From contig JAJEEM010000058.1 in assembly GCA_022820995.1 (NCBI GenBank), forward strand, positions 124,001-188,000: 64,000 bases of DNA. The letters run 5' to 3'. Made by a program: the position numbers and the translations under genes. Below the pieces are notes generated by a model that saw only the letters and a program-made list of their open reading frames with translations, made no database searches and was not told where the DNA came from. Below are positions 1 through 64,000 of this stretch, one piece after another. The first letter of the stretch is position 1. Every line of letters starts with the position of its first letter. This stretch comes from Gemmatimonadota bacterium. GTDB lineage: Bacteria; Gemmatimonadota; Gemmatimonadetes; Palauibacterales; Palauibacteraceae.

Positions 1-163
1 GCAGTTGAAGTCGCTGCTCACGCTGGAGACGGCGGCCTCGAAGGAACGGCTCGCCTCGGTCCTCCGCTACGGGGGGCTCCCGCTGAGCGCGCGCCACGTC
101 ATCGCGGGCGTGAAGGATCGCCTCGGCCTCGCGGCGGAGACCGCCGAAGGAGTGGGTGCATGA
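1..163 (+). CDS. 2-oxoacid:ferredoxin oxidoreductase alpha subunit, C-terminal end (partial)
   Basis: This is the last 53 codons of a gene entering from the left edge, open in the frame starting at base 2 and ending with TGA at 161-163. The stop overlaps the ATG of the next gene (ATGA), so the two are translationally coupled. The fragment itself has no diagnostic motif. The call rests on the following gene being the thiamine-diphosphate beta subunit of a two-subunit 2-oxoglutarate/2-oxoacid:ferredoxin oxidoreductase, whose alpha subunit normally lies immediately upstream. Identity is therefore inference from position only. Confidence 0.6.
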   Translation, partial: QLKSLLTLETAASKERLASVLRYGGLPLSARHVIAGVKDRLGLAAETAEGVGA

Positions 164-1233
164 CGTACATCGCCAAGCCGAGGGTCTTCCATCCGAGCCT
201 GGAGAAGAACGAACTCGGGCTCACGCGCCGCGACTACGAGGGCGTGATGTCCACGCTGTGCGCGGGGTGCGGCCACGATTCCGTCACCGCCGCGCTCATC
301 GAGGCCGCGTGGGAACTCGCGATCCCCACGCACCGGGCGGCGAAGATGAGCGGGATCGGCTGCTCGTCGAAGACGACCGCCTACTTCATGTCCGAATCCC
401 ACGGCTTCAACAGCGTGCACGGGCGGATGCCGTCCGTCGCGAGCGGAGCGAACGCCGCGAACCGCGACCTCGTCTACATCGGCGTCTCCGGAGATGGGGA
501 CTCGCTCTCGATCGGGCTCGGGCAGCTGTGCCACGCGGTGCGCCGCAACCTCAACCTCCTCTACATCATCGAGAACAACGGGGTCTACGGCCTGACGAAG
601 GGCCAGTTCTCCGCCTCGGCGGACATGGGCTCGAAGTCGAAGCGGGGCGTGCCGAACGAGCAGCCCCCCATCGACCCCGCCCTGCTCGGGCTCTCGATCG
701 GCGCGACCTTCGTGGCCCGGGGGTTTTCCGGCGACAAGGACCAGCTCGTCCCCATCATCAAGGCGGGGATCCGGCATCCGGGCCTCGCCCTCGTCGATGT
801 CATCTCGCCGTGCGTGACCTTCAACGACCACGTGGGCTCGACGAAGAGCTACGCCTACACGCGCGAGCACTTCCGCGAGGCCGTCGAGGCCGCGTTCGTC
901 GCCCCGAAGGACTTCGTCCCGCCGGCCGATGAGATCACGGCCGACATCGGGTCCGCCGAGGTGCGCGACGTCCGCATGCACGACGGCAGCGTCATCCGCT
1001 TCCGGCAGGTCGAGGGCGACTACGACGCGACGGACAGGGACGCCGTGTACGGCTACCTGCGCGAACGGCAGAACGCGGGCGAGGTGCCGACCGGGCTCCT
1101 CTACGTGGACCCGGAGTCGAGGGACCTGCACGACGTGCTGGGGACGGTCGACCGGCCGCTGTGGGACCTCCCCTTCGAAGAGCTGTGCCCGGGATCCGAG
1201 GCGCTGGACGCCCTGATGGAGAACTACCGATAG
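160..1233 (+). CDS. korB: 2-oxoacid:ferredoxin oxidoreductase, beta (TPP) subunit
   Basis: This 357-aa protein matches the beta subunit of 2-oxoglutarate/2-oxoacid:ferredoxin oxidoreductases, which decarboxylate a 2-oxoacid to acyl-CoA and reduce ferredoxin. An N-terminal CAGCGH motif (residues 34-39) and GIGCSSK (about 65-71) are the conserved Cys-containing segments. GDGDSLSIG (111-119) followed by ENNGVYGLTKGQ (138-149) is the thiamine-diphosphate/Mg binding signature. Length is normal for the short two-subunit class. The ATG at 160 overlaps the stop of the alpha subunit. The choice of 2-oxoglutarate over another 2-oxoacid cannot be settled from sequence alone. Presence of Kor points to low-potential electron metabolism through ferredoxin. 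Confidence 0.88.
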   Translation: MTYIAKPRVFHPSLEKNELGLTRRDYEGVMSTLCAGCGHDSVTAALIEAAWELAIPTHRAAKMSGIGCSSKTTAYFMSESHGFNSVHGRMPSVASGANAANRDLVYIGVSGDGDSLSIGLGQLCHAVRRNLNLLYIIENNGVYGLTKGQFSASADMGSKSKRGVPNEQPPIDPALLGLSIGATFVARGFSGDKDQLVPIIKAGIRHPGLALVDVISPCVTFNDHVGSTKSYAYTREHFREAVEAAFVAPKDFVPPADEITADIGSAEVRDVRMHDGSVIRFRQVEGDYDATDRDAVYGYLRERQNAGEVPTGLLYVDPESRDLHDVLGTVDRPLWDLPFEELCPGSEALDALMENYR

Positions 1234-1277
1234 CGGGGGAGGAGCGGGCGGAGGGGCGGGCGGCCCGCCTCGAGGCG

Positions 1278-1649
1278 GTGCAGCCCGTGCTCCCGTCGCG
1301 GGATGTCGCCGCGGCGATCGGCTTCTACGTCGGGCGGCTCGGCTTCGAACTCGCCTTCGCCGATTCCACCCGCGATCCGGGATACGCCGGACTGAGGCGC
1401 GACGGGATCGAGTTGCACCTGCAGTGGCACGATGCGGAGGAATGGTCCCGCGTCGAGCGCCCCATGCTGCGCTTCGTCGTGCCCGACGTCGAGGCGCTGT
1501 TCGAGGAATACCGCGACCAGGGCGTCTTCCACGAGCGGACGGCGTTGCGGCGGACCCCCTGGGGCACCCGCGAGTTCGCCTTCTACGACCTCGACATGAA
1601 CGGCCTCACCTTCTACCGCGCCCTCGCGGACGGAGAGGCCGGAGCATGA
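1278..1649 (+). CDS. glyoxalase/bleomycin-resistance (VOC) family protein
   Basis: A small vicinal-oxygen-chelate fold protein of about 123 aa. The beta-alpha-beta pattern is visible: an N-terminal LPSRDVAAAIGFYVGRLGF segment, then GIELHLQWHD, then a C-terminal half with WGTREFAFYDLDMNGLTFY, the usual end of bleomycin-resistance-like and glyoxalase-like domains. The start is uncertain. The only in-frame candidates are an ATG at 1161, deep inside korB, and the GTG at 1278; the GTG is chosen because it begins at the fold's first strand, although no well-spaced ribosome binding site is visible. The stop overlaps the next gene (ATGA at 1646). The substrate cannot be predicted; some members bind small toxic compounds. 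Confidence 0.7.
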   Translation: MQPVLPSRDVAAAIGFYVGRLGFELAFADSTRDPGYAGLRRDGIELHLQWHDAEEWSRVERPMLRFVVPDVEALFEEYRDQGVFHERTALRRTPWGTREFAFYDLDMNGLTFYRALADGEAGA

Positions 1650-2674
1650 CCTGGACTGCCCCGGAGCATTGGGTTCGTGTCGAGACGATCGATGCGCACA
1701 CGGAGGGGGAGCCGTTGCGCGTCATCGTGGCGGGCTTTCCGGAGTTGGAGGGGGATACCGTCCTCGCGCGGCGTCGCGTTGCGCGGGCGGAACATGACGA
1801 ACTCCGCCGCGCCCTCATGTGGGAGCCTCGGGGGCACGCGGACATGTACGGCTGTCTCGTGATGCCCCCGGTGAGGCCCGGGTCGGACTTCTCCGTCCTC
1901 TTCATGCACAACGAGGGATACTCGACGATGTGCGGCCACGGGATCATCGGCGTGGCGAAGATCGCCGTCGAAGCCGGCTGGATCGACGGGGCAGGGGACG
2001 AGCGGCCCGTCACGATCGACACGCCCGCTGGTCTCGTGCGCGCCACTGCGGTCCTCGACGGCGAACGGGTCGGGGAGGTCCGGTTCCTCAACGTGCCTTC
2101 CTTCGCGCCGCTGCTGGGGCAGTCCGTGGAGGTGGAGGGGCTGGGTACCGTGTCCTACGACCTCGCCTTCGGCGGCGCCTTCTACGCCTATGTCGATGCC
2201 GACGCGCTCGGGCTTCCGCTCGTGCCCGGCTCGGCCGCCGACCTGATCGACGCGGGGCGCCGGGTCACCCGCGCCGTGTCCTACTCGGCGGGAGACGACA
2301 TCTCCCACCCCGACGACCCCGACCTCGGGTTTCTCTACGGCACCGTGTTCACCGGTCGGGCCGCGGATCCCGCGCACCACTCCCGGCACGTCTGCATCTT
2401 CGCCGATGGGGAACTCGACCGCAGTCCGACCGGGACGGCCGTGAGCGGCCGCCTGGCCATCCTTCGCGCCCGCGGCGAGATGCCCGGGGATGCGGAAATC
2501 GTCGTGGAGAGCATCATCGGAGGCCGGTTCAGCGGCCGGATCGTCGAAACCACGGCCGTCGGCGAGCATCCGGCGGTCGTGCCCGAAGTCGGGGGCCGGG
2601 CCTGGGTGACGGGTCGGCACGAGTTCCTCATCGATCCCGACGACCCGTGGCGGGACGGTTTCCTTGTACGCTGA
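1646..2674 (+). CDS. trans-3-hydroxy-L-proline dehydratase (proline racemase family)
   Basis: A 342-aa member of the proline racemase superfamily. The first catalytic cysteine is present in MCGHG (Cys96). At the second catalytic position, where racemases have DRSPCG, this protein has DRSPTG (Thr262). In characterised family members the Cys/Thr pair marks trans-3-hydroxy-L-proline dehydratase, which removes water to give pyrroline-2-carboxylate, whereas Cys/Cys marks proline or 4-hydroxyproline epimerase. Function is therefore predicted as dehydratase (EC 4.2.1.77 activity), useful for catabolism of collagen-like or antibiotic-derived hydroxyproline. The ATG at 1646 overlaps the preceding stop, and the gene lies 20 bp before the selenoprotein gene. 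Confidence 0.82.
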   Translation: MTWTAPEHWVRVETIDAHTEGEPLRVIVAGFPELEGDTVLARRRVARAEHDELRRALMWEPRGHADMYGCLVMPPVRPGSDFSVLFMHNEGYSTMCGHGIIGVAKIAVEAGWIDGAGDERPVTIDTPAGLVRATAVLDGERVGEVRFLNVPSFAPLLGQSVEVEGLGTVSYDLAFGGAFYAYVDADALGLPLVPGSAADLIDAGRRVTRAVSYSAGDDISHPDDPDLGFLYGTVFTGRAADPAHHSRHVCIFADGELDRSPTGTAVSGRLAILRARGEMPGDAEIVVESIIGGRFSGRIVETTAVGEHPAVVPEVGGRAWVTGRHEFLIDPDDPWRDGFLVR

Positions 2675-2694
2675 GGAGCCGGACAGGAGGCGAA

Positions 2695-3264
2695 ATGCCG
2701 CATATCGAGACGGTAGCTCCCGACGAAGCGACGGGGCTCCTCGCCCGCGAGTACGAGAAGGCCGTCCGCCGCGCGGGGCGCGTTTTCAACGTGATCGGCA
2801 TCCAGAGCCTGAACCCGCCCGTCATGCGCGCCTCGATCCAACTCTACGAAGCGCTGATGCTCGCGCCGGGACCGCTGGGACGGGACGTGCGGGAGATGCT
2901 CGCGACGGTGACCTCGCGCGAACTTGAGTGCTTCTACTGAACGGAAGCGCACGGAGAGGATCTCCGTCAGGCCACCGGAGACGACGAACTGGCCCGCGCG
3001 GTCCGCGCGGACTACCGGACGGCGGAACTCGACGAGAAGACGCGCCGGCTGCTCGACTATGCCGCGGCGATCACCCGCGACCCGACCTCCACCGCGCGGC
3101 GGGACATCGACGAGTTGCGGGAGGTCGGCTGGACGGACGCGCAGATCCTGACGGCGACCGAGGTCGTCGGCTTCTTCAACTACTACGTACGCATGGTCGA
3201 AGCGCTCGGCGTCGAACCGGAGCCCGAAATGGAGCGGGATCCGGAGGTGTGGCCGGACCCCTGA
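2695..3264 (+). CDS. AhpD-like/carboxymuconolactone-decarboxylase-family selenoprotein (Sec at TGA 2938-2940)
   Basis: Read conventionally this gene stops after 81 codons, but the frame continues for another 108 codons past the TGA at 2938-2940 to a real stop at 3262-3264, giving 189 aa. The TGA falls at the second position of the family's redox motif: Cys79-Phe-Tyr-Sec82-Thr-Glu-Ala-His, where AhpD-like 'peroxidase-related' proteins have CxxC followed by TxAH. Sequence on both sides is family-like (DVREMLATVTSRELE before, EVVGFFNYYVRMVEALG after). A hairpin with an AGGAT loop follows the TGA (see separate entry). A strong AGGAGG ribosome binding site precedes ATG 2695. Predicted role: thiol/selenol peroxide reduction. 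The alternative, a nonsense-broken gene, is much less likely given the intact 3' frame. Confidence 0.88.
2951..2967 (+). promoter_or_regulatory. bacterial SECIS hairpin of the AhpD-like selenoprotein
   Basis: Perfect 6-bp stem ACGGAG (2951-2956) with CTCCGT (2962-2967), closing a five-base loop AGGAT (2957-2961). The loop begins 17 bases after the last base of the in-frame TGA (2940), within the distance known for bacterial SECIS elements read by SelB, and carries the GG expected near the loop start. The same loop sequence recurs after the TGA of selD. Being inside the coding sequence it also encodes protein, as is usual in bacteria. Confidence 0.8.
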
Positions 3265-3280
3265 CTCCAATCCTGGTCCG

Positions 3281-5419
3281 CTAGCTTCGGGATCGGCCGC
3301 GGGCCCGCGCGACGCCTGTCGACCGCGTACTGCCGCCGGCGCGGCGAACCGCGCCCCCGGATCCGGAGCTACCGCCCGCGCGTCTGACGCTCCCGCCCGA
3401 CCTCGACGGACCGGGGAGCCGCACCGCCGGCCGAGGCGACCGCGGGGCGGACTGGCGGACCACGGGTCGCCTCGTGGAGGGCGCGCCGCGAAGGATGGGC
3501 CAGGACGGCCTCGCCGTCGTGCGCCGCACCGTCGGCCGCGCCGGGCTGGACCGCGCGGTCGGTCTCGCCGGGTTCCACCGTACCGTGGGCCGGGTCGTCG
3601 CGCCCCCCGACCGGCGAACGGCCGGCCACTCCCGGGCTGTGGCGCGCTGCACGCCGCTACGTTGCACGCCGCTACGTTGCACGCCGCCGCGTTGCGCGCC
3701 GCTGGAACCCGACCGCGTCGTCGGCCGCACGGCCGGCCGTCTCGCAGAGCCTGAGACGTCCCGCGTCACGGGCCGCCGTACCGTCGAACGGGCGTCGTTC
3801 GTCGATGGCGGGGGGCTCGCCCGCTGCACGCCGGGCCGTTCCAGCCGCAGGGCGCGGCCCTCCGCCGACCGCGACGTGACGCGGACGGGTGCCGAGCCCG
3901 CCGTCCGCGAGGGGTCGCTCCGCGCTCCGGCCGTCGCGTCGCGCGGGCTGGCCGACCGGCCGTCGCGGCTCCGCAGGACGACGCGCTCGACCTCCCGCGG
4001 CAGGCTCGTGCCGCGATCGATGAAGCCGTTCGCATCGACCGCCGTTCTCCCGTCGCGCGAGACCGCGCGCCTGAGGCTCGCGAGCGTCTGCGCGGGTCGC
4101 CGCTGCGCCTGCCGCCCCAGCAGGCGGGAGTCCGTCAGCAGCACGCCGCGCTCGACCGCCTTCCGCCCGCGGCCGAAGTCCGAGCCGCCCACCGCGTAGA
4201 AGTGCTGCCGCCGGTGTCCCAGGCGCCCGTGCGGCAGGAACGTCCAGTGCCGGTACCGCCCGAAGCCACCGCCGATGTGCCCGTAGACGCCGAAGTGGAA
4301 GCCCCAGCTGCTCCCGTAATGGTTCCGGTAGTGGCGCCAGTAGTATCCCGAGGGAATCCAGCCCGCGTAGCTCGGGCCCCAGTACCAGTAGACGTGCGCC
4401 ACGGCGAAACGCTGTCCCGGGAACCAGATCCAGCCCCAGTTCGGGTCGAGATCCCAGTATCCGTAGTGGTAGGGCACCCAGCCCCACGGTTCGTAGGAGA
4501 CCCAGAACATTCCGCTGGGCGTGTGCCGCCAGCGGCCGTGCCTGTACGGCGCCCAGCCGGTGGACACGCGCGGCCGCCATGCGACCCCCGCGCCCGCCTG
4601 CACCCACGACCCGTGCCCTCCGAGCGAAGACGCGGCGTAGTGGAGGTCCGGGTCCACGTGCGCGGCGTACTCGCCGCCCGCTTGATCGGCGAGCCCCTGT
4701 CCCCACGCCTCCAGGCGGTCGAGGCCCGGGGCCGCCGCGAAGCGGAGCCGGCCGCCGTCCGCGCCTTCGACGAAGAGGCTCTCGCCCCGCCGCACCTCGG
4801 CGAGTTCCGTCTCCGTCGCGACTTCCGCCACCCCCTCGCGCACGACGACCTCGCTCCGGCGCTCGTCGTCGACGACAATCAGGAAGGAGCCCGCTCCCCG
4901 CGGCCGGATCGTCGCGTTCGGCGTGACGACGGAGGGCCACTCGGGGCCCGGCGGGTCCGCGGCCACGACGAGCTGCAGCGACCCGCGCGAGAGTTCGAGG
5001 ATGGTGGCGGGGTCGCTCGCATCCGCCGAGTTGGCGAGCGCGCGGAAGAGGAGTTCCGCCCGGTCCCCGATCCGGACGATGTTGCCGTCGGCAAGCAGAA
5101 TCTCGACGTGCGATTCGCCGGAGGCGAAGATCCGGTCGCCGACGAGGACGGGTTCGTTCACCGCGAGCTGGATGCGCTCCCGGGTGTCTCCCTGAATGAG
5201 CGTCGCGGAGCCGTCCAGCGCGCGCAGGTACCCGTAGCTGCCGTCGATGCCGCTCTGCGCGATCGCGGCGTCGTAGTCGACCGGGGTCTCCGCCTCCTGC
5301 GCGGAGACCGGGGGCCCGGCGAACGAGACGCCCCACGCCATCCCCACCGCCCAAACCCGCCGCCGGCCCCGCAACCGCCGGGGGGCCTCGGAGTTTTCTG
5401 CCGCCTTTGCGAACCGCAT
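3281..5419 (-). CDS. FecR-domain/DUF6600-like secreted protein with Arg-rich tail
   Basis: A 712-aa exported protein. It has a long basic n-region and a Sec signal peptide with likely cleavage near residue 40 (PVSA-QE). Residues about 60-215 resemble a FecR-type domain (GSATLIQGD, FASGESHVEILLADGNIVRIG, LELSRGSLQL). Residues about 285-370 are very rich in Trp, Tyr and Gly (GWAPYRHGRWRHT, PWGWVPYHYGYW), the signature of the DUF6600-type repeat region. From about residue 430 the protein becomes a low-complexity, highly basic Ser/Arg/Pro/Thr tail with QRSGV repeats. Function is unknown; a cell-envelope or surface role is inferred. It converges on the selenoprotein gene with a 16-bp gap. GTG/ATG alternatives further in would shorten the odd N-terminus. 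Confidence 0.75.
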   Translation of the reverse strand: MRFAKAAENSEAPRRLRGRRRVWAVGMAWGVSFAGPPVSAQEAETPVDYDAAIAQSGIDGSYGYLRALDGSATLIQGDTRERIQLAVNEPVLVGDRIFASGESHVEILLADGNIVRIGDRAELLFRALANSADASDPATILELSRGSLQLVVAADPPGPEWPSVVTPNATIRPRGAGSFLIVVDDERRSEVVVREGVAEVATETELAEVRRGESLFVEGADGGRLRFAAAPGLDRLEAWGQGLADQAGGEYAAHVDPDLHYAASSLGGHGSWVQAGAGVAWRPRVSTGWAPYRHGRWRHTPSGMFWVSYEPWGWVPYHYGYWDLDPNWGWIWFPGQRFAVAHVYWYWGPSYAGWIPSGYYWRHYRNHYGSSWGFHFGVYGHIGGGFGRYRHWTFLPHGRLGHRRQHFYAVGGSDFGRGRKAVERGVLLTDSRLLGRQAQRRPAQTLASLRRAVSRDGRTAVDANGFIDRGTSLPREVERVVLRSRDGRSASPRDATAGARSDPSRTAGSAPVRVTSRSAEGRALRLERPGVQRASPPPSTNDARSTVRRPVTRDVSGSARRPAVRPTTRSGSSGAQRGGVQRSGVQRSGVQRATAREWPAVRRSGGATTRPTVRWNPARPTARSSPARPTVRRTTARPSWPILRGAPSTRRPVVRQSAPRSPRPAVRLPGPSRSGGSVRRAGGSSGSGGAVRRAGGSTRSTGVARARGRSRS
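3648..3707. repeat. four tandem 15-bp repeats in the Arg-rich tail
   Basis: The unit TGCACGCCGCTACGT occurs at 3648-3662 and 3663-3677 exactly, then with substitutions at 3678-3692 and 3693-3707. The period is five codons and on the minus strand encodes QRSGV/QRGGV repeats of the overlapping gene, so copy number can vary without frameshift. Confidence 0.85.
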
Positions 5420-5536
5420 CCCAAGCTCCCGTGTTCTCCGGTCCCCGCCCCGGGCGGCCGCGTCGCCGCCGGGGCTGTCTTCAGAGTCTAGACGGTCCGC
5501 GCGGGAAGTCGGTCACCGGCGGCTGCCGGCGGACTG

Positions 5537-6670
5537 CTACGGAAGGTCGTCGATCCACTCGGCGATGAAAACGTTCGTGTTCCCCTCGTGGGACCCGTGC
5601 CGGTTCGACGCGAACACGAGAAAACGGCCGTCCGGGCTGAACATGGGGAAGCTCTCGAATTCCTCGCTGAACGTCACCTGCTCCAGCCCCGTCCCGTCCA
5701 GGTTGACCAGAAAGAGGTCGAAGTTGCGGCTGTCCGGATCGTTCAGGTTGGAGGCGAAGATCACCTTCTCGCCGCTCGGGTGGAAGAAGGGGGCGAAGTT
5801 CGCGGCCCCGTTGTCCGTGAGGCGCACCCGGTTCGAGCCGTCCGCATCCATGATGTAGATGTCGAGCACGCCCGGCCGCACGAGGCCGTCGGCCAGGAGC
5901 GCCCGGTAGTCCGCCAGTTCCTCCTCGCTCTCGGGGTACCTCGCCCGGTAGACGATCTTCGTCCCGTCCGGGGAAAAGAACGGGCCGCCGTCGTATCCGG
6001 GTTTGTCCGTGAGTTGTTGAACATCGGACCCATCGGGGTTCATCGAGTAGATGTTCAGGTCTCCGTCCCGCGTGGACGTGAATACGATCCGCGAACCGTC
6101 GGGCGCGAAGGTCGGCTCCGCGTCGTACCCGGGGCTCGACGAGATCACGCGGACATCGGAGCCGTCGGGCCGCGCCGTGTAGATGTCGTAGTCGTACAGC
6201 GCCCACACGTAGCCGCGGCGCATGTCCGGGGGCGGGGGACACCCGGGCGCCGCGTGGTGGGTCGAACTGTAGACGATCCTGGAATTGTCCGGAAAAAAGT
6301 AGCCGCAGGTGGTCCGGCCGAGTCCCGTCGACACGAGCTGCCGCTCACCACCCTCGACGCCGATGGTGAAGATCTGGTCGCACTCGTACTCGCCCTCGTG
6401 ACGGCGCTGGAAGATCAGCCGCTGTCCGTCCGAGGAGTAGTAGGCCTCGGCGTTCTCTCCCTCGAAGGTGAGCTGGGCGAGGCTCGCGAAGCGCCGCTCT
6501 TCCGGGAGCGGGTCGCGGATGACGGCGCTCGTCTCCGCGCGGTCCTCATCCGCCGCGGCGCTGCCCCCGCCTCCTGCATCGCCGGCGCAGGCGGCCGCGA
6601 CGGAGGCGGCGATGAGCGTGAGCGCGACGCGGGTGTGCGCGGACGCCGAGATTGAAAACTCTGGGTTCAA
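5537..6670 (-). CDS. PD40/TolB-like beta-propeller lipoprotein
   Basis: A 377-aa protein with a lipoprotein signal: hydrophobic stretch then AAAC with lipobox Cys at residue 28, followed by a Gly/Ala linker. The rest is a series of TolB-type PD40 beta-propeller blades, recognisable by repeated FSPDGTKIVY, FAPDGSRIVFTSTRDGD, FFHPSGEKVIFASN and FSPDGRFLVFASN segments separated by YxxRPDGSD/MDADGSN turns. Such propellers usually act in protein-protein contacts at the envelope. It is not TolB itself, since the DPP-type N-terminal domain is absent and no tol genes lie nearby. The divergent sigma-factor gene starts 174 bp away. Confidence 0.8.
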   Translation of the reverse strand: MNPEFSISASAHTRVALTLIAASVAAACAGDAGGGGSAAADEDRAETSAVIRDPLPEERRFASLAQLTFEGENAEAYYSSDGQRLIFQRRHEGEYECDQIFTIGVEGGERQLVSTGLGRTTCGYFFPDNSRIVYSSTHHAAPGCPPPPDMRRGYVWALYDYDIYTARPDGSDVRVISSSPGYDAEPTFAPDGSRIVFTSTRDGDLNIYSMNPDGSDVQQLTDKPGYDGGPFFSPDGTKIVYRARYPESEEELADYRALLADGLVRPGVLDIYIMDADGSNRVRLTDNGAANFAPFFHPSGEKVIFASNLNDPDSRNFDLFLVNLDGTGLEQVTFSEEFESFPMFSPDGRFLVFASNRHGSHEGNTNVFIAEWIDDLP

Positions 6671-6844
6671 GAAATCCTCCGGGTGCTCCGGGTCGGGGCT
6701 GCGGGCTCACACGGTACGGTTCGCGCGCGAGCGAGGCCAGTTTCGCGGGCTCGCGGGGCGGGCTCGGGAGGCGGGCTCCGGGGCGCCCCGTTTCACGGAT
6801 TCGGGAATGATACGTTCCACGGGGTGAGAACGAAGGAGAAGCGG

Positions 6845-7357
6845 GTGAACGAGTGGTCGGAACGGTACGGCGGGGAACTGCAGCGCCATGTGGCCGCGAT
6901 GCTGGGGGACGCGGAGGAGGCGCGCGACGTCGTGCAGGACCTCTGGGTGACGGCGCTTCGTGCGCGGCCCGAGACGGGACGGGCCGCGAACGTCCGCGCG
7001 TGGCTGTACCGGGTCGCGACGCGGCGGGCGCTCGACCGCATCTCGATGCGCCGCCGGCGCTCGGCGTTGCTCGCGGCCCACTCCGGTGACCTGGGCTCCG
7101 GCTCGGTGCCGGCGGCCGACGCGGCGTTGGACCGGCTCTCGGAGGCCGCCGCGGCGCGCGTCCGGCAGGGTGTGGCAGAGCTTCCCCCGCGGCAGCGGGA
7201 CGCCGTCTGGCTCCGCTGGATCGAAGAGTTGGACTACGAGACGATCGCGCGCCGCATGGGTTCCTCTCCGGAGGCCGCGCGAGCGAATGTCTACCAGGGG
7301 ATGAAGAAGCTGCGCCGTGACCTCGCCGACGTGTGGCGCGAGGAGGGACCGATATGA
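6845..7357 (+). CDS. ECF-type RNA polymerase sigma factor
   Basis: A 170-aa two-domain sigma factor. Region 2 spans about residues 12-66 (AEEARDVVQDLWVTALRA, then NVRAWLYRVATRRALDR). After a linker, region 4 spans about 105-160 with the helix-turn-helix core LPPRQRDAVWLRWIEELDYETIA. The GTG at 6845 is chosen because AAGGAG lies about 6 bases upstream; longer in-frame starts (GTG 6824 or codons near 6683) would add non-conserved residues. The stop is overlapped by the next gene in an ATGA arrangement typical of sigma/anti-sigma pairs. Target promoters cannot be read from the window; no clear ECF autoregulatory promoter was found upstream. Confidence 0.88.
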   Translation: MNEWSERYGGELQRHVAAMLGDAEEARDVVQDLWVTALRARPETGRAANVRAWLYRVATRRALDRISMRRRRSALLAAHSGDLGSGSVPAADAALDRLSEAAAARVRQGVAELPPRQRDAVWLRWIEELDYETIARRMGSSPEAARANVYQGMKKLRRDLADVWREEGPI

Positions 7358-8076
7358 CTGGACGACGCACGAACTGGGGCGAGGAGGACTTGATCGCATG
7401 GATTCTGGGCGATCTGGATGCGGGCGCCGCCCAGGCGCTGACTGAGGACCTGGCGGCGTGCCCGGACCTCCGGGAACGGGCAGCGGAATACCGGCTCCTG
7501 AATCGTTCCGCGAAGGGCCTCCGGGAAGGCCCCGTCATCCGCTGGAGGCGCTTCGATTCGCCCTTCGGCGCCATGCGGGTCGCGGCGAGCCCCACGGGTC
7601 TGGTGGCGCTCTCGTGGCAGGACGAGAGCGACGATGCGTTCGTCGCCGGCCTCGAGCGCCGGTACCCGTCCACGCCCGTGGTGGGCGACGCCGACCGGCT
7701 CGCCCCCGCAGAGGAGCAGTTGACGGAGTACTTCGGCCGCCGCCGCCCCCGCTTCGACCTTCTCGTCGATCTCACGACACTGGGCGACTTCCAGCGCGCC
7801 GTGCTGGATGCCGCCTCCGGGCTCGATTTCGGCGAGGCGGTCACGTACACGGAGATTGCGCGCCGGATCGGGCGTCCGAAGGCCTCCCGGGCGGTGGGGA
7901 ACGCGCTCGGCCGCAACCCGATCCCGATCATCGTGCCGTGTCACCGCGTGATCCGGACCGACGGAACCCTCGGCGGATACACCGGCGGCCTCCGCTACAA
8001 GCGCACCCTCCTCGACATCGAGGGCCGGACCGATCTTCTCGGCTCGCACGCCCAAACGGAGATCCCCCTCGCCTGA
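7354..8076 (+). CDS. fusion: anti-sigma-like N-terminus + O6-alkylguanine-DNA alkyltransferase
   Basis: A 240-aa two-part protein. Residues 1-55 (EEDLIAWILGDLDAG..., ...DLAACPDLRERAAEYRLLN) look like the short helical sigma-binding head of anti-sigma factors, without the HxxxCxxC zinc site. Residues about 62-225 are a complete methylated-DNA-protein cysteine methyltransferase: a weakly conserved N-terminal domain, the DNA-binding helix region YTEIARRIGRPKASRAVG, and the active site PCHRV with acceptor Cys196. The ATG at 7354 overlaps the sigma factor stop. MGMT enzymes accept the alkyl group irreversibly on the Cys; here that event could alter the attached anti-sigma head. The repair activity is well supported, the anti-sigma role is inferred from position and the N-terminal sequence. 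Confidence 0.85.
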   Translation: MTGRRTNWGEEDLIAWILGDLDAGAAQALTEDLAACPDLRERAAEYRLLNRSAKGLREGPVIRWRRFDSPFGAMRVAASPTGLVALSWQDESDDAFVAGLERRYPSTPVVGDADRLAPAEEQLTEYFGRRRPRFDLLVDLTTLGDFQRAVLDAASGLDFGEAVTYTEIARRIGRPKASRAVGNALGRNPIPIIVPCHRVIRTDGTLGGYTGGLRYKRTLLDIEGRTDLLGSHAQTEIPLA

Positions 8077-8220
8077 CCGCGGGGTCGGCGTCGCGCGGAA
8101 CTCCGCCCGCCGCCGCGCGGAACTCCGGCTGCACCCGCCGGTACCTCCCCAAATGGTGCCGGGCGCCGCGCCTTCTGCGCGAACGCCGGGGAGGGGGGGA
8201 TCTTCACGGGAGTCGCAGCC

Positions 8221-9180
8221 ATGTCCACTTCATCGAAAGCCGTTGCCGCCATTGGAGTTCTGTCCATGCTGGTCGTCGCCTCCGGAGTTCCCGCGGGCGC
8301 CGGCGACGAGGCGTCCGGCCGCACCGCGACGTCGCCGCCCTCGTCGGCCACGTTCGCGCGGGCAGAACCGGGGGTGCTGGAGACGCGGCGGATTCAGGGG
8401 CACCTGCTCGATGTCGAGGGGGTGCTGAGGCGAAGGGCGACGGACGCGCTCAGCGCGGCGCAGCGGGAGAGACGGAACGCCGCCCTGAACTGGCTGCGCG
8501 AGTACCGGGAACGGGGGGAGTTCCCCCGCAACCATACGCACGCCGGCCGTGTGCCCGTCTTCGTCGACGAACACGGGACGCCGTGCGCCGTGGCCTACCT
8601 GCTTCAGAGGTCCGGTCGCGAAGACCTCGTCCGGGAGATCGCGAGCGCGGACAACAACGTGTACGCGTGGGAGCTTGCCGCCGACGCACGCTTCTCCGAG
8701 TGGCTCGCTGAGACGGGTCTCACGCTGGACGAAGCCGCGAGGATCCAGCCCGCCTACGCCGACGGTTGCCTCTGCCCCCGGGATGAGGCGTCCAACACCT
8801 GGAAATACGTCGTGCCGCTGTCGGCGCTGTCGGCCCTTGTCGGTCACCTTGAGAGACCGGAGTGGTGGACGAGGCCCGCATTTGGCGTGATCAACGGGGC
8901 CTTTGCCGTCGCACACGCGGGCTTTGCGTGGAACGCGGTGCGCGAGTGGCAGGATTCGAGCATAGGAGCCGAACTCTCCACCGCCGCCAACGCCGGGTTG
9001 GCGCTCGTGTCCGGATACACGGCGTGGAGCCTCCTGCGGTCCCGCCCGGATGAGCCTGCCGCGTCCGGGTCCGAAACGGGAGTCGCGAGCGCGCTGAGGT
9101 CGCAGCGCCCGCGGCTTCTCGCACCTTCCGCAGCCTGGGTCGGTGGGGGCCCGGGCCTGCAGGTGCGCCTGGTCCACTGA
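8221..9180 (+). CDS. conserved hypothetical exported protein with C-terminal membrane helices
   Basis: A 319-aa protein not assignable to a named function. It has a Sec signal peptide (residues 1-27). A compact conserved-looking core spans residues about 105-180: VPVFVDEHGTPCAVAYLLQRSG, then ADNNVYAWELAADARFSEWLAETGLTLDEAARIQPAY, followed by a CLCPRD motif with two cysteines. Three hydrophobic segments follow at about 197-212, 225-242 and 252-270, ending in a low-complexity tail. The Cys122 plus CxC pair suggests possible metal or disulfide chemistry but nothing more can be said. A purine-rich GGGAG lies about 9 bases before the ATG. It converges on pgi with a 31-bp gap. Confidence 0.7.
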   Translation: MSTSSKAVAAIGVLSMLVVASGVPAGAGDEASGRTATSPPSSATFARAEPGVLETRRIQGHLLDVEGVLRRRATDALSAAQRERRNAALNWLREYRERGEFPRNHTHAGRVPVFVDEHGTPCAVAYLLQRSGREDLVREIASADNNVYAWELAADARFSEWLAETGLTLDEAARIQPAYADGCLCPRDEASNTWKYVVPLSALSALVGHLERPEWWTRPAFGVINGAFAVAHAGFAWNAVREWQDSSIGAELSTAANAGLALVSGYTAWSLLRSRPDEPAASGSETGVASALRSQRPRLLAPSAAWVGGGPGLQVRLVH

Positions 9181-9211
9181 GCCGGGCAGCCGCTCCGCGC
9201 CGGGAGTCGTT

Positions 9212-10969
9212 CTAGGGGGACTCCTCGACGAGTTGGATCAGGCGACGGAGGCCGAGGCCCTCCGGGCCGCCCACGCGGACCCGGAGCGCCAGGCGTTCGC
9301 ATCGACCGAGCGCTTCGAGGTCCCCCAGGCCCTGGGCCCGGATCAGTCGGCGGAAGGTGAAGTCCGTCCCGGGGACGTGCACGTGCTCGCCGGCGTCGTC
9401 GACGAGTTGCAGGAAGACGCAGTTGTCCCCGCCCCCCTTGTGCAGTTGCCCGGTCGAGTGGAGGAAGCGCGGGCCGTAGCCGAGCGTGGTCGCGGCCCCC
9501 GTGGCTCCGGCCAGGGCGGCGCGTAGCGTCGCGAGTAGCTCTTCCTCCTCCTCGCCGCCCGCGAGAAACGCCTGCACGGCGATGTAGTCCGCCGGCTCCA
9601 CCGCGGCCAGGAAATCGTCCACCCGCGCCCGGATGCCGTCCACGTCCGGGGCCACGGGCGTGCGGGGCGGGGCGTGTCCGAACTGCGGCAACTCCCAGAC
9701 GAGGTCGACCTCGTCCGCGTCGGAGATCTGCACGTCTTCGCCCGGCTCCGCGTCCGCCGACCCTCTCTCCGGCGCGCCGCCTCCCGCCATCGCCCGGCGC
9801 GCGAGACGCTTGGCGAGCTGCACGTCGGGCTGGTTGAAGGGATGGATGCCGAGGGCGGCTCCGGCCATCGCCACGCCCACCTCCCACACGAAGAAGAGGG
9901 CGCCGAGTTCCTCGGGTCCTTCGAGCCGGATGCGCAGCGTCGGGTGGCCGGCGGCCTCGAGCGCGTCGAGGAGGTCCGGCGTCTCGTCGGCTTCTCCCCA
10001 CTGCTCCGCTTCGCGCGCCGCGTCGCCGCCGAGGAGGAGGCCGACGAAGACCCGGTCCTCTCCGTATGCCTCCGGCGGCCGCGGGGGCTCGCCGACGACC
10101 GGGACGATGCCCCGGCCCTCCTTTCCGGTGCTCTCGGCGAGGAGCTGCTCCGCCCAGTCCGGAAACGCGTTCCAGTCGGACGCCGCGACGAAGGTGACCT
10201 TGTCGCGCCCCGCGAGCGCGAGTTCTCCCAGCGCCGCCCCGAGGAGGAAGCCCGGGTTGAGGTGCACGTCGTCCCTGCACGCGTCCGCGGCCTCGGCAGC
10301 TTCCGCCAGAAGGGCCGGGACATCGGCGCCCGACAAGGCCGCCGGCACGAGGCCGAAGGGGCTCAGGGCGGAGAAGCGGCCGCCGACGTCCACGGGCGCC
10401 TCGAACACCGCCCGAAATCCCCGCTCACGGCCGAGTTCGGCGAGGGGAGACCCGGGGTCCGTGATCGCGATGAAGTGTTCCCCGGGGTCTTCCACGACTT
10501 CCGCGGTCCGCGACCAGAAGTGGCGGAAGAGCGAGAGCGTCTCGACGGTCGTGCCGGACTTGCTGGAGACGACGAAGATCGTGTTCGCCGGACGCAGCCA
10601 CTCGAGGTCGCGGAGCGCCCCGGGGTGCGTGGTGTCGACGAGCGTGAGCGGCAGCCCCTCGCCTCGCATCGTGCGCGCCACGACTTCGGGCGCGAGGCTG
10701 GAGCCCCCCATGCCGAGCAGCACGAGATCCGTGAACCAGAAGGGCACGCCCGCGCGCAACGCCTCGAGCGGACCGAGCGTGGCGGGAGACGTCTCCGGGA
10801 GCTCCAGCCACCCGAGCCGGTCGGCCAGCTCCGGCGTGTCCGGGTCCGCGCTCCACAGCGTCGGGTCCCGGCGCCAGAGCCGCGCCACCGCGTCCCCGGC
10901 GGCCCATTCCCGGAGCCGGCGATCCACGTCCTCCGTGTGGGGACCCGCGGAGAGTTCGATCTCGATCAT
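9212..10969 (-). CDS. pgi: glucose-6-phosphate isomerase
   Basis: A 585-aa phosphoglucose isomerase-fold protein interconverting glucose-6-phosphate and fructose-6-phosphate. The double SIS-domain organisation is visible: GMGGSS (86-91) and SSKSGTT (135-141) bind the sugar phosphate in the first domain, and the later FNQPDVQLAK near 410 and the HSTGQLHKGG segment near 525 belong to the second half. This variant resembles the PGI half of bifunctional transaldolase/PGI proteins rather than the classic E. coli enzyme; no transaldolase domain is attached here. It is the last gene of the minus-strand run, 15 bp after formate-THF ligase. Confidence 0.85.
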   Translation of the reverse strand: MIEIELSAGPHTEDVDRRLREWAAGDAVARLWRRDPTLWSADPDTPELADRLGWLELPETSPATLGPLEALRAGVPFWFTDLVLLGMGGSSLAPEVVARTMRGEGLPLTLVDTTHPGALRDLEWLRPANTIFVVSSKSGTTVETLSLFRHFWSRTAEVVEDPGEHFIAITDPGSPLAELGRERGFRAVFEAPVDVGGRFSALSPFGLVPAALSGADVPALLAEAAEAADACRDDVHLNPGFLLGAALGELALAGRDKVTFVAASDWNAFPDWAEQLLAESTGKEGRGIVPVVGEPPRPPEAYGEDRVFVGLLLGGDAAREAEQWGEADETPDLLDALEAAGHPTLRIRLEGPEELGALFFVWEVGVAMAGAALGIHPFNQPDVQLAKRLARRAMAGGGAPERGSADAEPGEDVQISDADEVDLVWELPQFGHAPPRTPVAPDVDGIRARVDDFLAAVEPADYIAVQAFLAGGEEEEELLATLRAALAGATGAATTLGYGPRFLHSTGQLHKGGGDNCVFLQLVDDAGEHVHVPGTDFTFRRLIRAQGLGDLEALGRCERLALRVRVGGPEGLGLRRLIQLVEESP

Positions 10970-10984
10970 GAGCCGGTCACGGGA

Positions 10985-12652
10985 CTAGAAGAGCCCGACC
11001 ACGCTCCCGTCCTCGACGATCCGGATCCCCTCCGCCGCGGGCACGCGCGGGAGCCCCGGCATCGTCATGACGGTGCCCGCCCGGGCCACGACGAAGCCCG
11101 CCCCCGCCGAGGGACGCACGTCCTGAACGGTGATGCGGAAGCCGACCGGCCGTCCGAGGCGTGCCGGGTCGTCGCTCAGGCTGTTCGGCGTCTTCGCGAT
11201 GCAGACCGGCGTATCCCCGATCCCCGCCGCCTCGAGTTGGGCGATGTCCTTCGAGGCGCGCGGCGTGTAGTCGACCCCGTCCGCGCCGTACACCTTCCGC
11301 GCGATGGCCTCGATCTTGTCCCGGATCGAAGCCTCCGCGTCGTATTTCGGCTGGAAGGCGGCCCCTCCCTCGTCCAGCGCCGCGAGCACCGCGCGGGCGA
11401 GGTCTTCGCAGCCGGCGCCGCCCCGCGCATGGCCGTCGGAACGGGCCCATGGCGCGCCCAGGTCCTCGCACGCCTCGGCCACGGCCGCGATCTCTTCGTC
11501 GGAGTCCGTCGCGAAGACGTTGATCGCCACGACCGGCTCGATGCCGAAGCCGCGGATGTTCTCGACGTGCGCGCCGAGGTTCGCGAGCCCGCCGCGGACG
11601 GCGTCGGGGTCCGGCGTGGAGAGCGCCGAGCGGTCGCCTCCGCCGTGCAGTTTGAGGGCGCGGATCGTGGCCACGAGCACGGTGGCCTCCGGGTTCAGTC
11701 CGCCGGTCCGGCACTTGATGTCGAAGAACTTCTCGGCCCCGAGATCCGAGCCGAAGCCGGCTTCCGTGATCACGACGTCGCCGAAGGCCAGCCCGGCCCG
11801 CGTCGCCATGAGCGAGTTGCAGCCGTGGGCGATGTTCGCGAAGGGCCCGCCGTGGACGAAGGCCGGCGTCCCCTCGAGCGTCTGCACGAGGTTAGGCCCG
11901 ATCGCTTCCCGCAGCAGCAGCGTCATGGCGCCCGCCACGTTCAGTTCGCGCGCCCGCACCGGCTCCCCGCCGTAGTCGTAGCCCACGATGATGCTGCTCA
12001 GCCGCTCCTCCAGATCCTCGAGGCTCGCGGCGAGGCAGAAGATCGCCATCACCTCGGAGGCGGCCGTGATCATGAAGCCGTCCTCGCGCGGCACGCCGTT
12101 GATCCGTCCCCCGAGCCCGACGACGATGTTCCTGAGCGCCCGGTCGTTCATGTCGACGGCGCGCCGCCACGTGATCTGGCGAGGGTCGATCCCGAGCCGG
12201 TTCCCCTGTTGCAGGTGGTTGTCCAGCGCAGCCGAAAGGAGCGCGTGCGCGGACGTGATCGCGTGCAGGTCTCCCGTGAAGTGGAGGTTGATGTCCGCCA
12301 TCGGGATCACCTGCGAGTACCCTCCGCCGGCGGCCCCGCCCTTGACGCCGAACACCGGGCCGAGACTCGGCTCGCGAATGCAGAGCACCGAGTTCGCCCC
12401 CACGCGGCGCAGGCCGTCGGCGAGCCCCACGGAGACGGTCGTCTTGCCCTCGCCCGCGGCCGTCGGCGTGATGCCCGTGACGAGGACGAGCCGGCCCGAC
12501 CCGGGCTCGCGCGCGAAGATGGATTCCGGGGCGACCTTCGCCTTGTGGTGGCCGTAGGGAACGAGTTCCTCGATCCCCAGCCCGATCTTCTCCCCGATCT
12601 CCCTTATGGGCCGGGGCGTCGCGGCCTCGGCGATCTGTACGTCCGTGAGCAT
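10985..12652 (-). CDS. fhs: formate-tetrahydrofolate ligase
   Basis: A 555-aa enzyme that makes 10-formyl-THF from formate, THF and ATP in one-carbon metabolism. The N-terminus MLTDVQIAEAA matches the usual start of the family, so ATG 12652 is preferred over upstream ATGs that add about 14 residues. The ATP-binding loop TPTAAGEGKTT lies at residues 62-72. Other family signatures are EPSLGPVFGVKGGAAGGG, FTGDLHAITSAHALL and AGFGSDLGAEKFFDIKCR. Length is normal. A probable terminator lies upstream, between the symporter gene and this one, so it likely has its own promoter. Confidence 0.95.
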   Translation of the reverse strand: MLTDVQIAEAATPRPIREIGEKIGLGIEELVPYGHHKAKVAPESIFAREPGSGRLVLVTGITPTAAGEGKTTVSVGLADGLRRVGANSVLCIREPSLGPVFGVKGGAAGGGYSQVIPMADINLHFTGDLHAITSAHALLSAALDNHLQQGNRLGIDPRQITWRRAVDMNDRALRNIVVGLGGRINGVPREDGFMITAASEVMAIFCLAASLEDLEERLSSIIVGYDYGGEPVRARELNVAGAMTLLLREAIGPNLVQTLEGTPAFVHGGPFANIAHGCNSLMATRAGLAFGDVVITEAGFGSDLGAEKFFDIKCRTGGLNPEATVLVATIRALKLHGGGDRSALSTPDPDAVRGGLANLGAHVENIRGFGIEPVVAINVFATDSDEEIAAVAEACEDLGAPWARSDGHARGGAGCEDLARAVLAALDEGGAAFQPKYDAEASIRDKIEAIARKVYGADGVDYTPRASKDIAQLEAAGIGDTPVCIAKTPNSLSDDPARLGRPVGFRITVQDVRPSAGAGFVVARAGTVMTMPGLPRVPAAEGIRIVEDGSVVGLF

Positions 12653-12692
12653 CCGTATCATCCCGATGAGGTGGCTTGAAAGCTGTCGTGGC

Positions 12693-12727
12693 AAAAAAAC
12701 CGTCGGAGACTCTACCGCACTCGACGC
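12693..12727 (-). terminator. probable intrinsic terminator downstream of the SSS symporter gene
   Basis: On the minus strand a hairpin with outer arms CGTCG/CGACG plus two inner pairs around a bulge (12701-12727) is followed by a run of seven T (12693-12699 on the complement). It lies about 45 bp past the symporter stop, and is the only clear T-tract hairpin in this GC-rich window. The stem is imperfect. Confidence 0.5.
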
Positions 12728-12770
12728 CTGCGGAAAACCGTCCCGCGCATCGTGCCTGCCGCGAAACCCC

Positions 12771-14474
12771 TCAGCCCGACGTGGCGGCGGACCCGCGCGG
12801 CGACGGGGGCTCCCGCCTGCGGAGGGCGAGGCCGACCCCGAGAACGGCCAGCGTCCCGACGACGTTGTACCACAGCCACGCGATCTCCGTGAAGCGCGAC
12901 ACGGCGAGCACGGCGAGCATCGAGAAGATGAGCCCGTAAAAGGCCCCCGCGGCCGTCGCCCGCTTCACGAGAAAGGCGAGGAGGAAGACGCCCAGCAGCG
13001 CGCCGTAGAAGATCGAGCCGACTTCGTTGACCGCCTCCACGAGCGACCCCAACTGGCCCGCGTAGAGCGCGAACAGCACGGCGAACCCGCCCCAGCCCAG
13101 CGTGGCGAGCCGGGAGACGAGCAGATAGTGGGCGTCCGTCCCCTCCGGTTTCACGTACCTCCGGTAGAAATCGATGACGGTGGCGCTGGACAGCGCCGTG
13201 AGTTCGGAGTCCAGCGAGGACATCGCGGCGGCGAAGATGACGGCGATCAACAGTCCCAGGATGCCGGCGGGGACATAGGCGATGAGATAGGACGGGAAGA
13301 CGTAGTTCACGTCGTTCGAAGACGCCCCCCGCACCTCGGACACGAGCGACTTCGATTCCTCCCTCAGCCGCGCGAGTTCGTCGTCGTATGCGGCGATCCG
13401 GCGCTGCAGTACGGCGGGATCGTCGCCGGCGCGGCGCGCCTCCAGCACCGCGAGCGTGCTCTCCCGGCGCAGTTCGTGCGTCCGCTCGTGCTCGGCCTCC
13501 AGCGCGGCGAAGGCGTCGGCGCGGGGACTTTCCGCGACCATGGCGGCTTCCGCCGAATTGAAGACGAGCGGGGGACGCTCGAAGTGATAGAAGACATAGA
13601 GGAGGACGCCGATGGCGAGGATGAAGACCTGCATCGGGACTTTGACGAAGGCGTTGAAGATGAGGGAAAGGCGGCTCTGGCGGAGCGAACTTGCCGTGAG
13701 ATAGCGCTGGACCTGGCTCTGGTCGGTCCCGAAGTAGCCGAGGGCGAGAAAGAGGCCTCCGATGAGTCCGGACCAGAGGGTGTATCGGTTCGTCGGATCC
13801 CAGGAGAGGTCGATGCTGCGCCACATCTCGTGGATCCCGCCGATATACGCCACGTCGCCGACGCCGACGCCCTCCGGCAGCGTCGCGAACAGCACGGCGA
13901 TCGCGATCCCGATGCCGGCGAACATGACGATCATCTGCAGCACGTCCGTCCAGATGACGGCGGTGATCCCCCCCATGATCGTATAGGCCACCGTGATGAG
14001 TCCCATGACGAGAATCGTCACGCGCTCGTCCCAGCCCATGATGACGGAGAGGACGATGGCCGGGGCGTAGAGGACGATCCCCGCCGAGAGCCCGCGCGAG
14101 ACGAGAAAGAGGAAGCTCGTCAGCGAGCGGGTTCTGGGGTCGAAGCGGCGTTCGAGGTACTCGTAGGCGGTGAAGACTTTCGAGCGATAGAAGAAGGGGA
14201 CGAACACGACGCAGAGAATGACCATGGCGATCGGCTGGCCCAGGTAGAACTGGACGAACTCCATGCCGTCGTCAAAGGCCTGTCCGGTCGTGCCGATATA
14301 CGTGATCGCGCTCGCCTGCGTCGCCATGACGGAGAGGCCGATGGCGCCCCAGCCCAGCCGGCGGTTGGCGAGGAAGAACCCCTCGACGCCGCGGTTCTTC
14401 CGGCTCTGGCGCCAGGCGAAGGCGACGACGGCGCCGAAATAGACGGCAAAGACGAGCCAGTCGAGGCCGCTCAC
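12771..14474 (-). CDS. sodium:solute symporter (SSS family)
   Basis: A 567-aa multi-pass membrane protein of the sodium/solute symporter family. About 13 hydrophobic helices are visible, with characteristic segments GFFLANRRLGWGAIGLSVMA near the N-terminus, AYTIMGGITAVIWTDVLQ (164-180), LALGYFGTDQSQVQRYLTA (243-261) and AMSSLDSELTALSSATVIDF. An unusual hydrophilic insertion at about 315-388 is rich in Glu/Arg/Leu and looks like an antiparallel coiled coil. It begins with GTG overlapping the TGA of the small membrane-protein gene. Substrate unknown; the coupled PIG-L gene suggests a deacetylated sugar or related product as cargo, which is inference. Confidence 0.88.
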   Translation of the reverse strand: MSGLDWLVFAVYFGAVVAFAWRQSRKNRGVEGFFLANRRLGWGAIGLSVMATQASAITYIGTTGQAFDDGMEFVQFYLGQPIAMVILCVVFVPFFYRSKVFTAYEYLERRFDPRTRSLTSFLFLVSRGLSAGIVLYAPAIVLSVIMGWDERVTILVMGLITVAYTIMGGITAVIWTDVLQMIVMFAGIGIAIAVLFATLPEGVGVGDVAYIGGIHEMWRSIDLSWDPTNRYTLWSGLIGGLFLALGYFGTDQSQVQRYLTASSLRQSRLSLIFNAFVKVPMQVFILAIGVLLYVFYHFERPPLVFNSAEAAMVAESPRADAFAALEAEHERTHELRRESTLAVLEARRAGDDPAVLQRRIAAYDDELARLREESKSLVSEVRGASSNDVNYVFPSYLIAYVPAGILGLLIAVIFAAAMSSLDSELTALSSATVIDFYRRYVKPEGTDAHYLLVSRLATLGWGGFAVLFALYAGQLGSLVEAVNEVGSIFYGALLGVFLLAFLVKRATAAGAFYGLIFSMLAVLAVSRFTEIAWLWYNVVGTLAVLGVGLALRRREPPSPRGSAATSG

Positions 14475-14653
14475 GGCACGCCGAAGTCGAGCAGGCGCGT
14501 GGCGAGATAGAGGAGGAGGATGAGTCCGGCCGTATAGGCGATCACCGACACGTAGAGCGCGCGCCAGCTACGGAAGGGGCCGATCCGGCCCTCGGTCTCG
14601 TCCCGGCCCTCCGGCTCTTCCCGGTCCTCGGTCTCGTCCCGGCGTTCCGTCAC
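14471..14653 (-). CDS. small membrane protein between PIG-L and symporter genes
   Basis: A 60-aa protein, easily missed because it is short. It starts with GTG at 14653, overlapping the stop of the PIG-L gene (14650-14652), and ends at 14471-14473, overlapping the GTG of the symporter. The N-terminal half is highly charged (Glu/Arg/Asp repeats) and the C-terminal half is one transmembrane helix (about 34-56, SVIAYTAGLILLLYLATRLL). The overlaps at both ends argue that it is real and translationally coupled. A role as a symporter accessory subunit is inference from position. Confidence 0.65.
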   Translation of the reverse strand: MTERRDETEDREEPEGRDETEGRIGPFRSWRALYVSVIAYTAGLILLLYLATRLLDFGVP

Positions 14654-17352
14654 GGGGCGGTGATCTCCCGCCAGCGGCTTCCGTCGAGCGAGAGCAGGTT
14701 CGCCCACAATCGAAAGGCGCCGGGCACGCCCGCGCGCAACTGCCGGAAGAAGGAGAGCGACGTGTGGATGTAGAGTCCGCGGCCCACCGGCGCCGCGAGC
14801 AGACTGCCGCGGTTCGGCGGCTCTCCCGTGTCGGCCATCTCCAGGGGCGCCTGGTACCGCTCGTCCCACCGGTCGGGGAAATACAGTCCGCGCTCCTGCA
14901 CCCAGCCTTCGAAGTCGGCCGCGTCGAGACGGTTGGGCTCCGCCAGTACGGGCGCCCGGGGCTCGATGAAGGCGACGGCGGCGTCCTCCTCCGTGACGCG
15001 GGGCGCGGGCCGGCCGATGGCGATGGGGTAGGGTGCGTATTCCCCCTCGTTGAACTCGTAGCGGTTGTACTGGACGACGACCGTGCCTCCGCGCTCGGCC
15101 CACGCGAGCAGTTCCGCGTTGGCCGCGATGAGGTCTTCGCGCACCTCGTAGGCCCGGATCCCGAGCACGATCGTGTCGAACCGGTCGAGCCTCCCGGCCT
15201 CCCAGTCGCCCGGCTCGATGAGCTCGACGTCGAGCCCGAGCTGCCGGATGGCGTCGGGTCCGTCGTCGCCGGAACCCATCACGTATCCGATGCGCCGATC
15301 CGCGACGCGAACGGGAAAGCGCACGATCCGCACGGCCGCGCTGCCGGCGAGGATCCGCGGCTCGATGTGCGGATAGTCGATGACCGTCGCGTGCGTGGCG
15401 GGAACCTCGGCTCCGGCGATCCGGATCCGGGGTCGCGCGAAGAACTCTCCTTCCGCCTCTCCCGCCGGGGGTTCGACGGTGAAGTCGACCGTCCGCGCAG
15501 CGCCTTCGCCGGCGAGTTCGAACGCGACCGTCTCGGGCGCCGCGCGCCAGCCGGGCGGCAGGTCGAGCCCGATCTCGCCGGCCGTCGCGTCGCGCGCGAA
15601 ACTCGAGATCCGGAAGGCGATGACGCGCGAATCCGCGCTGCCGGCCGGCCAGATCATCGCGGGCGCCGCCGGGGCGACGGAGACGCGCGGCGCCACCTGG
15701 AGCGGCCGCCAGCTTTCTCCCGTCACGCCGTCGACCGCCCGGTGGCGCACCGGATCCTCGACCTCGACGTCGAATCGTTCGCCCGCCGCCGACACCGCCG
15801 CGGCGACGCGGCCGTGCACGGGTGGAGGACGGAACGGGAGCGCGCGCAGGCCGGGTGCCGCGGGCCAATCGTACAGGTCGCCGCCCCGCGGGTTCTCGAG
15901 GAACCACGGGGAAGCGGGGGGCGCGCCCGCGGGCACGGTGACGGCGTAGCGCCACAACCCGAGTTCCCCCGGCCCGAGCCGGGCGCGGGCCGACGGATCG
16001 AAGACGGGGTCCTCCTGCCGGAAGAAGCGGGCGAACGGACCCAGGTCGTCGGGTTCCGCCTCCACATCCGGGCCGACGCCCTCCACCGTCCACCCGGAGG
16101 GGACCTCGATGACCGGCGGGTCGAGTTCCACAGTCGCGTCCGCGCCGCTCCAGACGCGGGCTTCCACCAGTACGGTCTGTCCCGGGACCAGGACATCGTC
16201 CCGCGCCCGCAGTTCGACCCGAACTCCGGCCGCCGCGAGGATCGCCCGCGTGAGCAGCCGCGCGCGGCGGTCGAGTTCGCGCTGCAGTTCGCCGTGCGCC
16301 CCGGCGCGCGTGGCGGCGCGGAGCCGTTCCAGCGGCCGCAGCGCCTCGGCGAGGAAGGGCAGGGCGGCCCCGGGCCTCGCCGGGTTGAGCGCGCCGCCGG
16401 CGCCGCCGATCGCCTCCCGGTACGCACGGACATCCGCCTGAACGTCCGCCCCCGCGGACTCCCCGAGGCCGGCGGCCAGGCTTGCCAGCGTCGTGTCGAC
16501 CCCCGCAAACAGCGGTTCCGTCGGAGCGCCGCCCACGAGCGAGGACACGAGCGAGAGGCGGGTGACGCGCGGGCCGAGCGGCAGCGCCGTCCCGAAGTCC
16601 TGCGACCGGTGCTGGCTGCGGCTGTCCATCGCGACCTGGTGGTGCGTGAGGCCGAGCAGGGGATCGAGCGTGCCGGTTTCGATCTCGATCGAGGTGGCGC
16701 CCAGTTCGAAGAGAGGGCGGCGGTACAGTTTCAGCGGCGCCCAGGGGGCCGCGCCCGCCGCGATCTGTTCCGGGAACCGGGTCGCGTCTCCCGCGGCGTC
16801 GAAGGCCTCGCGCGTGAGCAGGCCCGACACCTGGTGGTGCCCGTGGCCGTCCCGCTCCGTTCCGCTCCACATGCTGACGATCACGTGGGGACGGAAGCGC
16901 CGGATCGTCCACACGAGATCGGAGAGGACGCGCTCGCGCGGCCACTTCGCGAAGGTTTCGTCCGCCGTCTTCGAGTAGCCGAAGTCGAACGCCCGGCCGA
17001 AGAACTGCTGCGCTCCGTCGATCGTGCGGGCAGCCAGGAGTTCGCCCGAGCGGATGATGCCGAGCCCCTCGCCGAGTTCCGTGCCGATGAGGTTCTGGCC
17101 CCCCTCGCCCCGCGTGAACGAAAAGTAGGCGGCCTCCACCCCCCATCCGCGCGCGAGCGTGGTCAGCAGCGCGGTGTCTTCGTCATCCGGGTGCGCCGCC
17201 ACGACGAGCACCCGCTTCACGCCGTCGAGGTGCCGGAGGATGAGCCCCGCTTCGATCGCGCCGGGAAGGCGCGACCCCTGCGCGTGTGCGAGCGCCGGAA
17301 GCAGGCACCACGCGATGATGCCGATCAGGGTGGACGTCGATCGAGGCTGCAT
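14650..17352 (-). CDS. large exported PIG-L family deacetylase
   Basis: A 900-aa secreted protein. The start at ATG 17352 gives a clean Sec signal peptide (about residues 1-25, ending ALAHAQ); an upstream ATG at 17403 would bury it. The PIG-L/LmbE N-acetylglucosaminyl-deacetylase domain has the zinc motif AHPDDE (53-58) and GHGHHQ (169-174). A central region looks like beta-sandwich segments, and the last 230 residues (GYVMGSGDDG, FDTIVLGIRAYEVREDL, ERGGTVVVQYN) resemble a glutamine-amidotransferase-like/ThuA-like fold. Predicted to remove acetyl groups from an amino-sugar substrate in the periplasm. It heads an overlapping trio with the small membrane protein and the SSS symporter. Confidence 0.85.
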   Translation of the reverse strand: MQPRSTSTLIGIIAWCLLPALAHAQGSRLPGAIEAGLILRHLDGVKRVLVVAAHPDDEDTALLTTLARGWGVEAAYFSFTRGEGGQNLIGTELGEGLGIIRSGELLAARTIDGAQQFFGRAFDFGYSKTADETFAKWPRERVLSDLVWTIRRFRPHVIVSMWSGTERDGHGHHQVSGLLTREAFDAAGDATRFPEQIAAGAAPWAPLKLYRRPLFELGATSIEIETGTLDPLLGLTHHQVAMDSRSQHRSQDFGTALPLGPRVTRLSLVSSLVGGAPTEPLFAGVDTTLASLAAGLGESAGADVQADVRAYREAIGGAGGALNPARPGAALPFLAEALRPLERLRAATRAGAHGELQRELDRRARLLTRAILAAAGVRVELRARDDVLVPGQTVLVEARVWSGADATVELDPPVIEVPSGWTVEGVGPDVEAEPDDLGPFARFFRQEDPVFDPSARARLGPGELGLWRYAVTVPAGAPPASPWFLENPRGGDLYDWPAAPGLRALPFRPPPVHGRVAAAVSAAGERFDVEVEDPVRHRAVDGVTGESWRPLQVAPRVSVAPAAPAMIWPAGSADSRVIAFRISSFARDATAGEIGLDLPPGWRAAPETVAFELAGEGAARTVDFTVEPPAGEAEGEFFARPRIRIAGAEVPATHATVIDYPHIEPRILAGSAAVRIVRFPVRVADRRIGYVMGSGDDGPDAIRQLGLDVELIEPGDWEAGRLDRFDTIVLGIRAYEVREDLIAANAELLAWAERGGTVVVQYNRYEFNEGEYAPYPIAIGRPAPRVTEEDAAVAFIEPRAPVLAEPNRLDAADFEGWVQERGLYFPDRWDERYQAPLEMADTGEPPNRGSLLAAPVGRGLYIHTSLSFFRQLRAGVPGAFRLWANLLSLDGSRWREITAP

Positions 17353-17421
17353 GGGCGAGAAGCTACGCTCGCGCCGCAACCCCAGAAAGGGAAGGTCGTA
17401 CATCTATTATCCGCCCTACAG

Positions 17422-17450
17422 TTGACGCGCGGTGCGAGGACGCAGATCAT
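17422..17450 (+). promoter_or_regulatory. candidate sigma70-like promoter for the 17524 gene
   Basis: TTGACG at 17422-17427, 17-bp spacer, then GATCAT at 17445-17450. The -35 is strong and the -10 matches four of six bases. It lies about 70 bp upstream of the ATG at 17524, in the divergent gap with the PIG-L gene. Confidence 0.4.
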
Positions 17451-17523
17451 GGTACATTCCACACCGAAAGAACGCGCCGCGCGCATCTATCGTCGGGCGC
17501 AACAGTCTGCACGAGGAGGCACA

Positions 17524-18201
17524 ATGAACGAGAACGTGATGAAATTCATAGAGTCGGAGTTGAAGAGGGATTCCGACGTCTCGAATGCGACGCTCTTTGA
17601 AGGGGCGAGACTCATAGACGAGAGCATCGGGAAGCTGAACCCGAGGCAGTTCCACGCGAAGTATCCGCTTCAGGTCAAGCGCCGTCTGGCGGGTGGCGGC
17701 TCGCGGAGGACGGTTCGGGCGAGGGTGAAGGCCGCGCCGCGACCGCGTGCTCCGAAGGGAGATGGGAGCGCAGCCGTCCTGGCGTACGTGACGCGCGTGC
17801 TCAAGCGGAATCCCGACGTCAAGAACGCGGAGTTGTTCAAGGGCGCCTGCGAGATCGACGCCTCCGTCGCCGAGTTGTCGGCCCGGCAGTTCCATGCGAA
17901 GTACCCGCTGCAGGTGAAGCGGCGCCTGGCCGCGTCGGCTCCGGCTCCGAAGCCCGCGCCGGCTCCCGAACCCGCCCCGGCGGCTCCGGCACCCTCCGCG
18001 CCCGCCGTGGCGAAGCCCGCGCCGGCGCCCGCCGTGGCCGAAGCCCCATCGGTGGGAGACGGGGGCGCAGCCGCCATCCGCGGACTCCTTCTCAGTCTGG
18101 CGAGAGAACTGGCCAACGCCGGAACGCAGGCCGAGACGATCGAGGTCATGGCGCGGCTGGACGGCTATGTGGACGACATCATGCAGGCGGCTCGCAACTG
18201 A
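17524..18201 (+). CDS. basic protein with two copies of a YPLQVKRRLA repeat domain
   Basis: A 225-aa protein of unknown function built from an internal duplication. Copy 1 covers about residues 8-56 and copy 2 about 88-136; each has DSDVSNATLF/NPDVKNAELF, then GARLID/GACEID, and ends in the identical string RQFHAKYPLQVKRRLA (41-56 and 121-136, exactly 80 residues apart). A basic linker joins the copies, a Pro/Ala hinge (138-175) follows, and the C-terminus is one amphipathic helical segment (183-222). No signal peptide. The basic, duplicated helical unit suggests nucleic-acid or protein binding, but that is only inference. GAGGAGG precedes ATG 17524. Confidence 0.78.
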   Translation: MNENVMKFIESELKRDSDVSNATLFEGARLIDESIGKLNPRQFHAKYPLQVKRRLAGGGSRRTVRARVKAAPRPRAPKGDGSAAVLAYVTRVLKRNPDVKNAELFKGACEIDASVAELSARQFHAKYPLQVKRRLAASAPAPKPAPAPEPAPAAPAPSAPAVAKPAPAPAVAEAPSVGDGGAAAIRGLLLSLARELANAGTQAETIEVMARLDGYVDDIMQAARN

Positions 18202-19109
18202 GCCGCGCCGGCCGGCCGGCTCCCCGCCGGCGGTCCGCTTCGCCGCAGTTCCCGAGGGCCCGGCGTACACGCGTCGGGCTCTCGTCGTTTCTTGCCGCGG
18301 CGCTGGGCGTCGTCCTCTCTGGGCCGGCGGCGGCGCAACTGAAGCGCGACGCGCTCGTGCAGCCCGTGGGCGTGGAGGGCGGCGACGTCCTGGTGGGCGT
18401 CGGCTTCACGCGCACGGCGAACGCCGCCTTCCCGCTGTCCGGACTCGGAGGAGACCTGACCGCCTTCCCGGTGCTCCACGCCGCCTGGGCGATCGGGCCG
18501 CACGCGGTGCTCGAACTGAAAGGGGCGGCCCGGAAGGTGCTCTCGATCGAGACGCGGGATCCGGCTTCCGCCATCGAACTCGACCCTTCCGTTCGGGACG
18601 GGACGACGCGCGACGCGGGCGATTTCGAATTCGCGATCTCCCTCGCCCCCCTCGGAGGTTCCAGAGGGTTCTCGGCCGGCGGGCACCTCGGGGTCAAGCT
18701 GCCGAACTCCGACGAGACGATGGGCATCGGCACGAACACGACGGACGTCACGATCGCGGCCCTGTTTTCCTGGGCGTCGGACCGCTGGCGCGCGACCGGC
18801 TGGTTCGGCGTCGGCATCCTCGAGGTGCCGGCCGAGCTCTTCGAGCAGAATGATGCGTTCGCCTACGCGTTCGAGGCGCTGTGGGACGCGGCCCCGGGCT
18901 GGCGGTTGTCCGCCGGGACGCGGGGGCGGACGAGTACGAGGAGGGTGTCTCCGCCCGGCACCGGCGACCTCGGCGAACTCCGGGCCATGGTGGAGTGGAG
19001 ACGGGGACCGGTGGCCATCGACGCCGCGCTCGGGCACGGAACCACCGAAATGAGCGGAGACTGGCACGTGCGCGCGGGCGTCGCCTGGACGCTTGCCGGG
19101 GACCCATAG
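18198..19109 (+). CDS. putative exported outer-membrane beta-barrel-like protein; start codon non-canonical
   Basis: The open frame ending with TAG at 19107-19109 encodes a signal peptide between about 18261 and 18335 (RTR..., LSSFLAAALGVVLSGPAAAQ) followed by alternating polar/hydrophobic strands rich in Gly (DVLVGVGFTRTANAAF, GGHLGVKLPNSDETMGIG), as in small outer-membrane barrels. No ATG, GTG or TTG exists in frame upstream of the signal peptide; the first is GTG 18357, which would remove it. The best candidate is CTG at 18198, overlapping the previous stop as CTGA, with AGGCGG about 7 bases upstream. Function unknown. The coordinates use the CTG and could be wrong at the 5' end. Confidence 0.6.
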   Translation: MSRAGRPAPRRRSASPQFPRARRTRVGLSSFLAAALGVVLSGPAAAQLKRDALVQPVGVEGGDVLVGVGFTRTANAAFPLSGLGGDLTAFPVLHAAWAIGPHAVLELKGAARKVLSIETRDPASAIELDPSVRDGTTRDAGDFEFAISLAPLGGSRGFSAGGHLGVKLPNSDETMGIGTNTTDVTIAALFSWASDRWRATGWFGVGILEVPAELFEQNDAFAYAFEALWDAAPGWRLSAGTRGRTSTRRVSPPGTGDLGELRAMVEWRRGPVAIDAALGHGTTEMSGDWHVRAGVAWTLAGDP

Positions 19110-19179
19110 GCGGCACATCGTCCGTCCACCCTGCAGGCCCGGCCACGGAGTCCGGGAGCCACCCCGCGAGGAGGAAACG

Positions 19180-19560
19180 ATGAGCGAAGCGAAGCCCCGG
19201 CACTTCCGCTGGGAGGCGTTGCCCTGGGAACGCGTGACCGAGCAGTTGGGCCGGCGCATGGTGACGGGAGACCGGGCGATGATCGCGCAGGTTCTGCTCG
19301 AGGAGGGCGCGGTCGTTCCCACGCACTCGCACGAGAACGAACAGTTCACATATATCCTCGAGGGCGCGCTGCACTTCTGGCTCGGCGAGGACGGGAGCGA
19401 GGAGGTCGTCGTGCGCGCCGGAGAGATCCTTCACATTCCCTCCCACGTCCCGCACAAGGCCATCGCACTCGAGAAGACGCTGGATCTCGACATCTTCTGT
19501 CCTCCCCGCGCGGACTGGCTCGACGGGACGGACTCCTACTTTCACGACTCGGACGACTGA
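19180..19560 (+). CDS. cupin-domain protein
   Basis: A 126-aa single-domain cupin. The metal-binding first motif is THSHENEQFTYILEG (His49, His51, Glu54/Gln55) and the second motif is GEILHIPSHVPHKAIAL (His92). The N-terminal WEALPWERVTEQLGRRMVTG is typical of small cupins that keep one cupin barrel and bind a divalent metal. Start at ATG 19180 follows GAGGAGGAA at good spacing. The stop overlaps the SDR start (TGATG), so the pair is coupled. No specific substrate can be assigned. Confidence 0.85.
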   Translation: MSEAKPRHFRWEALPWERVTEQLGRRMVTGDRAMIAQVLLEEGAVVPTHSHENEQFTYILEGALHFWLGEDGSEEVVVRAGEILHIPSHVPHKAIALEKTLDLDIFCPPRADWLDGTDSYFHDSDD

Positions 19561-20351
19561 TGGATCTGGGGATCGCGGGCCGCGTCGCCCTCGTGGCCGC
19601 CTCCTCGAAGGGCCTCGGCCGGGCCGTGGCGGAGGAACTGGCGGCGGAAGGGGCGCACCTGTTCATGTGCGCGCGCGGGGAGGCAGCGCTCGCGGAGGCC
19701 GCGGCGGCGGCGGACGCGCGCGGGCCGGGCGATGTCGTCGCGATGCCGGCCGATCTGTCGGATCCCGCGGACGTGGCCGACCTCGTCGACGCGGCGCTGG
19801 CCCGCTTCGGACGCGTGGACATCCTCGTGAACAACGCGGGCGGGCCGCCGGCCGGGAAGTTCGAGGACCACGGCCGGGCGGCGTGGAAGGCGGCCGTGCG
19901 CCTCAACCTCGAGAGCGCCCTCGATCTCACCCGCGCCGTCCTGCCCGGCATGAAGGAGCGCGGGTGGGGGCGGATCCTGAACATCACGTCGGTCGCCGTG
20001 AAGGAACCGGTGGACGGCCTCATCCTCTCGAACAGCGTGCGCGCCGCCGTGACGGGCTTCGCGAAGACCCTCTCGAACGAGGTCGCGTCGTTCGGCATCA
20101 CGGTGAACAACGTGCTCCCGGGCTTCACGCGCACCGCGCGCCTGGAGGAACTGGCCGCCGTGCGCGCCGAAACGGCGGGGATCTCGACGGAGGAAGTGGA
20201 GGCGGGGTGGAACGCCGCGATCCCCGCGAGCCGTCTCGGCGACCCGCGTGAATTCGCCGCGGTCGTCGCGTTCCTCGCCTCCGAGCGCGCCAGCTACGTC
20301 ACGGGCGTCTCCATCGCCGTCGACGGGGGGCGCTCGCGGGCCCTCCAGTGA
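19560..20351 (+). CDS. short-chain dehydrogenase/reductase with atypical active site
   Basis: A 263-aa Rossmann-fold SDR. The nucleotide-binding loop is ASSKGLG (14-20), with the NNAGG segment at 91-95 and a C-terminal SYVTGVSIAVDGG. The catalytic Ser is present (Ser144 in NITSVA), but at the usual YxxxK the protein reads SNSVR (157-161): Tyr is replaced by Ser157 and Lys by Arg161. A subgroup of SDRs annotated as 3-oxoacyl-ACP reductase-like shows this LxLSN..R pattern, so this may be normal for the subgroup rather than decay. Ordinary ketoreductase activity should not be assumed. Its ATG overlaps the cupin stop, and its TGA overlaps the GTG of the oxidase gene. Confidence 0.85.
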   Translation: MDLGIAGRVALVAASSKGLGRAVAEELAAEGAHLFMCARGEAALAEAAAAADARGPGDVVAMPADLSDPADVADLVDAALARFGRVDILVNNAGGPPAGKFEDHGRAAWKAAVRLNLESALDLTRAVLPGMKERGWGRILNITSVAVKEPVDGLILSNSVRAAVTGFAKTLSNEVASFGITVNNVLPGFTRTARLEELAAVRAETAGISTEEVEAGWNAAIPASRLGDPREFAAVVAFLASERASYVTGVSIAVDGGRSRALQ

Positions 20352-22585
20352 CCCCCGGGACGCGGCGCCCATCCGGGGCGCGCGCCATCCGGGCCGCCGC
20401 CGCGGCGGCGTGCGCGGCGCTCTGGCTGTGGGCGTGCGCGCCCCCGGAGATGCCGCCGCCGGAGACCCCTCCCTGCACGCCCGGCGCGGAGCAGGGGGCC
20501 GCGGCGAACCCCGACCTTTACTGCATGTCCCTGTTCCCGACGCCCCGCGTGCCCGGCGCGACCGGCACGGTCGAACTGCGCCGCCCGCCGGGGCCGTTCT
20601 CCATGGGCGTGTCGCCGGACGGACGACTCCTGTACGACGCCGTGATCTCGACGGACCTCCCGCCGCCCTCCTCGCTGGGTCCGTACGACCGTTACGTCGC
20701 CTGGGCGTCGACCCAGGTGCTGTGGCCGATCGAGCGGCTCGGGGAGGTCCCGGCGCGCGGACGCGTCGAAGCGGGGCAGGTCGCGTTCAACAAGTTCCTC
20801 ATCCTGGTGACGGCGGAGTCCGGCGCGGAACCGGGCGCGGCCGACGGTGCGGAACCCGGCGCGGAGTCCGGCGCGGCCGATGGCGCGGGCCCGGAGCCCG
20901 CGGGCCCCTACGTGCTGCGGGCCCAGTCGCCTTCCAGCCGCATGCAACCCGCCGACTTCCTCGAGTTCGCGCTCGGCGCCTCGCGCACGCCCCCCGGAGG
21001 GATGTCGATGGACGACGCGTGGGGCGGCGTGCCGATGCCCGAGGGGGTGATGATGCTCCCGTCTCTCATGGAGCTTCGGCCGGACGTCGAACCCTGGCTG
21101 CCGGGAGACGGCTGGGAGGGCGAGATCTTCGACGCGCGCCCCCGCGAGCTGATCGAACTCGGCGATGGCGACTCCCTCTCCCTCGACGCCGTGTACGTGC
21201 GGCGCCGCATCGGGAGCCGCGAAATCCTCGGCTACGGCTTCAACGGGCAGATCCCCGGGCCCCTCCTCTGGGTCCCCGAGGACGCGACCGTCACGATCGA
21301 CTTCACGAACCGGATCGACTGGCCGACCGCGATCCACTGGCACGGACTCCGGCTCGACAACCGCTTCGACGGCGTCCCCGGCCTGACGCAGGACCCGGTG
21401 CTCCCCGGGGAGAGCTTCCGCTACACCGTGCATTTCCCCGATCCCGGCCTCTACTGGTACCACCCCCATCACCGCGAGGACGTGCAGCAGGACCTCGGGC
21501 TGGCGGGCAACCTCATGGTCCGGTCGGAGGATCCCGACTATTTCGGCCCCGTCCACCGCGAGGAGATCGTGATGCTCGACGACCTCCTCCTGGGCGAGCA
21601 CGGGATCGTCCCCTTCGGACTCGAGCGTGCCACGCACGCGCTCATGGGCCGCTTCGGCAACACGATGCTCGTGAACGGCGAGCCCGACTACGCCCTGGAT
21701 GTGGAGCGCGGGTCCGTCGTCCGCTTCCATTTCACGAACGCGTCGAACACGAGGACGTTCAACCTCTCCTTCGGAGGGGCGCCGATGAAGCTCGTGGGCA
21801 CGGACGTGGGCAACTTCGAGCGCGAGGCGTGGGTCGAGAGCGTCGTCATCGCGCCCGCGGAGCGCTACATCGTGCACGTCGCCTTCCCGGAGAGCGGGGA
21901 GGTTCCGCTGCTGAACCGGGTGCAGGGGATCGACCACATCAACGGCGCCTTCTTCCCGGAAGAGGACACGCTGGGCGTCGTTCGCGTCGGCGGGGCGGAC
22001 GCGGCGCCGGACCTGGCCGCGGCCTTCGGGGCGCTGCGCGAGAACGGGCGCGCGCGGGACGAGATCGCGCCGTACCGCCCCCTCTTCGACCGGCCGGTGG
22101 ACCTCGAGCTGGAACTCGACATGACGACGCAGGGTCTTCCGCTCGTCGTCGAGCGTCTCATGCAGGTGGACTCGGCGTACTTCCACCCGGTCGAGTGGTC
22201 GGGAACGATGCCGATGATGAACCTGATGTCGACGCCGGAGAACGTGTCGTGGACGCTGCGCGAACCCTCCACGGGGCTCGAGAACGAGGAGATCCGGTGG
22301 ACCTTCCGCGTCGGCGACGTCGTCAAGCTGAGGCTCCGAAGCCGCCGGGAGACGCTGCACCAGATGCAGCATCCGATCCATATCCACGGCCAGCGCTTCC
22401 TCGTCCTCGCCACGAACGGCGTCGAACACGACAACCTCGCCTGGAAGGACACGGCGGTCGTCCCGGTGGGCGGTTCGCTCGACCTCCTGCTCGAACTGTC
22501 GAACCCCGGCCGCTGGATGCTGCACTGCCACATCGCCGAACACCTGGAGGCAGGCATGAAGATGGTGTTCACGGTGGAGCCGTGA
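20348..22585 (+). CDS. multicopper oxidase lipoprotein
   Basis: A 745-aa exported three-domain multicopper oxidase. The N-terminus has a hydrophobic segment ending ALWLWAC, a lipobox-like cysteine near residue 30. The four copper motifs are present: HWHG (about 329), WYHPHH (about 370), HPIHIHG (about 675) and HCHIAEHLEAGM (about 725-736); the last carries the HCH of the type 1/type 3 sites with a Met axial ligand. A low-complexity Gly/Ala/Glu/Asp insertion lies near residues 157-185. Such enzymes oxidise metals or phenolic substrates with O2. The GTG start overlaps the SDR stop, giving a cupin-SDR-oxidase operon. Confidence 0.9.
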   Translation: MTPGTRRPSGARAIRAAAAAACAALWLWACAPPEMPPPETPPCTPGAEQGAAANPDLYCMSLFPTPRVPGATGTVELRRPPGPFSMGVSPDGRLLYDAVISTDLPPPSSLGPYDRYVAWASTQVLWPIERLGEVPARGRVEAGQVAFNKFLILVTAESGAEPGAADGAEPGAESGAADGAGPEPAGPYVLRAQSPSSRMQPADFLEFALGASRTPPGGMSMDDAWGGVPMPEGVMMLPSLMELRPDVEPWLPGDGWEGEIFDARPRELIELGDGDSLSLDAVYVRRRIGSREILGYGFNGQIPGPLLWVPEDATVTIDFTNRIDWPTAIHWHGLRLDNRFDGVPGLTQDPVLPGESFRYTVHFPDPGLYWYHPHHREDVQQDLGLAGNLMVRSEDPDYFGPVHREEIVMLDDLLLGEHGIVPFGLERATHALMGRFGNTMLVNGEPDYALDVERGSVVRFHFTNASNTRTFNLSFGGAPMKLVGTDVGNFEREAWVESVVIAPAERYIVHVAFPESGEVPLLNRVQGIDHINGAFFPEEDTLGVVRVGGADAAPDLAAAFGALRENGRARDEIAPYRPLFDRPVDLELELDMTTQGLPLVVERLMQVDSAYFHPVEWSGTMPMMNLMSTPENVSWTLREPSTGLENEEIRWTFRVGDVVKLRLRSRRETLHQMQHPIHIHGQRFLVLATNGVEHDNLAWKDTAVVPVGGSLDLLLELSNPGRWMLHCHIAEHLEAGMKMVFTVEP

Positions 22586-22634
22586 CGCGGTAGGTTTTTC
22601 GGGCCCCGAACGGCCCAACTCACAGGAGTCTCCC

Positions 22635-24071
22635 ATGAGAAAGTTCATCGCGGCCCCCGTCGCGCTCGCGGCCCTTCTCGCCCCGGTCCAACTGCCCGCG
22701 CAGTCCGCGGCCGAACTCGACGACGCGACCTCCGAGTTCGTATCCATCGCCGGCCCGACCGTTGCGCTCGTCGGCGTGAAGGTCATCGACGGAACCGGCG
22801 CGGCCGGGCGGACGAACCAGACGGTCGTCATCGAGGGGAACCGGATCGCCGCGGTCGGCCCGGCGGGCTCGGTGGAGATCCCGCCGGGCGCCGAGGTCCG
22901 CGAACTGCCGGGACACACGGTGATCCCGGGCATGATCGGGCTCCACAACCACATGTTCTTCATGGGCGCCGGGGGCCGGATGGCCCAGGGCAACATCTCC
23001 TCCCCCCGCCTCTATCTCGCGGCGGGGGTGACGACGATCCGCACGACGGGCAGCGTCTCGCCCTACGCGGACCTCAACGTCAAGTCGAACATCGAACGCG
23101 GGCTCGCGCCGGGTCCCCGCATGCACGTGACCGCGCCGTACGTCACCGGACCCAACCCGGCGCTCGGGGACATGGCGCAGGTGGACTCGCCCGAGGAAGC
23201 GCGCCGCTTCGTCCGCTACTGGGCCGGGGAGGGCGCCTCCTGGATCAAGGCGTACACGACGATCCGCCGCGCCGAACTCGCCGCCGTCATCGAGGAGGCG
23301 CACGCGCAGGGCCTCCGGGTCACGGGCCACATCTGTTCGATCACCTTCCAGGAAGCCGTGGACATGGGGATGGACAACATCGAGCACGGCTTCGGGACCG
23401 CGACGGACTTCGATCCGCGCAAGCGGCCCGACGAATGTCCGCCCAATTCCATGGTCACGGTGGGAGAGGAGGGGGACCCATCGGGGGAGACCGCCCGGGC
23501 GCTGATCCTTTCCATGGTCGAGAACGATGTCGGGATGACGTCGACGATGGCCGTGATCGAGCCGATGACGAAGGGGCGGGCGGTCCTCGACGAGCGGACG
23601 CTGGAGGCGATGGCGCCGGAGGTGCGGGAGGACTACCTGGAGACGGTGGACGCGATCGAGGCGAACCCGGACTGGCCGATGACGGAGGCGCACCTGCAGA
23701 AGCACATGGCGTTCGAGCGGGGCTTCGTCGAGGCCGGGGGGGTGCTCGCGGCGGGCGTGGACCCGACGGGGATCGGGGGCGCGATCGCGGGCTTCGGGGA
23801 CCAGCGCAACTACGAGCTGCTCGTCGAGGCGGGGTTCGATGCCCCGACGGTGGTCCGGATCGTGAGCGCGAACGGCGCCCGCATCATGGGCGTGGATGAC
23901 GAACTGGGGACGATCGAGGCGGGAAAGCTCGCGGACCTCGTCGTGCTCGACGGCGATCTCGAATCGGACTCCGCGATCATCAGGAACGTCACCGTCGTGT
24001 TCAAGGACGGCGTGGGCTACGACTCGGAGAAGCTGATCGACTCCGTGAAGGGAATGGTGGGAATCCGATGA
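22635..24071 (+). CDS. exported amidohydrolase-family enzyme (copy 1)
   Basis: A 478-aa metal-dependent amidohydrolase with a Sec signal peptide (1-23, ending LPAQS). The N-terminal beta-sandwich (KVIDGTGAAGRTNQTVVIEGNRIAAVG) leads to the metal motif LHNHMFF (about 102-108), which corresponds to the HxH of the TIM barrel. Later motifs include SWIKAYTTI (metal-bridging Lys region), RVTGHICS (His), NIEHGFGT (His) and AAGVDPTG (Asp). The C-terminal GTIEAGKLADLVVLDGD is the usual end. Imidazolonepropionase/prolidase-like substrates are possible but not resolvable. CAGGAG lies before ATG 22635. It is a tandem paralogue of the next gene, joined by ATGA overlap. Confidence 0.87.
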   Translation: MRKFIAAPVALAALLAPVQLPAQSAAELDDATSEFVSIAGPTVALVGVKVIDGTGAAGRTNQTVVIEGNRIAAVGPAGSVEIPPGAEVRELPGHTVIPGMIGLHNHMFFMGAGGRMAQGNISSPRLYLAAGVTTIRTTGSVSPYADLNVKSNIERGLAPGPRMHVTAPYVTGPNPALGDMAQVDSPEEARRFVRYWAGEGASWIKAYTTIRRAELAAVIEEAHAQGLRVTGHICSITFQEAVDMGMDNIEHGFGTATDFDPRKRPDECPPNSMVTVGEEGDPSGETARALILSMVENDVGMTSTMAVIEPMTKGRAVLDERTLEAMAPEVREDYLETVDAIEANPDWPMTEAHLQKHMAFERGFVEAGGVLAAGVDPTGIGGAIAGFGDQRNYELLVEAGFDAPTVVRIVSANGARIMGVDDELGTIEAGKLADLVVLDGDLESDSAIIRNVTVVFKDGVGYDSEKLIDSVKGMVGIR

Positions 24072-25513
24072 CTGAACATCGCCGTGCCCGAACCGGGATT
24101 CGCGCCTTCGCCATCGCCGTCTTCGCGGGGGCCGCGCTCGCCGCACCGGCCGCCGCGCAGAGCTACGACCGGCTGTCCGAGGAGACCCGCGCCTATGTCG
24201 CGGTGGAGGGTCCCGTCGTGGCGCTCGAACACGTCCGCGTCATCGACGGCACCGGCGGCCCGGTGCTCGAGGACCAGACGGTGCTGCTGAGCGGCGGACG
24301 GATCGCCGCTGTGGGCCCCGCCTCGTCCGTCGCCGTCCCGGAGGACGCGGAGCGTCACGATCTGGGCGGCCACACCGTCATCCCCGGAATGGTCGGCATG
24401 CACGACCATCTGTTCTACACGGCCGTCGGGGGACGGCGCGTGCAGCTCGGCTACAGCGCGCCGCGGCTCTACCTCGGCTCCGGAGTCACGACGATCCGGA
24501 CGACCGGAAGCTTCACGCCCTACGCGGACGTGCACCTGAAGGACGCGATCGACAGCGGCGACTCGCCGGGCCCCCGCATCCACATCACGGCGCCGTACAT
24601 CACCGGCTCGACGGGCTCGCCCCACCAGGCCCGGCTGACCTCTCCCGAACAGGCGCGGCGCTTCGTCGAGTACTGGGCGGAGGAGGGGGCCACGTGGGTG
24701 AAGGCGTACACGTCGATCGGTAGCGCCGAACTCGGGGCGGCGATCGAGGAGGCGCACCGCCTGGGTCTCCGCGTCACCGGACACCTGTGCTCGGTGAGCT
24801 TCCAGGAGGCCGTCGCGCTCGGGATCGACAACCTCGAGCACGGGATGCTGACGGCGTCCGACTTCGTGCCGGAGAAGGAGCCCGACCGCTGTCCCGGCAA
24901 CATCATGCAGCGGGCCGGCGGCTCGGACCCGACGGGACCCATCGCGCAGGAGACGATCGAGGCGATGGTGGAGGCCGGCGTGGGCCTCACCGCCACGCTC
25001 GCCGTCTACGAGGCCTTCTTCCCGGACCGCGCGGTCGTGGATGAGCGGACGCTCGAGCTGATGACTCCGGACCTTCGGGAGGCGTACCTGGACGAGCGCG
25101 GACGCATCCAGGAGATGGGACCCGATCCCGAGAACTTCCGGAACGAACTGCGCTTCGAGAAGGCGTTCGTCGACGCGGGCGGCCTGCTCGCGGCGGGCGT
25201 CGATCCCACGGGCAACGGCGGAGCGCTCCCCGGGTTCGGGAACCAGCGGAATTTCGAGCTTCTGCTCGAGGCCGGACTCACGCCGGTGCAGGCCGTGCAG
25301 GTCGTGAGCCACAACGGGGCCAGGATTCTCGGGGTCGACGACGAACTCGGCACGGTCGAGGCCGGGAAGATCGCCGATCTCATCGTGCTGAACGGCGATC
25401 CCGGGAGCGATCCAAGCGCGATTCGGGCCGTCCGCTGGGTGTTCAAGGATGGCGTCGGATACGATTCCCGCGGGCTGGTTCAGGCGACGCGGGGCCTCGT
25501 CGGGATCCGCTGA
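24068..25513 (+). CDS. exported amidohydrolase-family enzyme (copy 2)
   Basis: A 481-aa paralogue of the preceding gene, aligning along its whole length (VIDGTGGPVLEDQTVLLSGG, the MHDHLFY metal motif near residue 112, TWVKAYTSIG, RVTGHLCSVSFQEAVALGIDNLEHG, AAGVDPTGNGG, GTVEAGKIADLIVLNGD). Signal peptide at about 1-31, ending AAPAAAQ. The metal-binding residues are intact in both copies, so both are likely active with differing substrates. ATG 24068 overlaps the previous TGA. The conserved CSVSF/CSITF cysteine after the barrel His is shared by both. Confidence 0.87.
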   Translation: MTEHRRARTGIRAFAIAVFAGAALAAPAAAQSYDRLSEETRAYVAVEGPVVALEHVRVIDGTGGPVLEDQTVLLSGGRIAAVGPASSVAVPEDAERHDLGGHTVIPGMVGMHDHLFYTAVGGRRVQLGYSAPRLYLGSGVTTIRTTGSFTPYADVHLKDAIDSGDSPGPRIHITAPYITGSTGSPHQARLTSPEQARRFVEYWAEEGATWVKAYTSIGSAELGAAIEEAHRLGLRVTGHLCSVSFQEAVALGIDNLEHGMLTASDFVPEKEPDRCPGNIMQRAGGSDPTGPIAQETIEAMVEAGVGLTATLAVYEAFFPDRAVVDERTLELMTPDLREAYLDERGRIQEMGPDPENFRNELRFEKAFVDAGGLLAAGVDPTGNGGALPGFGNQRNFELLLEAGLTPVQAVQVVSHNGARILGVDDELGTVEAGKIADLIVLNGDPGSDPSAIRAVRWVFKDGVGYDSRGLVQATRGLVGIR

Positions 25514-25549
25514 GCCCCGCCGCGGTCCCGTGACCCGCGAGTCGGTCCG

Positions 25550-26224
25550 ATGACGGACGGCGGCGCGTACCGCCCGGTCCCGCTGGCGACGTTCACGCGG
25601 CGCGAGGAGGCGGAGATGGTGCGCCGCGCGCGGGCCTTCCGCGACGAAGTGCGACGCCGCCGGACGGTCCGGGAGTACTCGGGCGAGCCCGTCCCCGAGG
25701 AGGTCATCGACGCCTGCATCGAGGCGGCGGGAACGGCCCCCAACGGCGCGAACCGTCAGCCGTGGCACTTCGTCGTCGTGCGCGACCCGGAGGTGAAGCG
25801 CCGAATCCGGATGGAGGCGGAGAAGGAGGAGCGTGATTTTTATGCGCATCGCGCGCCGGCCGCGTGGCTGGAGGCGCTCGCCCACCTCGGAACGGACGAG
25901 CACAAGCCGTTCCTGGAGAGGGCGCCCGTCCTCATCGCGATCTTCGCGGAGAGCTACGAACTGCGCGGCGGGGAGAAGCTCAAGAACTACTACGTGACGG
26001 AATCCGTCGGCATCGCCACCGGGATCCTCATCACGGCGCTGCACCACGCGGGCCTCGCCACCCTCACGCACACGCCGAGCCCCATGGGGTTCCTGAACGA
26101 GGTCCTCGACCGCCCGGCCAACGAGCGGCCCTTCCTGCTGCTCGTCGTGGGCTATCCCGCCGACGACGCGCTCGTCCCGGACATCGCGAAGAAGCCGCTG
26201 GACCGCATCGCCTCCCGCCGCTAG
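25550..26224 (+). CDS. nitroreductase-family flavoprotein, iodotyrosine-deiodinase-like
   Basis: A 224-aa FMN-dependent nitroreductase fold. Residues 35-46 ([12 protein letters not shown]) give the Arg residues that bind FMN phosphate. [15 protein letters not shown] (63-77) is very close to the segment conserved in iodotyrosine deiodinase and its bacterial homologues, as are the [10 protein letters not shown] helix (89-98) and [24 protein letters not shown]. Bacterial members reductively dehalogenate halotyrosines or reduce related phenols, so that subgroup is suggested rather than a plain NfsB-type enzyme. Its stop (TAG, 26222-26224) overlaps the stop of the opposite-strand dehydrogenase gene within CTAG. 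Confidence 0.82.
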
Positions 26225-27288
26225 CCGGCCGGCGGTCCGTCCTCGGCGTCGAGGAAGCGCCGGGCTCGGCGGCGGGCCGCGTGAAGCGGCGATTCTCCGG
26301 CGGCGGCCGCCTCCTCGAACATCTCCCGCAGCGACGACCCGATCTCGTCGACGCTCGCCCGGAGCCGGGCCTCGTCCCGCTCGCCCCGGTGGATGGCGGC
26401 GAAGGCGGCCGCACCGCCGGCATTGATCACGTAGTCGGGGGCGTAGAGGATGCCGCGCTCGTGCAGTCTCTCCCCATCGGCCTCCGTGAGGAGCTGGTTG
26501 TTCGCGGAGCCGGCGACGATCCGGCACCGGAGGCGGGGGATCGTGTCGGGGTTGAGCGTCGCCCCGACGGCGCAGGGCGCATACACGTCCACGTCCACAT
26601 CCCACATGTCGTCAGGGGGGATGACGACGCCTCCGAAGCGCGTCCGCGCCCGCTCGGCGGCGTCCTCGCGCAGGTCCGTCAGGTAGAGTGTCGCCCCGGC
26701 CTCGGCCAGGAGCCCCGCGAGCGGGAGGCCGACGCCTCCGAGCCCCTGGATGAGCACCGAGCGGGCGCCGAAGTCCGCCTCGCCGAACCGGTGCTCGAGC
26801 GCGGCCCGGATCCCGGCGAGCACGCCGCGCGCCGTGTACGGCCCCGGGTCGCCCGGCTTCCCGTCCACGAGGCCGACGGCGTACCCGGATATGGCTCCGA
26901 TCCGGACCATGTCGTCCGGGGTCGTGCCGAGGTCCAGGCCGGTCTGGAAGGCGCCGCGGAGCGACGCGAGACGCGCCGCATAGCGGTCGATCAGGCCGGC
27001 GCGGGCGTCGTCGCCCAGGTCGTCCGGGATGGCGATGACGGCCTTGCCGCCGCCGTAGCGAATGCCGACGCCCGCCCACTTCCAGGTCATGCCCTCGGCG
27101 AGGCGCATCGCGTCGATCAGGCCGTCGACGGGGGCGGGATAGGAGGTCATCCGGGTGCCTCCGGCGGCCGGACCCAGCCGCGTGTCGTGCAGGGCGATGA
27201 AGATCCAGGCGCCGGTGGGGGCGTCGAAGGCGGTGACGACGGACTCGCCGTCCCACGCCTCCATGACATCGAGAAAGCCGCGGGTCAT
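26221..27288 (-). CDS. Glu/Leu/Phe/Val dehydrogenase (leucine-dehydrogenase-like)
   Basis: A 355-aa amino-acid dehydrogenase converting a branched or aromatic L-amino acid to its 2-oxo acid with NAD+. The catalytic domain carries [10 protein letters not shown] (38-47), MTWKWAG with Lys70 and GGGKAVI with Lys82, the lysines that bind substrate carboxylate and act as base. The Rossmann domain has [11 protein letters not shown]. Further on, AGSANNQL and [11 protein letters not shown] are family hallmarks. Start at ATG 27288 follows GGAGAA and gives the normal length of leucine dehydrogenases; longer in-frame starts add Arg/Ser-rich non-conserved sequence. Confidence 0.88.
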
Positions 27289-27464
27289 GCGTTCTCCGTA
27301 TTCGATTCGTAGTCGATGCGGACGCGATTCGTCCGCCGGCGCGCGCGCGAGCGCGGTGAGACTATCGCGCGCTGCCCGTCCGGGCGACATTGGAACATGT
27401 GGGGCGTGATCGCGTATCGGTGCTCGGGAGGAAAGACGGCTGCGACCGACCGGGAGGTGATGGG

Positions 27465-28061
27465 ATGACGACACTGTTCTTCGGAGACATGCTCCCGCCG
27501 TCGCGCGAAGCCGAGAAACGCCGCGAACACGTCCTCGTCGGCACCGCCACCCCCCTCAAGCTCGATGTCCGGCCGATCGAACACCACCTGACGCCCCGCG
27601 GCAGCATCTGCATTGGGACCTTTCACGAGGACCGGCCGATCGGACGCTGCGCCATCCCCCGCGACAGCGTGAAGGATTTCCTCCGGATGGACCTCTTCGA
27701 CCGGCCGGTTTCGCTCGCGCTGAACGTCCGGAAGGGCGGTCCCGGGATGGAAGGCAGCCTGCTCGCGCTCGTGCCGATGGACCGGGCGTCGCCCGGCGGA
27801 TCCGAGCGGGATGAGCCGTGGAGGGCCAGCGTCCCCGGAGCGGCGTACGACGACGCGATCAAGGCGGGCGGCGACGGCTCAGGGGCCACTCAGCTGGTCG
27901 GGATCTTCCTCGGCGAGGTCGTGCGCTTCGAAGGAGACCGGCGGGAACCGGCGTCGATGCTCCGCGAAGCCGCCGACATGCTGGCCTGCGTCATCCGCGG
28001 GCAGGTGGACAGCGTCGGCGGCCGCGTGCTCGAAGACCTGACCGCGCGCCCCGAGGGCTGA
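27465..28061 (+). CDS. conserved hypothetical cytoplasmic protein
   Basis: A 198-aa protein I do not recognise. It has no signal peptide or membrane helix. The sequence is mixed alpha/beta: DVRPIEHHLTPRGSICIGTFH, IPRDSVKDFLRMDLFDRPVSLALNV, then a flexible Gly/Ser/Glu linker (about 110-130) and a C-terminal half VVRFEGDRREPASMLREAADMLACVIRGQ. The start at ATG 27465 is fixed by an unusually complete ribosome binding site, GGAGGTGAT, just upstream, the strongest in the window, suggesting high expression. Converges on hemH with a 36-bp gap. No function is proposed. Confidence 0.7.
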   Translation: MTTLFFGDMLPPSREAEKRREHVLVGTATPLKLDVRPIEHHLTPRGSICIGTFHEDRPIGRCAIPRDSVKDFLRMDLFDRPVSLALNVRKGGPGMEGSLLALVPMDRASPGGSERDEPWRASVPGAAYDDAIKAGGDGSGATQLVGIFLGEVVRFEGDRREPASMLREAADMLACVIRGQVDSVGGRVLEDLTARPEG

Positions 28062-28097
28062 GCGAAGGCCCGGCGGCCGGCTGCGCTGCGCCGGAAG

Positions 28098-29162
28098 TCA
28101 GGAGAAGGGCGCGCCGTTGAAGCAGACCTCGGTTCCGGGGCGACACCGGCACGAAGTCCGCGGAGGCAGGGCCGGGATGTCGCTGCCCAGTGCCGCCAGC
28201 GCGAGGTCGGCCAGCACCTCGGCGAACGCGCCATCGTCGTGCGGTACGCCGACGCGCCGAAACTCGAGGCCGAGCGCGGCGGCGTGCCCGGCGAGGTCAA
28301 CGTCCAGTTCCATCAGCGTCTCCGACTGCTCGTGCAGGAAGCTGACGGGGTCGACGAGGATCTTCGCGACGCCCGTGAGGCGTTCCAGCGCTGTCTCGAT
28401 GTTCGGCGGGGTCCACTCGATCCGCCGGTTCGTGTGGTTCTGGTAGCCGAGCGTCCACGCGTCCACGCCCAGCGCGCGGGCCTGGGTTGCGCACCACTCC
28501 TCGACGTATTCCACGTAGCGGCTGCCCTCCTCGACGTACCGGAGCGGGGTGCCGTGGGCGCTGAACACGAGGCGCACCGCCGGGTCGGCCAGGCTCCAGC
28601 CGGCGTCCGCGGCGGTGCGGCGGATCGTGTCGGCGCGAAGGCGTATGTAGCGGGGATGACGATGCCACCCCGTCACGGTACGGACCTCCGGGCGCCATCC
28701 GATGCGGTCGAGCGCGCGCTCGACTTCGTCCAGCGCCGCGACGGTGGTCGACGGGCCGCAGAGCGGGTACACGGGCAGGGGAACGAGCGCCGGGGCCCCG
28801 GTCTCGCGCAGGCGGCGCAGCGCTTCCTCGATGGACGGCTCCGTGAACTGCATTCCCACAGTCACGCGCATCGGGTGGCCGCGGGCCTTCAGCGCCCGGG
28901 CGAGCGCGACGCCCTGCGCCTCCGCCTGTCGGTCGAGCGGTGAGCCGCCGATCCTCTCGTAGACCTCGAGGAGGCCGGGCGTCCGCCGCCGCGCGAGTTC
29001 GCGGCTTCGCGCACGGGCCGCCGCCGCGTCCATGTGGGGCTCCAGCCGGGCGTTCGCGAGGAAGATCCGCTCCAGAAAGCGGGTGACGGCGCCCGGGTCG
29101 GTGCCGTTCGGTTCGCCGAAGTTCAGGAGGAGGACGGCGGGACGGGGTTCGGAGTTCGCCAT
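28098..29162 (-). CDS. hemH: ferrochelatase
   Basis: A 354-aa ferrochelatase inserting ferrous iron into protoporphyrin IX (or coproporphyrin in the alternative pathway). The N-terminus AVLLLNFGEPNG is the family start, VPLPVYPLCGPSTTVAAL and LVFSAHGTP (about 199-207, with the iron-binding His) are signatures, and VDPVSFLHEQSETLMELD ends the core with its conserved His/Glu. The C-terminus adds SCRCRPGTEVCFNG with Cys338, Cys340 and Cys347; some ferrochelatases carry a [2Fe-2S] cluster bound by C-terminal cysteines, but this spacing is unusual. It diverges from hemY. Confidence 0.92.
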   Translation of the reverse strand: MANSEPRPAVLLLNFGEPNGTDPGAVTRFLERIFLANARLEPHMDAAAARARSRELARRRTPGLLEVYERIGGSPLDRQAEAQGVALARALKARGHPMRVTVGMQFTEPSIEEALRRLRETGAPALVPLPVYPLCGPSTTVAALDEVERALDRIGWRPEVRTVTGWHRHPRYIRLRADTIRRTAADAGWSLADPAVRLVFSAHGTPLRYVEEGSRYVEYVEEWCATQARALGVDAWTLGYQNHTNRRIEWTPPNIETALERLTGVAKILVDPVSFLHEQSETLMELDVDLAGHAAALGLEFRRVGVPHDDGAFAEVLADLALAALGSDIPALPPRTSCRCRPGTEVCFNGAPFS

Positions 29163-29206
29163 CGCAGGAACATATCGGCGCGGTCCCCGGCTTGCCCGCG
29201 CCGGAA

Positions 29207-29268
29207 GGGTTCGGAACGTTGCCGCCTCCGGGCGCGGGAGGGTTCGAAACGTCGCCGCCTCCCCGCGG
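29207..29268. repeat. imperfect direct repeat upstream of hemY
   Basis: Two related units, starting at 29207 and 29240 (33-bp period): each reads GGGTTCGRAACGTYGCCGCCTCC with two differences. They fill much of the hemH-hemY divergent gap. They stay in frame with hemY, so a longer hemY reading would contain a repeated Pro/Gly segment, but the chosen start lies after them. Confidence 0.65.
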
Positions 29269-29287
29269 GACGCCGGAAGGGGGAGGC

Positions 29288-30553
29288 ATGCGGGTCGGAA
29301 TCATCGGCGGAGGGATCACGGGGCTGGCGCTCACGCACGCGCTGGCGCGGCGCGGCGTCGACTCGATCCTCTTCGAGGGAGCCGATGACGTCGGCGGGGT
29401 GATTCGCACCTCCCGGCACGACGGCCGGGTCGTCGAACTCGGGCCGCAGCGGACGCGGCTTTCCCCTCCGGTGCGGCGACTCATCGACGAACTGGAGCTT
29501 CGGGAGGAGGTCCTGGAGGCGCGGCCCGGGGCGCGGCTGTTCGTCTGGGTCCGCGGCCGCCTGCGGGCCGTACCGACCCGGCCGCGCGGACTCATGACGG
29601 GCGATCTGCTCTCGCCGGCGGGGCGCGCCCGCGCCGCCCTCGAGCCCCTCACGCGGGGGATCCGGGCGCGGGAATCCGTGGCCCGCTACTTCCGCCGCAA
29701 GCTCGGCCGCGAGGCGTACGCCCGGCTCTTCGGCCCCCTCGTTTCCGCGACCTTCGGATCCGACCCGGAGACGATGCCGGCGGCGCGGGTCCTTCCGCTT
29801 TTCCTCGATCCGCTGGGCGTGAAGCGCAGCCTGCTCGCCGCGGCGCAGCGCCGCGAGCCGGGCGCCGCGCCGCCCGCGTTCACCTTTCACGCGGGCATGG
29901 CGACCCTCCCGCGTGCGATCGCGCGGCGGCATGCGGCCCGGGTCCGCGTGTCCGCTCCGGTCGAGGAGATCCGGCGCTCCGGCCGGCGGTTCGAGATCGG
30001 CCACGGGGGCGCGCGCCCGGACTCCGAAGCCGTGGACCACGTGGCGGTCGCGACGCCCGCGCCCGCCGCGGGGGACCTTCTGAGGCACGTCGCGCCCGCG
30101 GCGGCGGACCGTCTCGCCGGGCTCCGGTATCACCGCGTGGCCGTGGTGCCGCTGGAAGTGGAGAGCGCCCCGGAAGGGTTCGGGTTCCAGGTCGCGCTTG
30201 GGGAACCGTGGCGTACGCGCGGCGTGACGTGGAACGCTTCGCTGTTCGGGCGCGACGGCCTCTGCACGGCCTACCTGGGCGGCGGCCTCGACCCCGATGT
30301 GGCCGCGTGGGACGCAGCCCGGCTCGAACGGACGGCCGCCGACGAGTACGAGGCGATCCACGGGGTGGCGGCGACTCCGATCTGTACGGCCCGGCCTCGG
30401 CTCCCGGCGTACGACGGTTCATGGACGGCGCTGGACGGACTCGATCTTCCTCCCGGCATCACGCTCGCCTCCGGCTACACGGGACGGCTGGGCATTTCCA
30501 GTCGAATCGCCGAGGCCGAGTCGCTGGCGGAGCGTCTCGCCGCGCACGCATAG
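29288..30553 (+). CDS. hemY: protoporphyrinogen/coproporphyrinogen oxidase (FAD)
   Basis: A 421-aa FAD-dependent oxidase of the HemY family. The Rossmann GGGITGLALTHALARRG (8-24) binds FAD, followed by EGADDVGGVIRT and ELGPQRTRL. The central REAYARLFGPLVSATFGSDPETM is the substrate-domain hallmark, and the C-terminal ITLASGYTGRLGISSRIAEAESLAERL closes the FAD domain. ATG 29288 follows GGGGGAGGC; a TTG at 29192 would add a repetitive Pro/Gly stretch and is rejected. It flanks hemH and hemE, forming a small heme cluster. Which pathway branch is used (proto- or coproporphyrin) is not decided by sequence. Confidence 0.88.
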   Translation: MRVGIIGGGITGLALTHALARRGVDSILFEGADDVGGVIRTSRHDGRVVELGPQRTRLSPPVRRLIDELELREEVLEARPGARLFVWVRGRLRAVPTRPRGLMTGDLLSPAGRARAALEPLTRGIRARESVARYFRRKLGREAYARLFGPLVSATFGSDPETMPAARVLPLFLDPLGVKRSLLAAAQRREPGAAPPAFTFHAGMATLPRAIARRHAARVRVSAPVEEIRRSGRRFEIGHGGARPDSEAVDHVAVATPAPAAGDLLRHVAPAAADRLAGLRYHRVAVVPLEVESAPEGFGFQVALGEPWRTRGVTWNASLFGRDGLCTAYLGGGLDPDVAAWDAARLERTAADEYEAIHGVAATPICTARPRLPAYDGSWTALDGLDLPPGITLASGYTGRLGISSRIAEAESLAERLAAHA

Positions 30554-30592
30554 AATCCTGTCACGGCTCCCCGCCTTCCCGCGGGAACGTCC

Positions 30593-31615
30593 TCAGCGGT
30601 TCTCCGCCGGCGGACTCCAGCGCCGCACCTCGTCCACGACGGCGGCGATCACCGCCGGATCGGAGTCCGGGTGGAGGCCGTGTCCGAGGTTGAAGACGTG
30701 GCCGGGTCTGCCGCCCGCCCGTCGCAGCACGTCGCGCGTAGCCGCGCGCGCCGCCTCTTCGCCCGCGAGGATGCAGGCGGGGTCGAGGTTCCCCTGGATC
30801 GCGCGCTCCCGGCCGACGATGTCCCATGCCTCGTCGAGGGGCGTGCGCCAATCGACGCTGATCGCATCCCCTCCCGCCTCCGCCACGGCGGCGTGCGTGG
30901 CGCCGTAGTGCACGGTCGGGATGCCCTTCTCGCGGAGCCGCTCCAGCAGGCTGCGCGAGTACGGGAGCACGTGCGTCCGGTAGGTGTCGGGAGCGAGGAT
31001 GCCGCACCAGGAATCGAACACCTGGATCGCGCTCGCGCCGGCCTCGTGCTGGGCGACCGCGAACTCCGCGAGGTGCTCGGCCCAGAACCCCGCGAGCCGG
31101 TCCCACAGGCCGGGGGACCGGAGCATGAAGGCCCGAAGCTGGGCGAGCCGGCTGTCGCGCGTGCCGCGAGCGAGGTACGAGCACAGCGTGAAAGGGGCCC
31201 CCACGAAGCCGAGGATCGGGCGCTCCCCGTCCGCGGCGAGGAGGCGGATCGCCTCCAGCACGAACGCGAGTCGCTCCCGCGGTTCGAAGGGACGCAGGCG
31301 TTCCACATCCTCCAGGCCGCCCCAGGGGGGCAGGGGAACGGGCCCGACGCCGGCCCGCAGTTCGATCTCGACCCCGGCGGCCTCGAACGGCGTCGACAGA
31401 TCCATGAAGAGGACGAGGGCGTCCACATCGAAATACTCGAGCGGGAGCCGCGTGACCTGCGCCGCCGCCTCCGGGTCCCGCACAAGTTCGAGGAACCCGC
31501 GCGCCCGCCTCAGTTCGCGATAGGCGGGGAGGGAGCGTCCCGCCTGCCGCATGAACCACACCGGGGTCCGCTCGACGGGTTCGCGCGCGAGCGCGCGCAG
31601 GAGAAGGTCGTTCAT
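30593..31615 (-). CDS. hemE: uroporphyrinogen decarboxylase
   Basis: A 340-aa enzyme converting uroporphyrinogen III to coproporphyrinogen III. The signature TPVWFMRQAGRSLPAYREL lies at residues 17-35, with the catalytic-site FSDLSTPFEA-like segment VLFMDLSTPFEAAG (about 70-83), GFVGAPFTLCSYL and FDSWCGILAP. The C-terminus has VFNLGHGLHPDSDP, as expected. Converges on hemY with a 39-bp gap. The first Met at 31615 begins MNDLLLRALAREP, the normal family start. Confidence 0.94.
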   Translation of the reverse strand: MNDLLLRALAREPVERTPVWFMRQAGRSLPAYRELRRARGFLELVRDPEAAAQVTRLPLEYFDVDALVLFMDLSTPFEAAGVEIELRAGVGPVPLPPWGGLEDVERLRPFEPRERLAFVLEAIRLLAADGERPILGFVGAPFTLCSYLARGTRDSRLAQLRAFMLRSPGLWDRLAGFWAEHLAEFAVAQHEAGASAIQVFDSWCGILAPDTYRTHVLPYSRSLLERLREKGIPTVHYGATHAAVAEAGGDAISVDWRTPLDEAWDIVGRERAIQGNLDPACILAGEEAARAATRDVLRRAGGRPGHVFNLGHGLHPDSDPAVIAAVVDEVRRWSPPAENR

Positions 31616-31662
31616 GGCCCGCCGATGTTACCCCGTCGTGCGCCGCCAGCCAAACCGCCCGG

Positions 31663-31691
31663 TTGGACCCGTGTGCGACCTGTCGTAGCTT
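31663..31691 (+). promoter_or_regulatory. candidate promoter for the D-aminoacylase-tlpA operon
   Basis: TTGGAC at 31663-31668, exactly 17 bp, then TAGCTT at 31686-31691. It lies 38 bp before the ATG at 31730, in the divergent gap with hemE. Confidence 0.5.
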
Positions 31692-31729
31692 GCGGCCCAC
31701 GACCTCGGATCCATCACAGGGGAGCGATC

Positions 31730-33493
31730 ATGAACCGCCGTGACCTTCGCATGCTCCTTGTCGCCGCCGTCCTCGGGTTCCTGCCCGTCGCGACCGTGGC
31801 AGCCCAGGAGCCCGCATTCGACATCCTGCTGCGCGGCGGGCGCGTCCTGGACGGCACGGGGAATCCGTGGTTCCGCGCCGATGTGGGGATCCGCGACGGA
31901 CGCATCGCCAGGATCGGGGACCTGGCCGGCGCCGGCGCCGACCGCGTGATCGAACTCGACGGCCGCTACGTCGTCCCCGGGTTCATCGACATCCACTCGC
32001 ATGCGGATGACGGCCTCGACGCGGAGGGAGACGCCGGCAGCGAGGGCGCGCGCCGCCGGGCCGCCCCGAACCTCGTGAGCCAGGGCGTGACGACCGTCGT
32101 CGTGAACCAGGACGGCCGCTCTCCCTGGCCCATCGCCGATCAGCGAGGGCGGCTGGAGTCGCGCGGGCACGGGCCGAACGCGGCGCTCATGGTGGGGCAC
32201 AACACGATTCGCGCGATGGCCCTCGGCGACGACGTCATGCGCCCTTCGACGCCGGCCGAAATCGAGCGGATGACGGAATTGGTGGAGCAGGGGATGGCCG
32301 AGGGCGCCTACGGCCTCAGCGCCGGGCTCGAGTACTTCCCGGGGATCTGGAGCGAGACCTCCGAACTCTTCCCCCTCGTCGAGGCGGCGGGTCGCGGGGG
32401 CGGCCTCTACATCGTGCACGAGCGCAGTTCCGGCATGACGCCGATGTGGTTCTGGCCGAGCCAGGACGATCCGGGGCCGCCGACCATGATCGAGACGATC
32501 ATCGAGAACATCGAAGTCGCCGAGCGCACGGGCGTGACGACCGTGTCGACCCACATCAAGGCCCGCGGCTCGGATTTCTGGGGCGCGGGGCGGGCGCTCG
32601 TGGACCTCATCGAGCGGGCCCGGGCGCGCGGCGTGCCGATCTGGGCGGACCAGTACCCGTACAACACGACGGGCAGCGACGGGAACACCGTGCTCCTCCC
32701 CCGCTGGATCTTCCCCGGAGGCGGATTCGGCGGCGGCCCGCGCAGCCGGGAGGCGGTCGACTACGCCTCGAGGCTCACGGAGGCGCTCGGCGATCCCCTG
32801 CGGAGCGAAGAAGTGCGGCTCGACATCGCCCACGAGATCGGACGCCGCGGCGGACCGGAGAACCTCGTCATCATGGACCATCCGGACGAGACGCTGGTGG
32901 GAAAGACGGTGGCGGAACTGGCAGCGGAATGGGACGCGTTCCCGGTGGACGTGGCGATCCGCCTGCAGCTCGAAGGGTACCGGACGCGGCCGGGCGGCGC
33001 GCGCGTGCGCGGCTTCTCCCTCTCCGAGATCGACGTCGAGGAGTTTTCGGCCTATCCGTGGCTCGTGACGGCCTCCGATGCCGGGATCGCGCTCCCGGAC
33101 GACGGACCCGTGCACGCCCGCTTCTACGGCACATTCCCGCGCAAAATCAAGCGCTACGCGATGGACCTGGACGTGCTGTCGGTGGAGAGCGCCGTCCGCT
33201 CGATGACGTCGCTGCCGGCCCAGCTTCTCGGGCTCTCGGACCGCGGTCTCATTCGCGAGGGACTCATCGCGGACGTCGCGGTGCTCGACTTCGACGCACT
33301 CCAGGACAACGCGACCTTCTTCGAGCCCCACCAGTATCCGTCGGGGGTCGATTACGTGCTCGTGGCCGGCACCTTCGTCGTCGACGGGGGCGAACTGACA
33401 TGGGCGCTCCCCGGCGTCGTCCTGACGCCTGGCGCCGACGGGGCATCGAACGCCGGCGGGGCATCGAACGCCGGCGGGAGGGCGGGATCGTGA
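31730..33493 (+). CDS. exported N-acyl-D-amino-acid deacylase
   Basis: A 587-aa zinc amidohydrolase with a Sec signal peptide (1-25, ending VAAQE). The beta-sandwich start FDILLRGGRVLDGTGNPWFRADVGIRDGRIARIGDL and metal motif DIHSHADDGLD (about 86-96) match N-acyl-D-amino-acid deacylases, as do TTVSTHIKARGSDFWG and the C-terminal REGLIADVAVLDFD. These release D-amino acids from N-acyl derivatives. The frame extends far upstream without a stop through hemE on the other strand, but ATG 31730 with AGGGGAG gives a clean signal peptide. The stop overlaps the GTG of tlpA. Confidence 0.87.
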   Translation: MNRRDLRMLLVAAVLGFLPVATVAAQEPAFDILLRGGRVLDGTGNPWFRADVGIRDGRIARIGDLAGAGADRVIELDGRYVVPGFIDIHSHADDGLDAEGDAGSEGARRRAAPNLVSQGVTTVVVNQDGRSPWPIADQRGRLESRGHGPNAALMVGHNTIRAMALGDDVMRPSTPAEIERMTELVEQGMAEGAYGLSAGLEYFPGIWSETSELFPLVEAAGRGGGLYIVHERSSGMTPMWFWPSQDDPGPPTMIETIIENIEVAERTGVTTVSTHIKARGSDFWGAGRALVDLIERARARGVPIWADQYPYNTTGSDGNTVLLPRWIFPGGGFGGGPRSREAVDYASRLTEALGDPLRSEEVRLDIAHEIGRRGGPENLVIMDHPDETLVGKTVAELAAEWDAFPVDVAIRLQLEGYRTRPGGARVRGFSLSEIDVEEFSAYPWLVTASDAGIALPDDGPVHARFYGTFPRKIKRYAMDLDVLSVESAVRSMTSLPAQLLGLSDRGLIREGLIADVAVLDFDALQDNATFFEPHQYPSGVDYVLVAGTFVVDGGELTWALPGVVLTPGADGASNAGGASNAGGRAGS

Positions 33494-34038
33494 CCGGGCG
33501 GGGCGCCGTCGCCCTCTTCGCGCTGGCCGCCTTCGGGTGCGGCCCCGGCGGCGACGCGGCGGACGGAGGCGCGGCGGATCGCGGCGCCGAGGTGAGCAGC
33601 TACACGGACGCCGTGCCCTCCGGCGCGAAACCGGCGCCCGAGGACGTCTTCCGCACCCTGGAGGGCGGCGAGGCGAGCCTCACCGACCTGCGGGGCAACG
33701 TCGTCGTCGCGAACCTGTGGGGCACCTGGTGCCTCCCGTGCCGCGACGAGCTGCCGGAACTCGTGGAGTTGGCCCGCCTCTACGACGGCCGGCCCGTCGT
33801 CATGCTGGGACTCGCCGTCGACTCCGGCGACGTCGATGAGATCCGTGCCTTCCTCGAGGAGTTCGGCGTCGAATACCCGAACTGGATGATGGGGATGGAT
33901 GACGCGGTCGCGACCTTCGGAGCGGTGGGCTTTCCGACGACGGTGATCGTGGACCGGGAGGGATGGATCCGGAAGGAACTCCTCGGTCCCCAGACCGCGG
34001 CATCCCTCACGGCGGAGATCGAAGCCCTCCTCCGCTAG
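33490..34038 (+). CDS. TlpA/ResA-like thioredoxin lipoprotein
   Basis: A 182-aa periplasmic thiol-disulfide protein. It begins with GTG 33490, overlapping the previous stop. The signal ends with a lipobox Cys at residue 17 (LAAFGC), then an acidic/Gly linker. The thioredoxin motif is WGTWCLPC (Cys81 and Cys84). The cis-proline turn is GFPTTVIVD, also typical. Length and linker match TlpA/ResA-type reductants used in cytochrome c maturation or general envelope thiol reduction. Its TAG at 34036-34038 overlaps the ABC-transporter stop on the other strand (CTAG). Confidence 0.88.
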   Translation: MTGRGAVALFALAAFGCGPGGDAADGGAADRGAEVSSYTDAVPSGAKPAPEDVFRTLEGGEASLTDLRGNVVVANLWGTWCLPCRDELPELVELARLYDGRPVVMLGLAVDSGDVDEIRAFLEEFGVEYPNWMMGMDDAVATFGAVGFPTTVIVDREGWIRKELLGPQTAASLTAEIEALLR

Positions 34039-35801
34039 GCGAGTTGCTGGCCCTCGTAGAGGCGGGCGTAGAGCCCGCAGCGAGCGATCAGGGCGTCGTG
34101 CGGGCCGCTGTCGACGAGGCGTCCCCGGTCCAGGACGAAGAGCCGGTCGGCGCGCCGCACCGTGCGCAGGCGGTGGGCGATGATGACGGTCGTCCGCCCC
34201 GCCGCGGCGAGCTGCAGCGCCTCCTCGACCAGCGCCTCGCTTTCGGCGTCCAGACCGCTCGTCGCCTCGTCCAGGATGAGAATTTCGGGTTCCTTGAGGA
34301 GGACGCGGGCGATCGCGATCCGCTGACGCTGCCCGCCGGAGAGCCGGACGCCGCGCTCGCCGACCCGCGTGTCGTAGCCGTCCGGCAGCCGCTCGATGAA
34401 CTCGCGCGCGTGCGCCGCCGCCGCTGCCGCCTCGATCGCCGGATGGTCCGCGTCCGGCCGCCCGTACGCGATGTTCTCCCCGATCGTCCCGGCGAAGAGC
34501 GGGTGGTCCTGCGGCACGATGCCGATCCGCGATCTCAGCTCCGCGACGCCGCAGGCCCGGACATCGGTCCCACGCACCCGCAGCCTTCCCTCGGTCACGT
34601 CCCAGAAGCGGGGGATGAGTGACGCGAAGGTCGTCTTCCCGGCGCCGCTCGGACCCACGAGTGCGACGACCTCTCCGGGCGCGATCGTCGCCGCGATCCC
34701 CTCCAGTGCCCACGGTTCGCCCTCGCCGTAGCGGAACGAGACGCCATCGAAGGAGATCTCGGGCGGTCCATCTCCCGCGAGCGATTCCGGCGCGTCCGGG
34801 TCCACGATCTCGCTGTCGCGGTCGAGAAGATCGAAGACTCGCCGCGCGGCGCCCTGCGCCTCCTGGTACGAGCCCCACAGCGACGCGAGCGCCATGATCG
34901 CCGCCGCGACGGAAAAGGCGTAGAGGAGGAACGACACCAGCTGTCCCGCCGTGATCTGCCCCGCCAGCACGAGCCGTCCGCCCTGCCACAGGACGACGAC
35001 GATGCCGCCGAAGGCGACGATGGTGAGGATGCCGAAGAGCAGCGCGCGCACCACCGCCCGCGAGAGCGCCGCGTCGAGCGCCGTGCCGATCCCGGCGCGA
35101 TACCGCTCCCGCTCCCATTCCTCGCGCACGAACCCCTGCACGACCTCGATCTGGCCGAAGGCCTCGTCCGCGATCGCGTGTGCCGCGGCGAGACGGTCCT
35201 GCACCTCGGTGCTCCGGCGCCGCAGCAGGCGGCCCAGCGCGAAGCCGGCGAGGACGACGACGGGGGCGACCGTCAGCGTCGTCAGCATGAGCTGCCAGTG
35301 GAGCAGCGTGAGGAGGACCGCGGCGCCGGCGAGAAAGAGCACCTGCCGCACGAGTTCGGCGATCTGGTGCCCCATGATCTGCTGCAGCGTCGAGCAGTCG
35401 GAGGCCAGCCGCGAGGTGAGTTCGCCGCTCGTCCGGCCTGCATGAAATCCAGGCGGGAATCCGATGAGCCGGGAGAAGAGTTCGTCACGCAACTGCGTCA
35501 CGACCCGCTCGCCCGTCGCGCCGAGCCAGTACGTCTCGCCGAAGTTGAACACGCCCTGGAGAGCGAAGAGGCCGAGGAGTCCGAGCGCGATCGTGCCGAG
35601 GAGCGCAGCGTCGCCGTTGCCGAAGGCGGCGTCCATCAGGTAGCGGACGATGAGGGGGAAGGCGAGCCCGATCGCCGTGCTCAGGAGGAGGCAGACGCCG
35701 GCGCCGGCGAGGGCGGGCCGGTGCGCCCGCAACCGCGGGGCCAGCCGCTTCAGCGCGAACAGCGAAATCCGTGATCTGCCGCGTCGTCCGGAGTCCGACA
35801 T
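34035..35801 (-). CDS. ABC exporter (fused permease and ATPase, half-transporter)
   Basis: A 588-aa half-size exporter that would work as a dimer. Six hydrophobic helices fill residues about 20-320, including the EVQDRLAAAHAIADEAFGQIEVVQGF coupling region. The ATPase has GPSGAGKTTFASL (Walker A, near 385), LSGGQRQRIAIARVLL (signature, near 485), ILILDEATSGLD (Walker B) and the IIAHRLRTVRRADR switch. The pattern matches lipid/multidrug-type exporters, including MsbA-like proteins; substrate not predictable. The gene diverges from heme A synthase with a 112-bp gap. Confidence 0.88.
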   Translation of the reverse strand: MSDSGRRGRSRISLFALKRLAPRLRAHRPALAGAGVCLLLSTAIGLAFPLIVRYLMDAAFGNGDAALLGTIALGLLGLFALQGVFNFGETYWLGATGERVVTQLRDELFSRLIGFPPGFHAGRTSGELTSRLASDCSTLQQIMGHQIAELVRQVLFLAGAAVLLTLLHWQLMLTTLTVAPVVVLAGFALGRLLRRRSTEVQDRLAAAHAIADEAFGQIEVVQGFVREEWERERYRAGIGTALDAALSRAVVRALLFGILTIVAFGGIVVVLWQGGRLVLAGQITAGQLVSFLLYAFSVAAAIMALASLWGSYQEAQGAARRVFDLLDRDSEIVDPDAPESLAGDGPPEISFDGVSFRYGEGEPWALEGIAATIAPGEVVALVGPSGAGKTTFASLIPRFWDVTEGRLRVRGTDVRACGVAELRSRIGIVPQDHPLFAGTIGENIAYGRPDADHPAIEAAAAAAHAREFIERLPDGYDTRVGERGVRLSGGQRQRIAIARVLLKEPEILILDEATSGLDAESEALVEEALQLAAAGRTTVIIAHRLRTVRRADRLFVLDRGRLVDSGPHDALIARCGLYARLYEGQQLA

Positions 35802-35806
35802 CCCGC

Positions 35807-35835
35807 TTGGCCTCTCCCCCGTCCCCGTCTATCTT
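35807..35835 (+). promoter_or_regulatory. candidate promoter for heme A synthase
   Basis: TTGGCC at 35807-35812, a 17-bp spacer, then TATCTT at 35830-35835 (five of six -10 bases). It gives a leader of roughly 70 bases before ATG 35914. Confidence 0.5.
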
Positions 35836-35913
35836 CCGCGCCCCGGCGACTCCGGGAGGGACCGAAGTTCGCACGGGTCACGAAACCGGCGCAAACGCAC
35901 CCCGGAACCCTTC

Positions 35914-37020
35914 ATGCCATCGTCTTCCCTTCAGAGCATGCAGCGACGCCACGCGCGGATCGTCGCGGCCTGGCTTCTGGTCGGCTGCGCCCTCGTCGCG
36001 GCGACGCTCGTCGTGGGAGGCGTGACGCGCCTGACCGGATCGGGCCTTTCGATGGTCGACTGGGAGCCGGTGAGCGGCGTCGTCCCTCCGCTGAGCGTCG
36101 AGGGGTGGGAGCGCGAGTTCGCCGCCTACCGCGACTCCCCGGAGTACCGGCTCGTGAACCGCGGGATGTCGCTGGCCGAGTTCAAGCGCATCTTCTGGTT
36201 CGAGTACGCGCACCGGCTTCTCGGACGCGTGATCGGCATCGTCTTCATCATCCCCTTCGCGGTGTTCCTCCTCCGCCGGATGATCCCGCGGTTTCTCATC
36301 CCGCGCCTCCTGCTCCTTCTCGCGCTGGGGGGCGCCCAGGGGCTGCTCGGCTGGTGGATGGTGCAGAGCGGACTCGTCGACATTCCCCGCGTGAGCCCCT
36401 ACCGCCTGACCGCCCACCTCGCGCTCGCCGCGCTCGTCTACGCCCTCACGCTGTGGACGGCGCTCTCGCTGCTGCGTCCCGCGCCCGTCACCTGCGGAGA
36501 CCCGGCCCTGGGGTTCGGCGGGAAACTCCGGCGCAGGGCGGGCGTCGTCCTCGGTCTCGCCGCGCTCACGCTGCTCTCGGGCGGCTTCGTGGCCGGATTG
36601 GATGCGGGACTCGTCTATAACACGTTCCCGAAGATGGGGGAGGGCTGGATCCCGCCCGGCCTGTTCGGAGCCGACCCGTGGTGGCTGAGTCCGTTCGAGG
36701 ACCGGACGACGGCGCAGTTCAACCACCGCGTGCTCGCGATGATCCTGCTCGCCGCGGTGACGGCCCTGTGGTGGGGCTGCGTGCGGCGCGCCCCGGACCC
36801 GGCGGCGATATGGGCGGTCGCGGGATGCGCGCTCGCGTGGTTCCAGGCGGTGCTGGGCATCGCGACGCTGGTTCGTTTCGTCCCCATCCCGCTCGCCGCG
36901 CTGCACCAGGCAAACGCGCTCGTCCTCTTCACGGCGCTCCTGTGCCTGACCTTCGAACTCCGCCGTCTGGAGGCCGGCGCGGGCGCGTTGCCGGCGGATG
37001 GCGGGACCGCAGTCGCCTGA
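35914..37020 (+). CDS. ctaA: heme A synthase (COX15/CtaA family)
   Basis: A 368-aa integral membrane enzyme that oxidises the methyl group of heme O to make heme A for aa3-type oxidases. Eight hydrophobic helices are visible. The four conserved His are in FEYAHRLLGR, RLTAHLALA, FNHRVLAM and ALHQANAL, and GAQGLLGWWMVQSGL plus GLDAGLVYNTFPKMGEGWIPP are strong COX15-type signatures. It adds to the heme genes 5 kb upstream and implies a heme-A-containing terminal oxidase elsewhere in the genome. ATG 35914 is preferred; ATG 35938 is an alternative. Its stop codon lies within a 14-bp tandem duplication. Confidence 0.92.
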   Translation: MPSSSLQSMQRRHARIVAAWLLVGCALVAATLVVGGVTRLTGSGLSMVDWEPVSGVVPPLSVEGWEREFAAYRDSPEYRLVNRGMSLAEFKRIFWFEYAHRLLGRVIGIVFIIPFAVFLLRRMIPRFLIPRLLLLLALGGAQGLLGWWMVQSGLVDIPRVSPYRLTAHLALAALVYALTLWTALSLLRPAPVTCGDPALGFGGKLRRRAGVVLGLAALTLLSGGFVAGLDAGLVYNTFPKMGEGWIPPGLFGADPWWLSPFEDRTTAQFNHRVLAMILLAAVTALWWGCVRRAPDPAAIWAVAGCALAWFQAVLGIATLVRFVPIPLAALHQANALVLFTALLCLTFELRRLEAGAGALPADGGTAVA

Positions 37021-37033
37021 CCGCAGTCGCCTA
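37006..37033. repeat. 14-bp tandem duplication spanning the ctaA stop codon
   Basis: ACCGCAGTCGCCTG (37006-37019) is followed directly by ACCGCAGTCGCCTA (37020-37033). The ctaA TGA lies at the junction, and the stop of the opposite-strand thiolase gene (37031-37033) falls in the second copy, so the duplication touches both gene ends. Confidence 0.85.
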
Positions 37034-38329
37034 AACGGCCTCCAGGAGCGCGACGTGGCCGAGGCCGCCCGCGGCGCACACGCTGATGATCGCCCGCGTC
37101 CCGGCCGGCCGCTCCGCGAGTTCGAGCACCGCCTGGGAGAGGATGCGCGCCCCGGTCGCGCCGAACGGGTGTCCGAGCGCGACGCTTCCGCCGTTGGGGT
37201 TGATCCGGTCGCGCGGGAACGCGCCGAGGCCGTCCTTCACGGAGGTGCGGGCGGCGAGCCACTCCGCGTCCTCGAGGGCCGCGACGGTGCACAGAACCTG
37301 CGCCGCGAACGCCTCGTGGAACTCCCACAGCCCGATGTCCTCGAGCGCGAGTCCGCGGCGGTGCAGGAGTTCGGCGATCGCGAGCGCGGGGGCGATGAGG
37401 AGCCCCTCCAGGTCCGGATCGATGGCGGCCTGGCGCCAGTCGACGAGGCGAGCCCGCGGCAGCGACTCGGGCAGCAGGGAGAGTCCCGCCTCGGACGCGA
37501 CCCAGCACGCCGCGGCTCCGTCCGTCAGGGGCGTGGAGTTGCCCGCCGTGAGCGTCCCTCCGGAGCGGGAGAAGGCGGGGCGAAGGCCGGCGAGCTTCTC
37601 CAGCGACGTCCCGGCGCGCGGGAGGGTGTCGCGATCGATGGGGAAGGTGCCGGGCGTGACGAGGAGCCGCCGGAAGAAGGCGCCCTCGTCCCGGGTGGCG
37701 CCCTCGTGACTCGCGAGCGCGAAGCGGTCCTGGGCCTCGCGCGGGATGTCCCATTCGCGGGCCATCTCCTCGGCGTGCCGCCCCATCGTCTTCCCCGTCG
37801 TTCGCTCCTTCACCGCCGGCGCCGAGATCCGGAGGTCGCGGGGGCGGATCCCCGCCAGTGTCCGCACCATGCGCGGCGGGCTACCCGCGCTCCCCGCGCG
37901 CCGGATGGTCCGGCTGAGTCCCGGCGAGAGTCCGATCTGCGTGTGACTCATCGATTCCACGCCGCCGCAGAGGACGAGGTCCGCCCGTCCGGCGGCCACC
38001 TGCCCCGCGCCGAGGGTCGCGGCGGCGATCGAGGTCGCGCACGCCTGGACGATGCCCTGGGCCGGGACGTTTGCCTCGAGACCCGCGTCGAACCAGACCT
38101 CGCGGCCCCAGTTGCTCACCGTGAGCGAGGGGATGACCGCGCCCCACAGGAAGAGATCGATCCGCCCCGCGTCCCCGCGGCCCGGACCCCCGTCTCCCGC
38201 TACCGTCTGCTGGATGACCGGGGCGGACAGCGCCAGACCGTCAAGGCGCGAAAGTTCGCGATCGATCTTCGCGAACGGACTGCGGAGGCCGGGGAGGACG
38301 AAAGCGGATCCGGGGCTCATGCGTGGCAT
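37031..38329 (-). CDS. acetyl-CoA acyltransferase (thiolase)
   Basis: A 432-aa thiolase of the degradative, FadI-like type, cleaving 3-oxoacyl-CoA in beta-oxidation. The nucleophilic Cys is in QACATSIAAA (Cys97). VESMSHTQIGLSP, TAGNSTPLTDGAAA, WEFHEAFAAQVL and NGGSVALGHPFGATGAR contribute the active-site Asn and His, and SVCAAGGLGHVALLE has the second active-site Cys. An internal insertion typical of the long FadI class lies at about 130-190. No fadJ-like partner is adjacent, so the partner enzyme must be elsewhere. Confidence 0.88.
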   Translation of the reverse strand: MPRMSPGSAFVLPGLRSPFAKIDRELSRLDGLALSAPVIQQTVAGDGGPGRGDAGRIDLFLWGAVIPSLTVSNWGREVWFDAGLEANVPAQGIVQACATSIAAATLGAGQVAAGRADLVLCGGVESMSHTQIGLSPGLSRTIRRAGSAGSPPRMVRTLAGIRPRDLRISAPAVKERTTGKTMGRHAEEMAREWDIPREAQDRFALASHEGATRDEGAFFRRLLVTPGTFPIDRDTLPRAGTSLEKLAGLRPAFSRSGGTLTAGNSTPLTDGAAACWVASEAGLSLLPESLPRARLVDWRQAAIDPDLEGLLIAPALAIAELLHRRGLALEDIGLWEFHEAFAAQVLCTVAALEDAEWLAARTSVKDGLGAFPRDRINPNGGSVALGHPFGATGARILSQAVLELAERPAGTRAIISVCAAGGLGHVALLEAV

Positions 38330-38340
38330 CCTATCGGCCG

Positions 38341-38355
38341 TCCATCCAAGATGGA
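38341..38355. promoter_or_regulatory. perfect inverted repeat in the thiolase-gltX divergent region
   Basis: TCCATC (38341-38346), spacer CAA, GATGGA (38350-38355). It lies 12 bp upstream of the thiolase start and about 65 bp before gltX. It could be an operator for a dimeric regulator, for example of fatty-acid genes; no regulator is encoded next to it. Confidence 0.35.
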
Positions 38356-38421
38356 ATAATCCCGGCTCGCGCGCGCGAATGCGCGGAGTTCGGCCGGTTT
38401 CCCCACGGAAGAGGAGCGTTC

Positions 38422-39897
38422 ATGACGGTCCGGGTGAGGTTCGCCCCGAGCCCCACGGGTTTTCTGCACGTGGGCGGCGCGCGCACGGCGGTGTTCAACT
38501 GGCTGTACGCCCGCCGCGCGGGCGGGACGTTCCTCCTGCGCGTGGAGGATACGGACCGGGCGCGCTCGCGCCCCGAGCACACGCAGGCCATCCTGGACGG
38601 CCTCGCATGGCTGGGTCTGGATGTGGACGAGGGTCCCGTCTTTCAGGCGGACGGCGTCGAACGCCACCGGCGCGACGCCCTGCACCTGCTCGGCCAGGGC
38701 GCCGCCTACCGGTGTTTCTGCACAGCGGAGGAACTCGCCGCCCGGCGCGAGGAGGCGAAGCGGGCCGGGTCGGGATACGGGTACGATGGCCGCTGCGGCC
38801 GGCTGGACGACGCCGCCTCGGATGCGCGGGCGGATGCCGGCGAGCCGTTCGCCATCCGGGTCCGGGCGCCGCGGGAGGCGATCGGGTGGGAGGACATGAT
38901 CCACGGGCCGATGTCGTTTCTCGCCGGATCCATCGACGACTTCATCATCCTCCGTTCCGACGGGACGCCCGTGTACAATCTCGCCGTCGTCTCCGATGAC
39001 GCGGAGGCGGCGATGACGCACGTGATCCGCGGCGATGACCACCTCTCCAACACGCCGAAGCAGATCCTCCTCTATCGCGCCCTCGGCCGGCCGCTCCCCG
39101 CCTTCGGGCACGTGCCCCTGATCCTCGGTTCGGACGGCAAGCGGCTCGCCAAGCGCCACGGCGCGCTGTCCGTCCTCGCCTACCGCGACGAGGGCTACCT
39201 GCCCGCCGGGATCGTGAACTTCCTCGCGCTCCTCGGCTGGTCTCCGGGCGATGACCGGGAGGTGTTCGACGTCGGAGGCCTGATCGAGGCGTTTTCGATC
39301 CGCCGCGTGCTGAAGAAGAGCGCGGTGTTCGATCTGGAGAAGCTCGGCTGGCTGAACGGGCGGCACATCGCCGACGCTCCGGCGGCCGGCCTGTCCGGCG
39401 CCGTCGTCGACATTCTCGGCCGGGAGGCGCGGGATGAAGGGCGGGATCTGACCGAGACCCACCCGGGACTCGAAAACTCGCCGGAGCGTCTGGCGCGCAT
39501 CATCGACCTCGTGAAGGGGCGTCCGCGGACGCTTCCGGCGCTCGCGCGGCAGGTGTCTCCCTTCTTCGCCGCGGACATCCGCTACGACGAAGATGCGGTG
39601 AAGCGTTTCTGGAAGCGACCGGAGGAGACGTCATTCCACCTCCGTCGCCTGGCGGAGCGTCTCGCCGGGGAGGCCGCGTTCCGCGACGTGCAGACGCTGG
39701 AATCGGAAGTGCGGGGTCTCGCGGCGGAACTCGAGGTCGGGGCGGGGCGGGTCATCAATCCCCTCCGCGTCGCGCTCATGGGCCAGGGAGTGAGTCCCGG
39801 CATCTTCGAGGTGCTGGAGGCGATGGGACGGGAGCGGTCGCTGGCCCGGGTTCGCGCCGCGGCCCGCACCCTCGACGCCCGGGTGGCCACGGCGTGA
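38422..39897 (+). CDS. gltX: glutamate-tRNA ligase
   Basis: A 491-aa class I aminoacyl-tRNA synthetase charging tRNA-Glu. The HIGH-type motif is PSPTGFLHVGGARTAVFNW (9-27), and the KMSKS-type motif is SDGKRLAKRHG (near 237-247). The C-terminal helical anticodon-binding domain runs from about 330. The sequence fits bacterial GltX rather than the GlnS family. Start ATG 38422 follows GAGGAGC. The stop overlaps the GTG of tadA. Whether it also charges tRNA-Gln for an amidotransferase route cannot be read here. Confidence 0.94.
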   Translation: MTVRVRFAPSPTGFLHVGGARTAVFNWLYARRAGGTFLLRVEDTDRARSRPEHTQAILDGLAWLGLDVDEGPVFQADGVERHRRDALHLLGQGAAYRCFCTAEELAARREEAKRAGSGYGYDGRCGRLDDAASDARADAGEPFAIRVRAPREAIGWEDMIHGPMSFLAGSIDDFIILRSDGTPVYNLAVVSDDAEAAMTHVIRGDDHLSNTPKQILLYRALGRPLPAFGHVPLILGSDGKRLAKRHGALSVLAYRDEGYLPAGIVNFLALLGWSPGDDREVFDVGGLIEAFSIRRVLKKSAVFDLEKLGWLNGRHIADAPAAGLSGAVVDILGREARDEGRDLTETHPGLENSPERLARIIDLVKGRPRTLPALARQVSPFFAADIRYDEDAVKRFWKRPEETSFHLRRLAERLAGEAAFRDVQTLESEVRGLAAELEVGAGRVINPLRVALMGQGVSPGIFEVLEAMGRERSLARVRAAARTLDARVATA

Positions 39898-40361
39898 ACG
39901 GGGCGTGGCCGGAGGAGCACGAGGCGCCGATGCGGCGGGCGCTCGAACTCGCGGCTCTCGGCGGCGAGAGCGGGGAGGTGCCCGTCGCGGCACTCGTCCT
40001 CGATGTGGAGGGCGCGATCGTGGCGGAAGCGCACAACCGGACGCGCGCCGACTCCGACCCCACGGCTCACGCGGAGGTGCTGGCGTTGCGCGCCGCCGCC
40101 GCCCGCCTCGGCGACTGGCGCCTGGAGGGACACACCCTCTACGCGACCCTCGAACCGTGCGCGATGTGCGCCGGCGCCGCGGTCCTGGCGCGCGTGGGCA
40201 CCGTCGTGTTCGGGGCTGCCGATCCGAAGGCGGGAATGTGCGGGTCGCTCGAGAACCTGGTCTGCGATCCGCGGCTGAACCATCGGGTGGAACTCGTGCC
40301 CGGCGTGCTCGCCGAGGAATCCGCGCGCCTCCTGCGGGACTTCTTCCGCCGCCGGCGCTAG
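39894..40361 (+). CDS. tadA: tRNA-specific adenosine deaminase-like (TadA) nucleoside deaminase
   Basis: A 155-aa zinc cytidine/adenosine deaminase fold. The zinc His and catalytic Glu are in THAEVLALRAAA (HAE), and the paired Cys in LEPCAMCAGAAVLARV. The further ADPKAGMCGSLENL segment and C-terminal LLRDFFRRRR are as in TadA, which makes inosine at the wobble position of tRNA-Arg. Starts with GTG overlapping the gltX stop, consistent with a translation-related pair. Converges on the NhaC-type gene. Confidence 0.9.
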   Translation: MNGAWPEEHEAPMRRALELAALGGESGEVPVAALVLDVEGAIVAEAHNRTRADSDPTAHAEVLALRAAAARLGDWRLEGHTLYATLEPCAMCAGAAVLARVGTVVFGAADPKAGMCGSLENLVCDPRLNHRVELVPGVLAEESARLLRDFFRRRR

Positions 40362-40379
40362 CACTCTTAGTTCTCGGCG

Positions 40380-42341
40380 TCAGCCTCCCGCGGGAACGGG
40401 CCTTCCGACGAAGCGCAGCACGACGATGACCGTGCCGATGCCCAGGAGATGGGCGATCCAGGGCGAAAGTCCGTACGACGTCCCCACGTGGCCGAAGAGC
40501 ATCGCGGCCACCGCGACGACGAGTGCGTAGGGAAGCTGCGTCCGCACGTGGTCCATGTGGTCGCACGCCGACGCCATCGAACTCAGGACCGTCGTGTCGG
40601 AGATGGGCGAGCAGTGGTCGCCGAAGATGGACCCTGCGAGGACCGAACTGATCGAACTCACGAGCAGCGCACCGCCTCCGGCCTCGAAGCCGGCCGCGCC
40701 GCCGAGCGCGACGATGAGCGGGACGACGAGCGGGAGGAGGATCGTCATCGTGGCCCATGAGGTACCGGTGCAGAAGCTGACGACCGCGGCCGTCACGAAG
40801 GTGATGACCGGGACGAGTTCCGGCGCGAGGTTGCCTTCGAGGATCTGGGTCAGGTATTGCGCCGTCGCGAGCTGGCTCGTGACCTCCCCGAGCGACCACG
40901 CGAGGGTGAGGATCACGAACCCCATCGTCATCGCCCGGATGCCGGCGAGCCAGCCGTCGAGCGCCTGGCTCAGCGTCAGGATGCGCTGCGTCACGGCGAG
41001 CCCGATCGCGACCAGGCAGCCGGCGAGCGAGCCCCACAGGATCGCCTTGAACGGATCCGCCGCGCCGAACGTGTCCCAGAGCGAGGCCGGCCCCACGGCG
41101 CTGCGGCCGTCGAGGTACAGCCCCAGGAGGACCGTCGCGACCACCGTCAGCACGGGAATCGCCGCGTTGTACCAGCGCAGAGGCACGCCCTCCGGCGCAT
41201 CGAGTCCCGTCTCCTCGGAGTTCACCATCAACTGCGATCCCGGCCGGAAGACGCCGCCGCCGGTGCGCGCCCTCACCTCCGCGCCGTGCATGGGCCCGAA
41301 ATCCCGCTGCGAGACGATGACCGCCGCGACCATGAACAGCGCGAGGATGGGATAGAAGAGGTACGGAATGCTGCTCAGGAACACCGTGAACGGACTCGCG
41401 GAGCCGAGCGCCCCGGCGAGCGCGGGGTCGGCGGTCTGCTCGGCGGCGATCCGGAGTCCGTCGCGGATCAGCGAGATCTCGAAGCCGACCCACGTCGACA
41501 CGAAGGCGATCGTGACCACGGGCGCGGCCGTCGAATCCACGAGATAGGCCAGCTTCTCCCGCGACACCTTCAGCTTGTCCGTGACCGGGCGGAAGGTGTT
41601 TCCGACGATGAGCGTGTTCGCGTAGTCGTCGAAGAAGATGCCGACGCCTGCGAAGAAGGTGGCGAGTTGCGCGCGGCGCGGCGTCGTGGCCAGGGGCCGC
41701 ACGGCTTCGACGATCCCGCGCGTGCCTCCGGAGCGCGAGATCACCCCCACCATGGCGCTCAGCAGCGCGGAGAAGATGAGGATCGAGGCGTTGTCCGTGT
41801 CGGCGAGGGACGGGACGATGAACGTGTCCACGGTGCGGCCCAGCCCGGCGAGCGGGTCGAGGCCGGCGATGAAGACGCCGCCCAGCCAGATGCCGAAGAA
41901 GAGCGACACGACGACGTGGCGGAAGATGAGCGCGAGGGCGATGGCGATGAGCGGCGGAAGGAGGCTGATCCAGCCCGGGAACCGAGGCGGATCCACGCTC
42001 GCGCTCGCCGATCCGCGATCCGAGGTCATCTCCACGGACAGCGGGAGGTCCCCTTCCGCGGCCCGCAGTCCGCTGACGGAGGTCTCGGAGCGGAGAGGCA
42101 GGTCGCCGGCGGCGAGTTCGCGTCCCGAGGCGGATCTCACGCGATAGCGGGCGTTCTCCCCGTCCTCCGTACGGAGTATGAGCGAGAAGGGCACGTTCGT
42201 GAGGACGACGGCGGGCCCCTCCACGGTGAGCGAGGGGCCGTCCTGCGCAGAGGCGGCGCCGGGGAGGGACGCGGACAGGACGGCCGCCGGCAACAGAAGC
42301 CACCGTCCGGCGCGCCGGAAGACGTCGGATCGTATGCGCAT
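40380..42341 (-). CDS. NhaC-type Na+/H+ antiporter with N-terminal extracytoplasmic domain
   Basis: A 653-aa membrane protein. It starts at ATG 42341 with a signal peptide (about 1-34, ending GAASAQ) and then an unusual extracytoplasmic beta-rich region of about 100 residues (SLTVEGPAVVLTNVPFSLIL, LRTEDGENARYRVRS) before the first transporter helix near residue 130. The remainder is an NhaC-family antiporter: FFDDYANTLIVGN, CTGTSWATMTILLPLVVPL and GSIFGDHCSPISDTTVLSS are family hallmarks. About twelve helices are visible. Substrate could be Na+/H+ or a malate/lactate pair as in some family members. Confidence 0.87.
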   Translation of the reverse strand: MRIRSDVFRRAGRWLLLPAAVLSASLPGAASAQDGPSLTVEGPAVVLTNVPFSLILRTEDGENARYRVRSASGRELAAGDLPLRSETSVSGLRAAEGDLPLSVEMTSDRGSASASVDPPRFPGWISLLPPLIAIALALIFRHVVVSLFFGIWLGGVFIAGLDPLAGLGRTVDTFIVPSLADTDNASILIFSALLSAMVGVISRSGGTRGIVEAVRPLATTPRRAQLATFFAGVGIFFDDYANTLIVGNTFRPVTDKLKVSREKLAYLVDSTAAPVVTIAFVSTWVGFEISLIRDGLRIAAEQTADPALAGALGSASPFTVFLSSIPYLFYPILALFMVAAVIVSQRDFGPMHGAEVRARTGGGVFRPGSQLMVNSEETGLDAPEGVPLRWYNAAIPVLTVVATVLLGLYLDGRSAVGPASLWDTFGAADPFKAILWGSLAGCLVAIGLAVTQRILTLSQALDGWLAGIRAMTMGFVILTLAWSLGEVTSQLATAQYLTQILEGNLAPELVPVITFVTAAVVSFCTGTSWATMTILLPLVVPLIVALGGAAGFEAGGGALLVSSISSVLAGSIFGDHCSPISDTTVLSSMASACDHMDHVRTQLPYALVVAVAAMLFGHVGTSYGLSPWIAHLLGIGTVIVVLRFVGRPVPAGG

Positions 42342-42437
42342 GCCCGAACCTACCGGAGCCATCTCGCGAGGGTCAACGCGGGCCGGCGCGCAGGTCGGCG
42401 CGCGGGCCGGGGCGGGGAGAGGGGACCCGGGGCGACG

Positions 42438-42466
42438 TTGATCGCGGCCGGAGCGCGATCTATACT
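42438..42466 (+). promoter_or_regulatory. sigma70-like promoter of the pyrRBC operon
   Basis: TTGATC at 42438-42443, exactly 17 bp, then TATACT at 42461-42466: four and five of six consensus bases at ideal spacing. It is among the best promoters in the window. Transcription would begin near 42473, about 75 bases before the pyrR coding region. Confidence 0.6.
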
Positions 42467-42488
42467 GCCGCCCGACCGGGGCCGACCA

Positions 42489-42504
42489 GGCAGCCGCTGC
42501 TGCC
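42489..42504 (+). promoter_or_regulatory. leader hairpin ahead of pyrR
   Basis: A perfect 6-bp stem GGCAGC/GCTGCC with loop CGCT lies in the predicted pyr leader. No T-tract follows, so it is not an intrinsic terminator, and it does not contain the known PyrR-binding-loop consensus. A role in translational control is possible. Confidence 0.35.
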
Positions 42505-42547
42505 GACGCCGAGCCGCCCGCGACGGATCGAGCGAGCCGAGACGACA

Positions 42548-43099
42548 CTGACGCACAACGTCCTCGACGAGGCCGCTGCCCGAGGGCTCCTTGCCGAGCT
42601 TTCCGCGCAGCTTGACCGGGCGATCGAGCCCGACGCCCGCCTCATCCTTATCGGCATCCACCGCCGCGGCGACTCGATCGCGGCCGAGATCGGCCGCCGC
42701 CTCGAGCCGTCGCGCGGCCCCGTTCCCATCGGCTCGCTCGACATCACGCTCTACCGCGACGATTTCGGGCAGGTCGGCGCGCTTCCTCTCGTCGGGACGA
42801 CCCGCATCCCGGAGCCCATCGACGACGCGCACATCGTCATCGTCGACGACGTGCTCCACACCGGACGCACGATCCGGGCCGCGCTCCAGGAGCTTTCGGA
42901 CTTCGGACGCGCGCGCCGGATCCAGCTCTGCGTCCTCGTGGACCGCGGGGGACGTCAGCTGCCGATCCAGCCCGACTACGTGGGCCGCGTGGTGGAAGTC
43001 GGCCCCAACCAGGACGTGGCGGTGCGGGTCGCGGACACGGACGGCGACTGGGGCGTCGACATCGTCGCCCTGCGCGCGGCTCCGGAGGCGGGGGCATGA
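42548..43099 (+). CDS. pyrR: PyrR: pyr operon regulator/uracil phosphoribosyltransferase
   Basis: The frame ending at 43099 encodes a full PyrR of about 183 aa. [47 protein letters not shown], the PRPP loop [19 protein letters not shown] and [20 protein letters not shown] all match the family. The 5' end is a problem: no ATG, GTG or TTG precedes GTG 42851, which would delete the first half. CTG at 42548 gives an N-terminus [11 protein letters not shown] that aligns with B. subtilis PyrR within two residues, so it is used here; ATC 42527 is another possibility. PyrR senses UMP/UTP and regulates pyrimidine genes. The stop overlaps pyrB (ATGA). Confidence 0.8.
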
Positions 43100-44070
43100 C
43101 GAGCCCGGGCCGGGAACTCGGGCTCGGGAAGGACCTCATCGGGCTCGAATCGCTCACGGGGGCCCAGATCGAGGCGATTCTCGACACGGCGGAGCCCTTC
43201 AAGGAGATCAGCGAGCGCAAGATCAAGAAGGTGCCGGTCCTCCGCGGACAGACGATCGTCAACCTCTTCCTCGAACCCTCGACCCGGACCCGCATCAGCT
43301 TCGAGTTCGCGGAGAAGCGGCTCTCGGCCGATACGGTGAACATCTCCTCCGCGGGCTCCTCCGTGCAGAAGGGCGAGACGCTCGTCGATACGGCCCGCAA
43401 CCTCGAGGCGATGAGGATCCACATGGTCGTCGTGCGCCACGGGTCGTCCGGGGCGGCGAAGTTCCTCGCGGACCGGATCCCGTCCAACGTCATCAACGCC
43501 GGCGACGGCCAGCACGAGCACCCCACGCAGGCGCTCCTCGACCTGTTGACGATTCGGGACCGGTTCGGGGCCATCGCGGGCCGGCGCGTCTGCATCGTCG
43601 GCGACATCCTGCACTCGCGCGTCGCGCGCTCGAACATCTGGGGTCTGCTGAAGTGCGGGGCGGATGTCGCCGTGTGCGGGCCGCGCACCCTGATCCCGGC
43701 CGGGATCGAGGAGCTGGGCGTGCGGCGGCTGGGCTCGATCGATGAGGCCATCGAGTGGTGCGACGTGCTCTACGTGCTGCGGCTTCAGCTGGAGCGGATG
43801 GAGGGCGGCTACGTCCCCTCGCTGCGCGAGTACAACCGGGTGTTCGGCGTGAGTTCCGAGCGCCTCGGCCGCGCCGGCGACGGGATGATCGTCCTCCACC
43901 CCGGGCCGATGAACCGTGGCGTCGAGATCGACTCCGATGTCGCGGACGGTCCGCGCTCGGTGATCCTCCCGCAGGTGACGAACGGGGTCGCCGTGCGGAT
44001 GGCCGTCCTCTATCTGCTCGCGGGCGGGCGCCCGGAGCTGGCCGAGGACGCCAAGGCGGCGGGACCGTGA
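43096..44070 (+). CDS. pyrB: aspartate carbamoyltransferase, catalytic subunit
   Basis: A 324-aa enzyme joining carbamoyl phosphate and aspartate in pyrimidine synthesis. The carbamoyl-phosphate motif is [16 protein letters not shown], followed by [33 protein letters not shown] and [14 protein letters not shown] complete the active-site loops, and the aspartate-domain [12 protein letters not shown] is present. No regulatory pyrI gene is adjacent. ATG 43096 overlaps the pyrR stop and GTG of pyrC overlaps its own stop, so the three pyrimidine genes are coupled. Confidence 0.95.
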
Positions 44071-45371
44071 GCGGCTCGCTCCTTCTCGCCGGCGGCCGGG
44101 TGATCGATCCCTCCTCGGGACTGGACGAGGTGCGGGACGTTCTCGTGCGGGATGGACGGGTCGAAGCGGTCGAGCGCGGCGTGGCGGGGCCGGAGGGCAT
44201 CCCGCGGATCGAGGCGGGGGGACTCGTCGTCGCGCCGGGGCTGATCGACGTGCACGTGCACCTGAGGGAACCGGGGGCCGAGCACAAGGAGACGATCCGC
44301 ACGGGCGCCCAATCGGCGGCGGCCGGCGGGTTCACGACGATCTGGGCGATGCCGAACACGGATCCGCCGCTCGACGACCCCGCCGCGGTCGGCTTCGTGC
44401 GGGAGGAGGCGCGGCGCTGGGCCCGGAAGGGGGAGGGCGGGGCGCGCGTGAGTCCCGTGGCCGCCGCTTCGCTCGGGCTGGCCGGCGAGCAGATGACCGA
44501 GATCGGCGGCCTGGTCGAGGCGGGCGCGGTCGCGGTCACCGACGACGGACACCCGATCCACGATCCGGCGCTCATGCGACGCCTGCTCGAGTACACGCAG
44601 TCCTTCGGGATTCCCGTCCTTCAGCATGCGGAGGACATGGCGCTCTCGGCCGGAGGGGTGATGAACGAAGGCGCGGTGGCCACCGCGCTCGGCCTGCGCG
44701 GGATCCCGAACGCCTCGGAGGCCACGGTCGTCGCGCGGGACATCTATCTCGCGGAACTCACGGGCGGTCACGTACACGTTCAGCACGTCTCCACCCGCGA
44801 GGCGGTCGAACTCATCCGCCTCGCGCGCGAGCGCGGCGTGCGGGTGAGCGGCGAGGCGTCACCTCACCACATGGCGCTGACGGAAGAGGCGGTGCGCGGC
44901 TACCGCACGGAAGCCAAGATGAACCCGCCGCTCCGGTCCGCGGCCGACCGCCTGGCGGTGCGGCAGGGGCTCATCGACGGCGTGCTGGAGTGCGTGGCCA
45001 CGGACCACGCGCCGCACCACTACGAGGAAAAGGAACGCGAGTTCGACGATGCGCCGTTCGGCATCGTCGGTCTCGAGACCGCGCTCGCCGTATGCATCGG
45101 CGAACTCGTGAAGCCGGGGGATCTCACGCTCTTCGATCTCGTCGAGCGGATGTCCACGGCGCCGGCCCGGCTGATGGGGATCGAAGGCGGCACGCTGCGT
45201 CCCGGCAGCCGGGCGGACCTCGTCCTCTTCGATTCCGAGGAGGAGTGGACGGTCGACCCCGCGAGCTTCCGCTCGAAGAGCCGGAACACGCCGTTTAGCG
45301 GGTGGGAGGTGACCGGACGGGTGAAGCGCACGATCGTCGGCGGCGAGACCCGCTACCGGGACTCGGCCTAG
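44067..45371 (+). CDS. pyrC: dihydroorotase
   Basis: A 434-aa type I (long) dihydroorotase closing carbamoyl-aspartate to dihydroorotate. Metal motif [12 protein letters not shown] (His-x-His) and a carboxylated-Lys region [15 protein letters not shown] follow the N-terminal beta-sandwich. Later metal ligands are in [37 protein letters not shown] and [15 protein letters not shown]. The C-terminal [21 protein letters not shown] is normal for the type I class. The GTG 44067 overlaps the pyrB stop. Confidence 0.94.
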
Positions 45372-45428
45372 CCGGCCTGGCCGGCCCCGCAGGCGGTGGC
45401 GAGACCCCGCCGCCGGGCGGGCGGGAGG

Positions 45429-45683
45429 CTACCCCAGGCTGTTGACGTGCCGTGCCGCTCGCGCCTTCTGACGGGCCGCGGCGTTCGCCTTGACGACCTT
45501 TCGGCGGGTCGCCCGGTCGAGCACGCGGTACAGCTCGGAAAGTGCCGGCGCCGCCTCGTCCCGCGATTCCGTCGCGAGGAGTTGCCTGGTCCGGGTCCGG
45601 ATCTCGGACCGCACCCGGCGGTTCCGAAGTCTCCGCGCGCGCGACTGGCGCAGCCGCTTCTTCTGGCTCTCGTTATTCGGCAT
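45429..45683 (-). CDS. rpsT: 30S ribosomal protein S20
   Basis: An 84-aa, very basic ribosomal protein that binds 16S rRNA. The start MPNNESQKKRLRQSRARRL is the S20 N-terminal helix, and LYRVLDRATRRKVVKANAAARQKARAARHV the C-terminal helix. The chosen ATG 45683 follows AAGGAA; the frame stays open upstream but lacks S20-like sequence. A well-formed promoter lies at 45771-45799. Monocistronic as seen here. Confidence 0.93.
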   Translation of the reverse strand: MPNNESQKKRLRQSRARRLRNRRVRSEIRTRTRQLLATESRDEAAPALSELYRVLDRATRRKVVKANAAARQKARAARHVNSLG

Positions 45684-45770
45684 TCGATTCCTTCTTTTTC
45701 TTCTTCGTTCGGACGGTCGGCGCGGCGGGTCGCAGGCGGCCGCTCCGATCCGTCCAAGAATCAACAAAAG

Positions 45771-45799
45771 AACATACCAGACTTTCGAGATCCATCCAA
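45771..45799 (-). promoter_or_regulatory. promoter of rpsT
   Basis: On the minus strand TTGGAT (complement of 45794-45799), exactly 17 bp, then TATGTT (complement of 45771-45776). The surrounding bases are AT-rich against the GC-rich background, and the site sits about 90 bp upstream of the rpsT start. Confidence 0.6.
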
Positions 45800-45922
45800 C
45801 TTGGCGTCGGCGGCGGCACGCGCGGGCCGGGGGTACGCGCCGCGGGTATGCCCGTGCTACATTAGGCGCGGACCGGCCGGCGATCCTCGGTTTCCGCCGG
45901 CCCGAGCGCGCGGGGAGGTTCC

Positions 45923-46699
45923 TTGACGGCGGTTCCCAACCGACTTCCAAGCCAGCGGGCGGCGCAGCCGTTCGTCGTGGAACTCGACCGGTTTCAGGGT
46001 CCCCTGGACCTTCTCCTGCACCTCATCCGGTCGCAGGACATCGACATCTTCGATATCCCGATCTCCACCATCACCCGGCAGTTCCAGGAAGCCCTCGCCG
46101 AGGGCCTCGACCGCCTGGAACTCGACCGCGCCGGGGAGTTTCTGGAGCTCGCCGCGACCCTGGTCCACATCAAGGCGCAACTCCTGCTGCCGGGTCGCAG
46201 CGACGCGGAATGGGAAGACGATCCCAGGGCCGAACTCGTGCGGCGTCTCCTGGAGTACGAACTGTTTCAGGAGATTGCGCGGACTCTGGGCGCGGCCGAA
46301 CTGGAGCGGCGGCGACACATGTCGAAGGGCTTCCTGCCCCCGCGGCCTCCGCGCGAGGCCGAGGACCCGGAACTCTCGACGACGTTCGACGACTTTCTTG
46401 CGGTGCTCGGCGATATCCGGGGCCCGGATCCCGTGACGCGGCATGTCGCCCCGATACGCATCGTCCCGGTCGAGGACAAGATCGTCGTCATCCGGCGGCT
46501 GCTGGGAGAAAGCCGGCGGGTGCCGTTCAACCGGCTGTTCGATTCGTGGCAGGAGCGGCAGCACGTCGTCGCGGCGCTGCTCGCCTGTCTGGAACTCGCC
46601 AGACAGCAGCTTCTGAGGCTCGAACAGGTGAAGCGGTTCGGTGCGATCTGGCTGTTCGGACGCCGCTCGCGGGGCGGCGGGGAAGAGGGGACGGCGTGA
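45923..46699 (+). CDS. scpA: segregation and condensation protein A
   Basis: A 258-aa kleisin subunit of the Smc-ScpAB condensin. The N-terminal VVELDRFQGPLDLLLHLIRSQDIDIFDIPISTITRQF is the hallmark, followed by a helical linker and the C-terminal winged-helix segment VVAALLACLELARQQLLRLEQ. The start is TTG 45923 with GGGGAGG upstream. It joins Smc head domains and binds ScpB dimers. The gene overlaps scpB (GTGA), the standard arrangement. Confidence 0.92.
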   Translation: MTAVPNRLPSQRAAQPFVVELDRFQGPLDLLLHLIRSQDIDIFDIPISTITRQFQEALAEGLDRLELDRAGEFLELAATLVHIKAQLLLPGRSDAEWEDDPRAELVRRLLEYELFQEIARTLGAAELERRRHMSKGFLPPRPPREAEDPELSTTFDDFLAVLGDIRGPDPVTRHVAPIRIVPVEDKIVVIRRLLGESRRVPFNRLFDSWQERQHVVAALLACLELARQQLLRLEQVKRFGAIWLFGRRSRGGGEEGTA

Positions 46700-47274
46700 G
46701 CCCGGAGCAGATCGTGGAAGCCGCGCTGTTCGCCAGTCAGACGCCGCTTACCGCCCGCGAACTCGCCCGGGCGGACGATGCGCTCGATGTCCGCCGCGTC
46801 CGGGAAGCGCTCGCCGCGCTGCGCGAGCACTACGACACGGACGGACGGGCGTTCCAGGTCTACCAGCTGGGGGACGGATTCCAGATCCTCACGCGTCCGG
46901 AATTCGTGCCGTACCTCGAGCGGTTCGAATCGGTGCCGCGGCCTCCGACACTCTCGCGGGCCGCACTCGAGACGCTCGCGATCATCGCGTACCGGCAGCC
47001 GATCGGCCGGATCGAGGTCGAGGAGATCCGGGGCGTGGCGTCCACCTCGGTGCTGCGAACGCTCCAGGACTGGGAACTGATCGAGGTCACGGGGCGGGGA
47101 GAGGGGCTCGGGCGGCCGCTGCTCTACGGAACGACATCCCGTTTTCTGGATCACTTCGCCCTGCAGTCGCTCGATGATCTCCCGGCGCCGGAGGATCTGT
47201 CCGTGGCGCTCGCTCGCGCCGAACCGGAGGCGTTCACCGATGGTGCGCCGCCGCCGGAAGAACCCGCCGACTAG
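46696..47274 (+). CDS. scpB: segregation and condensation protein B
   Basis: A 192-aa double winged-helix protein. IVEAALFASQTPLTARELA begins the first domain, LGDGFQILTRPEF its end, and SRAALETLAIIAYRQPIGRIEVEEIRG with GRGEGLGRPLLYGTTSRFLDHF the second, all standard for ScpB. The acidic tail is short. Starts with GTG 46696 overlapping the scpA stop. ScpB dimerises and bridges ScpA. Confidence 0.92.
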   Translation: MSPEQIVEAALFASQTPLTARELARADDALDVRRVREALAALREHYDTDGRAFQVYQLGDGFQILTRPEFVPYLERFESVPRPPTLSRAALETLAIIAYRQPIGRIEVEEIRGVASTSVLRTLQDWELIEVTGRGEGLGRPLLYGTTSRFLDHFALQSLDDLPAPEDLSVALARAEPEAFTDGAPPPEEPAD

Positions 47275-47296
47275 CTGCACGGGCTGCGGACGGCTC

Positions 47297-48037
47297 ATGC
47301 GACTGCAGAAGTACCTCGCCAGGGCGGGGGCGGCTTCCCGCCGCGCGAGCGAGGATCTCATCGCGAGCGGCCGCGTCCGCGTGAACGGCGAAGTCGTGAC
47401 GAAGCTCGGGACCACGGTGGACCCGGATTCCGCGCGCGTCGAACTGGACCGTCGCCGCGTTCGCCTGAAGCCTGCGCTCTGGCTCGCGCTCCACAAGCCG
47501 CCGGGGTACACGTGCACGCGGCGCGATCCCGGCGGGCGTCCGATCATCTACGATCTGCTCCCCGCCGAGACCCGCCACCTGCCCCACGTCGGCCGGTTGG
47601 ATTTCATGAGCGAGGGCCTCCTCCTGCTGTCGAATGAAGGGGACGTCGTACATCGGCTCCTCCACCCCCGGACCGGCATCGAGCGGGTCTACCACGCGAC
47701 GCTGCGCGGGCCCGCGGCCGCCGGGCTGCCGGATCGGCTGCGGGCCGGCGTGGCGCTCGAGGACGGACCCGCGCGAGCCCGCCGCGCAGGATGGATCACG
47801 GCTCCGCACACGTCGTCGCCCACCGTCGAGATCGTCCTCGCGGAGGGAAGAAACCGGGAGATTCGACGCATGCTCGCCTCGCTCGGCGTCACGCTGCGGA
47901 GGTTGCGCCGGACCTCGTTCGGTCCGATTCGACTGGGCGCTCTCGCAGCGGGAGCGGCCCGCGAGCTGTCTCCGAAGGAACGGGCGGCGCTCAAGCGTGC
48001 GGCGGGGCCCGCTTGCTCCGGGGCGGTTCCGGAGTGA
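47297..48037 (+). CDS. RluB/RsuA-family pseudouridine synthase
   Basis: A 246-aa enzyme isomerising uridine in rRNA. An S4 RNA-binding domain opens the protein (MRLQKYLARAGAASRRASEDLIASGRVRVNG), and the catalytic Asp is in HVGRLDFMSEGLLLLSNEGD. The C-terminus carries VEIVLAEGRNREIRRMLASLG, typical of RsuA/RluB/E/F types. ATG 47297 starts directly at the S4 domain; an earlier ATG at 47240 would add a Cys-containing leader. Placement after scpAB is the common synteny for the RluB type. Confidence 0.88.
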   Translation: MRLQKYLARAGAASRRASEDLIASGRVRVNGEVVTKLGTTVDPDSARVELDRRRVRLKPALWLALHKPPGYTCTRRDPGGRPIIYDLLPAETRHLPHVGRLDFMSEGLLLLSNEGDVVHRLLHPRTGIERVYHATLRGPAAAGLPDRLRAGVALEDGPARARRAGWITAPHTSSPTVEIVLAEGRNREIRRMLASLGVTLRRLRRTSFGPIRLGALAAGAARELSPKERAALKRAAGPACSGAVPE

Positions 48038-48086
48038 ACATCGGGCGGCTGGCAGACCGACCATCACCGCGACAGCGAGAAGACGC

Positions 48087-49109
48087 ATGAACGGAGAAGC
48101 CGGGACGGCTCAGCGGATCTCGGGAGAGGATCTCGAGACCCAGCAGGCCGCGATCCGGGAGGCGGGGACCTTCGTGGCCGAGGTTCGAAACGAACTGGCC
48201 AAACGGATCGTCGGACAGCATGCCCTCCTCGACCGCGTTCTCATCAGTCTCCTCACGGGCGGCCATATTCTGCTCGAAGGTGTGCCCGGACTCGCGAAGA
48301 CACTCACCGTCAGCACGCTCGCCGAGGCCATCCACACCACCTTCCGGCGCATCCAGTTCACGCCGGATCTGCTGCCCGCCGATGTCGTGGGAACGCTCGT
48401 GTGGGAGGAGAAGACGGGCACCTTCACGCCGAAACGGGGGCCGATCTTCGCGAACATCGTCCTCGCCGACGAGATCAACCGCGCGCCCGCGAAGGTCCAG
48501 TCCGCCCTCCTCGAGGCGATGCAGGAGCGGCAGGTGACGATCGGCGAAGAAACGCATCCGCTCCCCGTGCCGTTCCTCGTCATGGCCACGCAGAACCCCA
48601 TCGAGCACGAGGGGACGTACCCGCTTCCCGAGGCGCAGGTGGACCGGTTCATGTTCAAGACCCGGGTCGGCTACCCGGCGCCCGAGGAGGAGAGGTCCAT
48701 CATGCGGCTCATGGCGGGGGAGGATCCGCCGCCCGTCGAGGCCGTCGTGGAGCCGGACCGCATCCTCGCAGCGCGCGCCATGCTTCCGGCGATCTACGTG
48801 GACCGCCGGCTCGAGGACTACATCCTCCAGCTCGTGCTCGCGACGCGTGACCCCGCGGCCCACGGCCTGGCGGGGTTCGAGGACCGGATCGAATTCGGGG
48901 CCTCGCCGCGCGCCACGATCTTCCTCGCGAGAGCCGCCCGCGCCCACGCCTTCATCGAGGGCCGCGCCTTCGTGGTTCCGGAGGACGTGAAGGCGATCGC
49001 CCGCGATGTCCTTCGGCATCGCCTCGTCCTGACCTTCCAGGCGCAGGCCGAACAGATCGATGCCGATCACATCCTCGACCATCTCCTGGAGACCGTGCCG
49101 TTGCCGTGA
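48087..49109 (+). CDS. moxR: MoxR-family AAA+ ATPase
   Basis: A 340-aa AAA+ chaperone-like ATPase. Walker A is LLEGVPGLAKTL (near 62-73), Walker B IVLADEINRAPAKVQSALLEAMQE, sensor 1 VMATQNPIEHEGTYPLPEAQVDRF, and sensor 2 near ASPRATIFLARAARA. MoxR proteins act with vWA-domain partners, and here DUF58, BatA-, BatB- and BatC-like genes follow with 4-base overlaps. The complex likely remodels or inserts envelope proteins. ATG 48087 is the first good start. Confidence 0.93.
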   Translation: MNGEAGTAQRISGEDLETQQAAIREAGTFVAEVRNELAKRIVGQHALLDRVLISLLTGGHILLEGVPGLAKTLTVSTLAEAIHTTFRRIQFTPDLLPADVVGTLVWEEKTGTFTPKRGPIFANIVLADEINRAPAKVQSALLEAMQERQVTIGEETHPLPVPFLVMATQNPIEHEGTYPLPEAQVDRFMFKTRVGYPAPEEERSIMRLMAGEDPPPVEAVVEPDRILAARAMLPAIYVDRRLEDYILQLVLATRDPAAHGLAGFEDRIEFGASPRATIFLARAARAHAFIEGRAFVVPEDVKAIARDVLRHRLVLTFQAQAEQIDADHILDHLLETVPLP

Positions 49110-50038
49110 GGCTGCCCGACTTCCTGTGGCGCCCGCGACGGCCGGCGCCGACGGCCGATTCCGGCGCCGCATCCAAAGAGGTTCGGCGGCTGGAGTTGAG
49201 AAGCCGGCGGTTCATGGACAACCCGGCTCTCGGACCTTATCCGTCGCTCTTCCGCGGACACGGCATCGAGTTCTCCGAAGTCCGCGAGTATCAGCCGGGC
49301 GACCCGTTCCAGGCGATCGACTGGAAGGTGACCGCCCGCATGCGCCGCCCGTACGTGAAGCGCTTCGTGGAGGAACGGGAACTCGCCGTACTCCTCGTCG
49401 TCGATGTCTCCGCCTCGAACGAGTTCGGCACGCGGAAGGCCCTGAAGCGCGATCTCGTCGCGGAGGTGGCGAGCGCCCTCGCCCTCGCGGCGATGCGCGC
49501 GGGAGATCCCGTGGGCATGCTCCTCTTCAGCGACCGGATCGAGCGCTACGCGCGGCCGGCGCGGGGCCGCAACCGCAACCTCCGCCTCCTGCATGAACTG
49601 GTTTCCGTCCAGCCGGAGGGGAAGGGGACGGACCTCGACCTCGCGCTCGTCACCGCGGCGCGCATGCTGACCGTGCGCTCGCTCGTGTTCGTGATCTCGG
49701 ACTTCGTGGGGGCCGGGGACCTGGCCCGGCCGCTGCTGGGGCTCTCGGGCCGCCACGACGTCGTCGCCCTCGCGATCGATGACCCGGCGGAAACGACGAT
49801 CCCCGCCTCGGGATGGGTGGAGGTCGTGGACCCCGAAACGGGGGACCGCGCCGTCGTCGACCTCGGAGACGCCGCGCTTCGGCAGCGGCTCGAGGAGCAC
49901 GCGACCGCGGGCGCGCGGACGCTGGAACGGCTGTGTGCGCACTGCCATGTCGACCTCATGCGGCTGCGCACCGACACCCCGTACGAGTCCCGGCTCGCCG
50001 CCTTCTTCGCCGCCCGCGGCAGGCGGAGGCTGCGGTGA
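49106..50038 (+). CDS. DUF58-domain (vWA-like) protein of the MoxR-Bat operon
   Basis: A 310-aa cytoplasmic protein. The diagnostic DUF58 segment is RGHGIEFSEVREYQPGDPFQAIDWKVTARM (about 50-79), followed by a von Willebrand-like core VDVSASNEFGTRKALK, whose metal-site residues (D-x-S-x-S) are preserved. This family always follows moxR in such operons. GTG 49106 overlaps the moxR stop, and its stop overlaps the next GTG. Confidence 0.9.
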   Translation: MRLPDFLWRPRRPAPTADSGAASKEVRRLELRSRRFMDNPALGPYPSLFRGHGIEFSEVREYQPGDPFQAIDWKVTARMRRPYVKRFVEERELAVLLVVDVSASNEFGTRKALKRDLVAEVASALALAAMRAGDPVGMLLFSDRIERYARPARGRNRNLRLLHELVSVQPEGKGTDLDLALVTAARMLTVRSLVFVISDFVGAGDLARPLLGLSGRHDVVALAIDDPAETTIPASGWVEVVDPETGDRAVVDLGDAALRQRLEEHATAGARTLERLCAHCHVDLMRLRTDTPYESRLAAFFAARGRRRLR

Positions 50039-51024
50039 GGGGATCCCGGGGGACGGTCCGGATTGCCCGCGGGCTGGGGCTGGGCCTCGGCCTGGGGTTG
50101 GGGCTCGCCCCGGGTCTGGCCGCCCAGTCCGCGGTCGACCTCGAGGCGACGGTCGTCCCGTCGTCCGTGCGGGTCGGCGAGGAGTTCACGGTCCGCCTCG
50201 TCGTGGGGCAGGAGAGATCGGGAGAGGTCCGTTTCCCGGCGCTCATCGACGGTCCCGAGTCGGTCGAGCAGACGGGACCGGCGCAGATCCGGTCCGTGGA
50301 AGAGGGTCGACGCTGGGAGGCGGAGTACACGATGCGCGCGTGGCGCGCGGACACGCTCGTCATCCCGCCGGTGGAGGTGGAACTCGCGGCCGCGGGGGGC
50401 GTGGCCCGTCGGCTGCAGCCGCCGCCGGTCCCCGTCGTGAGCGTGCTTCCGGCCGCGGACGATCCGCTCGAGTTGAGGGATGCCCGGCCCCTTCTGAGCC
50501 TGCCGGGCCTGCCCTGGTGGCTGCTCCTGCTCGCTGTCGGGCTCGCCGGACTCGCCTGGTGGACCTGGGGTCGCCGCCGCGCCGCCGCAGCGGTCGCCGA
50601 CGTCCCCCTCGGCCCCGGCGACCTCGCGCTCCGCGAACTGGCGCGCCTGCGCGAGGGGTGGGTCGGGCAGGAGATGAGCGGCGACCGATTCTACGATGGC
50701 TACGAGGACACGCTCAGGCGTTATGCGGACGTGACGCGCGGATGGGCGCCCTCGAGGGAACTCCTCGGACTCGGGGGTTCGGATTCCGGGCTCGTCGCGG
50801 CTCTGCGCCACTCGATTCTGGCTCGTTTCGCGCGCATGCGGACGGAGTGGGAGGGTCCGCTCGGCGACCTGGACGTCGGCGAGGCGTTCGTGCGCGCGGA
50901 CATGGAGGATTCGCCTCCGGCCGATGGGTCCGGCGCGCCGGACGCCGCCGGGGACGGCGGGAAGGGCGCGGGGCGGACGGGCGCCGGTGAAGCCGGCCCG
51001 AGCGGGAACGGAGGCGGCGCGTGA
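50035..51024 (+). CDS. BatD-like membrane-anchored protein
   Basis: A 329-aa exported protein. The GTG 50035 start overlaps the DUF58 stop. The signal peptide is an unusual GLGLGLGLGLGLA stretch ending LAAQ. The mature part is beta-rich (SSVRVGEEFTVRLVVGQERSGEVRFPALIDGPESVE), then a transmembrane helix (about 161-180, LPWWLLLLAVGLAGLAWWTW) and a cytoplasmic helical domain, ending in a Gly/Ala/Asp tail. This layout matches the BatD/DUF4381-type partner found between DUF58 and BatA genes. Detailed homology is inferred from layout. Confidence 0.75.
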   Translation: MRGSRGTVRIARGLGLGLGLGLGLAPGLAAQSAVDLEATVVPSSVRVGEEFTVRLVVGQERSGEVRFPALIDGPESVEQTGPAQIRSVEEGRRWEAEYTMRAWRADTLVIPPVEVELAAAGGVARRLQPPPVPVVSVLPAADDPLELRDARPLLSLPGLPWWLLLLAVGLAGLAWWTWGRRRAAAAVADVPLGPGDLALRELARLREGWVGQEMSGDRFYDGYEDTLRRYADVTRGWAPSRELLGLGGSDSGLVAALRHSILARFARMRTEWEGPLGDLDVGEAFVRADMEDSPPADGSGAPDAAGDGGKGAGRTGAGEAGPSGNGGGA

Positions 51025-52013
51025 GCGAATTCGCGCTCCCCGGCTGGCCGTTTTTCCTTCTGCTGGCGCTGCTCCCCCTGGGGTGGGCCCTGATGGGCTC
51101 GGGCAGGATCCGTCTCCCGTATCCGGACATCGCCCGACTCACGGCGTCCCGGGGACGGGGACGGGGACGGTTCTGGTGGTGGTTCCCGGCCGCCCTACGC
51201 TCTCTCGCCCTCGCGCTCGTCGTCATCACCCTCGTCAACCCCGTGCGTGTATGGGAGCGCGTGGAATCGGAGCGCGAGGGCGTGGCGATCATGCTCGCCG
51301 TCGACATCTCGAGTTCGATGCTGGCGGAGGATTTCCGGCCCGACAATCGCATCGAAGTCGCGAAGCGGGAGGTCATCCGCTTCGTGGAGGGAAGGGAGTC
51401 GGACTGGATCGGCCTCGTGGCGTTCGCCGGAGAAGCCCTCACGATGGTCCCGGGGACCCTGGACCACGGGGTCGTGGAGACCGCGGTGGAGCGGCTCGAG
51501 GCGGGACAACTCCGGGATGGGACGGCCATCGGCGTTGCGCTCGCCACGGCGGCGAACCGGCTCCGGGACCTGGAGCCCGAGTCGCGGATCGTCGTCCTGC
51601 TCACCGACGGCGACAACAACAGCGGCGGCATTTCGCCCGAAGAGGCGACGGCCGCGGCCGCCTCCCTCGGCATTCGCGTCTACACGATCGGCGTCGGCCG
51701 CGACGGGGTCGCCCCCGTGCCCGTAGCCCGGACCGCCTTCGGATACCAGTACGCCAATATCCGCGTCCATGTGAACGACGAACTCCTGGATCGCATGGCG
51801 ACCCGCACGGGCGGCCTCTATTTCCGCGCCACCGATCCCGAGGGGCTCACGCGGATCTATGAACGGATCAACGAACTCGAGACCACCCCGATCAAGGAGG
51901 TGCGGACCGAGGAGCGGGTCGGGATGCGGCGTGAACTTCTCATCGCGGCACTCGCGCTCGTCATGCTCGAACTGCTCGTGGCGGCGACACGCGCCCGCCG
52001 GGTCTGGGCCTGA
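51021..52013 (+). CDS. batA: BatA-like vWA membrane protein
   Basis: A 330-aa protein with two N-terminal transmembrane helices (about 10-25 and 57-73), a von Willebrand factor A domain, and a C-terminal helix (about 309-322). The MIDAS site is AVDISSSM (Asp95, Ser97, Ser99), with TDGDNNSGGISPEEA as the later metal-loop Asp. BatA/B proteins are membrane vWA partners of MoxR, first studied for aerotolerance in Bacteroides. GTG 51021 overlaps the previous stop. Confidence 0.88.
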   Translation: MSEFALPGWPFFLLLALLPLGWALMGSGRIRLPYPDIARLTASRGRGRGRFWWWFPAALRSLALALVVITLVNPVRVWERVESEREGVAIMLAVDISSSMLAEDFRPDNRIEVAKREVIRFVEGRESDWIGLVAFAGEALTMVPGTLDHGVVETAVERLEAGQLRDGTAIGVALATAANRLRDLEPESRIVVLLTDGDNNSGGISPEEATAAAASLGIRVYTIGVGRDGVAPVPVARTAFGYQYANIRVHVNDELLDRMATRTGGLYFRATDPEGLTRIYERINELETTPIKEVRTEERVGMRRELLIAALALVMLELLVAATRARRVWA

Positions 52014-52015
52014 CC

Positions 52016-53005
52016 GTGGCCCCGCTCCCGGTCGCCCTCGCGCTCGGAGTCCTGGCCATCGGACTCAGGCTGCTCGCGTCGCGTCGGTCGGGCGCCGACC
52101 GCGAGAAGCTCGCGGAGACATCGCTGCTCGAGCGCTACGTGCGGCTGCCGGCGCACGCCCTTCCCGCCGTTCGGCTGGCCCTGCTCGGGGCGGGCGTCGT
52201 CGCGATCGCGCTCGCCTCCGGTTCCGGCGGGACCGAAGCGCGGCGTCTCGACGAGGGGGGAGCGGAAACAATTCTCGTGCTCGATGCGTCGAACTCGATG
52301 CTGGCGGGGGATGTCGAGCCGAGCCGGCTCGACGTGCAGCGGCAACTGGCCGCCCACCTCGCGACGCGCACGGAGGGTCGGATGGGCGTCGTCTACTTCG
52401 CGGGCCGCGCGTACGTCCTTTCACCGCTCACGACGGACATGAGCGCGATCGAGATGCTGGCGGAAGGCGTGCGGCCCGCCGCGGTGGGGCTGGGCGGATC
52501 CTCGCTCGCCTCCGGCCTCACGCAGGCGATCGACCTCCTCGCCGGTGGAGAGGACGGCGCGCGCAAGTCGATCGTGGTCTTCTCCGATGGCGAGGAAACC
52601 GCCGGCGCGCCCCTGGGGGAGGCGATCGGGCGGGCCCGGGACGCGGGGGTCGTCATCCATGCCGTGGGGATCGGAACCGAACTCGGAGGGCAGATTCCCC
52701 TGACGCGGGAGGCGTCGCTGGACCCGACGATGGCCGCGCGGCGGCGGGGCGGCGCCTCGGTGCTCCAGGGGCCGGACGGGAGCCCCGTGATCACGCGGCT
52801 GAACGCCGCGTCGCTCAGGCAGATGTCTCTCGGCACCGGCGGCCGCTATGTTGACGGCGCGGACGGTATCGACGCGATCGAGCGGGAACTGGCGCAGGGC
52901 GGCCGGGAACCGCTGACGTCGACCGACGACGCGGCCGTAGCGGCGTTGCTTCTGCTCGCCTTCGTCAGCCTCTGGGGAGAAGGGTTCCTGTTGCCACGTG
53001 GTTGA
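52016..53005 (+). CDS. batB: BatB-like vWA membrane protein
   Basis: A 329-aa paralogue of the preceding protein with the same layout: N-terminal transmembrane helices, a vWA domain with MIDAS site VLDASNSM and SDGEETAGAPLGEA, and a hydrophobic C-terminus (VAALLLLAFVSLWGEGFLLP). The Asp-x-Ser-x-Ser is conserved. GTG 52016 is two bases after the batA stop. It ends by overlapping batC. Together the pair would form the MoxR-served membrane complex. Confidence 0.86.
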   Translation: MAPLPVALALGVLAIGLRLLASRRSGADREKLAETSLLERYVRLPAHALPAVRLALLGAGVVAIALASGSGGTEARRLDEGGAETILVLDASNSMLAGDVEPSRLDVQRQLAAHLATRTEGRMGVVYFAGRAYVLSPLTTDMSAIEMLAEGVRPAAVGLGGSSLASGLTQAIDLLAGGEDGARKSIVVFSDGEETAGAPLGEAIGRARDAGVVIHAVGIGTELGGQIPLTREASLDPTMAARRRGGASVLQGPDGSPVITRLNAASLRQMSLGTGGRYVDGADGIDAIERELAQGGREPLTSTDDAAVAALLLLAFVSLWGEGFLLPRG

Positions 53006-53708
53006 GTCGACACGGAAGGTTGCGATCTTCGGGCTCGCGGCCGCGGCCGCCTCGCTCGCGGCGCTTGCCGGGGGCGGGCCGCAGGCCGCACCGGCGCAGG
53101 CGGCCGGCCAGGCCGCCGCCGGCGAACCGCAGACGTCCGAATCCGAGGCCGTCGCGCGCTACCGGGAACGGGCCGCTTCCTCCGATCGTCCGATCGACCA
53201 CTACAACTACGGGACGGCACTCCTTCACGACGGGCAGGTCGCGGAGTCGCAGGCCCCCCTGGAACTCTCGATCGGCAGCGAGCGGCCCGAAGTGCGCGAG
53301 AGCGCCTTCTACAACCTCGGCCTCAGTACGGCCCTCGACGGCCGTTTCGCCCAGAGCGACCCCTCAGCGCGCCGCGCCGCCCTCGAGTCCGCGCGCGAAG
53401 CCTTCCGCGAAGTCCTCCGCCGCCGCGTGGACGACGAGGACGCGCGCTGGAACCTCGAACTCGTCGAGCGCTGGCTCGAGGAGGAGGGAGAGAGCGGCGG
53501 CGATGAGCAGCAGGGCGGGCAGGGACAGTCTCCGCAGGGGGCCGGCGCGGGCGCCGCGGCGGCCGCGGGCTCGGGCGAGATGGAGATGCTGTCGCCCGAA
53601 CAGGCGGCTGCGCTGCTCGAGCAGGCGGGGGACGCGGAAGCGGCGATTCGGGACCGCGTGATGGGCCGCAACCGCTTCCAGGATCCCGTCGTGGAGCGGA
53701 ACTGGTAG
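52998..53708 (+). CDS. batC: BatC-like TPR protein
   Basis: A 236-aa exported protein: signal peptide (about 1-34), then TPR-like helical repeats (DHYNYGTALLHDGQVAESQAPLELS, ESAFYNLGLSTALDGRF, EAFREVLRRRVDDEDARWNLELVERWL), a Gly/Gln low-complexity linker, and a short C-terminal helical segment (LSPEQAAALLEQAGDAEAAIRDRV). This matches BatC-type proteins that end Bat operons. GTG 52998 overlaps the batB stop. A GC-rich hairpin without T-tract lies just past its stop. Confidence 0.8.
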   Translation: MVESTRKVAIFGLAAAAASLAALAGGGPQAAPAQAAGQAAAGEPQTSESEAVARYRERAASSDRPIDHYNYGTALLHDGQVAESQAPLELSIGSERPEVRESAFYNLGLSTALDGRFAQSDPSARRAALESAREAFREVLRRRVDDEDARWNLELVERWLEEEGESGGDEQQGGQGQSPQGAGAGAAAAAGSGEMEMLSPEQAAALLEQAGDAEAAIRDRVMGRNRFQDPVVERNW

Positions 53709-53751
53709 GAATCCCTGCGGGACGCCCCGCGTCGCCATAGCTTCGGTCGCC

Positions 53752-54813
53752 ATGAACTCGCCCTCGGCCGAAGCGGCCCGCCTGACCCAGTACTCCCACG
53801 GAGCCGGCTGAGCGTGCAAGCTCGGCCCGGAGGATCTGGGCCGCATCCTGCAGCACGTTCCGCACGTTCCCGATGACCGGCTCCTCGTGGGACTCGAGGG
53901 TCCGGACGACGCGGCGGTGTATCTGCTCGACGACGGGGATGCCATCGTCGCGAGCCTCGACTTCTTCACCCCGCTCGTCGACGATCCCGCGGACTTCGGC
54001 GCCATCGCGGCCGCGAACGCGCTCGGCGATCTGTACGCGATGCGGGCCCGGCCCCTGTTCGCGCTCAACATCCTGGCGGTTCCCGCCGGAACGCTCTCGG
54101 ACGAGACCGTGGGCGCGATCCTCCGCGGCGCCGGGGACGTGTGCCGCGAGGCCGGCATCGCCGTCGCGGGGGGACACTCCATCGACGACGCGGAGCCGAA
54201 GTTCGGACTGGTGGCCATCGGGCTCGGCGATCCCGATCGCCTGTGGAGGAAGGGCGGAGCGCGGCCGGGGGACGCGCTCGTGCTCGGCAAGGCGCTCGGA
54301 ACGGGCGTCGTCACGACGGGGATCAAGCGCGGCGTGACGGACCCCGCCGACCTCCTCGCCGCCGTCGATTCCATGCGGCAACTCAACCGCGAGGCCGCGG
54401 CCGTCCTTTCGGGCTTCGACGTTCACGCGGCCACCGACGTCACCGGCTTCGGGCTCCTCGGCCACCTGCTCGAGATGTGCGGCGCCTCGGACGCGAGCGC
54501 CCGGATCCGCGCTTCGGCGCCGAAACTCCTTCCCGGGGCGCTGCGCCTCGCCCGGGAGGGGTGCGTCCCGGGCGGCACGACCCGTAACCGGGACGCCTAC
54601 GCGCCGCAGGTGCGGTGGGATGACGCCGTCCCCGAGGACGTGCGGGTCCTCCTGTTCGACCCGCAGACATCGGGCGGGCTGCTCGCGGCCGTCCCCGCGC
54701 ACGAGGCGACGCCCGCGTCGTCCGCGCTGGCCGCGGCGGGCTACGCGTCCGCCGTGATCGGGGAGGTCGTCGAGCGGGACGGCGCCGAGGTCGGCGTCGA
54801 GGTCGCACCGTGA
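53752..54813 (+). CDS. selD: selenide, water dikinase (SelD) with selenocysteine at TGA 53809-53811
   Basis: Conventional reading would start at GTG 53887 and lose the active site. From ATG 53752 the frame encodes RLTQYSHGAG then TGA at codon 20, then ACKLGPEDLG: exactly the SelD active site, where E. coli has SHGAGCGCK with catalytic Cys17 and Lys20. The catalytic residue is thus Sec20, with Cys22 and Lys23 following; selenocysteine here is known in several SelD families. The 353-aa product continues with DAAVYLLDDG, GDVCREAGIAVAGGHSIDD and VHAATDVTGFGLLGH (catalytic core). It makes selenophosphate for Sec-tRNA. A SECIS-like hairpin lies at 53823-53843. It lies downstream of the bat operon. 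Confidence 0.94.
53823..53843 (+). promoter_or_regulatory. bacterial SECIS hairpin of selD
   Basis: Eight-pair stem CGGCCCGG (53823-53830) with CTGGGCCG (53836-53843), one pair being G-T, closing the loop AGGAT (53831-53835). The loop begins 20 bases after the last base of the in-frame TGA (53811), the right distance for SelB recognition, and its sequence is identical to the SECIS loop of the other selenoprotein gene in the window. Confidence 0.85.
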
Positions 54814-54857
54814 CGGCGCCGCGGAAACGGGGCCGTCCGGTGGCGGCGGCCGGGACG

Positions 54858-54886
54858 TTGGTGCGAAGCGGCGCGGCGCGTACGTT
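54858..54886 (+). promoter_or_regulatory. candidate promoter for tRNA-Met
   Basis: TTGGTG at 54858-54863, a 17-bp spacer, then TACGTT at 54881-54886; the -10 keeps the key TA...T bases. Transcription would begin about 7 bases before the tRNA. Confidence 0.45.
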
Positions 54887-54899
54887 TCACGCTCCGTCC

Positions 54900-54973
54900 G
54901 GGCCCGTAGCTCAGCCGGTTAGAGCAGGGGACTCATAATCCCAAGGTCGCAGGTTCGAATCCTGCCGGGCCCA
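54900..54973 (+). tRNA. tRNA-Met (CAT), elongator type
   Basis: A complete cloverleaf: seven-pair acceptor stem GGGCCCG/CGGGCCC (54900-54906 with 54966-54972), D stem GCTC/GAGC, anticodon loop CTCATAA with CAT at 54934-54936, T arm GCAGG/CCTGC around TTCGAAT. The discriminator is A, and no CCA is encoded. The outermost anticodon-stem pair is a G-A mismatch (54927 with 54943). Sequence is like bacterial elongator tRNA-Met; a lysidine-modified tRNA-Ile2 with the same anticodon is the alternative. Confidence 0.93.
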
Positions 54974-55031
54974 TCTTCAGAACCCCCGAGTGCCGACGCG
55001 CAAATCCACCACCAGGAATAAGGAGTCGTCC

Positions 55032-58000
55032 ATGCGGCCATGCCGGGTTCCGGTCTCCCGACGCGGGTCCACCCTTCTGTTCGCCGTGCTCACGCTGTGC
55101 GGCGCCGCTGCGGCGGACGCGGCCGCGCAGGCCCAGGCGACCACCGGCGTCATCCGCGGGGTCGTCCGCGATCCCGTGGGAGCGCCCGTCGCCGGCGCCG
55201 CCGTCGTCATCGAGCATCGCGCCACCGGCTTCTCGACGACCGTCGTGACGGGCTCGAACGGGGCGTTCGTGCGGACGCTCCTTCCGCTGGGGGTCTACGA
55301 CGTCACCGCGCGGGCCGTGGGCCAGTTCGGCGATGAGCGCACCGAGGGGCTCGTGCTCCGGGTGGGGGAGGTCGTCGACCTCGTACTCGAATTCAGGCCC
55401 GTCGCGGTGTCCGAGATCACCGTGACCGCCGACCGGACGCCGCTCGTCGACACCGGGGACCCGTCGAGTTCCCACCGGCTCGCCGAGGAGGTCGTCGACA
55501 ACCTGCCCAACAACGGCCGCAACTTCCTCGACTACACGCTCCTCACTCCGGGTGTGTCCGTGTCGCAGGGTCCGGACGGCGAAGTCCTCAACATCGGAGG
55601 ACAGCGGGGGATCTTCAACAACGTCTCCGTGGACGGAGCGGACTTCAACAACCCCTTCTTCGGCGAGCAGCGGGGCGGCCAGCGCCCCGCTTTCACCTTC
55701 AACCAGGACGCGATCGAGGAAATCGTCGTCGTGAACCAGGGGGCGTCCGCGGAGTTCGGGCGCTCCGCGGGAGGCTTCGTGAACGTCGTCACGAAGTCGG
55801 GCACGAACGAGTTCGCGGGCTCCGCGCACTACTTCGGCCAGTGGGATGCGATCTCCACGGCCTACCCGGGCGCGCGCGGGGGCGGAAAGCCCGAGTTCGG
55901 ACGCGGCCAGTTCGGCTTCACCTTCGGCGGCCCTATCGTGCGCGACAAGGCCTTTTTCTTCGTCGCCTACGACCAGCAGCAGGCGAACGAGACGAAGCAG
56001 TTCACGCGCAACGTCGTGAACCGGTCCGAGCTCGAGAAGCTGGAAAACTTCCTTCAGGCGCAGTGGCCCGGCCTGTTCGACGACGAGTTCGGCCCGATCC
56101 GCCGCACCGACGACAACCGGGCGCTGATCGCGAAGCTCGATTTCCACCTCAGCGACCGCCACCAGGCGTCCTTCAAGTACAACTACACCTGGTCCCAGCA
56201 GGTGAACGGGACCTTCGACGTGGATTCCTGGGGTCTCAGCGCCAACGGTCTGGAGGAGGACTTCTCCCACGCGATCAACGCGAGCCTCAGATCGCAGCTC
56301 TCCAACACGGTCTCCAACGAGTTCCGCTTCCAGTACGCGCGCGAGGATCGGCCCCGGGGCTACGACGGACCCCTGCTTCCGGGCTCCGCCGCGCCGCCGC
56401 AGCCGGCCTTCTCCGCGATCGGCGGCCGCCCCTTCCCGGACATCGCGATGGACTTCGCCGACGGGTTCCGCATCGGGATGCCCTTCTTCCTCCCCATCGA
56501 CCCGGGCTACGACACCCGGGTCCAGCTCGTCGACAACCTCTCCTTCCTCGCGGGGGACCACCTGGTCAAGGTCGGCGTCGAGTACAACCGGACGGGGGTC
56601 GGCCAGCAGTTCATCGGCTTCGCGAACGGCCTCTACAAGTTCTCCTCCGTCGACGGGTTCATGAACTTCGTCACGCAGGGGAACCGGTACGTCACCTGCT
56701 CCGACGGTTCCGACAGCGCGGAGGGCGTCTGTCCCCCGGGGACCGCGATCACGGGCCCCGTGCTCCTCTACCTGCAGGCCCTCACGCTGGGGAACACCCC
56801 GGCCGACCGGCTGGGCTTGCAGGACTTCTCGATGCACGAACTCGGGCTCTTCATCCAGGACACGTGGCGCCCGCGCGACAACCTCACCCTGAACCTCGGC
56901 GTGCGCTGGGAAGGGTCGTGGCACCCGGAGATGTTCATCGAGCCCGGGGACACCTTCTACGGACCATGGATCGGGACCTCGGGCTTCCCCTCGGACGGGA
57001 CGATTCCGGACGATCTCGACAACTTCCAGCCGCGCTTCGGACTCGCCTGGGATCCGGGGGATGATGGGCGCACCCTCGTCCGCCTGAACTCCGGATCCTA
57101 CTTCTCGCGGATCCCGATGCTGGTGTTCGCGCAGCACCGGACGACGAACGGCGCCTTCCAGGGCACGCAGTTCGCGGCCAGCGACGCGACCTTCCTTCCG
57201 CCGCCGCCGCAGATCGGGGAGTTCCTGACGCCGCCCCCGCCGGGCACGCCGCCCTTCCAGCCCGGCGTGAACATCGCGGACCGCAACCTCGAACTGCCGC
57301 GGACCTGGTCCTTCAACGTTGCCGTGGAGCAGGCGCTGAGCGAGAACACGGCGGTGACGCTTTCGCTGCAGCACGCCCGCACGGATAACCTGTTCCGCTT
57401 CGTGGACCGGAACGCGGCGGAACTCGGCGCGCCCTTCGCCGAGGGGGCCAGCGCGCTGGGGACGGTCACCGTGACCGAGAGCAGCGCCCGCTCCCGCTAC
57501 AACGCCATCACGCTCGGACTGCACGGGGACGCCGCGCTCGGCGGGAGGCTGAGTTTCGAGGCGAACTACACGCTGGGCTTCGACAGGTCGGATGACGATA
57601 ACGAACGGGACCCATTCAACTTCTTCTATGCGACCGCAACCGATTTCGAGCCCGAGTACAACTGGTCGATCCGGGACCGGCGGCACCAGCTGACCGGTTT
57701 CGCGCTCTTCGATCTCGGGCGCGGGGTCGTCCTCAACCACGTCTTCCGATACCTCTCCGCATCGCCGATGTCGGAGAGTTGCGGCCCGACCGCGGCGAAT
57801 CCCCTCGCGGCCCCGGCGGGCCAGCGTGCGGGCGCCCCGGCGGATCGCGTGTGCGCCGATGGCTCCGTTCTCAGGCGCAATACGCTCCGGCGGGAGAACG
57901 ACTTCCTCACGTGGGACCTGCGACTCTCGAAGAGCTTCGACGTCGGGGGCGGGCGCACGGTCGAGCCGATCCTGGAGGTCTTCAATCTGACGGGCGCGGA

Positions 58001-58112
58001 CAACTTCCTGGACACCGCGCAGACCGGACTCCTGTTCAACTTCGATGGCACGATTCGGAGCGGCCTCGGCGACACGCGGCGGGCTCAAATCGGGGTCCGA
58101 GTCCGCTTCTAG
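55032..58112 (+). CDS. Oar-like TonB-dependent receptor with carboxypeptidase-regulatory domain
   Basis: A 1026-aa outer-membrane protein. After the signal peptide (about 1-32), a carboxypeptidase regulatory-like Ig fold (TTGVIRGVVRDPVGAPVAGAAVVIEH, residues 34-120) is followed by a plug (VSEITVTADRTPLVDTGDPSSS to about 250) and a large beta-barrel ending in aromatic-terminal QIGVRVRF. The NLPNNGRNFLDYTLLTPGV and AEFGRSAGGFVNVVTKSGTNEF segments are typical of Oar/TonB plug domains. ATG 55032 follows AAGGAG. It may import or bind large substrates with TonB; substrate unknown. It starts 58 bp after the tRNA with no obvious own promoter. Confidence 0.88.
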   Translation: MRPCRVPVSRRGSTLLFAVLTLCGAAAADAAAQAQATTGVIRGVVRDPVGAPVAGAAVVIEHRATGFSTTVVTGSNGAFVRTLLPLGVYDVTARAVGQFGDERTEGLVLRVGEVVDLVLEFRPVAVSEITVTADRTPLVDTGDPSSSHRLAEEVVDNLPNNGRNFLDYTLLTPGVSVSQGPDGEVLNIGGQRGIFNNVSVDGADFNNPFFGEQRGGQRPAFTFNQDAIEEIVVVNQGASAEFGRSAGGFVNVVTKSGTNEFAGSAHYFGQWDAISTAYPGARGGGKPEFGRGQFGFTFGGPIVRDKAFFFVAYDQQQANETKQFTRNVVNRSELEKLENFLQAQWPGLFDDEFGPIRRTDDNRALIAKLDFHLSDRHQASFKYNYTWSQQVNGTFDVDSWGLSANGLEEDFSHAINASLRSQLSNTVSNEFRFQYAREDRPRGYDGPLLPGSAAPPQPAFSAIGGRPFPDIAMDFADGFRIGMPFFLPIDPGYDTRVQLVDNLSFLAGDHLVKVGVEYNRTGVGQQFIGFANGLYKFSSVDGFMNFVTQGNRYVTCSDGSDSAEGVCPPGTAITGPVLLYLQALTLGNTPADRLGLQDFSMHELGLFIQDTWRPRDNLTLNLGVRWEGSWHPEMFIEPGDTFYGPWIGTSGFPSDGTIPDDLDNFQPRFGLAWDPGDDGRTLVRLNSGSYFSRIPMLVFAQHRTTNGAFQGTQFAASDATFLPPPPQIGEFLTPPPPGTPPFQPGVNIADRNLELPRTWSFNVAVEQALSENTAVTLSLQHARTDNLFRFVDRNAAELGAPFAEGASALGTVTVTESSARSRYNAITLGLHGDAALGGRLSFEANYTLGFDRSDDDNERDPFNFFYATATDFEPEYNWSIRDRRHQLTGFALFDLGRGVVLNHVFRYLSASPMSESCGPTAANPLAAPAGQRAGAPADRVCADGSVLRRNTLRRENDFLTWDLRLSKSFDVGGGRTVEPILEVFNLTGADNFLDTAQTGLLFNFDGTIRSGLGDTRRAQIGVRVRF

Positions 58113-58146
58113 CGTGCCGCGCGCCCCCGCTTTCCCGGCCGTCCCC

Positions 58147-58175
58147 TTTACCGCGGTTGTGTGTGGATGTATAAA
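58147..58175 (+). promoter_or_regulatory. promoter of the susC-susD operon
   Basis: TTTACC at 58147-58152, exactly 17 bp, then TATAAA at 58170-58175, in an AT-rich island (58170-58194) that stands out. It gives a leader of about 80 bases before ATG 58264. Confidence 0.5.
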
Positions 58176-58263
58176 TCTTCGAACGTTTAAATAGTGGACG
58201 AGTTGAAGGAACCGGAAGCGGACCGTTCGGTCGTTTCCGACCCTCCAGCCCAAGGAGTGCCGC

Positions 58264-61200
58264 ATGAAAGGCATCGCTTGTCGAACCATCGGAGCATGGG
58301 GAGCCGCCGTCTTCGCGCTCGCCTGCCTCGCACCGGGTCTGAGCGGCCAGGGCGCGGGCAGCATCGCGGGCCAGGTGACGGAAGAGGGCTCCCTCCGACC
58401 GCTGTCCTCCGCGCAGGTGTTCATCGAGGGCACCGGCATCGGGAACTTCACGAACGCCAGCGGAGACTTCGTACTGCTCAACGTCCCCGCCGGCGAGCAC
58501 ACGCTTACGGTCCGCCTCGTCGGCTACCGCCAGACCTCCCAGACCGTAACCGTCAACGCAGGCGAAACCGCGACGGTCGATTTCGCCCTCAACGTCACCG
58601 CGGTCCAGATGGACGAGATCGTCGTGACGGGAACCGGGGTCGCAACGGAGAAACGCAGACTCGGCCACACGATCGCGACGCTGGACGCGGCCGAGCTCGA
58701 GAACGCGCCGATCTCCGACTTCAGCCAGCTCATCGCCGGCCGCGAACCCGGCGTGGTGGCGCTGCCCTCTTCGGGCTACACCGGCGAGGGCGCCCGAATC
58801 CGCATCCGCGGGTCGGCGTCGCTGTCGCAGCTGAACGAACCGATCATCTACGTTGACGGAATCCGCGTGGACCGCTCCGCGGTGCAGAGCTTCAACGGGC
58901 AGGGAAGCCCCTCCCGCCTCGACGACATTCCGCCCGAGTCCATCGAGCGCGTCGAGATCCTGAAGGGCGCCGCGGCGGCGACGCTTTACGGGACGGAGGC
59001 TTCGAACGGCGTGATCCAGATCTTCACGAAGCGCGGCAACATCGGAACGCCGCGATTCACGTTGCGGGCCGACCTGACGGGGATCTCCGTGCCGACGAAC
59101 CGCATCCTGCCGGTCGCCGATTTCGCCGGACGGGCCTGCGCGAGTCCCGGATGCACGGGAGACGGCGACGCCCAGCGGCTGGCGGACGCCGTCAACCTGA
59201 TGTCGAACCGCTGGGGAGAGTCCGTGTCGCCCTGGACTCCGGTCGAGCGCGACCTGATTCCCGAGCTGCTTACCACCGGATTCGGCCAGACGTACTCCGG
59301 ATCCCTCCAGGGTGGAACGAGCGTGTTCCAGTACTTCGCCTCCGGGCGCCTCGCCACCGAGGACGGCCCGTACGACGCGGCGCGGAACTTCGACCCGGTG
59401 GAGGGGCTCGACCCCGAGAACGACACGAACCGCCGCGCATCGATCCACACGAACTTCACGCTGATCCCGAGCAGCGACCTGCGCATCGGCGTGACGACGC
59501 TCTATTCCGATATGGAGCACCACACGCCGGACAACTCGAACAACATCTACGGCGTGTTCTCATCGGCGCTCATGTCGCAGCTTCGGCTCGCCAACGACGA
59601 TCCGGAGCTCGGGACCGTCAACTATTACGGCCAGCCGGCGTTCGCCACGCTGCGCGAGAACGCCTACCAGCTGAACTTCGTGAACTCGCAGCACTTCGCG
59701 GGCTCCACGAACATCGACTTCTCGCCCAACGAGGCCTTCAACCTCAACGGAACGTTCGGCATCGACTTCACGTCCGACGACGCGGTCAGCTTCCGGCCCT
59801 ATCGGTGGAACGTGGATGGCTTCTCGGGCGCGACCCCCGATGGGAACCGGACCGTCAACGAGAATCGAAGCCGGGAAATCACGGCAGACATCAAGGGCTC
59901 TTACGTCTTCAGCACCGACCGGATCGAGAACACGCTGCTCTTCGGCGGCCAGGGATTCCTGCGCCAGTCGCAGTCGGCAGGGGGTACGGGACGCGACTTC
60001 CCCGGCCCCGGCCTCGAGACCCTTTCGGCGCTGGGTTCCGAGAACTCGTTCGAGAACTGGCTGCGCGTGACGCAGATCGGCGGATACGTGCAGGACCAGA
60101 TCGGATACGACAACTGGCTCTTCCTCACGGTGGGGGGGCGCTGGGATGCCAACTCGGCGTTCGGTGAGGCCTTCAACACCGCCTTCTACCCCAAGGCCAA
60201 CTTCGCCATCGTCCCGAGCGAACGCTGGGACAGCGAGGTCTTCTCGTCGATGCGGATCAAGGGGGCCTACGGAACGTCCGGGCTGCAGCCGGGCGCCTTC
60301 GACAAGTTCACGACCTTCTCGTCGCTGGGCACCGAGGTGGGTCCCGGCGTCCAGCCGTCGAATCTCGGCAACGAACAGTTGAAGCCCGAGGTGTCTACGG
60401 AGCTGGAGTTCGGGATCGACCTGGGTCTCTTCAACGACCGGTGGTCGGTCGAGGCGACCTGGTGGGACCGCACGGTCACCGACGCCATGGTGGCGCGGCA
60501 GTTCCCGGTCACGGGCGGATTCACGCAGACCCAGCTCGACAACATCGGCGAAGTGCTCGCCTCCGGAATCGAGTTCGGGATCCGCGGCAACCTGATCCAG
60601 GCGCGGGACATTTCGCTCAACGTCTTCGCGAACACGGCCTTCCTCTCCGAGGAGATCTCGGATATGGGAGGCGCGCCTCCGCTCAAGACCGGCGGCAGCT
60701 ACCCGCGCTACCGCAACTACCTGGTCGAGGGCTTCACGCCGGGCGCCTTCTTCGGTGCACAGGTCGCCGATGTGGCGATCCCGCTGAACATTCTCGATCC
60801 GGTCGACGGCCGGTGCGTCGTGCCGACGCGCGACCAGGCGCTCGCGTACTTCAGTCAGCCGCGCAACCCCAACAGCTTCAAGCCGCTTGCGGTCGGCAAC
60901 GAGGACTTCGGAGTGGCCAACGGCGAGCTGGCGTCGCACAACTGCGGGACCGGGTTGCTCGACACGCACCTCGGCAACCCGACCCCGGACTACGCGGGTT
61001 CCTTCGGCTTCGACCTTGCGTTCCTGGGCAACTTCCAGCTGACGACGCTCATGGAGTACAAGTTCGGCCACCAGGTGCAGGATCTCTCGGGCATGTTCCG
61101 GCGCGCCAACAACTTCATCGGGCGCAACACGCCGCGCTCGGCGGAGCTGTACTCGACGATGCTGAACCCGGGCTCCTCGGCGGAGGAGCGACTCGATGCG

Positions 61201-61536
61201 GCGGTCGCCTGGGCCCATGAAGTCGAGGGTCTTTCGCCGATGAGCGGCATGAACGGGATCTACGACGCCGATTCGATCCACTGGCGTGAGCTGTCGCTCA
61301 GCTACCGGGTACCGGCGGGGGTCATCGAGCGCTGGGGCTTCTCGGCCGCGACGGTGAACATGGGCGTGCGCAATCTGATGCTCTTCATGCTGGGCGATTA
61401 CCCGGGCATGGATCCGGAGGGCAACGTCCTCGGGCGCTGCAACGGCGGCCTCAACTGCAACTTCCTGAATTCGACGGAAGGGTGGGGCATTCCGATCCCG
61501 CGGCGCTTCACGATGTCCGTGCGGCTCACTCTCTAG
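58264..61536 (+). CDS. SusC/RagA-family TonB-linked outer-membrane receptor
   Basis: A 1090-aa protein. Signal peptide (about 1-28), then a CarboxypepD_reg-like domain (GSIAGQVTEEGSLRPLSSAQVFIEG, about 32-115), a plug (DEIVVTGTGVATEKRRLGHTIATLDAAEL to DGIRVDRSAVQSF and GTEASNGVIQIFTKRG), and a barrel ending in RFTMSVRLTL. The order and the neighbouring SusD-like gene identify a SusC/SusD pair, which together import oligosaccharides or other polymers fragments. No nearby glycoside hydrolase indicates the substrate. GGAG is 5-10 bases before ATG 58264. Confidence 0.92.
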   Translation: MKGIACRTIGAWGAAVFALACLAPGLSGQGAGSIAGQVTEEGSLRPLSSAQVFIEGTGIGNFTNASGDFVLLNVPAGEHTLTVRLVGYRQTSQTVTVNAGETATVDFALNVTAVQMDEIVVTGTGVATEKRRLGHTIATLDAAELENAPISDFSQLIAGREPGVVALPSSGYTGEGARIRIRGSASLSQLNEPIIYVDGIRVDRSAVQSFNGQGSPSRLDDIPPESIERVEILKGAAAATLYGTEASNGVIQIFTKRGNIGTPRFTLRADLTGISVPTNRILPVADFAGRACASPGCTGDGDAQRLADAVNLMSNRWGESVSPWTPVERDLIPELLTTGFGQTYSGSLQGGTSVFQYFASGRLATEDGPYDAARNFDPVEGLDPENDTNRRASIHTNFTLIPSSDLRIGVTTLYSDMEHHTPDNSNNIYGVFSSALMSQLRLANDDPELGTVNYYGQPAFATLRENAYQLNFVNSQHFAGSTNIDFSPNEAFNLNGTFGIDFTSDDAVSFRPYRWNVDGFSGATPDGNRTVNENRSREITADIKGSYVFSTDRIENTLLFGGQGFLRQSQSAGGTGRDFPGPGLETLSALGSENSFENWLRVTQIGGYVQDQIGYDNWLFLTVGGRWDANSAFGEAFNTAFYPKANFAIVPSERWDSEVFSSMRIKGAYGTSGLQPGAFDKFTTFSSLGTEVGPGVQPSNLGNEQLKPEVSTELEFGIDLGLFNDRWSVEATWWDRTVTDAMVARQFPVTGGFTQTQLDNIGEVLASGIEFGIRGNLIQARDISLNVFANTAFLSEEISDMGGAPPLKTGGSYPRYRNYLVEGFTPGAFFGAQVADVAIPLNILDPVDGRCVVPTRDQALAYFSQPRNPNSFKPLAVGNEDFGVANGELASHNCGTGLLDTHLGNPTPDYAGSFGFDLAFLGNFQLTTLMEYKFGHQVQDLSGMFRRANNFIGRNTPRSAELYSTMLNPGSSAEERLDAAVAWAHEVEGLSPMSGMNGIYDADSIHWRELSLSYRVPAGVIERWGFSAATVNMGVRNLMLFMLGDYPGMDPEGNVLGRCNGGLNCNFLNSTEGWGIPIPRRFTMSVRLTL

Positions 61537-61557
61537 ATCATCCAAGCGAGGAAAACC

Positions 61558-62889
61558 ATGAAGAATCGATATCTCAAGGCCTGTCTGGCCACGCCTCTTC
61601 TGGCCGTTTTCACGCTCGGATGCGGCGACCTGCTGGACGTCAACAACCCCAACGACCTGGTCGAAGAGGATGTCCGCCAGGAGGCGGCCGCGTCCGCCGT
61701 CGTGAACGGAACGCTCACGCTCGTGGCGTCTTCCGTGTCCCAATCCTGGCAGCCGTACCTGGTCGCGTCCGACGAGATGCGCTGGATCGGCTCCAGGGAT
61801 GCCTGGCTCTCGCTCGACCTCGGATTCGTGGATGATCCGCTGAACGAGTTCATCGATGGCCCGTTCCCGGCCATGGGTCAGGCTCGGTGGATGAGCGACG
61901 AAGCCATCGAAATCCTCCAGGAGCATCACGGCAACAATCCATCCAATTCGATCAAGACCGATCTGGCGCGCGCGTACATGTACTCCGGCATCATCTACAT
62001 GGTGATCGGAGAGATCCAGGAGGACTTCGCGTTCTCGGACAAGACGGAGAGCGGACCTCCGATCGGACCGGGCAACATGTCTTCGGTGCTGGACGGTGCG
62101 ATCGACAGGTTCTCCTCGGCCATGTCCGGCTTCAACGAAGTGGGAGACATGGACATGGCGACCCGGGCGAGGGCTCTTCGCGCCCGCGCCCGGCAGTCCC
62201 GCGCCATATGGGACGCGATCAACCCCTCGCCATCCGGAAGCGGGCTGGTGTCGTCGGCCGACGCGGGCGCGGACGCGGCCGCGGTGCTCGCGAGCGTACA
62301 GGCGGACTGGACGCACAACCTGACGTTCTCGAGCGCCAGCCGCACCAACTCGATGGCGTCGTGGGTCAACGACCGCAAGGAGAACCAGATCGACCTCTCG
62401 ATCGCCACGGTGGACGACCAGAACGACATCAACGGGATCGCGCTCAAGGATCCCATCGATGGCGTTGACGACCCGGCGGTCATCAAGTGGCTGAATCAGT
62501 GGAAGGGCGGAAACTACCTCGACAAGGGCGGGGTCTATCCGCCCCTGACGCTGACCTCCGCCCGGATGATGCACCTGATTCTGGCCGAGAACGCGCTGGC
62601 GGGCGGGGACTCCAACGGCTTCGCCATGCACATCAATCACATCCGAGCGCTGGACGGCAGCACGCCGTACTCCGGCCAGATCTCCGAGATGGAGATGCTC
62701 CAGCACACGCGCCGGGTGAACGTGCTGCTGCAGGGCCTGCGCCTGGCGGACATGTACCGGTGGGGACTCACGGATCCCAAGTGGCAGGGCTCCTCTGCCG
62801 CGTTGTCGCAGCCCGGTACGATGCTCCCGATTTCGATCATCGAGCTGCGGGCGAACTGCCACCTGAACGGCCTCGGTTGCGGAGGTTGA
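61558..62889 (+). CDS. SusD/RagB-like outer-membrane lipoprotein
   Basis: A 443-aa lipoprotein: signal with lipobox Cys22 (FTLGC), then GDLLDVNNPNDLVEEDV, the usual start after the lipobox in the family, and mostly alpha-helical TPR-like sequence (ALRARARQSRAIWDAI, ARMMHLILAENALAGGDSNGFAMHINHIRAL, RRVNVLLQGLRLADMYRWG). It lies 21 bp after the SusC gene and should sit on it as the substrate-capturing lid. A strong hairpin follows its stop. Confidence 0.88.
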   Translation: MKNRYLKACLATPLLAVFTLGCGDLLDVNNPNDLVEEDVRQEAAASAVVNGTLTLVASSVSQSWQPYLVASDEMRWIGSRDAWLSLDLGFVDDPLNEFIDGPFPAMGQARWMSDEAIEILQEHHGNNPSNSIKTDLARAYMYSGIIYMVIGEIQEDFAFSDKTESGPPIGPGNMSSVLDGAIDRFSSAMSGFNEVGDMDMATRARALRARARQSRAIWDAINPSPSGSGLVSSADAGADAAAVLASVQADWTHNLTFSSASRTNSMASWVNDRKENQIDLSIATVDDQNDINGIALKDPIDGVDDPAVIKWLNQWKGGNYLDKGGVYPPLTLTSARMMHLILAENALAGGDSNGFAMHINHIRALDGSTPYSGQISEMEMLQHTRRVNVLLQGLRLADMYRWGLTDPKWQGSSAALSQPGTMLPISIIELRANCHLNGLGCGG

Positions 62890-63356
62890 CACCGCGGGGG
62901 AGGCGGCCGTTCCCGGCCGCCTCCCCCCTCCTGGTTCTGCCGCTCCTGCTGGCGGTCGTCACCCTTGGCGGCTGCTCGGCGATTCTCGATGACCTGACGC
63001 CCGAGAACATCCATTTCGAGATGCGGGGCGAGGCGGGCCAGCGGGTCCGGGCGATCTACTCTACGCAGTTCGTGGCCGGCCTCAACGAGTTCGGCGTGAC
63101 GCGGGTGCAGGTGGTCCGGTCCGATACCATCGTTCACGAGGTCCCCTTCCGGCGAGCGATGGATATCTCGATCGACCGGCGGTGGTTCGTCCAGGCGGAA
63201 TCGCTGGACGGCGATACGCTTGCGGTGCACGTCATCGTTAACGTGGACGACCGGGGTCTCGTGGATGAATCCGGCGGGATCTTCCCCGACGAACCCTGGC
63301 ACTTCGTCTATTCCTTCAACCAGCTTCTGACGCGAGACCTCGATGTCGCATTCTGA
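62886..63356 (+). CDS. small lipoprotein of unknown function
   Basis: A 156-aa predicted lipoprotein. The likely start is TTG 62886, overlapping the SusD stop (TTGA), because no other start lies before the signal LLVLPLLLAVVTLGGC (lipobox Cys at about residue 31). The mature part is beta-rich (HFEMRGEAGQRVRAIYSTQFVAGLNEF, RVQVVRSDTIVHEVPF), with no known motif. Its first codons span a 14-bp perfect hairpin. The stop overlaps the next gene by 14 bases. The uncertainty is at the start codon. Confidence 0.65.
   Translation: MTPRGRRPFPAASPLLVLPLLLAVVTLGGCSAILDDLTPENIHFEMRGEAGQRVRAIYSTQFVAGLNEFGVTRVQVVRSDTIVHEVPFRRAMDISIDRRWFVQAESLDGDTLAVHVIVNVDDRGLVDESGGIFPDEPWHFVYSFNQLLTRDLDVAF
62896..62927 (+). 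terminator. strong GC hairpin after the susD stop (attenuator or terminator-like)
   Basis: A perfect 14-bp stem, GGGGGAGGCGGCCG (62896-62909) with CGGCCGCCTCCCCC (62914-62927), loop TTCC. It begins 6 bases after the susD stop. No T-tract follows, so it is not a textbook intrinsic terminator; it may attenuate read-through or protect the upstream susCD message from 3' exonucleases. Confidence 0.5.
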
Positions 63357-63906
63357 CTCTCCGCCGGCCGGGCGCGCGCGTCGGCGTCGGCTCGTCGCCC
63401 TTTTGTGCGTCGTGCTCACCGTCCCGGGCTGCTACTCCTACGGGCTCACGGAAGAGCCGCCTGTGGGCGCCGTGGCGCGAATGCGCGTGCCGCTCCAGTC
63501 CGCGGTCGCCAATCCCAACGCGCCTTCCGGGACGGTCGCGATCGAGGGGAAGATCATAAGCGTGGGAGATTCGATCCGGTTCGAAGCGAGCACGCGGCAC
63601 ACGGTCGGCTTGTTCCGCGATGTCGTGCAGTACGACACCCTGAGCGTGGCCCGGGACGGTCTCGTGAGCATCGAGGTGCGCGAATTCTCGACGACGAAGA
63701 GCGTCCTGCTCGGCGCCGGACTCGTGGCGGGCACCGCGGCCCTCGCGGCCGCCGCCGCGGGGGTCGGGGGAGGCGACGCCGGCGGAACGCCGGGCACGGA
63801 TGGCCCGCAGGCGTCCACCTCGGTGGGAGTTTCCGTGCCCGTGACCTCGATCGGACAATGGTTCGGCCGCGCCCTCCCCTCACTCCTCGGGATGCGACCT
63901 GACTGA
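63343..63906 (+). CDS. lipoprotein with hydrophobic Ala/Gly segment
   Basis: A 187-aa lipoprotein. Signal with lipobox Cys30 (VLTVPGC), a beta-rich region GTVAIEGKIISVGDSIRFEASTRH, then a hydrophobic Gly/Ala segment (about 124-142) and polar C-terminus. No known domain. ATG 63343 overlaps the end of the previous gene by 14 bases; the pair forms the tail of the susCD locus. The last 94 bases of the window, after its stop, show no gene. Confidence 0.68.
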   Translation: MSHSDSPPAGRARRRRLVALLCVVLTVPGCYSYGLTEEPPVGAVARMRVPLQSAVANPNAPSGTVAIEGKIISVGDSIRFEASTRHTVGLFRDVVQYDTLSVARDGLVSIEVREFSTTKSVLLGAGLVAGTAALAAAAAGVGGGDAGGTPGTDGPQASTSVGVSVPVTSIGQWFGRALPSLLGMRPD

Positions 63907-64000
63907 CCCCCCCCGACAATAACGCCCACCGTTCGGCTGCCAATTTGGCGTAGCGCCGGTGGGGGCGCCGAGCAAACTCCGTCGGGACGGTCAGTCTCCG

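Follow-up and report, generated by a model that had tools for sequence, protein, structure and literature searches.

This locus raises the question of whether a TGA codon in the middle of an AhpD-like reading frame ends a truncated gene or is decoded as selenocysteine (Sec). The frame lies on contig C78 of a 3.7-Mb draft genome in 78 contigs, within the 64,000-nucleotide stretch of DNA that was analyzed as a whole (the window).

2685..2690, + strand: Shine-Dalgarno-like AGGAGG, by direct reading, 4 bases upstream of the ATG
2695..3264, + strand: AhpD-like putative selenoprotein gene, 189 amino acids plus stop, with the TGA at 2938-2940 read as Sec

The frame starts with an ATG at 2695-2697, passes the TGA at codon 82 (2938-2940), and then stays open until a final TGA at 3262-3264; therefore, the read-through protein has 189 amino acids. 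Codons 83-189 make up 107 sense codons past the in-frame TGA, one fewer than the 108 counted in an earlier note on this DNA, which had proposed a selenoprotein gene here. The list of open reading frames stops the gene at the in-frame TGA, and the second half yields no entry of at least 60 amino acids in that frame. When the TGA was read through, the protein matched NCBIfam TIGR01926 (peroxidase-related enzyme, CMD/AhpD group) with 131.7 bits, exceeding the curated cut-off of 81.8 bits, and Pfam CMD with 40.3 bits (cut-off, 23). The TIGR01926 match covers residues 4-178 and therefore spans the TGA. An AlphaFold2 model of the read-through protein (10 sequences) was all-helical with a mean pLDDT of 87; its helices run through residues 80-171, and the means of ten-residue blocks were 83 to 98 for residues 81-160. 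A promoter and terminator scan of positions 1500-3450 found none.

Inspection of the letters verified both the position of the TGA and the redox motif Cys79-Phe-Tyr-U82-Thr-Glu-Ala-His86 that had been proposed around it. With Sec at position 82, the active-site pattern reads E67-X11-C79-X2-U82-X3-H86.

2893..2895, + strand: Glu67 codon, first residue of EX11CX2UX3H, placed by codon arithmetic; invariant in 59/59 aligned sequences
2929..2931, + strand: Cys79 codon, the expected resolving Cys; at least 90% conserved among the 59 aligned sequences
2938..2940, + strand: in-frame TGA for putative Sec82, at the alignment column of the second CxxC cysteine; compared in 70 loci
2950..2952, + strand: His86 codon; invariant in 59/59 aligned sequences

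The alignment consisted of the window's protein and 58 of the 70 homologous loci, after exclusion of loci with identical proteins, matches shorter than 140 residues, and loci with other stops. Position 82 was invariant in all 59 sequences, as were E67 and H86. The proposal had made its case depend on whether homologues conserve Cys or Sec at this column, and no codon other than TGA (51 loci), TGC (17), and TGT (2) was found there; the ratio of 51 to 19 is not a census, because the loci were picked as best matches plus matches in selA-negative genomes, and some genes were counted from two collections. One locus from the same family, located near a contig end (L083 in genome G359), has TGA at the Sec column and GGAPU in place of the motif; the preceding Cys, and therefore the resolving Cys, is missing.

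Eight relatives sharing 89-94% protein identity with the window's protein are Gemmatimonadota MAGs, three of which are named Candidatus Palauibacter. The same TGA was present in eight named MAG records and in 12 of the 15 other same-genus genomes, two sets that overlap and together give 14 distinct sequences in 21 rows. These 12 genomes contain the gene at E below 1e-80; the exceptions are G089 and G334, with a weaker match only, and G324, with none. The recurrence of the TGA in other assemblies answers the concern that re-sequencing might reveal a different base and argues against a sequencing error. Although the source is a draft assembly of 78 contigs, an assembly or sequencing error in a Cys codon (TGC or TGT) was rejected as having a negligible chance, since a uniform mistake at a single codon is not credible.

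The 14 distinct same-genus sequences (564 bases each) contain no other stop, and the TGA and the frame are preserved in 14 of 14. Their dN/dS was 0.193 before the TGA and 0.208 after it. This retention of the TGA and the frame across the genus is more than chance would give.

Genes for Sec decoding, whose lack would have spoken against the proposal, were all found in the genome: selA (492 bits), selB (367.7 bits), selC for tRNA-Sec (79.7 bits with Rfam, in agreement with ARAGORN), and selD (371.6 bits). The last of these is located in the window and would provide selenophosphate.

53752..54813, + strand: selD; TIGR00476, 377.8 bits (cut-off, 125)
53824..53842, + strand: predicted hairpin of 8 bp downstream of the selD TGA; its loop GGA is part of AGGAT

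The selD gene, too, is interrupted in frame by a TGA, at 53809-53811, where the motif reads GAGUACK. The selD hairpin was calculated at -21.1 kcal/mol for 42 nt, and the AGGAT is that of the loop in the AhpD-like gene. The genome also carries a second TIGR01926 gene (paralogue) on contig C20 at 78398-78865 (positions 1498-1968 of locus L025, - strand), which has one in-frame TGA in the motif CRYU (CRYU-IVHH) and shares 39% identity over 157 residues with the window's protein. The hairpin of the paralogue, ACGGAG-AGGGT-CTCCGT, is nearly identical to that of the window's gene. A scan for additional in-frame TGA genes in the window, based on composition, was discarded, as it missed the two known cases.

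Two readings in which the TGA does not encode Sec can be weighed against this machinery. Decoding as Trp, or readthrough independent of a SECIS, would suit a frame that is open whatever the TGA encodes, but it was rejected as scarcely conceivable in view of the tRNA-Sec and selA, selB, and selD in the genome, the Cys found in 19 of 19 homologues without TGA (never Trp), and the TGA at 2672-2674 that ends the neighboring gene just past its domain match. A true stop, which would leave a pseudogene or an 81-residue fragment, is what the list of open reading frames suggests by ending at the TGA. This reading was also rejected and is very unlikely: the half of the gene past the TGA is under purifying selection similar to that before it, the TGA is the sole interruption of the frame in 14 distinct sequences of the genus, copies with TGA turn up repeatedly in the phylum, and the Sec machinery is present. 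It is therefore very likely, judging from the sequence comparisons, that residue 82 is Sec.

The earlier note had also described a 6-bp hairpin with loop AGGAT that starts 17 bases after the TGA. The hairpin is present, but 17 bases is the distance to its loop; the stem starts 11 bases past the TGA.

2951..2967, + strand: SECIS-like hairpin ACGGAG-AGGAT-CTCCGT; stem 2951-2956 paired with 2962-2967, loop 2957-2961

The predicted minimum free energy for 2950-2968 was -9.0 kcal/mol, with the structure drawn as 7 bp and loop GGA. According to the available part of PMC13188914, the bacterial SECIS model has a loop 16-37 nt from the UGA, a stem of 4-16 bp, a loop of 3-9 nt, a G in the first two loop positions, and a minimum free energy of -7.5 or lower. 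The hairpin, with 6 bp, loop AGGAT, 16 nt between the TGA and the loop, and -9.0 kcal/mol, lies within the limits given there.

Conservation at the nucleotide level was concentrated in this hairpin. In the genus set, codons 85-91 form the gene's only run of at least five invariant codons, and among degenerate codons whose amino acid is invariant, 6 of 6 were kept in the hairpin (codons 86-91) versus 24 of 103 elsewhere (Fisher p 2.9e-4). All 36 distinct TGA rows contain a stem of at least 6 bp within SECIS-type limits, versus 6 of 19 Cys rows (p 1.9e-8), where the limits on distance and loop were applied with loops of 4-9 nt and the energy was unused. In 9 equally spaced rows, pairing of the stem held in 54 of 54 cells; one pair was changed on both sides in 2 rows, and covariation of the stem in these rows was weak. 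The folding energy past codon 82, expressed relative to synonymous recodings, did not separate TGA and Cys rows (mean z, -0.63 and -0.20, respectively; Mann-Whitney p 0.25). An equally long stem was reached by 11% of synonymous recodings of the window's sequence; 23 of 200 shuffles of the 36-nt stretch from the TGA folded as well as the original, and the figure for the paralogue was 71 of 200. A search of the whole window with Rfam at the gathering threshold detected a tRNA only and no SECIS. The hairpin loop is at +17 in the window's genus (AGGAT) and in the paralogue. Of the 15 distinct other rows in the window's clade (L048-L065 and L074), 14 have the loop 8 nt further downstream, at +25 (CGGGCC-type); the SECIS thus seems to have changed its place inside a single protein group.

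Among 395 genomes of the phylum, 190 had a match at 1e-10. The selA gene was found at 1e-60 in 282 of the 395 genomes and over the cut-off in 280, which suggests that Sec is commonly used in Gemmatimonadota. The best 150 rows of the phylum scan comprised 139 TGA copies (100 genomes) and 11 stop-free copies (10 genomes), and selA was present in 96 of the 100 genomes with a TGA copy versus 1 of the 10 with a stop-free copy (p 1.5e-9). Three of the four TGA genomes in these rows that have no selA at 1e-60 contain selB over the cut-off, one of them together with a selA fragment; G212 has a TGA copy and neither selA nor selB. Within the stop-free genomes of the same rows, only G346 has selB over the cut-off, and it has selA as well, yet carries a Cys copy. 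With weaker matches included, 32 genomes had a match but no selA at 1e-60; 13 of them had a TGA copy and 19 had stop-free copies only. Ten of these 13 have selB over the cut-off, while G121, G212, and G390 do not, and two of the TGA copies in selA-negative genomes also contain TAG. These counts refer to draft genomes and to rows other than the lower-scoring ones of 61 selA-positive genomes; the lower-scoring rows match the selA pattern less neatly.

All of the best 102 rows (82 genomes) have TGA. In the tree, the window's clade (33 rows; support, 84/96) has Sec in 33 of 33 rows and the 17 Cys rows were placed elsewhere, an outcome favored by the choice of rows according to their similarity to the window. 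A tblastn search against plasmids returned 127 records, all with less than 60% identity (15 of the 127 listed). Two Cys versions of the paralogue group, L089 (G142) and L092 (G369), both from genus g19, occur in genomes without selA. In the tree, both are neighbors of Sec versions, and the branch leading to L092 is long. Their position would be consistent with a possible replacement of Sec by Cys following loss of the machinery.

The gene directly upstream of the AhpD-like gene was examined as a possible functional partner.

1646..2674, + strand: probable trans-3-hydroxy-L-proline dehydratase (proline racemase superfamily), by profile match

It ends 20 bases before the ATG of the AhpD-like gene. 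Its best NCBIfam match was NF045511 (trans-3-hydroxy-L-proline dehydratase), with 373.8 bits, under the cut-off of 540. Both genes had been assigned to one operon as an uncommon pair. A dehydratase-like gene is indeed located ahead of the AhpD-like gene in each of the 8 close relatives, but it was found by tblastn in 0 of 22 other loci (flanks mostly of about 1.5 kb, and of 4 kb for the Chloroflexi locus L034), a set that includes L047 from the same genus and the paralogue L025. Therefore, the dehydratase is not a general partner, and the partnership is weaker than claimed. In L026, the single relative in which this region was read, an aquaporin-family gene (2246-2902, other strand) lies between a glyoxalase-like gene and the dehydratase, so that the oxidoreductase genes upstream are cut off from the dehydratase pair. 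At the position of this aquaporin gene, a gap of about 740-1285 bases occurs in seven further close relatives. Since the window has no such intervening stretch, the closeness of the dehydratase to the upstream 2-oxoacid:ferredoxin oxidoreductase genes in the window is probably accidental. The idea of a single operon is weakened, and the neighbors of the AhpD-like gene vary between groups.

Taken as a whole, the gene is in all probability one for a selenoprotein of the TIGR01926 branch of the CMD/AhpD group, in which SelB and the hairpin would direct Sec to residue 82 and which would serve in housekeeping reduction of peroxides. In the proposed mechanism, SelB carrying Sec-tRNA(Sec), all parts being present in the genome, would bind the hairpin, the loop of which is 16 nt from the UGA, and Sec would be inserted at residue 82. 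There, it would replace the second Cys of CxxC, equivalent to Cys133 of M. tuberculosis AhpD, which we take to be the peroxide-attacking residue, and would be close to Glu67 and His86. By analogy with AhpD, Sec82 is expected to attack the peroxide, and the oxidized selenium would be resolved by Cys79 and then reduced via a cellular thiol donor. Peroxidase chemistry is our best guess on this analogy, and the most likely role would be housekeeping reduction of organic or hydrogen peroxide.

That the substrate is a peroxide is uncertain, because the profile relatives in the PDB include the debrominase Bmp8 (E 1e-11), whose activity is taken from the PDB molecule name, besides sestrin-2. A literature search on Bmp8 and debromination found nothing. 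One alternative combines a Sec-obligate subfamily with reductive dehalogenation in Palauibacter. In it, lineages that lose the Sec machinery would lose the gene and not swap Sec for Cys, because the chemistry would need a selenol, and an AhpD-like protein would carry out, in bacteria, a chemistry matching that of deiodinases. The Sec in every row of the clade, the TGA in all of the best 102 rows, and the Bmp8 relative allow this reading; we nevertheless regard it as improbable. The rows were chosen by their similarity to the window, a choice that favors Sec, and the gene occurs well beyond sponge lineages.

On the other hand, a selenoprotein with a different main job, such as a thiol adaptor of AhpC, a redox sensor, or a reductive dehalogenase, is a possibility to be taken seriously, if rather an unlikely one. 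M. tuberculosis uses AhpD as an adaptor for AhpC, according to the part of PMC3141380 that was available, and Bmp8 and sestrin-2 as well as the differing gene neighbors point in the same direction. Against this, the protein has every one of the AhpD peroxidase positions Glu, Cys, Sec/Cys, and His, and housekeeping peroxide reduction by a Sec-containing AhpD-like protein remains the preferred reading.

Proteins of this kind have been described before. AhpD-like selenoproteins with CxxU appear in work on the Sargasso Sea published in 2005 (PMC1088965) and on GOS published in 2008 (PMC2398784), as far as the available parts of these papers go. In a table within the accessible portion of PMC13188914 (2026), "AhpD-like protein, TIGR01926, CxxU, MCB9421940.1" is listed among known selenoproteins, and the available part of PMC9312934 (2022) places the same protein under COG2128. 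Because CxxU AhpD-like TIGR01926 selenoproteins are already in print, this kind of protein is known, and our finding adds no new kind of selenoprotein. Reference 59 of the 2026 paper is presumably the Sargasso Sea study. The word "Gemmatimonad-" is absent from the available text of PMC13188914, and a literature search judged by titles and the beginnings of abstracts yielded no paper on selenoproteins of Gemmatimonadota. In the literature searched, the spread of the gene across Gemmatimonadota and a window subfamily observed only with Sec are unreported.

Reports of the Palauibacter lineage come from sponges, corals, and marine sediments. In a sponge metagenome, SelA and SelB co-occur in most symbiont bins and are missing from most of the closely related references of these bins, according to the available part of PMC5649159. 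The AhpD-like gene would be one concrete product of the Sec machinery in such a lineage and thus a testable protein, in a case where an ordinary list of open reading frames cuts the gene at the Sec codon.

The closest known counterpart is MCB9421940.1, which, as given in the accessible portion of PMC13188914, shares with the window's protein the TIGR01926 family, the CxxU motif, and a single Sec. NF041238, the AhpD-related CFYUT (seleno)protein family, has the local CFYUT motif and a related CMD domain in common with it. Membership was ruled out, however, since the window's protein reached 49.1 bits against a cut-off of 175 and has 189 residues against about 357 (the model has 357 positions); no match to NF041238 over the cut-off was found in the host genome. 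TIGR00777 (AhpD proper) was not among the matches of the window's protein at E 0.001. The AhpD-like peroxidase-related proteins of PDB entries 2PFX, 2OYO, 6K40, 3C1L, and 2PRR are sequence relatives (E 7.8e-25 to 2.6e-18); where the window's protein would have CxxU, 2PFX and 2OYO have CxxC. The relay residues of M. tuberculosis AhpD are Glu118, Cys130, His132, Cys133, and His137 in the available part of PMC3141380, and the spacing Glu-X11-Cys-X2-Cys/Sec-X3-His is common to both proteins. Since the spacing is the same, residue 82 falls at the place of Cys133, where the M. tuberculosis enzyme has Cys and the window's protein would have Sec.
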